Source: Cyanobacteria bacterium REEB459 (GTDB taxonomy: Bacteria; Cyanobacteriota; Cyanobacteriia; Phormidesmidales; Phormidesmidaceae). From it: a DNA stretch of 42,387 nucleotides. The stretch spans positions 1-42,387 of the forward strand of contig JAGWXD010000027.1 of NCBI GenBank assembly GCA_018970085.1. Direction: 5' to 3'. A model generated the notes under the pieces. The model was not told the origin of the DNA. It saw only the letters and a list, made by a program, of their open reading frames with translations, and searched no databases. Positions 1-42,387 of this stretch are shown one piece after another. The position numbers and the translations under genes were made by a program. Each line of letters begins with the position of its first letter. The stretch's first letter is position 1.

Positions 1-402
1 CGCTACTGGGTTTCGGCAATGGCGGGCCACAAAGACGAACTGCTGTTTCAACGGGGGACACAGCAGGCCTGGCAGTGGGCACAAGCCTGCCCCTTTATTC
101 GGTGGTTCAGCGACGGTGAGCGGCGCTACGCCAAGGCGTTATGGAAATTAGCCAGTGTCTATCTGGCGATCCGCGATTGTCCGAGTTATCGCACTCGCAA
201 AGTCTGGCGAGAAGGCCTGGAAGTGGCGATCAACATCAAAGGTTCTCAAGGTCAGCGACGGGTGGTCTGGATCAAATCAGAGCATCCCTTTACCGCGATT
301 AGCCCTAGGGCAGAGGTGCATGCTAATCATAATGAGGCCCAGAATGCGGCCCTGAGGCGACGGTGCAGTGCCTATCGTCGCTTACCAGACCAGTACCGTT
401 AG
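1..402 (+). pseudogene. 3' remnant of an IS1-like transposase gene
   Basis: The frame is open from the window edge (first residues RYWVSAMAGHKDELLF) to a TAG at 400-402. The text resembles DDE transposases of the IS1-like group common in cyanobacteria: a WFSDGERRYAKALW block, then KVWREGLEV, IKGSQG, EHPFTAIS and HANHNEAQNAALRRRCSAYRR. In relatives as I remember them, the chain continues well past the RRRCSAYRR block. Here it stops after only six more residues, and the stop overlaps the stop of the convergent tic20 gene, so the 3' end is missing. The 5' part lies outside the window. I infer a non-functional fragment left by an insertion. The family call rests on remembered motifs, and the 5' half could not be inspected. 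Confidence 0.6.
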
Positions 403-887
403 GGCACCTGCATATGCACCGCATCAGAGATGGTAGGAATTTCCGCATACTCCCCCCGCAGGGTTTGTACCAGGGAATAGCCCACTGACACTAACATCCC
501 TAAAAACAACAGGTTATACAAAGTACTGGATAGTAATTGACCCAGAAGAGCCGGATCAAGAATACTCAAAATTAAGCTGAAAACCGTCAGAATAAAGCTG
601 AGGAGAATGGCCTGCATAGTGTTGAAACGAATAAATCGACTGATGGTTTCGTTTCTAACCACCAGAAGAAACAGTACCAGAAAAATCGCCAAACTAAAGA
701 AAGGAATCGTTTGTTCGAGGGTGGTATAGACCCTAATCAACGGTGCCACAGGCAACAGCAAAAATTCAAAGATGGGGAACTGACGACTGAGCTGACTGCC
801 GTAGGGTAGGCCGGTGGTGATGGGTAAAATGTAGGGCAGGGCCGCAAAGGCCCGGTCTAATCCAGTGGGAGAACTATTCCAGTTCAT
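399..887 (-). CDS. Tic20 family membrane protein
   Basis: A small integral membrane protein of the Tic20/Ycf60 family, the cyanobacterial relatives of the plastid inner-envelope translocon component Tic20. The cyanobacterial function is not firmly settled. The N-terminal segment with DRAFAALPYILPITTGLPYG is typical of the family. About four hydrophobic helices follow (FEFLLLPVAPLI, FFSLAIFLVLFLLVV, AILLSFILTVFSLIL, LYNLLFLGMLVSVGYSLV), and the tail is RGEYAEIPTISDAVHMQV. I chose the ATG at 887 because GGAG lies about 10 bases upstream; a longer frame reaches 932 but begins with a basic, low-value extension. The last codon and stop touch the transposase remnant, so the C-terminal residue was probably set by that junction. 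About 163 residues, normal for the family. Confidence 0.85.
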   Translation of the reverse strand: MNWNSSPTGLDRAFAALPYILPITTGLPYGSQLSRQFPIFEFLLLPVAPLIRVYTTLEQTIPFFSLAIFLVLFLLVVRNETISRFIRFNTMQAILLSFILTVFSLILSILDPALLGQLLSSTLYNLLFLGMLVSVGYSLVQTLRGEYAEIPTISDAVHMQVP

Positions 888-922
888 TGACTTTCTCCAG
901 GAGCTATTAGAGCGTGTCTTTA

Positions 923-955
923 TTTTACTCAATACTGGGTTTTACTCAATACTGG
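923..955. repeat. 16-bp direct repeat, one-base spacer
   Basis: TTTTACTCAATACTGG occurs at 923-938 and again at 940-955, a perfect duplication with period 17. It lies between tic20 and the upstream zinc-ribbon gene and slightly overlaps the 3' end of the latter. Confidence 0.85.
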
Positions 956-1139
956 CCAATCTAAACCCCATCTGACATTCAAACTGAGTCGGCTGATCTT
1001 GCCTGAGGTGATTGACTTGGCGACCACAACATAAGGTCCCCTGGTGCCATCGGGGCTGACCGTTGTGATCAGCGAGTAAACAGTTTTGGCAAATCACCTG
1101 GGGAGAGAAGAGTTGGCTATCAGTCAACATTACTAACAT
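942..1139 (-). CDS. Small conserved cyanobacterial zinc-ribbon-like protein
   Basis: A 65-residue protein with four cysteines in zinc-ribbon-like spacing: CQNC near residues 17-20, CC near 37-38, and a later C in FECQMGFRL. It resembles a short conserved hypothetical protein of cyanobacteria (pattern: CxxCLLAD..GQPRW, CGR, QMGFRLA); no function is known to me. The ATG at 1139 has GGAG ten bases upstream. An internal ATG at 1130 is the alternative. The gene lies just upstream of tic20 on the same strand and may be cotranscribed with it. The 16-bp duplication at 923-955 begins inside its last codons. Metal binding is inferred from the cysteines only. Confidence 0.65.
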   Translation of the reverse strand: MLVMLTDSQLFSPQVICQNCLLADHNGQPRWHQGTLCCGRQVNHLRQDQPTQFECQMGFRLASIE

Positions 1140-1425
1140 GGCTTTAAATCTCCGATCGCTGGAGTCGGCCTGACTTTATTTCTACTCCCATTCTAAAGGG
1201 TTTACCGGTTCCAGATGTGCCCTTGCATACCCAATACCCGCCATCAACACGGAATGTAATATATGAACTCCAGCACCAGGAGGTCAGGACCAAAACTAGC
1301 CTCGCCGCAGACCCAGACCAGGGGTTAAAACGGGTGACTGGCTGTCAGCATCCGATTAATCCTTAGCACCAAGACCCAGGGGTGTGGCTAGCCATAGTCA
1401 GTCAACTCTCCGTCCGCCGGAACCA

Positions 1426-2829
1426 TTAAGGAGATTCTATAATCTCCGTCCGGTCTGCCATGGGTTTCTTTCTGGGCATGGGCGTGGGGCGATCGCTATC
1501 GTCTGTATTTTGGCTGTAGGCTTCGCTGCGCTGCCATGCCGGCACCGTGTGGTCGTAGGCCATTTGTAAAGCCGCCGCAGCGATAGTATGAAGGTCATAC
1601 TCGCTGCCTAGCTGAGACACAATCGGCAGAAAAGAAGCTAGACGTTCGCTGGTAATCGCTTCCCTGACCTGACTACGCAAACGCTCCAGGTTGCGAGCTG
1701 CAATTTCGGCTCGGGTAGGAATTTTCACCAGGGTTACAGGCTGCTTGGTCTGACGCTCAATTTGCTTGAGCTTATACTTCTCCAGGGGGGTCACCAGGGA
1801 AATAGCGACCCCCGTTTTACCGGCCCGACCCGTACGACCAATCCGGTGGACATAGTTTTCGATCGCATCGGGCAGGTCAAAATTAATCACATGGGTCAGA
1901 TCATCAACGTGTATACCCCGGGCAGCAATATCGGTCGCCACCACCCAGCGCACCTGTTGCTGGCGAAACCGGATTAGCAATCGTTCTCGCTGAGACTGAC
2001 TGAGATCGCCATGGTACTCATCTACGCTGTAACCTGCGGCTTGTAGCTGGCGGGTTAGCTCGCTAGCAGTACGACGCGTACGCACAAAAATCAAGGCGCT
2101 TTCTGGATCTTCGATTTCAAGGATAGGCTGCAAAGCTCTGACCTTAGTCCACCCCCGGGGCACAACGTAGGAAATCTGCTGAATCTGCTTGGGAGACGCC
2201 TTTGGAGCTTGAATCGTGACCGATACGGGGGTCTGGAGAAACTTGGTAGCCAGTTCTCGAATTTCAGGGGCCATCGTAGCTGAGAAAAATACCGTTTGAC
2301 GGTTAGCTGGAGCCTGACTGAGGATTTTCTCAACATCCTGAATAAACCCCATATTCAGCATTTCATCGGCTTCATCCAGCACCAGCCAGGCCATATCTTT
2401 AAGGGACAAACTACCCCGACTGAGTAAATCAAGAATTCGTCCCGGGGTGCCTACTACAATTTGAGACCCCCGCCGTAGTTGCTCTTGCTGTCGATCTATC
2501 GCTTGGCCACCGTAGACGGCCAGCACCTTTGGCCGTCCCTGCAAGCGGTAGCTACGCATCGCTTGGCACACCTGAATAGCCAGTTCGCGGGTAGGGGTAA
2601 TAACCAGGGCCTGCACCTGGGGATTGTTGCTATCAACTTGCTCCAGCAACGGTAGGGAAAAGGCGGCAGTCTTACCAGTGCCGGTTTGGGCCTGACCAAT
2701 TAAGTCTCGCCCCGAGAGCAGATGGGGAATTGCCTCAGCTTGAATTGCGGTAGGCTCGTGATAGCCCAGGGACTCAAGATGGCTGACTCGGGCGGCTGAC
2801 AAACCTAAACTGGCGAAGGATAAGGTCAT
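1426..2829 (-). CDS. crhR: DEAD-box RNA helicase, CrhR-like
   Basis: An ATP-dependent RNA helicase of the DEAD-box family. Motifs in order: Q motif with GYHEPTAIQ (22-30), AQTGTGKT Walker A (47-54), PTRELA (79-84), TPGR (128-131), DEAD (152-155), SAT (183-185), ARGI with the DIAARG motif near 300-305, and HRIGRTGR (328-335). After the helicase core comes a C-terminal extension of about 90 residues ending in a basic, Arg/Pro-rich tail, as in cyanobacterial CrhR. It sits 55 bases downstream of rimO on the same strand. From literature knowledge, Synechocystis carries the same rimO-crhR pair as a dicistronic unit, and CrhR there responds to redox state and cold. That order supports orthology with CrhR rather than another DEAD-box paralogue. 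The same regulation here is inference. Confidence 0.9.
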   Translation of the reverse strand: MTLSFASLGLSAARVSHLESLGYHEPTAIQAEAIPHLLSGRDLIGQAQTGTGKTAAFSLPLLEQVDSNNPQVQALVITPTRELAIQVCQAMRSYRLQGRPKVLAVYGGQAIDRQQEQLRRGSQIVVGTPGRILDLLSRGSLSLKDMAWLVLDEADEMLNMGFIQDVEKILSQAPANRQTVFFSATMAPEIRELATKFLQTPVSVTIQAPKASPKQIQQISYVVPRGWTKVRALQPILEIEDPESALIFVRTRRTASELTRQLQAAGYSVDEYHGDLSQSQRERLLIRFRQQQVRWVVATDIAARGIHVDDLTHVINFDLPDAIENYVHRIGRTGRAGKTGVAISLVTPLEKYKLKQIERQTKQPVTLVKIPTRAEIAARNLERLRSQVREAITSERLASFLPIVSQLGSEYDLHTIAAAALQMAYDHTVPAWQRSEAYSQNTDDSDRPTPMPRKKPMADRTEIIESP

Positions 2830-2884
2830 AAAAGGTCCTCAAAAAAGTAACGATCTAAAAAACAAAGGCTGAGAATGACTTGAT

Positions 2885-4198
2885 TCAGACAACCTGGCCA
2901 AACAGGTCATAGGTATCGGCAGCGGTGATTTCAACCGGAACAATCCGATTTAAAGGGGGAGAACCGGCCACATAAACCAGCCCATCCACCTCGGGGGCAA
3001 ACCGGTCAGAACGACCGATCGCCATACCTGTCGCCGGGTTTTCCTGCTCGATCAGCACAGCTAGAGTCTGGCCAATACAAGCCTGGTTATGGCGCCAGGC
3101 GATCGGCTGCTGGGCCAGCATCAAGGTTTGACGCCGGTGTTCAATCACCTCGGCTACTACGGCGTGGGGCAGGTCGTAGGCTGGAGTACCAACCTCGGCA
3201 GAAAAACCAAAGACCCCCAGGTGGTCAAATCGGTGGCGCTCTACAAAGGCCAGAAGGTGATCGAAATGGGCCTGGGTTTCTCCCGGAAAGCCAACAATAA
3301 AGGTGGTTCTGAGCACGGCTTCCGGTAAGGCTTGGCGAATTCTATCAATGACTTGATCATTAACCTGACCCTGCCAGGGACGATTCATGGCCCGAAGCAC
3401 CTCCGGATGGGAGTGCTGTAGAGGTAAATCCAGGTAGGGCAGAATATTGGGGGTCTCTTGAATAGCCCGAATCACATCACTGGTTAAGCCAGTGGGATAG
3501 GCGTAGTGCATACGAATCCAGGGGATATCGACCTGGCCCAGCCCCCTGAGCAGGTCGGCTAGCCGAGGCTGACCGTAGAGATCGAGACCATAGTTGGTGG
3601 TAATTTGAGAAATTAACACCAGTTCCTGGACTCCCTCTTCAGCCAGTTGCCGGGCTTCAGCCAGGATAGACTCCAGCGATCGCGACCGCTGATTACCCCG
3701 CAAGTGAGGAATGATACAAAAAGCACAGCGATAATCGCACCCCTCAGCCACCCTCAGATAGGCCACACTAGAGGCAGTGGTACGATAACGGGGCACCGTC
3801 TCATCGGCAATATAGGTGGGTTCGGGGGTCACCCGCTTCACCCGTTCCCCCGCTTCAGCTCGTTCAATGACCTCCACAATATGATGATAGTCTCCCGTAC
3901 CCACCAGGGCGACAGCCTCAGGAATTTCCTCCAGCAGCTCGTGATGGAAATGCTGAGCCAGACAACCCGTAATGACAATTTTTTTCTGAGCCACGGCCAA
4001 CTCCACCAGAGTGCGCACCGACTCCTGTCTAGCGGCCTCAATGAAACTACAGGTATTAACCACTACGTAGTCAGCCAGTTCTTCATTGCTATCAACCTGG
4101 TAACCGGCCTGCACCAGTAAACCGAGCATATGCTCCGTATCAATCCGATTTTTCTCACACCCGAGGTGATTAAATGCTATCGTCGGCTTTAGCCCCAT
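2885..4198 (-). CDS. rimO: Ribosomal protein S12 methylthiotransferase RimO
   Basis: A radical-SAM enzyme that adds a methylthio group to an aspartate of ribosomal protein S12. The MTTase N-terminal domain has its three cluster cysteines at C14 (GCEKN), C50 (NTCSF) and C79 (GCLAQ). The radical-SAM CxxxCxxC motif is C154-C158-C161 ([17 protein letters not shown]). Family sequences SRSLESI and DLPLQHSH follow, and a TRAM-like C-terminal domain ends in the usual DTYDLFG. I chose the ATG at 4198, giving about 437 residues, because AGGA lies 8 bases upstream and [18 protein letters not shown] is the normal family start. The frame extends upstream to 4276 with an unlikely Arg/Trp-rich leader. First gene of the rimO-crhR operon. 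Confidence 0.93.
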
Positions 4199-4300
4199 GC
4201 TTGTCGTCCTAGCGATTAACCTAAGCAGTCGGTTCCATCGATGGCGCCGACCCCAGGAATAAAACGCTGAACCCATTTCTTACCATGGCTACCGCACTTT

Positions 4301-4336
4301 ATTCCGATTTATTTGAAAATTCCGGTTTATTTCAAA
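4301..4336. repeat. 18-bp tandem duplication in the rimO leader
   Basis: ATTCCGATTTATTTGAAA at 4301-4318 is followed directly by ATTCCGGTTTATTTCAAA at 4319-4336, differing at two positions. It lies about 100-140 bases upstream of the rimO start, within the likely promoter or leader region. Confidence 0.85.
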
Positions 4337-4417
4337 GTACACCTGACCTGTTTCAGACTGTTTGACCAAGATACCTCTAAAACTACCCCCTGGGTAAACA
4401 ACGCCGTTCTAACTAGA

Positions 4418-4443
4418 TAAAGAACTACATTAAAGAACTACAT
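4418..4443. repeat. 13-bp perfect tandem duplication
   Basis: TAAAGAACTACAT occurs twice with no spacer, at 4418-4430 and 4431-4443, without mismatch, in the non-coding gap between rimO and the CPBP gene. Confidence 0.9.
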
Positions 4444-4708
4444 TATTGGCCACCAGAACCAGCTCAGATTTAATTGACATTGATCAAACCATCTAATTGC
4501 CGATGCTTGCAGCATCCGACTCAGGTGAACCGAACACATTTTAGAACCGGGTTTAAAAATTATGCTATCCGCCAGAGGTCGAATGGGTAACACAACTTAA
4601 CATTACTAGCTAGCGTAGCACACTCCAACCCTCCTTCTGCAGCATCAAGACCTCGCCGCCGAGTCTCTCTGCTTGACTACCAGGCCAATCCGCTCAGGGC
4701 TGGGGTGA

Positions 4709-4757
4709 GTCGTTGTAAAAGTCGTTATAAAATAAATGGGCGTAAAATAAATGAGCG
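4709..4757. repeat. Two overlapping tandem duplications (12 bp and 15 bp)
   Basis: GTCGTTGTAAAA (4709-4720) is followed by GTCGTTATAAAA (4721-4732). Overlapping this, TAAAATAAATGGGCG (4728-4742) is followed by TAAAATAAATGAGCG (4743-4757). Each pair differs at one base. The tract ends about 40 bases before the CPBP start codon. Confidence 0.85.
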
Positions 4758-4795
4758 CATCACTTATCCCCCTACTCTAACCCCCCCTCAGTCCT

Positions 4796-5389
4796 GTGAC
4801 CTTTTCTGCTGGTCCTCCTTCCCAGTCAGAGTCCCTCAGCCGTACCCAGGTACTGGTTGCCCTGGGGGTGACATCGGTTTTGTTACTACTGGCTGCTAAC
4901 CTCTGGCTATACCTTCAACCCCAGGTGCTGTTACCCATCACCCTGACCCTGGGGGATAGCTTCATGGGCATCGGTTTAGGCCTAGGCATCACCTGCCTCA
5001 GTGCCCTCATTTATCGAGGGTGGCCGGCCTACCGCAAAAGTGCTGACAGTTATTTAACCATGGTGTTAAAACCACTCCACTGGATGGATTTACCCTGGCT
5101 AGGCCTATTGCCAGGGCTAAGTGAAGAATTGCTATTTCGAGGCATTATGCTGCCGGCTATGGGTCTGACGCCCCAGGCTGTAATCATATCAGCCGTCAGC
5201 TTTGGCATGTTGCATCTGAGTAGCTGGCGGCAATGGCCCTATGTCATCTGGGCTACCCTAATGGGCCTAGTCTTAGGGCTAGCGGCTGTGATCACCCATA
5301 ATTTGCTAGTACCGGTGTTAGCCCACACCACCACTAATTTAATCTCCAGTCTGCTGTGGAAGGGGGGGCTGACAAAACCCTCAAGCTGA
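4796..5389 (+). CDS. CPBP family intramembrane metalloprotease
   Basis: A membrane protein of the CPBP/Abi (CAAX prenyl protease 2-like) family. The diagnostic motif EELLFRG is near residues 109-115, followed by FGMLHLSSW (second motif with His) and the third motif region LLVPVLAHTTTNL, supplying the expected Glu-Glu, Arg and His residues. Several hydrophobic helices flank these motifs. The natural substrate is unknown; many cyanobacterial members are uncharacterised. The start is a GTG at 4796 with no clear ribosome-binding site, so the true start could lie slightly downstream. It is 197 residues, about normal. It stands 49 bases upstream of the SDR gene on the same strand and may share its transcript. 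Confidence 0.85.
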   Translation: MTFSAGPPSQSESLSRTQVLVALGVTSVLLLLAANLWLYLQPQVLLPITLTLGDSFMGIGLGLGITCLSALIYRGWPAYRKSADSYLTMVLKPLHWMDLPWLGLLPGLSEELLFRGIMLPAMGLTPQAVIISAVSFGMLHLSSWRQWPYVIWATLMGLVLGLAAVITHNLLVPVLAHTTTNLISSLLWKGGLTKPSS

Positions 5390-5438
5390 CTAACAAACCA
5401 GTTAAAATTGCTCTATCAGAGAGATTTAAGGGATTCCT

Positions 5439-6107
5439 ATGAAGGCTTTTGTTGCTGGCGCTACCGGTGAGACCGGGGCAAGACTTGTAGCCCACCTGCT
5501 GAGGCGCAATATACCGACTGTAGCGCTGGTTAGGGATAAAGATATCGCCCGCACCAAGTTACCCCCTGAGGTCACCCTGGTGCAGGGAGACGTTGTTAGC
5601 GATGCTGCTAGCTTGAGCCAGGCGATGATGGGCTGCACCGTGGTACTCTGTGCCACCGGAGCCCGTCCCAGTTTCGACCCCAGTGGTCCCTATCAAGTTG
5701 ATTATCAAGGTACTAAGAATCTGGTGGATGCGGCTCGATTAGCATCCGTCGATCATTTTGTGATGGTCTCCTCTCTCTGTGTGTCGAAGTTTTTCCATCC
5801 TCTAAACCTGTTCTGGCTGGTGCTTTACTGGAAAAAACTGGCAGAAGAGTACCTGCAGGCCAGTGGGTTAACCTATACTATTGTTCGGCCTGGGGGCCTG
5901 AAGAATGACGATTTAGATAGTCGGCCCCTGGTGATGGCACCGGCAGATACTTTATTTGAAGGGAATGTTCCTCGTCTGAAGGTGGCAGAAACCTGTGTTG
6001 AGGCCCTTTTCCTGCCTTCAGCTCGGGACAAAATTGTCGAAATTGTGGCCCAAAGTCAGGCCAGTCCAAAATCCTTTGCCGATCTATTTACCGGAGTTGC
6101 TTCCTAG
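5439..6107 (+). CDS. NAD(P)-binding SDR-family protein, Tic62/Ycf39-like
   Basis: An atypical short-chain dehydrogenase/reductase of the NAD(P)H-binding NmrA/Tic62-like group. The Rossmann dinucleotide motif GATGETG is at residues 7-13, an acidic GDV marks the end of a later strand, VVLCATGARP is the typical fourth-strand segment, and IVRPGGL is the family C-terminal block. SSLCVSK and LYWKK lie in the place of the classical Ser and YxxxK residues, so redox chemistry is possible but unproven. It has 222 residues and no transmembrane segment. ATG 5439 follows a weak AG-rich stretch. Cyanobacterial members are usually annotated simply as SDR family oxidoreductase; the physiological substrate is unknown. 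Confidence 0.85.
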   Translation: MKAFVAGATGETGARLVAHLLRRNIPTVALVRDKDIARTKLPPEVTLVQGDVVSDAASLSQAMMGCTVVLCATGARPSFDPSGPYQVDYQGTKNLVDAARLASVDHFVMVSSLCVSKFFHPLNLFWLVLYWKKLAEEYLQASGLTYTIVRPGGLKNDDLDSRPLVMAPADTLFEGNVPRLKVAETCVEALFLPSARDKIVEIVAQSQASPKSFADLFTGVAS

Positions 6108-6187
6108 TCTGCCTCTGGTTCCTACCCTCAGCTAGGGTTTAACGGCTGGGTCGGGGGATAGGGTACAGTAGGAGGAGTTTTCTCTGG

Positions 6188-6637
6188 TTGCTGCTACCTG
6201 TGCCAGATTCCCGATTGTCTGCTGCTGCCCAGCCCATGATTTTGGGTTTTGATCCTGGTCGTCAAAAGTGCGGCTTGGCCCTGATGGGGGTAGACCGAGT
6301 AGTGCGGTATCACCAGGTTGTGTCGGTATCAGCGGTAATAGCTGAGATCCATCGTCTGCGGCAAGAGTTTCCTATCGTTGTGATTGTGCTGGGAGACCAA
6401 ACCGGTGCCGACCGCTGGCAGGCAGAGCTGGGAACACTCAGCGATGCGCCCCGACTGGCCCTGGTAGACGAACGCTATTCAAGTCTGGAGGCCCGCGATC
6501 GCTACTGGCAGATGTACCCGCCCCGCGGTCTGGCCGGTTGGATTCCCCAGGCCCTTCGGCCAATTCCCCGACCGATCGATGACATTGTGGCAATTTTGCT
6601 AATTGAGCGTTATCTGAGCCGCCTTACCCAGCCCTGA
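6188..6637 (+). CDS. RNase H-fold, RuvC/YqgF-like resolvase or pre-16S rRNA nuclease
   Basis: A short protein with the RNase H fold of the RuvC/YqgF group. The first acidic residue is in MILGFDPGRQKCGLAL, VIVLGDQTGA forms a middle strand, DERYSSLEARDRYW matches the YqgF-type segment after strand four, and PIDDIVAILLIERYL carries the C-terminal acidic residues. It could act in rRNA 5' maturation, as for YqgF/RuvX, or as a Holliday-junction nuclease; sequence alone does not decide. The TTG at 6188 is supported by GGAGGAG ending ten bases upstream. An ATG at 6236, directly before ILGFDPG, is the alternative. It is 149 residues, usual for the family. A GC-rich hairpin and a tRNA gene follow. Confidence 0.75.
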   Translation: MLLPVPDSRLSAAAQPMILGFDPGRQKCGLALMGVDRVVRYHQVVSVSAVIAEIHRLRQEFPIVVIVLGDQTGADRWQAELGTLSDAPRLALVDERYSSLEARDRYWQMYPPRGLAGWIPQALRPIPRPIDDIVAILLIERYLSRLTQP

Positions 6638-6667
6638 TTTCCAGCTCTAATTTAAATTACATCGGTG

Positions 6668-6699
6668 GGCCGGCGCTGCTCTACCTCCCTACGCCGGCC
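6668..6699 (+). terminator. GC-rich hairpin after the YqgF-like gene, possible terminator
   Basis: GGCCGGCG (6668-6675) pairs perfectly with CGCCGGCC (6692-6699) across a 16-base loop. It lies 31 bases after the preceding stop codon and just before the tRNA promoter. There is no T-run, so factor-independent termination is doubtful. Confidence 0.4.
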
Positions 6700-6711
6700 A
6701 GGATGTGGTAA

Positions 6712-6717
6712 TATAAT
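6712..6717 (+). promoter_or_regulatory. Consensus -10 box of the tRNA-Arg promoter
   Basis: A perfect TATAAT lies 11 bases before the first base of the tRNA, which is good spacing for a start just upstream of it. No good -35 match is seen at 17 bases. Confidence 0.5.
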
Positions 6718-6728
6718 GCTCTGCATAG

Positions 6729-6802
6729 GGGCGTGTAGCTCAGTGGACTAGAGCACGTGGCTACGGACCACGGTGTCGGGGGTTCGAATCCCTCCTCGCC
6801 CG
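6729..6802 (+). tRNA. tRNA-Arg (anticodon ACG)
   Basis: A cloverleaf folds by hand. The acceptor stem is GGGCGTG with CTCGCCC, with one T6-T67 mismatch. The D stem is GCTC/GAGC, and the anticodon stem CGTGG/CCACG encloses loop CTACGGA with anticodon ACG. A five-base variable loop follows. The T arm is GGGGG-TTCGAAT-CCCTC with one G-T pair. The discriminator is G, and CCA is not encoded, so it must be added after transcription. A34 would normally be deaminated to inosine to read CGT, CGC and CGA. The gene is preceded by a consensus -10 box. Confidence 0.93.
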
Positions 6803-6862
6803 TTTTCATAATTCAACTATGGCTGAGGTGGATTGGCCGCAGCTAGGTCTGGTGACTACACC

Positions 6863-8161
6863 TTAGTTGTCAACGGCGTAGACATCTCGTCCCCCCGCCA
6901 GGGAAAACTGAAGGGAATGGGATAGGTCCTTGCTGCAAGTGGTGACAAACACCACAAATCCTACCAAAATCAGCAGAGCCGCCAGCCCAAAAATATTGCG
7001 GTAGCTGAGGCTATCGGCCAGGGTGCCCAGGACCGGACCCGCCAGGGCAATGCCCACATCAAAACCCACCATCACCAGTCCAAAGGTGCGGCCCCGTTCC
7101 CGGGGCTGGGAGCGATCGCTCATCAAGGCTGCCATCATCGGAATCAAGATGCCCGCCGCCGCCCCCTGGATCAGACCTGCCAATAAAAACACCGGGGTGC
7201 TGTGGGCCAGCCAGAACATCGCCATGGCCAGACTATAAATGACCAGACTAACGGTAATAAAGCGTCCCCGACCATGGTTATCAGAGACCCGGCCCACCAC
7301 CAGTCGAGCCGTAAAGCTGGCGATCGCTGAGGCGGTGTAGATCAACCCGACATTCAAAGTCAGGCCTGCTTCTCGAACATAGAGGGGGACAAAGGTACTC
7401 AGGGTGCCAAAGGCTAAGCCCACCAGCAATAAAATCATAGCGGGAGTCCGTACCCGGCCGGTCCAGAGTTGACTCCAGAAGGGGGCAGGGGCTACAGCTG
7501 GGGAAAACCCCGCATCTGGCTGGGGAGCCTCCCGTAGCCCCATCACCAGCCCCAGGCCTAGTAATCCTAAAAGAGTCATGGCAAAAAAGGCCAGTCCAAA
7601 CCCCAGAGCAGCATAAAGAAAGCCCCCAAGGGCCGGCCCCAGGGCCAGCCCCAGAGGATTCACCAGGGTCATGTAACCAATTAGCTCACCGCGGTTACCG
7701 GGGGGTGAGAGATCTACCACCAGGGCGTGGTAGGCCACCACAAAGGCGGCAATGCTAATTCCGTGGAAAGCTCGAATCACAACCAGGGCGAGGATTTGCA
7801 GGTCTACCCGAAAAGCGCTAGTCAGGCCCCAGACCAGGTGAGGTAAGACCATCACTAATAGGTAGCCCAGGGGAGCCAGGGCAACTGCTACCAGCCCAAT
7901 GACCATCACCAGTTTGCGTCCCCGACTATCGGCCAGATGGGCCAGACCAGGGCGGGTTAACAACAAACCCAGGGCAAAGGAGGCCATGACGGTGCCAATT
8001 TCCTGACCACTTCCCCCCAGGGTGGCAATAAACAATGGTAGGGTCGGCAGTAAGCCAGCCAAGCCTGACCAAAAACAGAGCCCTGCTCCAAATAAAAGGG
8101 CCAGGTTATTTCGTCCCGCAGGACTTAAGGTAGCGAAAATAGTCAAGATAGGTAACTCCAT
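6863..8161 (-). CDS. MFS family transporter, probable drug or metabolite exporter
   Basis: A major facilitator superfamily transporter of 432 residues with about twelve hydrophobic helices. The loop 2-3 signature is present as LADSRGRKLVMVIG near residues 76-89, and a related segment VVGRVSDNHGRGRF lies at the start of the second half, as expected from the internal duplication. AFHGISIAAFVVAYHALVVDLSPPGNRGELIGY resembles multidrug and sugar efflux members with the motif in helix five. Substrate unknown. The ATG at 8161 faces the DUF1643 gene across a 62-base divergent intergenic stretch that must hold both promoters. The C-terminal tail after the last helix is short and unremarkable. Confidence 0.88.
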   Translation of the reverse strand: MELPILTIFATLSPAGRNNLALLFGAGLCFWSGLAGLLPTLPLFIATLGGSGQEIGTVMASFALGLLLTRPGLAHLADSRGRKLVMVIGLVAVALAPLGYLLVMVLPHLVWGLTSAFRVDLQILALVVIRAFHGISIAAFVVAYHALVVDLSPPGNRGELIGYMTLVNPLGLALGPALGGFLYAALGFGLAFFAMTLLGLLGLGLVMGLREAPQPDAGFSPAVAPAPFWSQLWTGRVRTPAMILLLVGLAFGTLSTFVPLYVREAGLTLNVGLIYTASAIASFTARLVVGRVSDNHGRGRFITVSLVIYSLAMAMFWLAHSTPVFLLAGLIQGAAAGILIPMMAALMSDRSQPRERGRTFGLVMVGFDVGIALAGPVLGTLADSLSYRNIFGLAALLILVGFVVFVTTCSKDLSHSLQFSLAGGRDVYAVDN

Positions 8162-8223
8162 GGGTAGGTCAGGGATAACAGCAGCACCAAGGAACCTGCC
8201 ATGCCCTTCTCCAATGTAAACAA

Positions 8224-8721
8224 ATGTTGCATCTTCTGGCTATAGTTCGCCGCGCCACTGTCGACTCTACTGGTCAGTATCGCTACTGGCTAGAGCGCCA
8301 ATGGCAGACGCCAGCCCCAATCCTATCTGTGGTGATGCTCAATCCTAGTCGGGCTGATCACAGCATGGATGATCCAACCCTGCGGCGGTTGATGGGTCTT
8401 AGCCAGGACTGGGGGTTTGGCGCTTTAGTGGTGGTTAATCTGTTTGCCTACCGGACTCCCCACCCTCGCCAGCTAAGGCAGATTAGAGAACCGGTAGGCC
8501 CGGCCAACGACCAGGCCCTGATGGCAGCGGCAGCCCTGGGCGATCGCCTGCTGTTGGCGTGGGGCAACGGCGGTAGCTGGCATCACCGCGATCGCCAGGT
8601 GCTCGCCCTTTTGCAGCCCTACCGGCAGAAATGGAGCGTGATTGGCTTCACCCAGAGGGGGCAACCCCGCCATCCTCTCTATGCCCGGCGAGGTGTAACC
8701 TTAGACCCCTGGTCAGACTAG
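8224..8721 (+). CDS. DUF1643 domain-containing protein
   Basis: A 165-residue soluble protein matching the DUF1643 family along its whole length: YRYWLERQW, VVMLNPSRADHSMDDPTLRR, VVVNLFAYRTPHP, AWGNGG and GFTQRGQPRHPLY. The function of this family is not known. The MLNPSxAD block with DDPT is its most conserved part. The ATG at 8224 lies near the start of the divergent spacer with the MFS gene, with no strong ribosome-binding site. Nothing in its neighbourhood gives a pathway. Confidence 0.85.
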   Translation: MLHLLAIVRRATVDSTGQYRYWLERQWQTPAPILSVVMLNPSRADHSMDDPTLRRLMGLSQDWGFGALVVVNLFAYRTPHPRQLRQIREPVGPANDQALMAAAALGDRLLLAWGNGGSWHHRDRQVLALLQPYRQKWSVIGFTQRGQPRHPLYARRGVTLDPWSD

Positions 8722-8852
8722 CGCCTGAACACCGCTTAACCCTCCCCCATTTAAGCTTCTTGGCGCAAATTCGAGATAAATCTCGCAAAACTATCCTGAT
8801 TAGCCAGGCTGGGGGCTGAAAAAAGAATCAGTGGTTTCTTGGAGGCGAAGAT

Positions 8853-9977
8853 ATGGATGCCTGTTGGATGGCAGCCCAGCTGTTAACAACCTGTATTACC
8901 CATGAGTCCACCCTAGCCCCCTTCCAGCCCCAGCCAGAGAACCAGGCTGGGGCCGCTACGGCTCCCACCCGTCTGCCCTCGGCCTCAGCCTGTCCCTCCC
9001 GGGGGCCAGAGCAGGTGGCTCAGCCCCTACTGACTCCAATCACCAGCCCCCTGGCAACCACCGGCCTATCCCTCAACCTGACCGCAGCCGCAGAGCCAAT
9101 TGAGGTCTTTAGCTGCCCTCAACCCAACCGCGCCGGCCCCAGTCAGAGTTGGTTCTCCCCGGCGCTGCCAGATTTATCCGCCGGAGTAGGGCGGACCCTG
9201 GTAGATCTCTCCCCCAATCCACCTCGGCCCGATCAAACCCAGGTATACCCCCACTGGGCCAGTGCTCCTCGGCCCCTCAACGGCAGTCAGATGTATCGCT
9301 TTCGTCTGGCCTCTCTGCAGGCCGGCAAACTCTATAACCGAGTGTCTCCCCAACGGTATCAGTCTACCTGGCAAACGGCTCCGGTTCATCCTACTCACCA
9401 GGACTGGCAAACCTTACTGCGGCAGGAGGCGGCGGTGATGGCCAGGGCTCAGGGACCCAATCGGCTCAGTATTGTGCTAGGGGACTCCCTGAGTCTGTGG
9501 CTACCAGCAGAACTCTTGCCCCACCAGCAGTTCTGGTTGAACCAGGGAATTGCCGGAGAAACCACTGCCCAGATCCTCAAACGCCTGCCAGACTTCGCCC
9601 CGACCCGCCCCGATAGAATTCACCTGATGGCCGGTATTAATGACCTCAAACAGGGGGCTAGTGACCGTCAGATTCTCAGCAATTTTCAACATATTGTGGA
9701 GCGTCTCAAGCAACAACATCCCCAGGCTCAGATCGTGGTTTATTCGATTTTGCCAACCCGTTGGCAGTCCCTGCCCGGCGATCGCATCCGCTCTCTCAAT
9801 CGTTCCCTCTCTCATCTAGCCAGCCAGGGGGGGGGCAGCTTTGTAGATTTGCAGCCAGCCTTTCAGGACCAACACGGACAATTACGGCGGGAATTAACCA
9901 CCGATGGGCTTCACCTGGCCCCTCAGGGCTACGAACTCTGGCGCACAGCTCTGGTAAGCTACGATCACCTGATCTAG
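8853..9977 (+). CDS. SGNH/GDSL-family hydrolase with a long Pro-rich N-terminus
   Basis: The C-terminal half is an SGNH/GDSL esterase domain. Block I is VLGDSLSLW with the nucleophile S212, block II has the Gly in LNQGIAGETT, block III is MAGINDLKQG with the conserved Asn, and block V is DGLHLAPQGY with the catalytic Asp and His. The first 185 residues are rich in Pro, Ala and Thr with no recognisable domain and could be a linker or surface segment; a weak hydrophobic start (MDACWMAAQLLTTC) might be an export signal. GGAGG sits seven bases before the ATG at 8853. It heads a co-directional run with the DUF2993, GerMN and DALR-like genes. The substrate, possibly an acyl ester of lipid or polysaccharide, is unknown. 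Confidence 0.85.
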   Translation: MDACWMAAQLLTTCITHESTLAPFQPQPENQAGAATAPTRLPSASACPSRGPEQVAQPLLTPITSPLATTGLSLNLTAAAEPIEVFSCPQPNRAGPSQSWFSPALPDLSAGVGRTLVDLSPNPPRPDQTQVYPHWASAPRPLNGSQMYRFRLASLQAGKLYNRVSPQRYQSTWQTAPVHPTHQDWQTLLRQEAAVMARAQGPNRLSIVLGDSLSLWLPAELLPHQQFWLNQGIAGETTAQILKRLPDFAPTRPDRIHLMAGINDLKQGASDRQILSNFQHIVERLKQQHPQAQIVVYSILPTRWQSLPGDRIRSLNRSLSHLASQGGGSFVDLQPAFQDQHGQLRRELTTDGLHLAPQGYELWRTALVSYDHLI

Positions 9978-10005
9978 TCACTCTGCGACCTTTAGGGTTC
10001 AGCCT

Positions 10006-10821
10006 ATGGATGTTCTAGCCCTGATTATCACCACCCTAACCGCCATTCTCTCCCCAGCCGGAATGGTGGTTGATCACCTGGCCGAACAGGCCGTGCGCAG
10101 TCAAACCACTAGCATTGAAAGCATTCAGGTGCGGATTGATAATCTGCCCAACTATCAAATCCTCTGGGGTCGGGTTAACCAGGTGAAGTTATCGGCTACA
10201 GGGGTCTATTTGCGACAGCTACCGGATTTACGGGTAGAGCGTTTCAATCTAGAGAGCGATCCCCTGGATGTAGACGGGGCTGCTTTACGGCAGGGGCGTT
10301 TAAAACTAAACCAGCCAGCCCAGGCCGCCTTACAGTTGCAGTTAAAGGCCAGGGATTTAAACCTATTTCTGGCTTCTAGCGCCGTCCAAACCTGGTTAAA
10401 CGAACTGCAATTCAGTTTATCTGGTTTCAGCCTTCAGCGAGAGCAACGCCGCTACGGGCTAACCCACCCGGTGATTGAATTCCTTGACGGTGACCGCCTG
10501 CGGCTGAGCGTAGATCTACAGGACCATCTCAGTCAGGTTGGTATTCCCATTACCATAGACACAGGGCTGGAAATTGTTCGGGGCGATCGCCTACGATTCA
10601 TTAATCCCGTCGTTAAAATTGAAGGAATTGAGGCTCCATCCCAGTTGATTACCTCTCTAGCTGAAGGAGTCAGCCAGGAATTTAGTCTGCGGCGGCTAGA
10701 GTCCCTGGGACTGCTACTGCGGGTATTAAGCCTCAAGGTCAACGACAACAGCCTAAATCTGGCAGTTTTTGCCCGGCTAGAGCCGACCTCTCCCCTGTTA
10801 CAAAAACAGTCAGGTGAATAA
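10006..10821 (+). CDS. DUF2993 (LmeA-like) lipid-binding protein
   Basis: A 271-residue protein of the DUF2993/LmeA family, exported or membrane-associated proteins thought to bind phospholipid in envelope biogenesis. Family features visible are LAEQAVRSQTTSIESIQVRIDNLPNYQILWGRVNQVKLSATGVYLRQLPDLRVE near the N-terminus and a repetitive alternation of short beta-like segments. The N-terminus (MDVLALIITTLTAILSPAG) is hydrophobic and could be a signal or anchor. AGGG lies 8 bases before the ATG. It follows the SGNH hydrolase by 28 bases and precedes GerMN by 72, consistent with one transcript for envelope functions; that functional link is inference. Confidence 0.8.
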   Translation: MDVLALIITTLTAILSPAGMVVDHLAEQAVRSQTTSIESIQVRIDNLPNYQILWGRVNQVKLSATGVYLRQLPDLRVERFNLESDPLDVDGAALRQGRLKLNQPAQAALQLQLKARDLNLFLASSAVQTWLNELQFSLSGFSLQREQRRYGLTHPVIEFLDGDRLRLSVDLQDHLSQVGIPITIDTGLEIVRGDRLRFINPVVKIEGIEAPSQLITSLAEGVSQEFSLRRLESLGLLLRVLSLKVNDNSLNLAVFARLEPTSPLLQKQSGE

Positions 10822-10893
10822 GCTGTCCCCAAGCCTGTGCCAGGTTAGGGGTTCTGATCTACCCTGGCAATGTTACCCCTGGAGAAATCCACA

Positions 10894-11586
10894 ATGGATT
10901 ATAAAGAGAAACTACGGCGCCTTCCCCTGGGTCTACTAGTTGGGTTAATAACGCTGATGTTAGCGTCCGGCGGGGCGGTAGCCTGGCTGACCTGGCGGTC
11001 CCTCAACCCCAAACTACCCGGGGCGGGTCTCTCCAGTCCAATCATTAAGTCCGAGGGGTCTACCCACTCCTCCGATCCAACCACCCTGCCCAGCCCTGGG
11101 GCTCAGTCAAGGCCGTCATCTTCTAGCCAGGCTTCTCCCTCTCCAGCCGCCCGGCTACAGGGCCAGATCTACTGGTTAAAGGATGCAGACGGGCGGTTTA
11201 AGCTGGTACCCCAGCCCCTGGAGATCGAGCCTGCCCCCTCGGCCTCCGAACAAATCATCACGGTCTTGAATGCCCTGCTGACCAGGGCTGGAGATAGCAA
11301 CCAGAAGGCCTTTACCACCATTCCAGCGGGTACCCGCTTACTAGCTGCCTCGGTACAGCCCGATGGTATTCATCTCAACCTTTCCGCCGGCTTTAATCAG
11401 GGTGGAGGTAGTGCCTCTATGGTGGGGCGTTTAGGCCAGGTGATTTATACTGCCACCAGCCTGGATCCTGGCGCTGCGGTCTGGCTGAGCATCGAGGGCA
11501 AACCCCTCACCCTGTTGGGGGGAGAGGGGCTAGAGGTGAGTCAGCCCATCACCCGCAGGGAATTCGACCAGGTATTTAAATTCTAA
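10894..11586 (+). CDS. GerMN domain-containing membrane-anchored protein
   Basis: An N-terminal transmembrane helix (LPLGLLVGLITLMLASGGAVAWL) is followed by a Ser/Pro-rich linker and a GerMN domain, the domain first named from Bacillus spore-germination protein GerM. In the domain are YWLKDADGRFKLVP, a core with AFTTIPAGTRLLAASVQPDGIHLNLS, and GRLGQVIYTATSLDPGAAVWLSIEGKPL. Cyanobacteria do not sporulate in this way, so the domain probably acts in periplasmic or peptidoglycan biology. I chose the ATG at 10894, which has GGAGA eight bases upstream; an ATG at 10870 adds only eight residues. Confidence 0.8.
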   Translation: MDYKEKLRRLPLGLLVGLITLMLASGGAVAWLTWRSLNPKLPGAGLSSPIIKSEGSTHSSDPTTLPSPGAQSRPSSSSQASPSPAARLQGQIYWLKDADGRFKLVPQPLEIEPAPSASEQIITVLNALLTRAGDSNQKAFTTIPAGTRLLAASVQPDGIHLNLSAGFNQGGGSASMVGRLGQVIYTATSLDPGAAVWLSIEGKPLTLLGGEGLEVSQPITRREFDQVFKF

Positions 11587-11600
11587 GCCCACCTCAGCCC

Positions 11601-12416
11601 ATGTCTTCGATGACCGGGGCACTGTCCCTGCAACAATGGCTCCATAGCCTGCTGCTAGCCTGCGGTAGCGAGGGCGGCCAAAGTTGGGGCCAAGAGGGGG
11701 GGTATCGGCTCCGCTGGGCCAGGCCCCAGGCTCGACCTGCCTATATTGGCGATCCTTGCCAGGGCTTATCCCTGACTGAACGGTTGACTCTAGCTCAAAC
11801 GGTAATCACCCGTTGGAGCCACCTGGATTTACCCTCGGCCTATCCCTTTGTACCCCAGCTCAGAGCCCATACTCACCTGCATCTGTTGCCCTCGGGGCAA
11901 CTGGTTTTAACCCCCGATGCGATCGCCCTGGTGGCCTGGTTAACCTGGTTTAGCCTCAGCCAGGGCCTGACCCCCTGGCCAGCCCTGCCTTGCCCTCACC
12001 TGACCCTTCCCCCCACCAGTCTGGCCCCGCGACTTCAGCTATCGGCCTGGATGGCTGTGCAGTACATCCAGAGTCGTTGCCACCACCTGGCCAGGTTAAT
12101 TGAACTCGAGGTGGATGACAAACCAGGCCCCCCGACCCCAGAGCAGGTCACCGATCGATTGGCCCAGTTCATTCCCCAAACCCAGGCAGGGCAGCGGGTC
12201 TTAGTAGACATCGTGGCCCTGGTAGACCACCTGGCAGAACCTGGAGGGGGCGATCAGGCCAGCCGCTTCAGCCTGGCCTACCACCTGGCAGAAGGGGTAG
12301 AAACCTGGCTGAGCCAGATCACCCTAGCCCATCCCCCCGGGGAGTTAGCCCTTTTGCTCAGGGCGGTGGATTACAGCCTCAGCCTGGTAACAGGGAGTCC
12401 AGCCCAGCAGCTGTAG
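11601..12416 (+). CDS. Conserved hypothetical protein, possible orphan DALR anticodon-binding domain
   Basis: A 271-residue soluble protein. The middle segment LSAWMAVQYIQSRCHHLARLIE resembles the first helix of the DALR anticodon-binding domain of class I arginyl-tRNA synthetase (pattern: QYxxxRxxSIxR). The all-helical C-terminal half ends in LLLRAVDYSLSLV, as would a DALR helix bundle. There is no HIGH or KMSKS catalytic motif, so it cannot be a synthetase. Cyanobacteria do carry free-standing DALR proteins of about this size, but my match is by eye and moderate. The gene starts 14 bases after the GerMN stop and is probably cotranscribed. The stop codon lies inside a 13-bp tandem duplication. 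Confidence 0.5.
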   Translation: MSSMTGALSLQQWLHSLLLACGSEGGQSWGQEGGYRLRWARPQARPAYIGDPCQGLSLTERLTLAQTVITRWSHLDLPSAYPFVPQLRAHTHLHLLPSGQLVLTPDAIALVAWLTWFSLSQGLTPWPALPCPHLTLPPTSLAPRLQLSAWMAVQYIQSRCHHLARLIELEVDDKPGPPTPEQVTDRLAQFIPQTQAGQRVLVDIVALVDHLAEPGGGDQASRFSLAYHLAEGVETWLSQITLAHPPGELALLLRAVDYSLSLVTGSPAQQL

Positions 12417-12440
12417 ACTCAGGAGCCAGACTCAGGAGCC
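12415..12440. repeat. 13-bp perfect tandem duplication at a convergent gene boundary
   Basis: AGACTCAGGAGCC is repeated without spacer at 12415-12427 and 12428-12440. The first copy includes the last bases of the TAG stop of the DALR-like gene. The tract fills most of the 32-base space before the convergent pgl stop. Confidence 0.88.
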
Positions 12441-12448
12441 CACCCCAA

Positions 12449-13231
12449 TCAAGGCAAATCGACCCCGGCACTGGCCTCGGCATCCAATAGCCAGTAGAGT
12501 TCGCCCAGGGGGCGCACCAGGCGAGAGGGATAGGCCAGATCCTCGCCCTGGGGTCGAAACACTTGCTGGAGGGCGGCTTGTTTACTGGCACCAGCCGCTA
12601 AAAATATAACCCGGCGACTGTGATTAATCAGGGGTAAGGTAAAGGTAATGCGAGGGTCTTCCCCTTTATAGCCCACCGTCACCAGGCGATCACTAACGGT
12701 GAGAGCGGCGGTATGGGGAAACAACGAGGCGGTGTGACCATCATCCCCCATGCCCAACAGCACCAGGTCAAACTGAGGAATGGCCTGGCGAGATGCGGGC
12801 TGCAGCCGGCCAAACAGGTCGCTCAAAGTAGCCGCGTAGGTTTGGGCCGCCAGACTGGGCTGGGCGGCCTGGGTAGGGGTGACAAAAATTTGACTGGCCG
12901 GAATCGGCACCCGGTCTAACCAAACCTGACGAGCCATGCCAGCATTACTATCGGGATGATCGAGGGGGACGTAGCGCTCGTCACCCCAAAACACATAGAG
13001 TGTTTCCCAGGGTAAGGACTGTTCTGCCAGGGCAGCATAGAGGGGCTTGGGAGTCCCCCCCCCAGCCAGGGCCAGGGTACAAAAGCCCTGGCGATCTACA
13101 GATTGATAAATTTGCTCCATAACCAGGTGGAGGGCCCGCTGTACCAGCGCCGGTTTATCCGGCAAAATTTCCACAATCGGTGCAGTCACGGCAATACTCC
13201 TGGCCAGTCCGCTAGAAAAGATTAAGCTCAA
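12449..13231 (-). CDS. pgl: 6-phosphogluconolactonase
   Basis: Hydrolyses 6-phosphogluconolactone to 6-phosphogluconate in the oxidative pentose phosphate pathway, which cyanobacteria use for NADPH in the dark. The glucosamine-6-phosphate isomerase-like fold is seen in LALAGGGTPKPLYAAL, FWGDERYVPLDHPDSNAGMARQ and FDLVLLGMGDDGHTASLFPHT, the three classic Pgl motifs with the conserved Asp and His of GDDGHTASLFP. It has 260 residues, typical of the DevB/Pgl type. It converges on the DALR-like gene. No zwf, opcA or gnd lies nearby in the window. Confidence 0.93.
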   Translation of the reverse strand: MSLIFSSGLARSIAVTAPIVEILPDKPALVQRALHLVMEQIYQSVDRQGFCTLALAGGGTPKPLYAALAEQSLPWETLYVFWGDERYVPLDHPDSNAGMARQVWLDRVPIPASQIFVTPTQAAQPSLAAQTYAATLSDLFGRLQPASRQAIPQFDLVLLGMGDDGHTASLFPHTAALTVSDRLVTVGYKGEDPRITFTLPLINHSRRVIFLAAGASKQAALQQVFRPQGEDLAYPSRLVRPLGELYWLLDAEASAGVDLP

Positions 13232-13311
13232 AGTAGCCTAACTCTGGCCCGGCCCGTCTGACCTTAAGCGAAATTACAGAACTCCATCACGTCCTTTTCT
13301 GGCTACCCCCC

Positions 13312-14349
13312 ATGCCTCCCTTTATTCCTCCCTGGCCCCTGCGTCACGGCCTCTCGATGACCCTCTACATGGCTCTAGTAGCGCATCGCACCTGGCAACG
13401 CGGGCTAAACCTGGGCCCCGTGCCGTACCAAAACCAAATCTTTATCGGCCAGGGCGACACCCCCATTTTTGGCCGTTGGGCAGCTCCGCCCCGAGCAAAG
13501 GGGACATTGATTGCTACCTATGGCATTACTGGCAGCCTGGAGAACCAGTGGTTGCTGGACATTTTAGGGCGTAAGGCCTACCAGCAGGGCTACGGAGTGG
13601 TGGTGTTTGACTGGCGCGGCCATGGTAAAACCGCTGAGTTATCGGCCACCTTAACCTCCGATGGAATTTACGAGGGTCAGGACTACCTGGCCCTGGCGGC
13701 CAGGGCTAAGGCCTTGGGCTGCCCGCCCCCCTATTGGCTGGTGGGGTATTCCCTCAGCGGCCAGCTAGCCCTGTGGGCAGGGCATGCGGCCATGCATCTG
13801 CCCTCGGCCGCAGCCTTGACTCGGGCAGATATCGGTGGGGTAGCGGTGGTGTGTCCAAACCTGGATGCTAACCGTTCTCTGCGTTATTTAACTGCTACAG
13901 CCCTGGGTCGTCAGCTAGAACAGGCGATTAGTCGAGAACTGAGGCGCATGGCCCAGCGCCTTCACCAGGCCCACCCCGACCAGATCGATCTAGCGGCGAT
14001 CGCCCGGGCCCATAGCATCTGGACTTTTGATCAGGAACTGGTGATTCCCCGCCTGGGTTTTGCCAGTGTAGCCGACTACTACGCCTATAGCAGTCCCCTG
14101 ACCTTTATGGCCGACCTAAACCTACCTGTGCTGATTGTCTATGCCGCCGACGACCCCCTGTTTGACCCTGCCTTGATTCCAGAGCTAGAGGATATTTGCC
14201 AAGCCAATCCCTACTTAAGGTTGGTGTTAACCCCCCAGGGGGGCCACGTGGGTTATTACAGTAGTAAACTTGGCCAGCGCCTCAGCCAGGACCCCGATCC
14301 CTGGTGGGCCTGGAATCGAGTCCTGGGGTGGATCGCTGGCCAGAGCTAA
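13312..14349 (+). CDS. Alpha/beta-fold hydrolase, YheT-like
   Basis: A 345-residue alpha/beta hydrolase close to the YheT/COG0429 type. The oxyanion-hole region is ATYGITGSLENQW, followed by VVVFDWRGHGKT. The nucleophile elbow is GYSLSG, with the serine in the GxSxG motif near residue 146. The acid is likely in VYAADDPLFDP and the histidine in LTPQGGHVGYYS, so the full triad is visible. Most cyanobacteria have one such gene; the substrate is unknown, though esterase activity is likely. The ATG at 13312 is used; a second in-frame ATG 15 codons later (MTLYMAL) is possible. It stands alone between pgl and lrtA. Confidence 0.82.
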   Translation: MPPFIPPWPLRHGLSMTLYMALVAHRTWQRGLNLGPVPYQNQIFIGQGDTPIFGRWAAPPRAKGTLIATYGITGSLENQWLLDILGRKAYQQGYGVVVFDWRGHGKTAELSATLTSDGIYEGQDYLALAARAKALGCPPPYWLVGYSLSGQLALWAGHAAMHLPSAAALTRADIGGVAVVCPNLDANRSLRYLTATALGRQLEQAISRELRRMAQRLHQAHPDQIDLAAIARAHSIWTFDQELVIPRLGFASVADYYAYSSPLTFMADLNLPVLIVYAADDPLFDPALIPELEDICQANPYLRLVLTPQGGHVGYYSSKLGQRLSQDPDPWWAWNRVLGWIAGQS

Positions 14350-14380
14350 GCACCAGCAACAGAGCCAGACCTGGCGGGGG

Positions 14381-15022
14381 CTAACCTCTGCCAGAGACAG
14401 CGGTAAGGTCGCGAGTCGTACCCTGGCTACCGTTACCGTTGGGCTGGCGGGGCTGAATCAGGCCGTAGCCCCCGTGGTTACGTTCGTAGACCACGTTGAT
14501 TTCGCCAGTATCAGCATTCAGGAACACGTAAAAGTCGTGATCAATTAAGGTCAATTGCTCCATGGCCTCGGCCACGGTCATCGGTGGCATGGCAAAATAC
14601 TTGGTCCGTACCACTTCCTGGGGTAGTTGGGGCTCGCTGGTGGTAAGTAGCTCCGTAACATCGGTACCAGGATGTTGATTGAGAAAAGCTTCGGTGGTTT
14701 TACCCAGATTACTATGCTTATGGTTGTTGCGTTTTTCTTTGAACTTGCGGAGCTGACGGCTAATTTTATTGGCCACCAGGTCAATACTGGCGTAAAGACT
14801 TTCGCTGCTTTCTTCGGCCCGAACTACAGCTTTATCGATGTAGAGGGTCACCTCTGCCGACTGCTTGGAACTAATGCGAGGATTACGAGCTACCGACAGA
14901 TGCACATCCACTTCGTTGGTTAGATGTTGAAAGTGGCTGACTGCCTTAAGAATTTTTTGCTCTACATAGTCACGAATAGCATCGGTAATCTCAATATTTC
15001 TACCGTGGATAACCAGCTTCAT
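14381..15022 (-). CDS. hpf: Long-form ribosome hibernation-promoting factor LrtA
   Basis: Binds the 30S subunit and promotes 100S ribosome dimers during low energy or dark conditions. The cyanobacterial form was named LrtA (light-repressed transcript). The N-terminal S30AE domain begins [24 protein letters not shown], with [10 protein letters not shown] and [37 protein letters not shown] linker leads to the C-terminal dimerisation domain [55 protein letters not shown], typical of long HPF. The ATG at 15022 has AGGAG eight bases upstream and is preferred over a frame extension to 15043. It is divergent from lipB across about 163 bases. Light repression here is inferred from family knowledge. 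Confidence 0.93.
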
Positions 15023-15185
15023 AAAGCGGACTCCTTGAAACATCGGCCTATGATTTCACCCTAGCACCTTGTATTCTGTACGACAGTATCCTTTAAGATC
15101 CTTTGCAAGGGTTGATAAATCTTGACTGGCAAAGGGATTGACTGGTGTTGAAGCAGTAGCCTCTAAAACAGTGAGGAAAGCATAA

Positions 15186-15980
15186 ATGACCCCATTCCAA
15201 GCAGGTAAGCCGACCATCTGTGAGGTTTATAGCTTGGGTCTGGTGCCCTATGGCCAGGCCTGGGCCGGCCAAAAACAATGGGTAGAGGAGCATCGTCGTA
15301 TCCCTTGCCCCGATCGCCTGGTATTGCTCGAACATCCTCCCGTCTACACCCTGGGCCAGGGCTCTAACCCCATCCATCTCAAGGCTGCACCAGAAGCCCT
15401 ACCCTACCCCCTATTTCGCACCGAACGGGGCGGGGAGGTAACTCACCACTGCCCTGGTCAGCTGGTGGCCTATCCGATTCTCAATTTGCAGCGCCATCGT
15501 CCTGACCTGCACTGGTATCTGCGTCAGCTGGAGGAAGTGGTGCTAGGGGTAATGGCCACGGTAGGGGTGGCGGGGCACCGGCAGGCTGGTTTAACCGGGG
15601 TTTGGGTCGGGGATTGTAAACTTGCTGCCATCGGTATTAAGGTCAGTCGGTGGATTACTATGCACGGCTTTGCTCTGAATGTATGCTGCGATCTGGCGGG
15701 GTTTGAGGCGATTGTCCCCTGTGGTATTGTCCAGCGATCGGTGGGGCGGTTATCTCAATTTTGCCCTGGACTAACGGTGGAGCAGATTCGCCCCCTGGTC
15801 ATTGAGAATTTTGCCCGGGTATTTAACCTGACTATGGTGTACCCGCCTGCCCCCGATTGGGCTGGGCAAACCCCTTGGCTGCGCACAGGCTACACCGAGA
15901 CCACCGAGCCATCTCCCCCTGGGGACAGGGACAGTGACACCCTGGACAGAGCAGCCACCGGGCCGTCTGCTGCTGGTTAA
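15186..15980 (+). CDS. lipB: Octanoyl-[acyl carrier protein]-protein N-octanoyltransferase LipB
   Basis: Transfers octanoyl groups from acyl carrier protein to lipoyl domains of 2-oxoacid dehydrogenases and glycine cleavage H protein. The family signature RTERGGEVTHHCPGQLVAYPI is at residues 78-97. The lysine of CKLAAIGIKV (K145) and the nucleophilic cysteine of the IVPCGI motif (C179) match the catalytic pair. The ATG at 15186 has GAGG nine bases upstream. The catalytic core ends near residue 220. The remaining 40 or so residues, rich in Thr, Asp and Pro, have no family equivalent and lie opposite the 3' end of the convergent DciA-like gene; the stop codons overlap by 149 bases. Confidence 0.92.
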   Translation: MTPFQAGKPTICEVYSLGLVPYGQAWAGQKQWVEEHRRIPCPDRLVLLEHPPVYTLGQGSNPIHLKAAPEALPYPLFRTERGGEVTHHCPGQLVAYPILNLQRHRPDLHWYLRQLEEVVLGVMATVGVAGHRQAGLTGVWVGDCKLAAIGIKVSRWITMHGFALNVCCDLAGFEAIVPCGIVQRSVGRLSQFCPGLTVEQIRPLVIENFARVFNLTMVYPPAPDWAGQTPWLRTGYTETTEPSPPGDRDSDTLDRAATGPSAAG

Positions 15981-16452
15981 GGCGAGCCCAGCGACGAAAG
16001 CTCTCCAGGGCGTCAGGGGCGATCGCTGGAGTGGCCCGTTCAACATCAGGGGTGGTCGGAATAGACCAGAGGCTGGCTTCAAAGCTAGGGTGATGCCGCA
16101 GCCAATCCGGCAGAGATAGATCCTCACCCGCAGGGGATGAGGGGGACTTAGCTCCCCGCTGATACCACTCTGCCGTAGAGAACCGAATATCCTTTACATC
16201 AAAGGGCAGCCGGGGGTTCAACCGGGCCAGAATGGTAAGACGTTCCAGGGTTAGGGTTTGCCCCCACATGGCATTAGCCACAGCTACGTAGAGTACCTGA
16301 CGCTCCAGGCGAACGGGAATAGCCTGCCCAGCCACCGCCACTCCCACCACCTCTGACCAGTGCCGCAACACTTGCCGAAAGCGGGCCTGACGCTCCCAGT
16401 TGGGTTGGCGTTCAAATTCATCGACCAGGTGGGCCAGAGAATCAAAAGGCAT
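15832..16452 (-). CDS. DciA-like DUF721 protein with C-terminal zinc ribbon
   Basis: The N-terminal half has the DUF721/DciA fold region: FRQVLRHWSEVVG, then ERQVLYVAVANAMWGQTLTLERLTILARLN. DciA proteins load replicative helicase in many bacteria, including probably cyanobacteria. After a linker the C-terminus carries a zinc-ribbon-like motif, CPGCHCPCPQGEMARWSRCSLC, near residues 167-188. I recall such a CP.C.CP..GE..RW..C.LC ribbon in cyanobacterial members, so the frame is real to its end although it overlaps lipB by 149 bases on the opposite strand. It starts at ATG 16452, with 206 residues. A helicase-loading role is inferred from the family and not shown for this protein. Confidence 0.75.
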   Translation of the reverse strand: MPFDSLAHLVDEFERQPNWERQARFRQVLRHWSEVVGVAVAGQAIPVRLERQVLYVAVANAMWGQTLTLERLTILARLNPRLPFDVKDIRFSTAEWYQRGAKSPSSPAGEDLSLPDWLRHHPSFEASLWSIPTTPDVERATPAIAPDALESFRRWARLNQQQTARWLLCPGCHCPCPQGEMARWSRCSLCAAKGFAQPNRGQAGTP

Positions 16453-16616
16453 AGGTGATCAGGGCCTCCATTGGGGTTAGCCAGAACCGGCCAGGGCGAT
16501 AATTGCCTCGATTTTAGCGACTAGCCTGCCCCTAGGTTGCCCCCGAGTGGAATTAAACTTGTCAAACTGGCAGAAATCATTACTATTTAGGGTGTTCCTT
16601 ATCCCCCATTAAGCCG

Positions 16617-17879
16617 ATGGTTAAGCGACCACCCAGCCTCGATAGCCACGACCCACCGCTCAGTGCCCCCCTGCAAGCGGGCCTGGAAAGCTTAGCGGTA
16701 AACCTGGATGAAGAACTACAACGCTATCGGCAGGGAGTAGCCCATCGCCGCTCGGGCAGTCGATTAAAGCTGCGCCCCAAGACTCAAACCCCTCCCCGTT
16801 TACCCCAGCTACCTCATCCCCCCCTCACCCCGGCCCCGGAGGCAACTGGCCCTGGGGGGGCAGGTGCCCCCCCTCAGGTCAGCCCACCCGTCCCTGAGGC
16901 CGAAACGTCCCGGCAGCTAACGCCCTATGCCGGGGCCGCCGAAGACTATTTGGAAAGTACGGAGGCCCTGCTGGAGACCGATCCCACCGCCTATATTACT
17001 GATTACACCTTTTCCTCCAGCCCATCCTCCGCTGCGGGCGATCGACCGCTGGCCAATCCCCTGGGACTGGGAGCTCTTTTACTCCTGCTGTTAACCAGTG
17101 CCGGATTGGGTTACCTGGTAACGTCGCCCCAGACGATCACCCAACTCAAGCACCATCCCTTGCTGCAACGACTCGCCCAGGTATTGCCCCAGGCCACCTC
17201 AACGCAGCCGGCTCCAGCCGCCGACCCAAGTCGCCCCGTCGCCAGTAGTCCCGGACCAGGCCTGGAGGGGTTAGGCCCCGATCTGTCGGCTCAAGAATTT
17301 GGCCAGCTGGATTTAAACCGCCTCAGCAATCTACCCTCTAGCCTGGCCATCCCGGCTAGCTCCCCAAGTCAGTCGGTGCCCGATTCGGAGGTAACTGCCA
17401 CCCCTGAGCCCAAATCCACTAGTCTGCCACCATTAGCTGCCCCCCAGGGGCGCAGCGATCGCCCCCCTACCCTGTCCTCCCCTGCTGATGTGACCACGCC
17501 AACGCCCCCCCCATCCCCCCGTAAGCTATCCCGCTCCTCTACCCCGGCAATTAGCTCTAGCAGCCATCGGCAGCCGCCTAAACCTCTGGGTTCCCCCGTC
17601 CCTGTCCAACCGCCCCTGCCCCCTGCGCCCCTGAGTCAGGCCCCTCGCCCCCTCAGTGCTGCTGACGTCCCTACCCCCCGCTATTACGTCGTGGCCAACT
17701 ACACCGGCGATGCTTCTTTGCAAGCAGCTCGCCAACGGGTAGCCGATGCCTACCTGCGCAATTTTGCCAGGGATACCAAGATTCAGCTAGGAGCCTTTGC
17801 CCAACGATCTGCGGCCCAGGACTTGATTAAACGACTGCAAAGTCAGGGCCTGACGGTTCAGCTATACGTTCTACCCTAG
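16617..17879 (+). CDS. Proline-rich SPOR-domain-like envelope protein
   Basis: A 420-residue bitopic membrane protein. An N-terminal cytoplasmic part carries LDEELQRYRQG; a single helix LGLGALLLLLLTSAGLGYLV lies near 148-168. A long Pro/Ser/Thr-rich periplasmic linker (about 190-340) is followed by a C-terminal SPOR-like domain: PRYYVVANYTGDASLQAARQ, then IQLGAFAQRSAAQDLIKRLQSQGLTVQLYVLP. SPOR domains bind denuded peptidoglycan glycan at division sites, so a cell-envelope or division role is likely. The composition makes it easy to miss by alignment, but the domain ends are clear. It is followed 76 bases later by the PspA-like gene. Confidence 0.75.
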   Translation: MVKRPPSLDSHDPPLSAPLQAGLESLAVNLDEELQRYRQGVAHRRSGSRLKLRPKTQTPPRLPQLPHPPLTPAPEATGPGGAGAPPQVSPPVPEAETSRQLTPYAGAAEDYLESTEALLETDPTAYITDYTFSSSPSSAAGDRPLANPLGLGALLLLLLTSAGLGYLVTSPQTITQLKHHPLLQRLAQVLPQATSTQPAPAADPSRPVASSPGPGLEGLGPDLSAQEFGQLDLNRLSNLPSSLAIPASSPSQSVPDSEVTATPEPKSTSLPPLAAPQGRSDRPPTLSSPADVTTPTPPPSPRKLSRSSTPAISSSSHRQPPKPLGSPVPVQPPLPPAPLSQAPRPLSAADVPTPRYYVVANYTGDASLQAARQRVADAYLRNFARDTKIQLGAFAQRSAAQDLIKRLQSQGLTVQLYVLP

Positions 17880-17955
17880 GCCGCTGTTTTGCCGCTGCCA
17901 TCGTTAACGCTACTGTTATCCTAAAGGAGGGCTCAGTTGAGGCTAAGGGGGGGCA

Positions 17956-18627
17956 ATGGGCTTATTAGACCGAGCATTACAGGTTATCAAGGCTAGCTTA
18001 AACGGAGTAGTGAACCAGGCAGAAGACCCGGAAAGGGTCTTAAACCAGGTTATGGATGATATGCAGAGTCATCTGATCCAGTTGCGCCAGGCTGTTGCCC
18101 AGGCCATTGCCACCCAAAAACGCACCGAGCGCCAAAGTCTCCAGGCCAGGACTCTGGCCCAGGAATGGTATAACCGGGCAGAATTGGCCCTGAAAAATGG
18201 TGAAGAAGACCTGGCCCGTCAGGCCTTAAGGCGTCGCCAGGGCTATCTGGAATCGGCTGAGATGATGACCAAACAGATTAGCCAGCAGCAGCCCATGGTG
18301 ACTCAAATGAAGGCTAATGTCCAGGAACTGGAGGCTAAAATTGTCCAGGCTAGAACCCAAAAGGATATGTATATTGCCCGGTTTCGATCGGCAGAGGCAG
18401 CCCAACGGCTACAGGAATTAATTGGCGGAACCGGAGCGATCGCCGCCTTTGAGCAAATGGACGACCGGGTGCAGGAACTGGAGGCCCGGTCCCAGGCCCT
18501 GGCAGACCTGGCTCAGGATCCCCTAGAAAGCCAATTTACCCGGCTAGAGGACAGCAACAGGCCGGTAGATAGGGAACTAGCGGCTATGAAAAAACGCTTG
18601 AGACCAGGGTCTGGAGAGGGGATTTAA
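17956..18627 (+). CDS. pspA: PspA/IM30 family membrane-remodelling protein (PspA type)
   Basis: An ESCRT-III-like coiled-coil protein that oligomerises on membranes. It begins MGLLDRALQVIKASLNGVVNQAEDPERVLNQVMDDMQSHLIQLRQAVAQAIATQKR, which matches cyanobacterial IM30/PspA almost residue for residue in pattern; helices run to EARSQALADLAQ and the chain ends at residue 223. Vipp1 carries an extra C-terminal helix of about 30 residues beyond the PspA length. That helix is absent here, so this is more likely the PspA paralogue than the thylakoid-maintenance Vipp1. A G-rich Shine-Dalgarno run lies just before the ATG. A separate vipp1 elsewhere in the genome is predicted. Confidence 0.85.
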   Translation: MGLLDRALQVIKASLNGVVNQAEDPERVLNQVMDDMQSHLIQLRQAVAQAIATQKRTERQSLQARTLAQEWYNRAELALKNGEEDLARQALRRRQGYLESAEMMTKQISQQQPMVTQMKANVQELEAKIVQARTQKDMYIARFRSAEAAQRLQELIGGTGAIAAFEQMDDRVQELEARSQALADLAQDPLESQFTRLEDSNRPVDRELAAMKKRLRPGSGEGI

Positions 18628-18651
18628 CAGCCATCCCCTGGGGTAGGGGCT

Positions 18652-20178
18652 CTATGCTCCGGTCTTGGGCTCCGGGGGAATGGTAATATCAATGGGCTGA
18701 ACCGGCTGATCGGGCTGCAGGGTAGTCAAAGCTGGTTCCATATCCGCTAAGTTGCCAACTACTAAAATCACTAACTGATCGAGTTTGAGGCGATTGTGGG
18801 CGGCGGCTAACACATCGGCAGCGGTGATTTTACGTACCTGGTCTTGAAATTGAAAAATGAAGTCAGCCGGATAGTGATAGTACTCGTTACGAATTAAGCG
18901 AGCCAGAATTTGCCCAGGACCCTGAAATTTGAACACAAAACTATTTAGCACTGAATCCTTTGCCAGAGTGAGTTCTTCAGCGCTAATAGGGGTGGTGCGA
19001 ATACGCTGAAGTTCTTTTTTGACCGCCTTAATAAAGGCAACCGTAGTGTCTGAACGGGTTTCGCCGCCGCCAACAAACAGGCCAGGGTAGTCGTAGCGAG
19101 GCGACCAGAAGCCATAGACCGAGTAGGCTAAACCCTGGCGCGATCTCACCTGGTTAAATAACCGACCACTAAAACTATTGAGTACTTCATTCATCACTTC
19201 CATGGCAGGATAATCAGGCCCATTTAACTGCCCACCCAGGTGACCCAACTGAACGTAACTCTGGGTCAACTGGGGTTGTTGCACCGCAAATAGGCCGGTT
19301 TTGGCCTGCTCTACCGGGGGTAGATGGGTCACATCGAGGGCCTGACCATCCCCCTGCCAATCGCCAAAGTACTGATTGATTAAAGCCTTCATGCGGGCAG
19401 TATCAAAGTCTCCGACTAGGCCGAGAATGGTGCGATCGGGGCGAATCGAAGATCGATAGAAAGATACAATATCCTGGCGGCTAATCCCTTCTACAGTGGC
19501 GTACTCAATGGTTCGGGCATAGGGGCTATCGGCCCCATAAATTAACTTGGCAAACTCCCGCCGGGTAATATCATCAGGGTCGTCGTTGCGGCGGGCGATA
19601 CTACCCCGATACTGCCCCTTTAAAAAATCCACCCGATCGGGGGCAAAGGCAGGGCGTTGAATGACATCAGCAAACAAGCTGAATACCAGCTCTGTGTCAT
19701 TCACCAGGCTACTAAAACTGGCAGCACCTGAGGCAGTGTCAATACTGGTTTCAATGGTGGCGGCCCGATTCTCCAACACCTGGTTAAGGTCGTCAGAATT
19801 CAGTGTTTGAGTTCCCCCCAGCCGCATCGCTTCCCCGGTCATAGCCGCTAACCCCACCTGGGGAGTCGGTTCAAAGCGAGATCCAGTTCTAAAGGTAGCC
19901 GTACCACTAACCAGGGGTAGTTCGTGGTCCTCCATCAGATAAACTACCAACCCATTGGCCAGCTGATAGCGCTCAAACTGAGGTATTTTGAGCTCTGCCA
20001 GGGGAGCAAATTTTAGTTCATCGTAATGACGGGGAGTCAGGGCACTGGCCGGTGATTGCCAGCCCAGTACCAGGGCCATAAGCACCCCTAGCAGCCCCAA
20101 GCCCAGGACTCGAAACCTTATTGCCGGAGCAGAGTAGGACCTGACCCCAACCCTCTTTGCAGCTTCAATCAATTTCAT
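18652..20178 (-). CDS. M16 family metallopeptidase subunit lacking the zinc motif
   Basis: A secreted peptidase-fold protein of about 509 residues. An N-terminal signal (FRVLGLGLLGVLMALVLGW, then PASA) precedes the insulinase-like domains. Where active subunits have HxxEH, this one has VGLAAMTGEAMRLGG, without the two histidines, so it should not bind zinc. It does keep the second-domain segment RSRQGLAYSVYGFWSP, where the Arg-Tyr pair of inactive partners supports catalysis in heterodimeric M16B enzymes. It follows the HxxEH subunit gene by about 27 bases. The ATG at 20178 is preferred to a TTG at 20187 because spacing from AGGA is too short for the latter. Export to the periplasm is inferred. 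Confidence 0.85.
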   Translation of the reverse strand: MKLIEAAKRVGVRSYSAPAIRFRVLGLGLLGVLMALVLGWQSPASALTPRHYDELKFAPLAELKIPQFERYQLANGLVVYLMEDHELPLVSGTATFRTGSRFEPTPQVGLAAMTGEAMRLGGTQTLNSDDLNQVLENRAATIETSIDTASGAASFSSLVNDTELVFSLFADVIQRPAFAPDRVDFLKGQYRGSIARRNDDPDDITRREFAKLIYGADSPYARTIEYATVEGISRQDIVSFYRSSIRPDRTILGLVGDFDTARMKALINQYFGDWQGDGQALDVTHLPPVEQAKTGLFAVQQPQLTQSYVQLGHLGGQLNGPDYPAMEVMNEVLNSFSGRLFNQVRSRQGLAYSVYGFWSPRYDYPGLFVGGGETRSDTTVAFIKAVKKELQRIRTTPISAEELTLAKDSVLNSFVFKFQGPGQILARLIRNEYYHYPADFIFQFQDQVRKITAADVLAAAHNRLKLDQLVILVVGNLADMEPALTTLQPDQPVQPIDITIPPEPKTGA

Positions 20179-20205
20179 CACGCCCAACTTTCCTGACCTG
20201 CCTAT

Positions 20206-21813
20206 CTATGGTTTATGAACTGAGGCTGACAGCAACTTGCCAACGGTACGACCGTTAGGCTCAAATAGACTACGGGCAACCCGCTGCACATCGGCCGCCG
20301 AAATGTTGTCAATCGTTTCTAAATCTTTAAACAGATTGCGCCAATCGCCTGTTTTAGCTGAGTACTCAGCCAGTAGGGCAGCCATCCCACTATTGGAGTC
20401 CAGGGTACGCAGCAACTCAGCCCTAGCATTTGTCTTGACCCGATTGAGTTCCATGGCACTGACCGGTTCCTGCCGCAGGCGGTCTAATTCTTGACGAAAC
20501 AACGTCGCCACCTGATCGAGATCATGGCCAGGGGCCGTTAAGGCGTAGAGAAGAAAAATATTTTCGTACTTATCTCCAGGGAATCCATTCATAATGCCAA
20601 CATCTAGGGCGACCCGGGTCCTATCTACCAGGGTTTGATAAAGCCGGGAGGTGCGACCTTCTACCAGCAGACTGTCGATAATGCCATAGACCAGGTGATC
20701 GGGGTGGGTCATACCAGGGCGATGGTATCCTTCCAGGTACCAGGGCTCGGAGGTGAGGGAAAGGGTAAACTGCCGGGGGGCGGTTTGGGCAGGCTCCTGG
20801 ATCAGCGGCTCAGGCGGGTGAGGGCGAGCCGGATAGCGGCCAAAATAAGCCTTAGCCAGCTGTTTGACCATAATTGGATCGACATCGCCAACCAATACAG
20901 CCGTTAAACTGCCAGGCCCATAATAGGTCTTGTAGAACTCCTCAATGTCTTTACGGGTAGCGCCATAAAGATCTTTCTGGTAACCAATCACCGGGCGGCG
21001 GTAGGGATGGTGCTCAAAGGCCTTTTCTAAGAAAGTCTCCACCATAGTACCCATGGGAGAATTATCAACCCGCATCCGGCGTTCTTCCAGAATTACATTT
21101 TTTTCCTCAAAAAATTGACGAAAGACCGGATCAATCAACCGTTCTGACTCTAAGGACATCCACAGCTCTAATTTGTTGGCTGGCAAGCTATAGAAATAAC
21201 GGGTTTGATCGGCAGCGGTATTGGCATTTAACCCAACCCCCCCAGCTTGCTCAATAATCTGACCGTACTTGTTCTGGTCAACGTAGGTAGCTGCCTGTTG
21301 AGCCAGCTGACCCATTTGGGCTTGCAGTTTGGCCCGGGTAGAGTCATCCCCGGCGGCCTCTGCCGCCAACAGCTGATCAAAAACCCGATCCATCTTGGCC
21401 AGCACCTGCCTTTCAGCCAAATAATTATGGCTTCCAATCCGGCTGGTTCCCTTAAAGGCCAGGTGCTCTAAATAATGGGCCACTCCGGTTTTGCCGTCTC
21501 GTTCATTAACGGCCCCGACGTTGGCGTAGACCATAAAAGACACAACTGGCACCTGATGGCGCTCCAGCACGATAAATTTCATGCCGTTGTCGAGGGTGAA
21601 CTCACTCACCGCTGCGGTGAGCCGATCCAGGTAGGGCTGGGTTGACAGGGTGGGTCGGGGGGCTGCACTGGCCCCAGCCACTGCTCCTTGAGTTCCCCAT
21701 CCCAGGGTCAGCAGCACAACCAGTATAGCGACTGCTATGGCCCGCTCTAAAATGCCCAGGGTTGAGCTCAACCGACCCTGGTCGCCCCTATGTGTACGCC
21801 GTCTATAATTCAT
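20206..21813 (-). CDS. M16 family zinc metallopeptidase, catalytic subunit
   Basis: A 535-residue insulinase-family peptidase. An N-terminal hydrophobic segment (AIAVAILVVLLTLGWGTQGAVAG) suggests export. HYLEH at 113-117 provides the two zinc-binding histidines and the catalytic glutamate; the distal glutamate is likely in LWMSLESERLIDP. Between them is an extra, charged, probably helical insertion (about AERQVLAKMDRVFDQLLAAEAAGDDSTRAKLQ), which lengthens the usual spacing. The second M16 domain follows (TEPWYLEGYHRPG and others) but without the GLAY segment seen in its partner. Together the two genes look like an alpha-beta pair acting on peptides outside the cytoplasm. Confidence 0.88.
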   Translation of the reverse strand: MNYRRRTHRGDQGRLSSTLGILERAIAVAILVVLLTLGWGTQGAVAGASAAPRPTLSTQPYLDRLTAAVSEFTLDNGMKFIVLERHQVPVVSFMVYANVGAVNERDGKTGVAHYLEHLAFKGTSRIGSHNYLAERQVLAKMDRVFDQLLAAEAAGDDSTRAKLQAQMGQLAQQAATYVDQNKYGQIIEQAGGVGLNANTAADQTRYFYSLPANKLELWMSLESERLIDPVFRQFFEEKNVILEERRMRVDNSPMGTMVETFLEKAFEHHPYRRPVIGYQKDLYGATRKDIEEFYKTYYGPGSLTAVLVGDVDPIMVKQLAKAYFGRYPARPHPPEPLIQEPAQTAPRQFTLSLTSEPWYLEGYHRPGMTHPDHLVYGIIDSLLVEGRTSRLYQTLVDRTRVALDVGIMNGFPGDKYENIFLLYALTAPGHDLDQVATLFRQELDRLRQEPVSAMELNRVKTNARAELLRTLDSNSGMAALLAEYSAKTGDWRNLFKDLETIDNISAADVQRVARSLFEPNGRTVGKLLSASVHKP

Positions 21814-21820
21814 AACGCCG

Positions 21821-21844
21821 ACTCGAAACCTAACTCGAAATCTA
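21821..21844. repeat. 12-bp tandem duplication upstream of the M16 operon
   Basis: ACTCGAAACCTA (21821-21832) is followed directly by ACTCGAAATCTA (21833-21844), with one mismatch, starting 8 bases upstream of the M16 start codon on the minus strand. It must lie in the leader or promoter of that operon. Confidence 0.85.
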
Positions 21845-21973
21845 CATTTAAGTTAGCTCAGCTCTAGCAGGCTCAGACTCTCAGCCCTAAGCACCAGCCA
21901 TCGCAGCAGCTATGAGCCCAGAAAAACCCCTGAATTACAGAGCTATGTAAAACCTCATTGAGTTTAGCAACTA

Positions 21974-22918
21974 ATGATCGAGACGTGCCAACTCTCTCAA
22001 CTCTGGTATCTCACCCAGGGGGCGATCGCCTCGGCGGTTTTACCGCAGATCAGGATTGCCGCTTATAGTAGGGAAGACCATCAAAAAAAAGCATATTGGA
22101 CACCGGTGGAACATTCTTCTAGCCTGGGGCAGTGGAGCCGAAGACTGCTAGCCGCTCTATTTTTGGCTGGCCAGGTAGTTATTCATCTGATTTCCCGTCC
22201 CCTGCATCGTCGTAACACTGTTGAACAGATGGCGACGGTGGGGCCGGAGTCCCTGCTGATTGCCTTGATAACCGCCGCCTTTGTGGGCATGGTCTTTACA
22301 ATTCAGGTGACTCGCGAATTTCTCAGTTTTGGAGCAGGAACCGCCGTAGGCGGTGTGCTAGCTCTAACCCTGGCCCGAGAGTTGGGACCGGTATTGACTG
22401 CGGTTATTATTGCCGGTCGGGTTGGGTCGGCCTTTGCTGCTGAGATTGGCACCATGCGGGTGACCGAGCAAATCGATGCACTACAAATTCTTAAGACTGA
22501 CCCGGTCGACTATCTGGTCATTCCCCGGGTGGTCGCCTGTGCCATGATGTTGCCTTTGCTCAATATCATGGCTTTTTTAACTGGCATGGGTGGTGGACTA
22601 CTGATTGCTACCAGCCAGTACGGCATTACCGCCTCAGTGTTTCTAAACTCAGCCAAGAACTTTCTATCTGTTTGGGATCTGGTCAGCTCCTTAATTAAAG
22701 CCTTCTGCTTTGGCATATTAATTGCCGTTATTGGTACCAATTGGGGTTTAACTACCAGCGGTGGAGCTAAGGGGGTCGGTCAGTCGACGACAACGGCGGT
22801 GGTGACGGCCTTGCTGGCAATTTTTATTAGTAATTTTTTCCTTTCCTGGTTGATGTTTCAGGGCCAGGGCAGTGCTTTACTTAGCAGTGCCTTGGTTTAC
22901 CATAGTCCGCAGATTTGA
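21974..22918 (+). CDS. MlaE/YrbE family ABC transporter permease (Ycf63-like)
   Basis: The membrane subunit of an ABC-type lipid transporter of the Mla/TGD group; plastid TGD1 and algal Ycf63 are relatives. The conserved core is RRNTVEQMATVGPESLLIALITAAFVGMVFTIQVTREFL, then ARELGPVLTAVIIAGRVGSAFAAEIGTMRVTEQIDAL, which is the MlaE signature, followed by the remaining helices and TNWGLTTSGGAKGVGQSTTTAVV. The family normally has about 260 residues. The frame used here has 314, with about 45 extra N-terminal residues and no ribosome-binding site at ATG 21974. A GTG at 22106 would give the usual start, so the true start is uncertain. The ATPase and MCE-domain partners are not in this window. Confidence 0.9.
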   Translation: MIETCQLSQLWYLTQGAIASAVLPQIRIAAYSREDHQKKAYWTPVEHSSSLGQWSRRLLAALFLAGQVVIHLISRPLHRRNTVEQMATVGPESLLIALITAAFVGMVFTIQVTREFLSFGAGTAVGGVLALTLARELGPVLTAVIIAGRVGSAFAAEIGTMRVTEQIDALQILKTDPVDYLVIPRVVACAMMLPLLNIMAFLTGMGGGLLIATSQYGITASVFLNSAKNFLSVWDLVSSLIKAFCFGILIAVIGTNWGLTTSGGAKGVGQSTTTAVVTALLAIFISNFFLSWLMFQGQGSALLSSALVYHSPQI

Positions 22919-22940
22919 GTTGCCAAGGTATGGTGAAACC

Positions 22941-23300
22941 ATGAAGAACTTGCCCCCTTCCGCGACAGAAACTCTCAAACGCCTGTCTTTAATGATTTAT
23001 CTGGTGCCAATCTTTGGGGCGGTACCAGCGCTGTACCAACTTTGGCGCCATCAGGGTAGCCGCGAAGAAGAGGCGGTCTATCGCCTGGTGGTAACCCTGG
23101 CGTTGGGCTGGCTGATGGCCTATGGCCTGTTAAGTGCCGGTAGTCAGTTAGTACCGGGGCTATCGATTCGCCTGCTGGTGGCTAATACGCTGGTGACTAC
23201 AGGCTATACCCTGACTAACCTGGGACTGATGGTTCGTCTGTTGCAGGGGCGATCGCTGAAACTAGCCGGCTTCAGCAGACTCAGCAGACGCCTACCCTAA
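22941..23300 (+). CDS. Conserved cyanobacterial small membrane protein
   Basis: A 119-residue protein with three hydrophobic segments (LMIYLVPIFGAVPALYQLW, LVVTLALGWLMAYGLL, LLVANTLVTTGYTLTNLGLMVRLL). It has the look of a conserved cyanobacterial family: KNLPPSATETLKRLSLMIYLVP and a C-terminus ending in SRLSRR. No function is known to me. I chose the ATG at 22941, 22 bases after the MlaE-type stop; an upstream in-frame ATG at 22872 would overlap the permease gene and start with an unrelated leader. The following gene is LCP family, so an envelope role is possible but only by context. Confidence 0.65.
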   Translation: MKNLPPSATETLKRLSLMIYLVPIFGAVPALYQLWRHQGSREEEAVYRLVVTLALGWLMAYGLLSAGSQLVPGLSIRLLVANTLVTTGYTLTNLGLMVRLLQGRSLKLAGFSRLSRRLP

Positions 23301-23388
23301 CCCCCGACTTAGCTCCAACTAAGCCGGCCAGCTTAACTGCATAGCAAAATCCCTGGCATACCAGTGCGCCAAGTTTAGGACTTGAAAG

Positions 23389-23394
23389 TATAAT
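23389..23394 (+). promoter_or_regulatory. Consensus -10 box before the LCP gene
   Basis: A perfect TATAAT is found 40 bases before the GTG start of the LCP gene, predicting transcription from about 23401. No convincing -35 box is seen at the expected distance, so a group 2 sigma factor or an activator may be involved. Confidence 0.4.
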
Positions 23395-23433
23395 GCACAG
23401 ACTTGCAACCCTAATTACCGTCTGAGGTCTGAC

Positions 23434-24852
23434 GTGTCTCCCCCAAAGATTAGCCGGAAAACCGCCTACAGAGCACCCAGCCACCCTCAGGTGCCGACCT
23501 CTTGGGCGGCCAGGTCTACCGTTAAAAAAAAGTCTCGCTGGCGTCTACCCCGACTCATCGGTCTGGTGATTATTTTGGCTGGGGTCGCCAGCCTGTCGGC
23601 CACCGCTGGTGCCCTATTGGCTGTATCCCTTTCGGCAACTCCTCTACAGCAACACCCGCTGGCTCGCGGCAATAAAGCCGTCTTTCGTCAAGATCAACCC
23701 ATGTCTAGCGGCGGCACCCTGCGCCTGCCCCACCTGACCCGGCCAGTCAATATTCTAGTCATGGGTATTAAGGTAATCACCGCCGACCTGAAAGAAGTCC
23801 CTCCCGAACTCCGCCATCTTTCCTATCAAGCCCTGGTTAATTCCTTTGATGGGCTGGCTGATTCTATGTTGCTGGTTCGCTTCAACCCCCAAACTCAGCA
23901 GGTGGTAGTTCTATCCTTACCCAGGGATACCCGCACCTACGTCCAGGGTCGACTGACTAAATTGAACGAAGCCAATCCCCAGGGCGGACCGGCTTTGACC
24001 GCAGAGTCCGTCAGCGACCTGCTGGGGGGAATCGCCATCGATCGCTACGTCCGCATCAATGTTCAGGGAGTAGGCAACCTGATTGATGCCCTGGGAGGTA
24101 TTACCGTTACCGTCCCTCAAAATATGAAATATCGGGATGATAGTCAGCACTTTTACGTTGACCTCAAAGCCGGCAAACAGCTTTTAAATGGTGAGAAGGC
24201 TCTGCAATTTTTGCGTTTTCGCTACGATGCCAACGGCGATATTGGCCGTATTCAGCGCCAGCAAATGTTTATGCGGGCTCTGGCAGAGCAAACCCTTAAC
24301 CCTACCACCATTACTCGCCTACCCAAAATTCTGTCGGTGATTCAATCCAATGTAGATACGAATTTATCTGTAGAAGAACTGATGGCCTTACTGGGCTACA
24401 GCGCCCAGATAAATCGGGCCAATGTGCAGATGTTGATGCTGCCAGGAAGCTTCAGTACTCGCAAGGATTTTTCCCTCAGCTACTGGCTACCCAATTACAG
24501 CGAAATTGACAGTCTGGTCAAACAATATTTCAGCTACGGAGGGCAGCCCATTACCTCTGGCGGGCAACCTCAGCAGGTCCGCATTGCCATTCAAGACAGC
24601 ATCAATAATCCTGAGGCAGTCCAGCGGTTAAAGAAAACCCTGCGGGAAAGTGGCTACATCGCCATCTCTGTCGACAAACCCATTAAAGAAAGCCTACCTA
24701 TTACCCGGGTGGTAGCCCAGCAGGGAGATAGGACCACAGCAGAAATGATACAGCGTTTTCTTGGGGTTGGTGAAGCCCTGGTAGAAAGTACCGGTGCCCT
24801 CAACTCCGACATTACCATCCAACTAGGGCAGGACTGGGCAAAGGTCCCATAG
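23434..24852 (+). CDS. LytR-CpsA-Psr (LCP) family protein
   Basis: LCP enzymes transfer lipid-linked glycans to the cell wall; in cyanobacteria they probably help attach polysaccharides to peptidoglycan. A cytoplasmic basic N-terminus is followed by one helix (LIGLVIILAGVASLSATAGALLAV). The LCP catalytic domain shows RPVNILVMGIK, FDGLADSMLLVRFNP, VVLSLPRDTRTYVQG, KLNEANPQGG, a core IDRYVRINVQGVGNLIDALGGITVTVP, and GEKALQFLRFRYDANGDIGRIQRQQMFMRAL with the conserved Arg residues. A C-terminal LytR_C-type domain starts near QQVRIAIQDSINNP and ends at the stop. GTG start at 23434; 472 residues. A consensus -10 lies 40 bases upstream. Confidence 0.9.
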   Translation: MSPPKISRKTAYRAPSHPQVPTSWAARSTVKKKSRWRLPRLIGLVIILAGVASLSATAGALLAVSLSATPLQQHPLARGNKAVFRQDQPMSSGGTLRLPHLTRPVNILVMGIKVITADLKEVPPELRHLSYQALVNSFDGLADSMLLVRFNPQTQQVVVLSLPRDTRTYVQGRLTKLNEANPQGGPALTAESVSDLLGGIAIDRYVRINVQGVGNLIDALGGITVTVPQNMKYRDDSQHFYVDLKAGKQLLNGEKALQFLRFRYDANGDIGRIQRQQMFMRALAEQTLNPTTITRLPKILSVIQSNVDTNLSVEELMALLGYSAQINRANVQMLMLPGSFSTRKDFSLSYWLPNYSEIDSLVKQYFSYGGQPITSGGQPQQVRIAIQDSINNPEAVQRLKKTLRESGYIAISVDKPIKESLPITRVVAQQGDRTTAEMIQRFLGVGEALVESTGALNSDITIQLGQDWAKVP

Positions 24853-25179
24853 CCTCTACTTGCATAGATAGCTATCATCTTGTCCCACAGATAGGTGGGG
24901 TAGAGCTAGGGTGCCCCTGGCTTAAGCAGGGCTAATCAAGTCATCACCAAGTCATCGGTCACCACGCAACGCCAGCCCTTACCTCGCCTGGGGCTACGGC
25001 CAGGGCCACCAGTTGAGAGCCACGACCTCAGACAATCAACCGATACCAGACCCTCTGGCGAACTGAAAGCCACCCCTGCCATTCAAGTCAGGGGAAGCAA
25101 TGTTACGCTCAGATCTTGACCAATTTGGTAACAGATGCAACATTAAAATATATTTTTATGATTTCAAGTAGGTATTTAT
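24853..25179. other. Non-coding gap with a promoter candidate for the methyltransferase-like gene
   Basis: No gene is seen. A tandem near-repeat (CAAGTCATCAC then CAAGTCATCGG) lies at 24937-24958. TGTTAC at 25101-25106 is inverted as GTAACA at 25128-25133. A usable promoter is TTGGTA (25126-25131), 17 bases, TATATT (25149-25154), about 25 bases before the ATG at 25180, in an AT-rich stretch. Confidence 0.5.
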
Positions 25180-25887
25180 ATGGGAGCATCTCCTGACAGT
25201 TTACTGACTCGTCTAAACCGCCGCCTGCATTCCTATACTCTCTTACCCTTAAGCTTCCGATTGAGGTATGGCAAATTAGGAAAATACCTGGCCTACTCCT
25301 GCTACGTTCCGGGATGGATGTTCGAACACAACTCTGTGGCTCTGGCCCAGGCAGCCTACGATTTAGCCGATGACGCCACCATTCTTGAAATTGGCTCCTT
25401 TGTTGGCAAATCAGCCATTTTACTGGCGGGAGCCCGCAAGCTGCGAGGCAGTGGCAAAGTCCACTGTGTTGACCCCTTTGATGCCTCCGGCGACCCCTTC
25501 TCGGTGCCCTTTTACCAACGGGTTGCCAAACGCCGCCAAATGCCCCTGATCGACTGGTTTAAAGAGAATATGCGCTGGTGCGGCCTGACCGATTGGGTAG
25601 AGGTCTACCAGGGTACTGCCCTTGAGATCAGCCCAAGCTGGAGCTTGCCTTTAGACATGCTGTGCTTAGACGGAGACCAATCCCCTCTGGGGGCTCGAGC
25701 GGCCTACGACGCCTATATACCTTTTCTCAAAACTGGAGGCATTATTACCCTTAAAAACACCTCCGATCGGGTTTACGACGAGGGTCACGATGGCAACCGT
25801 AGACTTGCGGTAGAAACCATTGTGGAACCTCAGTACACCGATATCCGATCGGTTAATGACATGACCTTTGCACGCAAAGCCTTCTGA
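25180..25887 (+). CDS. Class I SAM methyltransferase-fold protein (Methyltransf_24-like) with altered motifs
   Basis: A 235-residue Rossmann-like protein. The SAM-binding strand is ATILEIGSFVGKSAILLAG near residues 64-82, followed by KVHCVDPFDASG for the second strand. The DMLCLDGDQSPLGARAAYDAYIPFLKTGGIITLKNTS segment matches the family block that usually reads DGDHxY...D...L..GG.I..HD. Here the first His is Gln and the usual HD after the glycines is Lys-Asn, so metal-linked catalysis of O-methyltransferase-like members is unlikely. Cyanobacterial relatives often sit in glycan or surface-polysaccharide regions, but nothing here confirms that. The gene stands alone and has its own promoter and a strong terminator. 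Confidence 0.7.
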   Translation: MGASPDSLLTRLNRRLHSYTLLPLSFRLRYGKLGKYLAYSCYVPGWMFEHNSVALAQAAYDLADDATILEIGSFVGKSAILLAGARKLRGSGKVHCVDPFDASGDPFSVPFYQRVAKRRQMPLIDWFKENMRWCGLTDWVEVYQGTALEISPSWSLPLDMLCLDGDQSPLGARAAYDAYIPFLKTGGIITLKNTSDRVYDEGHDGNRRLAVETIVEPQYTDIRSVNDMTFARKAF

Positions 25888-25933
25888 TTCATCGCCCGAG
25901 CCGATGGGGTAATCGACTAGGTTAAGGGATTAC

Positions 25934-25966
25934 AAAACCAGGGGCGATGGGGTCCCCTGGTTTTTT
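25934..25966 (+). terminator. Rho-independent terminator
   Basis: AAAACCAGGGG (25934-25944) pairs with CCCCTGGTTTT (25954-25964), an eleven-base-pair stem with a nine-base loop, and the T run reaches 25966. It lies 46 bases after the stop of the methyltransferase-like gene and is the clearest intrinsic terminator in the window. Confidence 0.9.
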
Positions 25967-26061
25967 AGTCACAGCGATTAATCAACTATCGTTGCGCAAC
26001 CCTAGGCAGAATCGGCAAAAGTACTCTACTATGAATTCTAAAGAAATTCTTAAGGACTGCC

Positions 26062-26274
26062 ATGAACCCTCAGCTTTTGCGTGATTTGTGGTCTTTGGTG
26101 GATCGGTCCCAGAGCAGCTACCTGCTGACCCTGGATGATAACGGTCTGGTTCACTGGTTGGTCGAGCAGTTTAGGTTAAGTCAAACCATTAATAAGGTCG
26201 AAAGCGATCAACTCAGTCTCTATATTCGTTCTAAGGTTCCCCTGATTCGAGACCTGTTAATCCAAAGTGTTTAA
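26062..26274 (+). CDS. Small conserved hypothetical protein (70 aa)
   Basis: A short, probably helical acidic protein: MNPQLLRDLWSLVDRSQSSYLLTLDDNGLVHWLV, then SDQLSLYIRSKVPLIRDLLIQSV. It resembles a small conserved cyanobacterial family whose members I cannot assign a function. It reads as real coding sequence from the sensible hydrophobic-polar pattern and the good position after the terminator. An ATG is used at 26062, with GGACTG upstream giving only a weak ribosome-binding site. A seven-base hairpin overlaps the stop codon. Confidence 0.6.
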   Translation: MNPQLLRDLWSLVDRSQSSYLLTLDDNGLVHWLVEQFRLSQTINKVESDQLSLYIRSKVPLIRDLLIQSV

Positions 26275-26290
26275 GTCTTTAGCAAAGACT
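26274..26290 (+). terminator. Short hairpin at the stop codon of the 70-aa gene
   Basis: AGTCTTT (26274-26280) and AAAGACT (26284-26290) form a perfect seven-base-pair stem with loop AGC, starting in the last base of the TAA stop. No T-run follows. It may protect the transcript 3' end or aid termination. Confidence 0.4.
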
Positions 26291-26740
26291 CCTGACCGAA
26301 TTGGGGCGAACCCCTAACTCTTACCCCCTTGAGCCCTGGCAAGTAAGGTGTGGGGGCTTTCTTGGGGCCTGGAGGAATTGGCCACCGGTCTACCGTCTTT
26401 GCTATAACCATGGGCGATCGCACAATTTCTGCCCTGCCCCCGCTCAGACTTTACTGGCAATCAAAGTCTTTCCACTGCCCTGCTGGCTTAACAGAGTGAG
26501 AGGCGACCTAGACCATATCCTTTACCCACAATTTTTCCTGTCTTTGCTGGCAGCTTTGGTTAATTACCCCTTGAAATAAACCCATCTATTAAGCGTAACC
26601 AAGGTGGGGAGAGCTCAGCCTAAAAATAGTTACTTTTGATACAAATCGCAGATAATCCATTAGCTTTTTAAGCTGACTTAACATTTCTAATGTTTTGGAG
26701 TATGGTACTAGGGATTTAGTTTATAGGTGAGGAGCAATTT
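26275..26740. other. Non-coding gap upstream of the amino-acid transporter
   Basis: A 92-codon open frame at 26301-26579 looks spurious, so I count this whole stretch as non-coding. Its right part is AT-rich and holds the transporter promoter (26678-26706) with an internal dyad. A weak NtcA-like site GTT-N8-TAC is at 26629-26642, but no -10 box lies at the required distance. Nothing else was recognised. Confidence 0.5.
26678..26706 (+). promoter_or_regulatory. Promoter with an overlapping dyad upstream of aapJ
   Basis: TTAACA (26678-26683), 17 bases, TATGGT (26701-26706) is a fair sigma-70 promoter, predicting a start near 26713 and a short leader to ATG 26741. Between the boxes, and overlapping the -35, AACATT (26680-26685) is inverted as AATGTT (26689-26694) around TCT, in a position where a repressor would block RNA polymerase. 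Confidence 0.5.
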
Positions 26741-27826
26741 ATGCGTAGATTAGGATTACTGGCAGCTGCCTTGAGTTTGACCATCGCCGCCTGTAGTGGC
26801 ACTACCACCCCAGGTCCTAAGGCAACCACTGGCGGTGAAGCAGCTACAGCTACAGCTAAAAGTCGTCTGACCACAATTAAGGAGCGGGGCAAGCTCATCT
26901 GTGGGGTAGAGGGCACTATTCCGGGCTTTAGTTTTGTCGATCCCAGTGGTAAATATTCTGGTTTAGATGTAGATATTTGTCGCGCCGTCGCAGCCGCCGT
27001 TTTTGGCACCTCTGACAACATTGATAGTAAAATTGAATACCGTAATCTCGACTCTACAGCCCGGTTTCCAGCCCTTCAGAACGGTGAAGTCGACATGCTG
27101 TCGCGCAACACTACCTGGACCATTAGCCGTGACGCAGCTGGCGGTAATGGGTTAGAATTTGCCCCTACCACCTTCTACGACGGCCAGGGTGTCATGGTTT
27201 CTAAGGCCAGTGGGATTAAGAAATTTGCTGACTTAAAGGGTAAGTCGGTTTGCGTTGAAACCGGTACCACCACTGAACTCAACCTGGCTAGCCGGGCTAA
27301 GGAAGCGGGTATCACTATCAACGAAGTCAAGTTTCAAGACTCGAACGCCGCTGCCGCCGCCTACACCGAAGGTCGTTGCGAAGGCTTTACCTCTGACCGC
27401 TCCCAGCTAGCTGCCAAGCGTACCGGTCTACCCAAGCCCGAAGACAATATCCTATTAGACGAAGTTCTGTCGAAGGAACCCCTCGGGCCGGTCACGGTCA
27501 ACAATGACTCGGCCTGGTTTGATGTGGTCAAGTGGGTTACCTATGGCCTATTCCAGGCCGAGGAATTCGGCATTACCCAGGCTAATGTGGACCAAAAACT
27601 CAAGGATCCCAGCCCTGACGTTCAAAATTTCCTGGGGGTACAAGGAGAGTTGGGCCAGCAGTTAGGCCTATCTAAAGACTTTATGGCCAAGGCTATTAAG
27701 GTGACGGGCAACTACGGTGAAATCTTTGAGCGTAATGTAGGGGCTAAATCGCCCCTTAAAATCGATCGGGGTTTAAACAAACTCTGGAGTAAGGGCGGAT
27801 TAGTCTATTCTCCACCTTTCCGCTAA
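26741..27826 (+). CDS. aapJ: Amino-acid ABC transporter substrate-binding lipoprotein (AapJ/BztA/NatF type)
   Basis: The periplasmic solute-binding subunit of a polar amino-acid ABC transporter. The N-terminal signal MRRLGLLAAALSLTIAACSG ends in a lipobox (IAAC), so it is a lipoprotein. The SBP_bac_3 domain starts LTTIKERGKLICGVEGTIPGFSFVDPSGKYSGLDVDICRAVAAAVFG, then NGEVDMLSRNTTWTISRD and SVCVETGTTTELNL. It has 361 residues, a little longer than enterobacterial binding proteins but normal for AapJ/BztA. AGGAG is six bases before the ATG. First gene of the aapJQMP cluster. The exact amino acid is not readable from sequence; the Aap, Bzt and Anabaena NatFGH systems take up acidic and neutral polar amino acids. 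Confidence 0.9.
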   Translation: MRRLGLLAAALSLTIAACSGTTTPGPKATTGGEAATATAKSRLTTIKERGKLICGVEGTIPGFSFVDPSGKYSGLDVDICRAVAAAVFGTSDNIDSKIEYRNLDSTARFPALQNGEVDMLSRNTTWTISRDAAGGNGLEFAPTTFYDGQGVMVSKASGIKKFADLKGKSVCVETGTTTELNLASRAKEAGITINEVKFQDSNAAAAAYTEGRCEGFTSDRSQLAAKRTGLPKPEDNILLDEVLSKEPLGPVTVNNDSAWFDVVKWVTYGLFQAEEFGITQANVDQKLKDPSPDVQNFLGVQGELGQQLGLSKDFMAKAIKVTGNYGEIFERNVGAKSPLKIDRGLNKLWSKGGLVYSPPFR

Positions 27827-27903
27827 CCCTTAGCCCCATCGGCTCAACCATGGTCTAGGGCAACCCGGTTTTGCCTTTACCCGAGTAGGGTGGGCGGTTT
27901 CAC

Positions 27904-27965
27904 ATTCAGCCGTCGCGCTCCCAGGGCTAAGCCCTGGGAGCGCGCTCATAGCCTGAGGGCTGAAT
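27904..27965 (+). repeat. Nested palindrome inside the transporter operon, possible attenuator
   Basis: A perfect 14-base-pair hairpin, CGCGCTCCCAGGGC (27914-27927) with GCCCTGGGAGCGCG (27931-27944) and loop TAA, sits inside an outer inverted repeat of eight bases, ATTCAGCC (27904-27911) and GGCTGAAT (27958-27965). It starts 78 bases after the aapJ stop and ends about 150 bases before aapQ. There is no T-run. A processing, stabilising or partial-termination element, or a REP-like mobile palindrome, would both fit. Confidence 0.8.
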
Positions 27966-28115
27966 ACAGCTAGGATGACCTGGGGCTTTAGCTCCTGACT
28001 AGAGGACAAAGGGCTGTGGAAAGGTCGGCGCTTTGATGGCAGCAACCTTTACCAGAACAGCATGGGCAACCCCCTGTGCCTACCGATCTTATTGAGTGAT
28101 TGATTGAAGTCGCCT

Positions 28116-29282
28116 ATGGCTGAACCCTTGGATGATAAGACCCCCCTATGGAGAGATCAACGCTTTACTGGCCTGGTGTTCCAGGCGGCTGTCTTGGTTC
28201 TGGTGGTGGGCATAGCTGGGGTTCTTTTAGCCAATATGGTTCGCAACCTACAGCAGTTGGGGCGACAACTTGATTTTGGTTTTTTAAGAAATCAGTCTGG
28301 TTTTAATATCGGCGAAAGTATTCTGCCCTACCAGCCCAACGACACCTATGGTTGGGCTTTGGTCATAGGTCTTGTCAATACTCTGCGTTTGATTTTGATC
28401 GGTTTTGTCACAGCTACGGTGATCGGAACCTTGAGTGGATTGGCTAGTTTTTCTAGTAATTGGTTATTGCGTCATTTAAACTTAATCTATATCGAAGTTG
28501 CTCGTAATACACCTCTGCTCCTGCAACTTTTCTTCTGGTATTTTGTGATTTTCTTTGGCCTGGCCCAGGGGGCTGAAGCCAAGCAGGTGCTGGGTTGGTT
28601 TCTAATCAGTAAAAAAGGAATTGCCTTGCCCTGGCCAACTCCTGGTGCTTCGGTTTGGGGGGGGCTGCTGGCGATCGCCCTGTTAGGGGTCGTCGCCTAC
28701 CTGACCTGGCGATGGCGACGGTGGCTATTAGAGGAAAAAGGCCAGCACGGGCGGCTACAAACTGGACTACTACTTGGCACAGCAGCGATCGCCCTGGGGG
28801 TCTTCCTCTTTGGGCTGGGCTGGAGTCTACCTCGCCTGGATGCCAACAACAATATCCTGGGGGGGGTGCGAATCTCTCTGGAATACGCCGCCATGCTGGC
28901 AGGGCTGACCTTTTACACCGGTGCCTTTATTGCTGAAATTGTCAGGGGCGGCATTGCTTCAGTCTCTAAGGGGCAATGGGAAGCCGCTCGCTCCCTTGGC
29001 CTCAAGGGTGGCTTAACCATGGCCTTGGTGGTGTTACCCCAGGCACTGCGGGTGATTATTCCCTCCCTCAATGGTCAGTATATGAACCTGGCTAAAAACT
29101 CCAGTCTGGCTCTGGCGATTGGTTATCCCGATATTTTCGCCACCGGTCAAACCACTCAGAACCAAACCGGACGAGCCGTTGAAATTGTTTTACTGTGGGC
29201 CATCACCTATCTTTTAGTGAATTTAATCATCTCAGTGGTGATGAACCAGTTAAATCGCACTATTCAGATTCGGGAGCGTTAA
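28116..29282 (+). CDS. aapQ: Amino-acid ABC transporter permease (AapQ/BztB/NatG type)
   Basis: The first of two long permeases in the polar amino-acid transporter. About 388 residues, with extra N-terminal helices and a large periplasmic-loop region compared with short permeases such as HisQ; that length is typical of the Aap/Bzt type. NTLRLILIGFVTATVIGTLSGLASFS begins the permease core, IEVARNTPLLLQLFFWYFV is the family segment, and the EAA loop is EAARSLGLKGGLTMALVVLPQALRVIIPS. It ends QLNRTIQIRER. I chose the ATG at 28116 over a TTG at 28104. The next permease starts two bases after its stop, so the pair is translationally coupled. Confidence 0.9.
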   Translation: MAEPLDDKTPLWRDQRFTGLVFQAAVLVLVVGIAGVLLANMVRNLQQLGRQLDFGFLRNQSGFNIGESILPYQPNDTYGWALVIGLVNTLRLILIGFVTATVIGTLSGLASFSSNWLLRHLNLIYIEVARNTPLLLQLFFWYFVIFFGLAQGAEAKQVLGWFLISKKGIALPWPTPGASVWGGLLAIALLGVVAYLTWRWRRWLLEEKGQHGRLQTGLLLGTAAIALGVFLFGLGWSLPRLDANNNILGGVRISLEYAAMLAGLTFYTGAFIAEIVRGGIASVSKGQWEAARSLGLKGGLTMALVVLPQALRVIIPSLNGQYMNLAKNSSLALAIGYPDIFATGQTTQNQTGRAVEIVLLWAITYLLVNLIISVVMNQLNRTIQIRER

Positions 29283-29284
29283 CC

Positions 29285-30484
29285 ATGAGCCCCAACCCCT
29301 TGCGATCGCAGACCCGGCTAGCCTGGATCCAGAAAAATCTACTGAATAACTGGTTTAACTCCCTCTTGACCATCTGTCTGGGCTGCTTGCTGGTTTATGG
29401 CGGGGTAGGGTTTTGCCATTGGGCGTTGAAGAGCGCTAAGTGGGGGGTCATTCCCACCAATTTGCCCTTGTTTCTGGTAGGACGATTTCCCGCTGATCAG
29501 TACTGGCGAATCTGGCTGTTGGCAGTCTTGCTAGCCGGGTTAAGCGGCTGTACCTGGGGTATGTTGGCCAGTGCAGCCCCCCGTCTATTTAGCCCTTTCA
29601 ACCTGGTGGCTGTGGCCCTAGCCGCTCTGACCATGGTGCTCTTTCCCCTACCTGAAGGCAACGGCGTACTGGTTAGGGGGACACTGCTGGCTCTGTTACT
29701 GCTGCTGCTGGCGACCAGTTGGATCGCCTACAGGGCTCATCGGGGTCGACCCGCCCTGGCCCGATGGCTGTCCCCAGCCTGGGGGCTGATGTTTTTAGTG
29801 GGGTTCTGGCTAATGGTAGGAGGGCTGGGCCTGCCGGCGGTGTCATCGACAACCTGGGGAGGGTTACTGCTGACTCTCTTTATGTCCCTGATCAGTATCG
29901 CCCTCTCCTTTCCCTTTGGGGTATTGCTGGCCCTGGGGCGGCAAAGTACCCTGCCCCTGATTCGCTGGTTGTCAACCCTATACATTGAGATAGTCCGGGG
30001 TATTCCCTTGATTGCCGTTCTGTTCATGGCCTTGATTATGATCCCGCTATTTTTGCCTGGTAACTGGCGACTTGACCTGGTGTTGCGGGCGATTTTGGGA
30101 TTAACTCTGTTTACCGCCGCTTACCTGGCGGAGACTGTGCGGGGTGGCCTACAGGCCATTCCTAAGGGGCAGTACGAAGCGGCCAGTTCCCTGGGCCTCA
30201 ACACTCCGCTGTGTCTGGGACTCATTGTGTTGCCCCAGGCCCTTAAAATTTCCATTCCCGCGATTGTTGGCTTATTTATTGCCCTGATTCAAGACACCAC
30301 CCTGGTGTCTATCGTTGGCCTGTTTGACCTGTTGGGCATGAGCCGCTCAATTCTGGCTAACCCGCTGTTCATTGGGCGCTATGCAGAGGTCTACCTATTT
30401 ATCGGTATTTTCTACTGGGCTATTTGCTACGCCATGTCCCAGGGTAGTCGTTATCTGGAGCGCCAGTTAAACCAGGTGAAGTAG
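29285..30484 (+). CDS. aapM: Amino-acid ABC transporter permease (AapM/BztC/NatH type)
   Basis: The second permease of the system, about 399 residues. Extra hydrophobic helices precede the core (LTICLGCLLVYGGVGFCHWAL, then several in 90-190), as in AapM. The core holds GLLLTLFMSLISIALSFPFGVLLALG, IEIVRGIPLIAVLFMALI and the EAA loop YEAASSLGLNTPLCLGLIVLPQALKISIPAIVG. It starts at ATG 29285, with GGGAG about eight bases upstream and two bases after the aapQ stop. It must form the heterodimeric membrane channel with AapQ. The ATPase gene follows after 156 bases that may hold a second promoter. Confidence 0.9.
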   Translation: MSPNPLRSQTRLAWIQKNLLNNWFNSLLTICLGCLLVYGGVGFCHWALKSAKWGVIPTNLPLFLVGRFPADQYWRIWLLAVLLAGLSGCTWGMLASAAPRLFSPFNLVAVALAALTMVLFPLPEGNGVLVRGTLLALLLLLLATSWIAYRAHRGRPALARWLSPAWGLMFLVGFWLMVGGLGLPAVSSTTWGGLLLTLFMSLISIALSFPFGVLLALGRQSTLPLIRWLSTLYIEIVRGIPLIAVLFMALIMIPLFLPGNWRLDLVLRAILGLTLFTAAYLAETVRGGLQAIPKGQYEAASSLGLNTPLCLGLIVLPQALKISIPAIVGLFIALIQDTTLVSIVGLFDLLGMSRSILANPLFIGRYAEVYLFIGIFYWAICYAMSQGSRYLERQLNQVK

Positions 30485-30535
30485 CCGCTGGCAAGGTTTA
30501 GAACCAATGATGTTCCTGACTGTTCTAAGGTAGAT

Positions 30536-30579
30536 GTAACAGAGTTCACTGACCAACCGCAGCAGAAGGTCATTAAAAT
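30536..30579 (+). promoter_or_regulatory. Candidate NtcA-type promoter upstream of aapP
   Basis: GTAACAGAGTTCAC (30536-30549) fits GTA-N8-TAC except for one base (CAC in place of TAC). After 24 bases comes TAAAAT (30574-30579), which fits TAN3T and matches five of six bases of TATAAT. The arrangement is that of a class II NtcA-activated promoter, but the half-site mismatch keeps this a candidate. Confidence 0.4.
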
Positions 30580-30640
30580 ACCCATAATGTTTGCAGATTA
30601 GTGCTTCGCCCTGACCCAGCCCCATTCTCCCCTTAGGCCT

Positions 30641-31420
30641 ATGAATCCCCTTGAATCGGCAACCCTATCTTCCCCTGCCCTGCAGGATCAACCCATGATC
30701 AGAGCTGAGCAGGTCGAGAAGTGGTATGACAACAACTTTCACGTCTTAAAGGGAGTCAGTCTCTCTGTCAACCGGGGCGAGGTGGTGGTGATTATGGGAC
30801 CCTCCGGTTCAGGAAAATCCACCTTCATTCGCACCTTTAATGCCCTGGAAAGCTACCAGAAGGGAAGTATTACGGTTGATGGGATTAAACTGTCCCACGA
30901 CCTTAAACACATCGAGGCGATCCGGCGGGAGGTGGGTATGGTGTTTCAGCAGTTCAACCTGTTTCCCCACCTGACAGTACTGCAAAATGTCACCCTGGCT
31001 CCCATTTGGGTACGGCGCTGGCCTAAGGCTCAAGCCCAGGATGGGGCCTTGCAGTTGCTTGAACGGGTAGGCATTTTAGATCAAGCCCATAAGTTTCCCG
31101 GACAACTATCAGGAGGACAGCAGCAGCGAGTAGCGATCGCCCGTTCTCTGGCCATGCAGCCGAAAATCATGCTGTTTGACGAGCCCACCTCTGCCCTTGA
31201 CCCCGAAATGGTGCGGGAGGTACTGGATGTCATGCGCACCCTGGCCAAGTCGGGTATGACCATGGTGTGCGTCACCCATGAGGTTGGTTTTGCCCGGGAG
31301 GTGGCAGACCGGGTGGTCTTAATGGATGGCGGATATCTGGTGGAAGCCAATACCCCCGATGAGTTTTTCAACCATCCCCGGGAAGAACGGACCCAGAGAT
31401 TTCTCTCCCAAATTCTTTAG
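30641..31420 (+). CDS. aapP: Amino-acid ABC transporter ATP-binding protein (AapP/BztD type)
   Basis: The ATPase subunit of the transporter, 259 residues. Walker A GPSGSGKS is at residues 53-60, the Q loop is [17 protein letters not shown], the signature is [15 protein letters not shown], Walker B is [14 protein letters not shown], and the switch His is in [14 protein letters not shown]. All are intact, and the sequence is close to AapP, GlnQ and HisP. The N-terminal 20 residues are a poorly conserved leader; an internal start at [11 protein letters not shown] is possible. It follows aapM and probably drives uptake with AapQ and AapM. Confidence 0.92.
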
Positions 31421-31456
31421 GGCTCTAGGCGGGATAGACCGGATGGAGGGTACGCA

Positions 31457-31867
31457 ATGACAGACAAGCTGATCAATCAACTACGGCTGGATTACGAAAA
31501 CTTTCCTTACCAGCAAAGCTACCATCTCTACGCCCAGGAGGTTTACTTTAAAGACCCCCTGACTGAGTTTCGGGGGATTCAGCGTTACCAGGCCATGATT
31601 GCCTTTATGGCCCGCTGGTTTCGCTGTCTCGATTTAGACTTACACCAGATCGATTACACCAATTCCTGCCAGATTAGCACCCGCTGGACCCTGCGCTGGG
31701 TGGCTCCCTTACCCTGGCAACCAGCCATGGTGATTGTGGGGAGCAGTCAGCTGGAGTTGAACAGTCACGGGCAAATTGTTTCCCATGTAGATAGCTGGGA
31801 TTGCTCCCCCTGGCAGGTTTTTCAGCAGATCTGGAGCCGTAGGGGACAAAAACCGGGGCCGGGTTAG
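31457..31867 (+). CDS. DUF2358 domain-containing protein
   Basis: A 136-residue protein of the DUF2358 (SnoaL-like-fold) family, found mainly in cyanobacteria and plants. The matching features are LRLDYENFPYQQSYHLYAQEVYFKDPLTEFRGIQRYQAMIAFMARWF and the later WTLRWVAPLPWQPAMVIVGSSQLELNSHGQIVSHVDSWD with the family-end tryptophan motif. No enzyme function is established. It starts 36 bases after the aapP stop on the same strand and may be read through from that transcript, but there is no functional link known to me. Confidence 0.85.
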   Translation: MTDKLINQLRLDYENFPYQQSYHLYAQEVYFKDPLTEFRGIQRYQAMIAFMARWFRCLDLDLHQIDYTNSCQISTRWTLRWVAPLPWQPAMVIVGSSQLELNSHGQIVSHVDSWDCSPWQVFQQIWSRRGQKPGPG

Positions 31868-31889
31868 TGGGCCAGTCGACGGCAGTGGC

Positions 31890-32699
31890 TCAGGTTCGTT
31901 GTCGTTTCATCACCAGCAGGTAGGTCAGGTAGGCGAGCAGAATCAGGGAAGCAGAAAATAAGGTAGTCAGGGTACCCAGGGCATAAAGGGCGGGGGAGGT
32001 GACGTTGGTGGTCATGCCAAAAATCTCCAGGGGCAGGGTATTATCCTGACCTGACACCAGGGAGGTGCGGGTAAACTCGTCGTAGGAGAGGGTAAAGGTG
32101 AGCAGGCCGACGCCGAGCAGACCAGGCCCAATTAGGGGGAAGACAATTTCCCAAAAGGTATTGAGGTCTCCCGCCCCCAGGTCTCGAGCTGCCTCCTCAT
32201 AGGCATGATCAAAACGATTAAAAATACCCAGCATAATCAAAAAAGCAACGGGTAGGGTCCAGGTCAGATGAGCCCCTAGGCCAGAACTAAACCAGTTGGT
32301 TTGCCAGCCCATCACCTGAAAAACAATCCCAATTCCCAGGGAAACTAAAATACTGGGCACAATTAAACTGGCAATGGTGAGGTAAAAAATCACCCCAGAG
32401 CCCCGAAATCGCTGGCGAAACCCCATGCTAGCCAGCACTGAGGCCACCAGAGTAATGGCCATTACCAGTAAGCCCAACAGCAGAGATCGCCCAAAGGGCT
32501 CAACAAAGTTGCCAATTCGCTGTTCTCTGAAGACCTGCCCTAACCAGTAAAGGCCAAAACTGCGGATCGGGAAGGTCAGGGTGCCATCGGGCCCCTGCAG
32601 GGACAGAATAAAAATAGTGATCATCGGGCCGTACAGGAACAGCACAAACAGGCCAAAGAACACCAGCAGCACATAAAAGGAAAGGGACCGCTTAGCCAT
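31890..32699 (-). CDS. potC: ABC transporter permease, PotC-like
   Basis: A 269-residue inner-membrane permease, last gene of a PotABCD-like uptake operon. The first helix LSFYVLLVFFGLFVLFLYGPMITIFILSL is typical of PotC-type permeases, about six helices follow, and the EAA-type loop is YEEAARDLGAGDLNTFWEIVFPLIGPG, as in PotC (EAARDLGA). It ends with a short basic tail. It starts 11 bases after the PotB-like stop. Polyamine is the family substrate, but relatives also carry other solutes, so the substrate here is not certain. Confidence 0.85.
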   Translation of the reverse strand: MAKRSLSFYVLLVFFGLFVLFLYGPMITIFILSLQGPDGTLTFPIRSFGLYWLGQVFREQRIGNFVEPFGRSLLLGLLVMAITLVASVLASMGFRQRFRGSGVIFYLTIASLIVPSILVSLGIGIVFQVMGWQTNWFSSGLGAHLTWTLPVAFLIMLGIFNRFDHAYEEAARDLGAGDLNTFWEIVFPLIGPGLLGVGLLTFTLSYDEFTRTSLVSGQDNTLPLEIFGMTTNVTSPALYALGTLTTLFSASLILLAYLTYLLVMKRQRT

Positions 32700-32710
32700 A
32701 CCTGGGGCAC

Positions 32711-33559
32711 CTATAGTTCTTTGCGAATATCTAAGACCCGTAAAATCGACACCACAATCAACAGGGTCACCCCCAGCAGCACCACCGCATTAGCCGCTGC
32801 CAGGGGATATTGAAGACTGCCAATTTGAGTTTGAATCAGCTTTCCCACCGACGCCGCCTGGCCGCCGCCCATTAGCCGCACGGTGACAAATTCTCCCATC
32901 ACCAGGGTGACAATAAAAATTGACCCAATCGCCATCCCGGGGGCTGAAAGGGGTAACACTATTTCCCGGAAGATCGCCGCGCCGCCAGCACCCAGGTCTG
33001 CCGCCGCCGTTATCAGGGTGCGATCGATACGCATCAAGCTATTAAAGATCGGTGCGATCATAAAAATAATATAGAGGTGCACCATCCCCAGCACCACCGC
33101 AAAGTCAGAATAGAGTAGAAATTCCAACGGTTGGTGAATCAGGCCTGAGTTCATCAACACCTGATTAACCAATCCCTCCCGCCCCAGCAGAGGCAGCCAG
33201 GAAATCATCCGAATGATATTGGAGGTCCAGAAGGGGATGGTACAGAGTAAAAACAACAGAATCTGCCATTGCAGACGAGGCACATGGAAAGCCAAAAAGT
33301 AAGCAACCGGATACCCCACCAGCAGAGTGACCACCCACACCAGCGCTAAAAACTTAAAGGTATTCAAATAGGTCTTAACGGTGACCAGAGAGGTAAAAAT
33401 GCCCAGGTAGTTATCTAGACTAAAATCTGGAGCCATGGCGTAGCCGTTGAACTGCCAAAAGCTAACAACCCCAATCATCACCAGGGGAAAGATAAGAAAC
33501 AGAGCAAACACCAGGGATTGGGGTGCTATGAGGGCGTAGGGCTTAAAACTTTTCCACAT
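32711..33559 (-). CDS. potB: ABC transporter permease, PotB-like
   Basis: The partner permease of the PotC-like protein. LIAPQSLVFALFLIFPLVMIGVVSFWQFNGY is the usual N-terminal helix and first loop; later IPFWTSNIIRMISWLPLLGREGLVNQVLMNSGLI and the EAA-like region AAADLGAGGAAIFREIVLPLSAPGM match PotB. I chose the ATG at 33559 (MWKSFKPYALIAPQS), as in family members I recall; the frame extends to a TTG at 33595 with no clear ribosome-binding site. It has 282 residues, average for PotB. Confidence 0.85.
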   Translation of the reverse strand: MWKSFKPYALIAPQSLVFALFLIFPLVMIGVVSFWQFNGYAMAPDFSLDNYLGIFTSLVTVKTYLNTFKFLALVWVVTLLVGYPVAYFLAFHVPRLQWQILLFLLCTIPFWTSNIIRMISWLPLLGREGLVNQVLMNSGLIHQPLEFLLYSDFAVVLGMVHLYIIFMIAPIFNSLMRIDRTLITAAADLGAGGAAIFREIVLPLSAPGMAIGSIFIVTLVMGEFVTVRLMGGGQAASVGKLIQTQIGSLQYPLAAANAVVLLGVTLLIVVSILRVLDIRKEL

Positions 33560-33665
33560 AAAAATAATAGCGGCTAACGATGGCAACACCCCCAACCGCC
33601 TGCGATCGCCAGGCTCAACACCACAGCGGGGGAACCCAACCTGGATTCCCCCGACTGCCTAGGGG

Positions 33666-34970
33666 TTAGGAGGCGATGAACTCATTCCATTTTTGTACCA
33701 GGTAGGTATTTTCCTTCATCGTCGAGTTCCAGCAAACGATGTTGCCAAACCGGGTTTCAAAGGACCCTCCATCCCGCTTAGCCCCGGCCTTAGCCAGGGT
33801 CTTACCGAAGGGGTCAACCATATCCTTGGCAGCGGACTTACCTTCGTACCAGTAGGCCCACTCTTCTGGAGACATGTACTTGCGGGCGGTTTCTGGAGCG
33901 GCGCTATAGTAGCCCTGACGCCCTAAAAAAGCCCCAACCCAACCCTCTAGCATCCAGTTCATGTACTCGTAGGCGGCATCCAGCTGCATACCCTGGAGAT
34001 TTTTAGAGAGGCCAATGCCTCCGCCCCAACCGCGGTATCCCTCCTTCAGAGGCGCATAGATACACTTAATGCCTTTGGCCTGAACCGCCGTCACCGCTGG
34101 CGACCACATCGATTGCAGCACCACCTCACCGGAGCTCATCAAATTAACCGACTCGTCAAAGGTTTTCCAAAAGGCCCGAAACTGCCCTTTGGCCTTTTGT
34201 TGTTTAAGAATGCCGGTAATCTTATCGATCTCGGCCCTGGTCATATTGCCCTTATCGCCAAATTTCATTAATCCCAGGGACTCAGCCACCATGGCCGCAT
34301 CCATAATGCCAATTTGGGGAATATCTAAAATCGAGGTTTTACCCTTGAACTGGGGATTGAACAATTCCCCCCAGCTTTCAATTTTACGCCCCACCAGATC
34401 GGGGCGATAGCCCAGGGTATCGGCGTTGTATTGGAAGGGAATCATGGTGGCGTATTCGGTAGGCGTAGGGGAAAACTCCTTAGAATCGCTGCCCTTCAGG
34501 TATTGAACTTTAAAGGGAGCCGTACCCTGGGATTTTTCCACCGGCATGCCTTTGAAGCTGCCATTGGTGAAAAAGGAAACGATCTTGTCGTAGTTTTTCA
34601 CTCGCTTGATATCAATGGCCTGAAGGTTACCGGAGGGAATCACCAGGGGCAGGCTAAAATATTCGCCATCAAAAATGTCGTACTGACCCGGCTGGGTAAT
34701 GGCAATTTGGTTGTTTTCTTCCGTACTCAGGGCCCGCATTTCAATTTTGAAACCCAGGTCCTTCTGCGCCTTATCTCGAATTTCGTTAATTTGGGAGACA
34801 CCAGTACCAATTAACCGCAGGGTCACGTCCTTGGCCTTATTGGCGTTGACCTCGGGACCCGTAGCCGGATTGTTGGGTGTGCCCTTAGGGGCGGCGCAGC
34901 GAGTGGCGGTCAAGAACGCTCCTGCGGCCAGACCGGTACGAATCATGTGACGTCGTGAAAGATTACCCAT
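33666..34970 (-). CDS. ABC transporter substrate-binding protein, PotD-like (extracellular solute-binding family 1)
   Basis: The periplasmic binding subunit of the operon. The N-terminus LSRRHMIRTGLAAGAFLTATRC has a twin-arginine pair before a hydrophobic stretch, which looks like a TAT signal, although the classical motif is not complete. The mature protein is a spermidine/putrescine-type binding fold: YDIFDGEYFSLPLV, ATMIPFQYNADTLGYRPDLVG, SWGELFNPQFKGKTSILDIP, FDESVNLMSSGEVVLQSMWSPAVTAVQAKG and LDAAYEYMNWMLEGWVGAFLGRQGYYSA. At 434 residues it is clearly larger than PotD (about 350), so polyamine binding is less secure than the family link. Confidence 0.85.
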   Translation of the reverse strand: MGNLSRRHMIRTGLAAGAFLTATRCAAPKGTPNNPATGPEVNANKAKDVTLRLIGTGVSQINEIRDKAQKDLGFKIEMRALSTEENNQIAITQPGQYDIFDGEYFSLPLVIPSGNLQAIDIKRVKNYDKIVSFFTNGSFKGMPVEKSQGTAPFKVQYLKGSDSKEFSPTPTEYATMIPFQYNADTLGYRPDLVGRKIESWGELFNPQFKGKTSILDIPQIGIMDAAMVAESLGLMKFGDKGNMTRAEIDKITGILKQQKAKGQFRAFWKTFDESVNLMSSGEVVLQSMWSPAVTAVQAKGIKCIYAPLKEGYRGWGGGIGLSKNLQGMQLDAAYEYMNWMLEGWVGAFLGRQGYYSAAPETARKYMSPEEWAYWYEGKSAAKDMVDPFGKTLAKAGAKRDGGSFETRFGNIVCWNSTMKENTYLVQKWNEFIAS

Positions 34971-35021
34971 GGGTGATTACTATCCAAAACAGTGAACAAC
35001 GATGAAAAACGAACCTGGCCC

Positions 35022-36185
35022 CTAGTGGGCCAGAAACACACAATCCCTCTGCAACCAGCTGAGGGCGACCACCTGCCCTTCTTGAAAGCAGGACTTTGTC
35101 CAGTCGGGGGTACGAGCTTTATAGAGCAGATCCTGACCGGTTTTTTCCAGAGCCAAAAAGACCCGGGTGATATAGCCGGTAAACTCTATGGCGGTAATCC
35201 GGGCGGTCAGGGGGGGGAGGGCCCGATCTAGGCCAGGGCTGGAGGCCTCCGCCAGGCCACTCAGGTGTATCAGATCGGCCCGAACGCAACAGGCGGCCTC
35301 TGCCCCTACCTGGGCATAGTCGCCACAGCATAGTATCTTACCCAGTCCGTGCACGGCCAGTTCTATAACGGCCTGACCGGCTTGGGGGGTAACCTGGGTC
35401 ACCGTGCCAGAAAACAGGTTATTGTCCCCGGTAAAGTTGGCCACGAACCGGGATAGGGGACGGGAAAAAATCTCCGCCGGGCTGCCCACCTGGTCAATGC
35501 GGCCGTGGTCCATGACCACCACCTGGTCTGACAGGGCGTAGGCTTCGTCTTGGTTATGGGTCACTTGAATGAAGGTCATGCCAAACTGCCGCTGCAGCTT
35601 ACGCAACTCTCCTCGGGTTCTGATGCGCAGGTTTTCGTCCAGGGCACTGAGGGGTTCGTCTAGTAAAAGTACCTGGGGCCGGGTTACCAGAGCCCGAGCC
35701 AGGGCTACCCGTTGTTGCTGCCCCCCGCTCAACAGGGCGGGTTTGCGATCGCCCAGGTGGCTGAGCTCTAAAATTTCCAGCATTTCCCCCACCCGTTGGC
35801 GGCGCTCAGCCAGAGACAGCTGGCGCATCTTAAGGCCAAAGTCAACGTTACCCCAGACGGTTTTATGGGGAAACAGGGCATAGCTTTGAAACATCATAGC
35901 GGTGTTGCGTCGGGTGGGGGGCAACCCATTGACCCGATGATTACCAATTAAAATATCCCCTGCCGTAATCTCTTCATGACCGGCAATCATGCGCATGGTG
36001 GTGGTCTTACCACAACCACTGGGGCCCAGCAAACAGGTATAGGAGGCCGCAGGCACATCCAGAGTTAAGTTCTCAACCGCCGTCACCCCACCGTAACGCT
36101 TAGTCACAGACCTCAGACACACGCCACTGGCCCCAGCTGCAGTCAGCTCAGGCGATGGGGTCAGCGGTGCTTTGACGTCTGGCAT
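35022..36185 (-). CDS. potA: ABC transporter ATP-binding protein, PotA-like
   Basis: The 387-residue ATPase, first gene of the minus-strand uptake operon. Walker A is LLGPSGCGKTTTMRMIAG, the Q loop is TAMMFQSYALFPHKTVWGNVDFGLKMR, the signature is [20 protein letters not shown], Walker B is VLLLDEPLSALDENLR, and the switch His is in IQVTHNQDEAYALSDQVVVMDHG. A C-terminal TOBE-like regulatory domain begins near NNLFSGTVTQVTP and ends with WTKSCFQEGQVVALSWLQRDCVF, as in PotA. The operon runs potA, substrate-binding gene, potB, potC. A canonical NtcA-type promoter lies just upstream, implying activation under nitrogen limitation. Confidence 0.9.
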   Translation of the reverse strand: MPDVKAPLTPSPELTAAGASGVCLRSVTKRYGGVTAVENLTLDVPAASYTCLLGPSGCGKTTTMRMIAGHEEITAGDILIGNHRVNGLPPTRRNTAMMFQSYALFPHKTVWGNVDFGLKMRQLSLAERRQRVGEMLEILELSHLGDRKPALLSGGQQQRVALARALVTRPQVLLLDEPLSALDENLRIRTRGELRKLQRQFGMTFIQVTHNQDEAYALSDQVVVMDHGRIDQVGSPAEIFSRPLSRFVANFTGDNNLFSGTVTQVTPQAGQAVIELAVHGLGKILCCGDYAQVGAEAACCVRADLIHLSGLAEASSPGLDRALPPLTARITAIEFTGYITRVFLALEKTGQDLLYKARTPDWTKSCFQEGQVVALSWLQRDCVFLAH

Positions 36186-36217
36186 TAAGCTTGAGGCGAA
36201 GAATATCCACAGGGTTC

Positions 36218-36260
36218 TTTATAGAGGGTCGCAAGGAGGAGAAACTGTATACAGAAATAC
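36218..36260 (-). promoter_or_regulatory. NtcA-activated promoter of the Pot-like operon
   Basis: GTATACAGAAATAC (36247-36260) is a perfect GTA-N8-TAC NtcA site. Reading the minus strand, 23 bases separate it from TATAAA (36223 down to 36218), five of six matches to the -10 consensus. The site centre lies 41.5 bases from a start near 36212, exactly the class II activator geometry, with about 27 bases of leader before the potA ATG at 36185. Confidence 0.75.
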
Positions 36261-36366
36261 ATTTACCCATGGGATGCCCTACGGTAGGCTGAGGTTTTGC
36301 TTAAAAATATACCGTTTCAGCAGAAATCTGGTCTTCCCTCGGGCTTTCTAAATTACCTTTATAGTG

Positions 36367-36388
36367 TTTTCTCTGGCTTTTCTCTGGC
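36367..36388. repeat. 11-bp perfect tandem duplication
   Basis: TTTTCTCTGGC is present at 36367-36377 and 36378-36388 without spacer or mismatch, in the non-coding gap between the Pot-like operon and the nifJ operon. Confidence 0.88.
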
Positions 36389-36440
36389 CCGGGTTCTCCA
36401 GGTAGGGGCTGGGTTGAAGATGTTTGCCCACCTCTGGTCT

Positions 36441-36476
36441 GCTCACCCGGCCTGAACTCCGGCCTAAATCCCGGCC
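36441..36476. repeat. 12-bp imperfect repeat, three tandem copies
   Basis: GCTCACCCGGCC (36441-36452), TGAACTCCGGCC (36453-36464) and TAAATCCCGGCC (36465-36476) share the CCGGCC end and its preceding bases. The tract lies 33 bases downstream of the DHOD-like gene. Confidence 0.65.
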
Positions 36477-36508
36477 CCATCTACCGGCTGAGAGAGGCGC
36501 ACCAGCAA

Positions 36509-37534
36509 TCACTGCCTGACCGGATAATCTGGGGCCCAGATCGGCTGGTAGGACTGGATTGCCCGCAGGTACTGGACCCGCTCAAAGTCACTGGGGTTGG
36601 GGCATTTCAGTTGACTCATACTGCCCCGCAGCTGAGCCAGGGACTCGTACTCGTGCTCCTCTAACCACCGTTGCAGGCCCTGTTCCAGGCTTTGCAGGTG
36701 ACCGATGCCGTGGCGCAGCAGGGTGGCCACCAGCAGGGTGACATCGGCCCCCGCCATCAGTAGCTTAACCACATCCTCGGCCCGGTTGATGCCGCTACTG
36801 GCAGCCAGGCTGAGGGGCAGTTTGCCGTAGAGCAGGGCCATCCAGGTGAGGGGTAGGCGCTGGTCCTGGGGGGCGCTGAGGATCAAGTTGGGTTCCACCT
36901 CCAGGGTTTCGATGTCGATGTCGGGTTGGTAAAAACGGTTGAACAGCACCAGTCCATCGGCGCCGGCCTCGCTGAGGCGCTTGGCCAGGTTGGCCAGGTT
37001 GCTAAAGAAGGGGCTGAGTTTCACCGCCACCGGAATCGACACCGTCTGTTTCACCGCTTTAACGATATCCAGGTAATCCTGCTCCACATCGGCACCGCTC
37101 AGGTCTAGATCGGTGGGAATCCAATAGATATTCAGCTCGATCCCATCCGCCCCCGCCCCCTCTAGCTGCCGGGCATAATCCACCCACCCCCCCAGGGTGG
37201 AGCCATTCAGGCTGGCAATAATGGGAATATCCACCATGGCCTTAGCCTGGCGGATGTGGTCCAGGTAGGTTTCCGTGCCCAGGTGGAAGATCTCCGGCTC
37301 GGGGAAGTAGGTCAGGGCCTCGGCAAAGCTATCGGTGCCAAATTCACTGTGGTGGTGTAGCTCCAGTCGCTCCCGGCGAATTTGCTCCTCAAATAGGGAG
37401 TGGAGGACGATCGCCGCTCCCCCCACATCCTCAATCCAGCGCAGGTTGGCTAGATCTTCGGTGAGGGGGGCGGCGGCCCCCACCACCAGGGGAGATTTCA
37501 GGGTGAGGCCGAGGTAGGTGGTGGTGAGATCCAT
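36509..37534 (-). CDS. Dihydroorotate dehydrogenase-like flavoprotein
   Basis: A 341-residue FMN-binding TIM-barrel protein of the PyrD family: MDLTTTYLGLTLKSPLVVGAAAPLTEDLANLRWIEDVGGAAIVLHSLFEEQ at the start, IIASLNGSTLGGWVDYARQLEGAGADGIELN, VKLSPFFSNLANLAKRLSEAGADGLVLFNR and the phosphate-binding C-terminus AASSGINRAEDVVKLLMAGADVTLLVATLLRHG. In true DHODs the strand after IELN reads NxSxPN and carries the catalytic Cys or Ser region; here the sequence is IELNIYWIPTD. I therefore do not expect dihydroorotate oxidation. The gene follows nifJ by 24 bases on the same strand, a pairing I recall from other cyanobacteria, and a redox-partner role to NifJ is possible but unproven. Confidence 0.85.
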   Translation of the reverse strand: MDLTTTYLGLTLKSPLVVGAAAPLTEDLANLRWIEDVGGAAIVLHSLFEEQIRRERLELHHHSEFGTDSFAEALTYFPEPEIFHLGTETYLDHIRQAKAMVDIPIIASLNGSTLGGWVDYARQLEGAGADGIELNIYWIPTDLDLSGADVEQDYLDIVKAVKQTVSIPVAVKLSPFFSNLANLAKRLSEAGADGLVLFNRFYQPDIDIETLEVEPNLILSAPQDQRLPLTWMALLYGKLPLSLAASSGINRAEDVVKLLMAGADVTLLVATLLRHGIGHLQSLEQGLQRWLEEHEYESLAQLRGSMSQLKCPNPSDFERVQYLRAIQSYQPIWAPDYPVRQ

Positions 37535-37558
37535 AGGTATAAAGGGGCAGTAAGGGGG

Positions 37559-40500
37559 TTAGGGCTGAGGCGGGGAAGGCGTCTGGGGTAGGTCCCGGGC
37601 GGCCAGGTATTCGTACAAATGGTGGCGGCTGGCCACGTTGATCTGGGCCTCCTGCAGCAGTTGTTTAGCCGCCGCCGGTTTGCTGCGCAGCAGCATCTTA
37701 AAGCGGTTTTCGCTATACATGGCCTCTTCTAAAGACCGCTTGGGGGCCCGGCTATCTAAAATCAGGGGATTTTCTCCCCGATCCAGACGGCGGGGGTCGT
37801 AGCGGTAGAGTAGCCAGCGACCTGAATCCACCGCCAGGGCCTGCTGGTCCATACCTCTGGCCATGTCAATACCGTGGGCGATGCAGTGGGAGTAGGCGAT
37901 GATCAGGGAGGGACCCTCGTAGGACTCCGCTTCTAGAAAGGCCCGCAGGGTGTGCTCAGGGCGGGACCCCATGGCCACGCTAGCCACGTAGATGGTGCCG
38001 TAGGTCATGGCCATCAATCCCAGGTCTTTTTTGGGGGCGGCTTTACCGCCGGCGGCAAACTTGGCCACCGCCCCCAGGGGAGTAGCCTTGGACATTTGCC
38101 CGCCAGTATTGGAGTACACCTCCGTATCCATCACCAGCACGTTGACGTTACGGCCACTGGCCAGTACATGGTCGAGGCCGCCATAGCCAATGTCGTAGGC
38201 CCAACCGTCGCCCCCCACGATCCAGACACTCTTTTTCACCAGGTAGTCCGCCAGGGAGTAGAGGTTTTGCAGTCGGATTTTGAGGTCGCGATCGCCCGTT
38301 GCTCCTATCCAGTGCTCCAGAGCTGGTTTCAACTGCTCCACCCGCTGCCGCTGCTCAAAAATTCCCGCCTCATCGCTCTGGTCGGCGTCGAGAATGGCGG
38401 TCACCAGGTCCCCCGCCAGGGGGGCACCCGCTTGGGCCAGGCTTTGCAGCAGGTGGTGAGCCTGTTCTGCCTGTTTATCGATGGAGATGCGAAAGCCCAG
38501 GCCAAACTCGGCGTTGTCTTCAAACAGGGAGTTGGACCAGGCCGGCCCCCGCCCCTCGCTGTTGGTGGTATAGGGGGTGGTGGGCAGGTTGCCGCCGTAG
38601 ATAGAGGAGCAGCCGGTGGCGTTGGCGATCACCATGCGATCGCCAAACAACTGGGTGGCCAGCTTGATGTAGGGAGTCTCGCCGCAGCCGGCACAGGCCC
38701 CAGAGAACTCAAACAGGGGTTGCTGCATCTGCTGGTGGGCAATTTTCCGCAGGTCGAGATCCGATCGTGAGGGGTTGGGCAGCCCCAGGAAGAAATCCCA
38801 GTTTTGCCGCTCCCGATCGCGGATGGGCACCTGGTCCACCATGTTGATGGCCTTCTGGCTGGGCTCCGCCTTGTTTTTGGCCGGGCACACCGCTACGCAG
38901 AGGGCGCAGCCGGTGCAGTCCTCCGCCGCCACCTGGATGGTGAACTTCAGCCCCGACCAGGCCTGATCGCGGGCGGCGGTACTCTGAAAGCCGGCGGGCG
39001 CCGTGGCCAGGGCAGACTCTTCGTAAACCTTGGACCGGATCACGGCGTGGGGGCACACCATCACACACTTACCACACTGCACACAGACGTCAGGATCCCA
39101 GAGGGGCACCTCCTGGGCCACGTTGCGTTTCTCGTACTGGCTGGTGCCACTGGGATAGGTGCCATCGGCGGGGAGGGCACTGACCGGTAGGCTATCACCA
39201 TCGCGGGCCATCATTTTGCCCAGCACCTGCTGTACAAAGGCGGGGGCGGTGTCGGGCACCCAGCGGTGGGGCTGGGCATCGCCGCTGGGCCTACCCACCG
39301 GCACCGAATAAAGGTGGTCCAGGCTGCTATCCACCGCCTGGATATTCATGGCCACCACCTCTTCCCCCTTTTTGCCGTAGGTCTTGCGGATGGCCTGCTT
39401 AATGGCGGCGATCGCCGCCTCTCGGGGCAGCACCCCCGCCAGGGCAAAGAAACACACCTGCATCACCGTATTGATGCGGCCCGCCATGCCCGCCTGGCGG
39501 GCCACCGGGTAGGCATTGATGGCGTAGACCTGGATATTTTTGTCGATAATCTGCTGCTGGATGGACTGGGGCAGGCGTTGCCAGGTTTCTGCCGGGTCGT
39601 CGTAGGGGCTGTTGAGCAACAGGGTGGCGCCGGGCTGGGCCTCCTTCAGCAGGTCAAACTTTTGCACAAACTCCCACTGGTGACAGGCGATGAAGTTGGC
39701 CCGGCTAATCAGGTAGGTGGATCGAATCGGCTGGGGGCCAAAGCGCAGGTGGGAGACGGTGACCGACCCGGATTTTTTGGAGTCGTAGACAAAGTAACCC
39801 TGGGCGTAGTTGGGGGTATCTTCGCCGATGATTTTAATGGAGTTTTTGTTGGCCCCCACGGTACCGTCGGACCCCAGGCCGTAGAACACGCTGCGCACCA
39901 CGCTATCGGGCTCAATGGAAAACTCGGGATCGTAGGCCAGGGAGGTGTGGCTGACATCATCCACAATGCCTATAGTGAAGTGATTTTTGGGGGTCTCCAG
40001 GGCCAGGTTAGCAAACACCCCCTGCACCATGGCGGGAGTAAACTCCTTGGAGGAGAGGCCGTAGCGCCCCCCCACCACCCGGGGTGACTGGGGCAGGGGA
40101 AACTCGTAGAGGGCTTGCACCACATCCAGGTAGAGGGGTTCCCCGGCGCTGCCGGGCTCCTTGGTCCGGTCCAGCACGGCGATCGCCCGTACCGTGGGGG
40201 GCAGGGCCGCCACCAGGGCCTGGCTATCCAGGGGGCGGTAGAGCCGCACCTTCAGCACCCCCAGCCGGGCCCCCTGGCCATTGAGAAAATCAACGGTTTC
40301 GTGGACGGTTTCGGCCCCCGACCCCATCAGCATAATTACCCGATCAGCATCGGCGGCGCCGTGGTACTCATAGATCTGGTACTGGCGCCCGGTGAGGCGG
40401 GCAAAGTCATCCATGGCTGCCTGCACCAGCCCTGGGGTGGCCTCGTAGTAGGGGTTGACGGTCTCCCGGGCCTGGAAGTAAACATCGGGGTTTTGGGCGG

Positions 40501-41155
40501 TGCCCCGAATCACCGGGCGATCGGGGGTGAGGGCTCGCTGGCGGTGTTGCAACACCAGGTCGAAGGGCACCAACTCCGTCAATACCTGATCGGGGATCAG
40601 CTCAATTTTTTGCACCTCGTGGGAGGTGCGGAAGCCATCAAAAAAGTGGAGAAAGGGCAGGCGGGCGGCGAGGCTGGCGCGGATGGCGATCGCCGCCATA
40701 TCCTGGGCCTCCTGCACCGAGTTGGAACAGAGCAGGGCGCAGCCCGTGGCCCGGGTAGCCATCACATCGCTGTGGTCACCGAAGATAGACAGCCCCTGGG
40801 CCGCCAGCGATCGGGCCGCCACCTGGATCACCGCCGCCGTTAGTTCCCCGGCAATCTTATAGAGGTTGGGGATCATCAGCAGCAACCCCTGGGAGGCGGT
40901 GAAGGTGGTGGTCAAGGACCCCGCCTGCAAAGCCCCATGCACCGCTCCAGCGGCCCCCCCTTCACTTTCCATTTCCACCACCGAGGGTACCGTCCCCCAA
41001 ATGTTGGCCTGGCCCAGATTGGCCCAGCTATCGGCCCATTCCCCCATGGGGGAGGAGGGGGTGATCGGGTAAATGGCACAGACCTCACTCAGGCGGTAGG
41101 CCACCCGGGCCACCGCCTCGTTACCGTCCAGGGTGGCAAAGCTTGCATTTTCCAT
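37559..41155 (-). CDS. nifJ: Pyruvate:ferredoxin (flavodoxin) oxidoreductase
   Basis: A single-chain PFOR of about 1198 residues that oxidises pyruvate with CoA to acetyl-CoA and CO2 and reduces ferredoxin or flavodoxin. In order: domain I beginning FATLDGNEAVARVAYRLSEVCAIYPITPSSPMGEWADSW; domain II with SHLRFGPQPIRSTYLI; two 4Fe-4S motifs, CVQCGKCVMVCPHAVIRS and CTGCALCVAVCPAKNK; and the TPP region with ACAGCGETPYIKLATQLFGDRMVIANATGCSSIYGGNLP and GDGWAYDIGYGGLDHVLASGRNVNVLVMDTEVYSNTGGQMSKATP. I chose the ATG at 41155 (MENASFATLDGNEA), with an AAGG-AAGGGG stretch upstream. In cyanobacteria NifJ acts in fermentation and also under low-iron light growth; no nif cluster is near. Confidence 0.96.
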   Translation of the reverse strand: MENASFATLDGNEAVARVAYRLSEVCAIYPITPSSPMGEWADSWANLGQANIWGTVPSVVEMESEGGAAGAVHGALQAGSLTTTFTASQGLLLMIPNLYKIAGELTAAVIQVAARSLAAQGLSIFGDHSDVMATRATGCALLCSNSVQEAQDMAAIAIRASLAARLPFLHFFDGFRTSHEVQKIELIPDQVLTELVPFDLVLQHRQRALTPDRPVIRGTAQNPDVYFQARETVNPYYEATPGLVQAAMDDFARLTGRQYQIYEYHGAADADRVIMLMGSGAETVHETVDFLNGQGARLGVLKVRLYRPLDSQALVAALPPTVRAIAVLDRTKEPGSAGEPLYLDVVQALYEFPLPQSPRVVGGRYGLSSKEFTPAMVQGVFANLALETPKNHFTIGIVDDVSHTSLAYDPEFSIEPDSVVRSVFYGLGSDGTVGANKNSIKIIGEDTPNYAQGYFVYDSKKSGSVTVSHLRFGPQPIRSTYLISRANFIACHQWEFVQKFDLLKEAQPGATLLLNSPYDDPAETWQRLPQSIQQQIIDKNIQVYAINAYPVARQAGMAGRINTVMQVCFFALAGVLPREAAIAAIKQAIRKTYGKKGEEVVAMNIQAVDSSLDHLYSVPVGRPSGDAQPHRWVPDTAPAFVQQVLGKMMARDGDSLPVSALPADGTYPSGTSQYEKRNVAQEVPLWDPDVCVQCGKCVMVCPHAVIRSKVYEESALATAPAGFQSTAARDQAWSGLKFTIQVAAEDCTGCALCVAVCPAKNKAEPSQKAINMVDQVPIRDRERQNWDFFLGLPNPSRSDLDLRKIAHQQMQQPLFEFSGACAGCGETPYIKLATQLFGDRMVIANATGCSSIYGGNLPTTPYTTNSEGRGPAWSNSLFEDNAEFGLGFRISIDKQAEQAHHLLQSLAQAGAPLAGDLVTAILDADQSDEAGIFEQRQRVEQLKPALEHWIGATGDRDLKIRLQNLYSLADYLVKKSVWIVGGDGWAYDIGYGGLDHVLASGRNVNVLVMDTEVYSNTGGQMSKATPLGAVAKFAAGGKAAPKKDLGLMAMTYGTIYVASVAMGSRPEHTLRAFLEAESYEGPSLIIAYSHCIAHGIDMARGMDQQALAVDSGRWLLYRYDPRRLDRGENPLILDSRAPKRSLEEAMYSENRFKMLLRSKPAAAKQLLQEAQINVASRHHLYEYLAARDLPQTPSPPQP

Positions 41156-41295
41156 GGTGATCCCCTTCCTTGGGGTAGATCGGTAGAGCCAGACGGGGGC
41201 GATCGACAAAATAATGATGGGTTAAGGGCTGGTGCCCCCGACCTAACCTCGCTGCAACCCCATGGTGGCACTATTTTCTGTGACCAGGGAAAGTT

Positions 41296-41315
41296 GTTAG
41301 GTAAACTTTACTAAC
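41296..41315. promoter_or_regulatory. Inverted repeat upstream of nifJ, possible operator
   Basis: GTTAG-GTAAA (41296-41305) and TTTA-CTAAC (41307-41315) are inverted repeats around one base, with one bulged G; the core GTAAACTTTAC is itself a perfect palindrome. It lies about 140 bases upstream of the nifJ start. It may bind a regulator, but distance and lack of a known motif leave the function open. Confidence 0.4.
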
Positions 41316-41758
41316 CCTGAAACCCTGGTGGTCAAGGGGCTACCTGGCTTGCCAGGGAAGATTCCCCGGGTGCTGGCCCAAGGCCCCCAGGATAGCCTGC
41401 CCCAGATTCAGCCCACCTGGTTAGGACCGGAGGGCACCCTGGACCTGGACAGGCCTTCCTGAATTTCTAGCGGCAGCCTGGAGCGGGAGTACGCCATCGG
41501 CAGCGGTTGCATCGATATCTGCCTGCGCTACGGCCAGGTCACCCTGGGCATGGAGCTGAAGGTGTGGCAACCGGGTCGCCCCGACCCCCTGGCCCAGGGC
41601 CTGGAGCCGTTAGACCGCTACCTGGCAGGCCTGGGGCTAGACCAGGGCTGGCTGGTGATCTTTGACCAAGGCCCCGACCTACCCCCCTGGAGGAGGGCAC
41701 CACCGCTAGTGGGGTCACCAGCCCTGGGGGGCGGAGGGTGACGGTGATTCGGGGGTAA
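41310..41758 (+). pseudogene. Decayed C-terminal part of an AAA-like/PD-(D/E)XK nuclease gene
   Basis: The remains of a family of cyanobacterial ATPase-nuclease proteins whose C-terminus has a PD-(D/E)XK fold. In one frame, DSLPQIQPTWLGPEGTLDLD is followed by a TGA at 41460-41462. The same frame resumes with SLEREYAIGSGCIDICLRYG, then QVTLGMELKVWQPGRPDPLAQGLEPLDRYLAGLGLDQGWLVIFDQ, which carries the nuclease residues D and ELK. Compared with relatives, tens of residues are missing around the TGA. At the C-run 41682-41687 one base is missing; in the shifted frame the text continues LEEGTTASGVTSPGGRRVTVIRG to a TAA at 41756-41758. The N-terminal AAA part is absent, so the gene is dead. Confidence 0.75.
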
Positions 41759-41783
41759 CGGGTTTTGTGGTTTAATTTAATCC

Positions 41784-42387
41784 ATGCTGGCAAGCAAACA
41801 GGTCCGAAGGATAATGGCCCTGGTGGGGGGGCTGGGGTTGGTGGGCCTGGGGCTAGCCCACCGAGCTCAGGTTTGGCAACCCGCCTATGTGCGCCCCCTC
41901 TGGCCCCTTTACCCGCAAATCCCTGCCCAGGCTGATCGCTACGCCGCCCTAGCCCGGGTGGAGGGGGCCACCGTTTTGGGCAACCCGGCGGCCCAGCGCT
42001 ACCCCGACTGTGGGGCCAGCTTTGCCCGTAACCCCTGGGACCTGATCGCCTGGCAAGATCGGCTTTATATCGGTTTGGGGGATAGCAGCAACGAGGGCCC
42101 CAGCCCCAATGCCGGGCCAGTGCCGCTACTCACCTACGACCCGGCCCCCCAGCGGTTTGGCCAGGAGGCGCGGCTACCGGAGGAACAGGTGGATCGGTTT
42201 TACCGGTTGGATGGAGATCTGTGGATCCCCGGTGCTGACCCCCGCCAGAGCTGGCGCTGGGGCAACCTCTATCGTCGGCAGGGGGGCTGGTGGTGGCAGT
42301 ACCGCACCCTCCCCCAGACTATCCACACCTACCCCCTGGCAAAGTGGGGGGCGGCCCTGGTGGCGGGGGGTAGCATTACCGAGGCGG
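41784..42387 (+). CDS. Unrecognised probable exported protein, cut by the window end
   Basis: An open frame from ATG 41784 runs over 200 codons to the window edge without a stop. The N-terminus MLASKQVRRIMALVGGLGLVGLGLAHR looks like a signal peptide or membrane anchor. The rest is rich in Trp, Tyr, Gly and Pro: WDLIAWQDRLYIGLGDSSNEGPSPNAGPVPLLTYDP, then DRFYRLDGDLWIPGADP and LYRRQGGWWWQYRTLP. The alternating short strands suggest a beta-propeller-like fold, but I do not recognise a family. No ribosome-binding site is obvious, and an in-frame ATG at 41814 is an alternative. It starts 25 bases after the dead nuclease-gene fragment. Confidence 0.55.
   Translation, partial: MLASKQVRRIMALVGGLGLVGLGLAHRAQVWQPAYVRPLWPLYPQIPAQADRYAALARVEGATVLGNPAAQRYPDCGASFARNPWDLIAWQDRLYIGLGDSSNEGPSPNAGPVPLLTYDPAPQRFGQEARLPEEQVDRFYRLDGDLWIPGADPRQSWRWGNLYRRQGGWWWQYRTLPQTIHTYPLAKWGAALVAGGSITEA

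Follow-up and report, generated by a model that had tools for sequence, protein, structure and literature searches.

What is the role, if any, of a strong palindrome that separates the binding-protein gene of an amino-acid ABC transporter from its permease genes? In ABC importers, binding protein is needed in large excess over channel, a ratio that operon structure by itself does not give. A palindrome at this position is found in a stretch of 42,387 nucleotides from Cyanobacteria bacterium REEB459 (contig JAGWXD010000027.1), hereafter called the window. It is a single-copy, strongly structured element at a place where cyanobacteria repeatedly carry hairpins. Hairpins of this kind are already known, and the interest of this one lies in the recurrence of a structure whose sequence turns over. 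No published description of this particular hairpin, or of hairpins between binding-protein and permease genes as a class, was found in a search by title and beginning of abstract, with most subscription journals lying outside the search.

The order of the genes around the palindrome, with a family-3 binding protein followed by two BPD permeases and an ABC ATPase, is that of a polar amino-acid ABC operon (aapJQMP or natFGH-bgtA; Table 1). In Anabaena, the order natFGH-bgtA (alr4164-alr4167) is described for the N-II system of acidic and neutral amino-acid transport (PMC4500139), which the window cluster resembles in gene order. The initial annotation had placed the palindrome in a gap of 289 bases inside an otherwise compact cluster. 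The size of the gap was verified, from the TAA ending at 27826 to the ATG at 28116, and an alternative natG start, TTG, lies 12 nt upstream of this ATG. Compactness holds for the two permease genes, separated by 2 nt if the natH-like gene starts at the ATG at 29285 (ORF starts were assigned mechanically), but not for the ATPase gene, which follows after 156 nt (30485-30640). Among the best 80 of 231 loci, the binding protein has its nearest named relative in Nodosilinea nodulosa PCC 7104 (81% identity), and the genome probably belongs to Nodosilinea. The natG-like permease shares 68% identity with its counterpart in a PCC 7104-like genome and only 46-50% with those of 23 other genomes of the same genus, and the cluster may therefore be a divergent or transferred version; a further match, in genome G010, reaches 64% over 130 residues only. 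Upstream of the cluster, a methyltransferase-like gene (25180-25887) is followed by a canonical terminator-like hairpin with an 11-bp stem and a T-run (25934-25964). Immediately downstream of the ATPase gene, a gene for a DUF2358 protein (31457-31867) lies on the same strand.

Table 1. Features of the transporter cluster and its intergenic hairpin (positions in the window).
Feature	Position	Strand	Basis
natF/aapJ-like gene, family-3 amino-acid-binding protein, 361 aa	26741-27826	+	ORF; Pfam SBP_bac_3, E 2.7e-15
289-nt gap, binding-protein gene to first permease gene	27827-28115	+	
Nested hairpin, outer 8-bp stem around perfect 14-bp stem	27904-27965	+	Repeat search, fold
Inner perfect 14-bp stem, TAA loop	27914-27944	+	Arms 27914-27927 and 27931-27944
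natG/aapQ-like permease gene	28116-29282	+	ORF; Pfam BPD_transp_1
natH/aapM-like permease gene	29285-30484	+	ORF from ATG at 29285; Pfam BPD_transp_1
bgtA/aapP-like ATPase gene	30641-31420	+	ORF; Pfam ABC_tran, E 3.3e-40

The palindrome itself proved to be as first described, with a perfect 14-bp stem, a three-base loop and an enclosing eight-base repeat. The outer arms, ATTCAGCC (27904-27911) and GGCTGAAT (27958-27965), are perfect over 8 bp and match at 81% when extended to 16 nt, and the predicted fold also contains a small 3-bp hairpin. The structure starts 77 nt past the binding-protein gene and ends 150 nt short of the first permease gene. Folding of 27896-27975 as RNA gave -46.1 kcal/mol (z -5.82), and none of 200 shuffles was equally stable. 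With loops of 3-10 nt allowed, no perfect Watson-Crick stem of the window exceeds the 14-bp one in length, and ten dinucleotide-preserving shuffles of the window yielded no stem of at least 11 bp. Long perfect stems are rare in this genome but not unique, because seven of at least 14 bp, the window stem included, occur in 362,387 sampled bases (the window and 16 further stretches). None of the 136 other sampled gaps of 60-400 nt reached -40 kcal/mol locally, compared with -45.6 in the window gap; these gaps (86 tandem, 14 convergent and 36 divergent) derive from a crude, mechanical ORF model. A z below -2 was found in 5 of the 86 same-strand gaps. An internal promoter was also considered and rejected, as a scan for sigma-70-like promoters alone gave no match on the + strand of the gap. 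The window contains 6 NtcA-type GTAN8TAC sites (4.66 expected), and both the gap and the 240 nt preceding natF are free of them.

The same junction was compared in relatives. The 105 relatives' loci (L015-L119) comprised the best 80 of 231 contig loci and 25 loci of the same genus. A natF-natG junction was measurable in 87 of them and in none of the other 18; the gap was shorter than 40 nt in 23, 40-699 nt long in 61 and at least 700 nt in three. After removal of sequences more than 70% alike, the 61 gaps and the window gave 38 non-redundant gaps, among which some kinship remains. A z below -2 was observed in 29 of these 38 (28 of 37 without the window) and a z below -3 in 20, the window included. 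The corresponding counts below -2 were 5 of 21 for natG-natH gaps, 2 of 17 for natH-bgtA gaps and 1 of 16 for pieces of natF coding sequence (Fisher p 2e-4, 1e-5 and 2e-6, respectively), although the z test is stronger at natF-natG because these gaps are longer (median 209 nt, versus 73 nt at natG-natH, 156 nt at natH-bgtA and 122.5 nt in tandem gaps). Strand asymmetry first looked like a further mark of a role at the RNA level, with the sense fold stronger in 23 of the 38 gaps and the antisense fold in 11. It was dropped because natF coding pieces were equally skewed (27 versus 9 of 37); the window itself has a slightly stronger fold on the antisense strand (-46.5 versus -45.6 kcal/mol for sense).

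The junction hairpins of the relatives have different sequences and lengths and stand at different distances from the stop codon. In two Planktothrix loci (L057 and L071) and one from an Oscillatoriales MAG (L069), the junction holds one copy of a dispersed 28-nt palindrome, GTAGAGACGTNNCATGNNACGTCTCTAC, which is present in 12, 4 and 18 copies in the respective genomes. Single copies were found both for the natF-natG gap of the PCC 7104-like genome, which holds a hairpin comparable to that of the window, and for the L051 palindrome. Unrelated palindromes, some of them apparently mobile, thus hold the same natF-natG site. The hairpin is dispensable in other lineages, since the z test found no significant hairpin in 9 of the 38 gaps, and 23 of the 87 junctions were shorter than 40 nt. 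Three of those nine gaps (L017, L018 and L019) carry a stem of 11 bp that resembles a terminator, T-run included, and the short junctions belong to Cyanobium/Synechococcus-type loci and are mostly 1-nt overlaps.

Other transporters of the same genome carry comparable structures. With the PF00528 profile, 31 segments were recognised as permease, and 30 of the loci were examined. Excluded were seven loci without an upstream ORF, 12 with a gap shorter than 40 nt (among them L152 and L161, which have binding proteins upstream) and L158 (z -2.19), whose upstream ORF is spurious, lying opposite or within natG. A recognisable binding-protein gene stood directly upstream of the permease at seven loci, with a gap of at least 40 nt at five, and z was below -2 in four of these five gaps (L144, -3.1; L147, -2.7; L153, -2.9; L165, which is the window gap, -5.4). 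The potD-potB-like gap of 70 nt elsewhere in the window (L169; 33596-33665, minus strand) contains a hairpin of -28.2 kcal/mol that is not significant (z -0.5 to -0.7). None of the five comparable gaps before permeases without a recognised upstream binding-protein gene had a z below -2 (four of the upstream genes were typed, L163 excepted). With the window left out, three of four binding-protein junctions compare with 5 of 86 tandem gaps (Fisher p 0.002). Across 38 genomes of the order, with the present genome counted for both of the junctions that follow, hairpins were present in 9 of 10 pstS-pstC gaps, the 14 pstC-like loci having been reduced by one with a short gap and three without a binding protein. 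The signal was weaker at nrtA-nrtB (8 of 19 gaps), for which five loci with short gaps and one without a binding protein were removed from 30 nrtB-like loci; several low-identity loci lacked a hairpin, and L191-L200, at only 43-46% identity, may be paralogues.

Taken at its own position, the window element is a stable hairpin just 3' of an upstream gene, inside a putative operon and without a U-tract, and a protective function fits it by place, by strength and by the missing U-tract. The element at 27904-27965 probably acts as a 3'-protective hairpin, perhaps with a degree of attenuation, through which the mRNA of the binding protein stays more abundant than that of the permeases. This reading is favoured because of the stable fold, the lack of a U-tract, the single copy, the junction-specific recurrence and the precedent of malE. 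In Escherichia coli, an intergenic hairpin shields malE mRNA from 3'-5' exonucleases after cleavage in malFG, and the binding-protein gene is the stabilised gene in five ABC operons including mal (PMC5927463). Among the 34 protected 3' ends described there, 26 followed hairpins that lack a U-tract (PMC5927463). The malE-malF and window structures are alike as strong, U-tract-less hairpins that part the binding-protein gene of an ABC operon from its permease genes. For E. coli operons of this type, measurements exist of decay, half-lives and 3' ends (PMC5927463), whereas the window hairpin is known from structure and recurrence; moreover, 17 of 26 such structures in E. coli lie inside the coding sequence downstream, whereas that of the window is intergenic. 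According to evidence cited in PMC7843447, hairpin terminators also stabilise mRNA in Synechococcus PCC 7002.

Transcription starting upstream of natF would pass through the hairpin, and the natF-natG-natH-bgtA transcript would carry it as a cis-acting 3' structure. An endonuclease of the RNase E type would cut the downstream permease and ATPase part, which would decay, and the GC-rich 14-bp stem would halt 3'-5' exonucleases. The upstream natF mRNA would then last longer, and binding protein would be made in excess over permease, possibly with some added pausing or termination at the stem. Here we infer co-transcription, protection from RNases and the effect on protein ratio alike. The proposal of the initial annotation, that the structure stabilises the upstream mRNA or reduces read-through and so yields an excess of binding protein, finds partial support in the position of the hairpin, its recurrence in the 29 natF-natG gaps and the hairpins at other binding-protein/permease junctions.

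The same outcome would be reached by a partial terminator, or attenuator, if a fraction of transcripts ended after natF and read-through supplied the permeases. U-tracts follow 13 of the 38 junction hairpins, several of them in genomes of the same genus, and termination or attenuation is therefore likely at the junction in some relatives. The pstS-pstC hairpin of REEB459 itself is followed by CTTTTAG. In addition, Rho is apparently absent in cyanobacteria, and intrinsic hairpins are thought to be their sole terminators (PMC7843447). The window hairpin shares with cyanobacterial intrinsic terminators a GC-rich stem, a short loop and a position 3' of a gene, but differs in the U-tract (PMC7843447). 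No more than two T occur in the 8 nt after its stem, and the terminator scan listed neither it nor any other site in the gap; lacking a U-tract, it falls outside the canonical intrinsic terminators. A canonical one with a T-run exists nearby, at 25934. For the window, attenuation as the main explanation is a live but rather unlikely alternative to protection.

It had also been proposed that the palindrome is a REP-like mobile element that inserted between natF and natG, and other mobile palindromes are considered with it. REP and REPIN palindromes are defined by many dispersed genome copies, and the malE-malF hairpin is itself a REP sequence; the window element resembles them as an extragenic palindrome inside one ABC operon but differs in being single-copy. 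The genome search for further stems that the initial annotation had called for returned one copy, with up to three mismatches allowed. The outer arms and the 289-nt gap likewise have no second copy in this genome, the remaining matches to the gap being short (E 0.125 or worse). Because it is single-copy there, the hairpin is not REP-like in its own genome. Origin from a plasmid was rejected, with zero matches in 72,556 plasmid records. The idea does describe the dispersed junction palindromes of the two Planktothrix and the MAG, but neither the PCC 7104-like gap nor the palindrome of L051, and for REEB459 it is very improbable.

An equally slim chance is given to the gap as the source of a trans-acting RNA or as the target of an sRNA; the natF 3'-UTR might, for example, give rise to such an sRNA, or one might bind ahead of natG. 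AbcR1/2 of Sinorhizobium base-pair 12 nt before the start codon of aapQ and reduce the level of its mRNA (PMC8844928), which makes this junction a point of control in a relative. The hairpin sequences are nevertheless not conserved among relatives, and a known RNA family was rejected, as Rfam at gathering score identified in the window only the tRNA at 6729-6802. Chance or functionless structure, for which the seven perfect stems in 362 kb might speak, is scarcely credible given a z of -5.8 and recurrence at the orthologous junction.

With protection as the preferred reading for the window, a wider proposal can be made, about which we are slightly more doubtful than confident. Gapped binding-protein/permease junctions of cyanobacteria may be selected for a hairpin of any sequence and may be repeatedly refilled by unrelated palindromes, terminators and dispersed mobile ones included, that set the excess of binding protein; lineages with fused gaps would have to achieve it otherwise. 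The general pattern was partly anticipated by a predicted RNA element (cluster 86) between nrtA and nrtB of Synechococcus elongatus PCC 6301 (PMC2662882). It too is a structure predicted between cyanobacterial binding-protein and permease genes, but it belongs to another transporter, its description gives no function, and it was detected from sequence shared between genomes (PMC2662882), a similarity absent from the natF-natG hairpins. If the pattern holds, many cyanobacterial transporters reach their ratio by an intergenic hairpin of freely changing sequence. It would offer a clear example of function conserved without conserved sequence, make stoichiometry cheaply predictable from genomes, and explain the role of some mobile palindromes after landing.

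Long stems also occur elsewhere in the genome. Perfect intergenic stems of 18 bp (L136:3694-3738) and 17 bp (L131:4919-4959) have no transporter link at their sites. Another perfect 18-bp stem, with a 3-nt loop and no U-tract (L124:17407-17445; G000:C100:97407-97445), stands 12 nt past an rpoB-like gene, as judged by eye, and 82 nt before rpoC1, an intra-operon position in the same style as the natF-natG hairpin.
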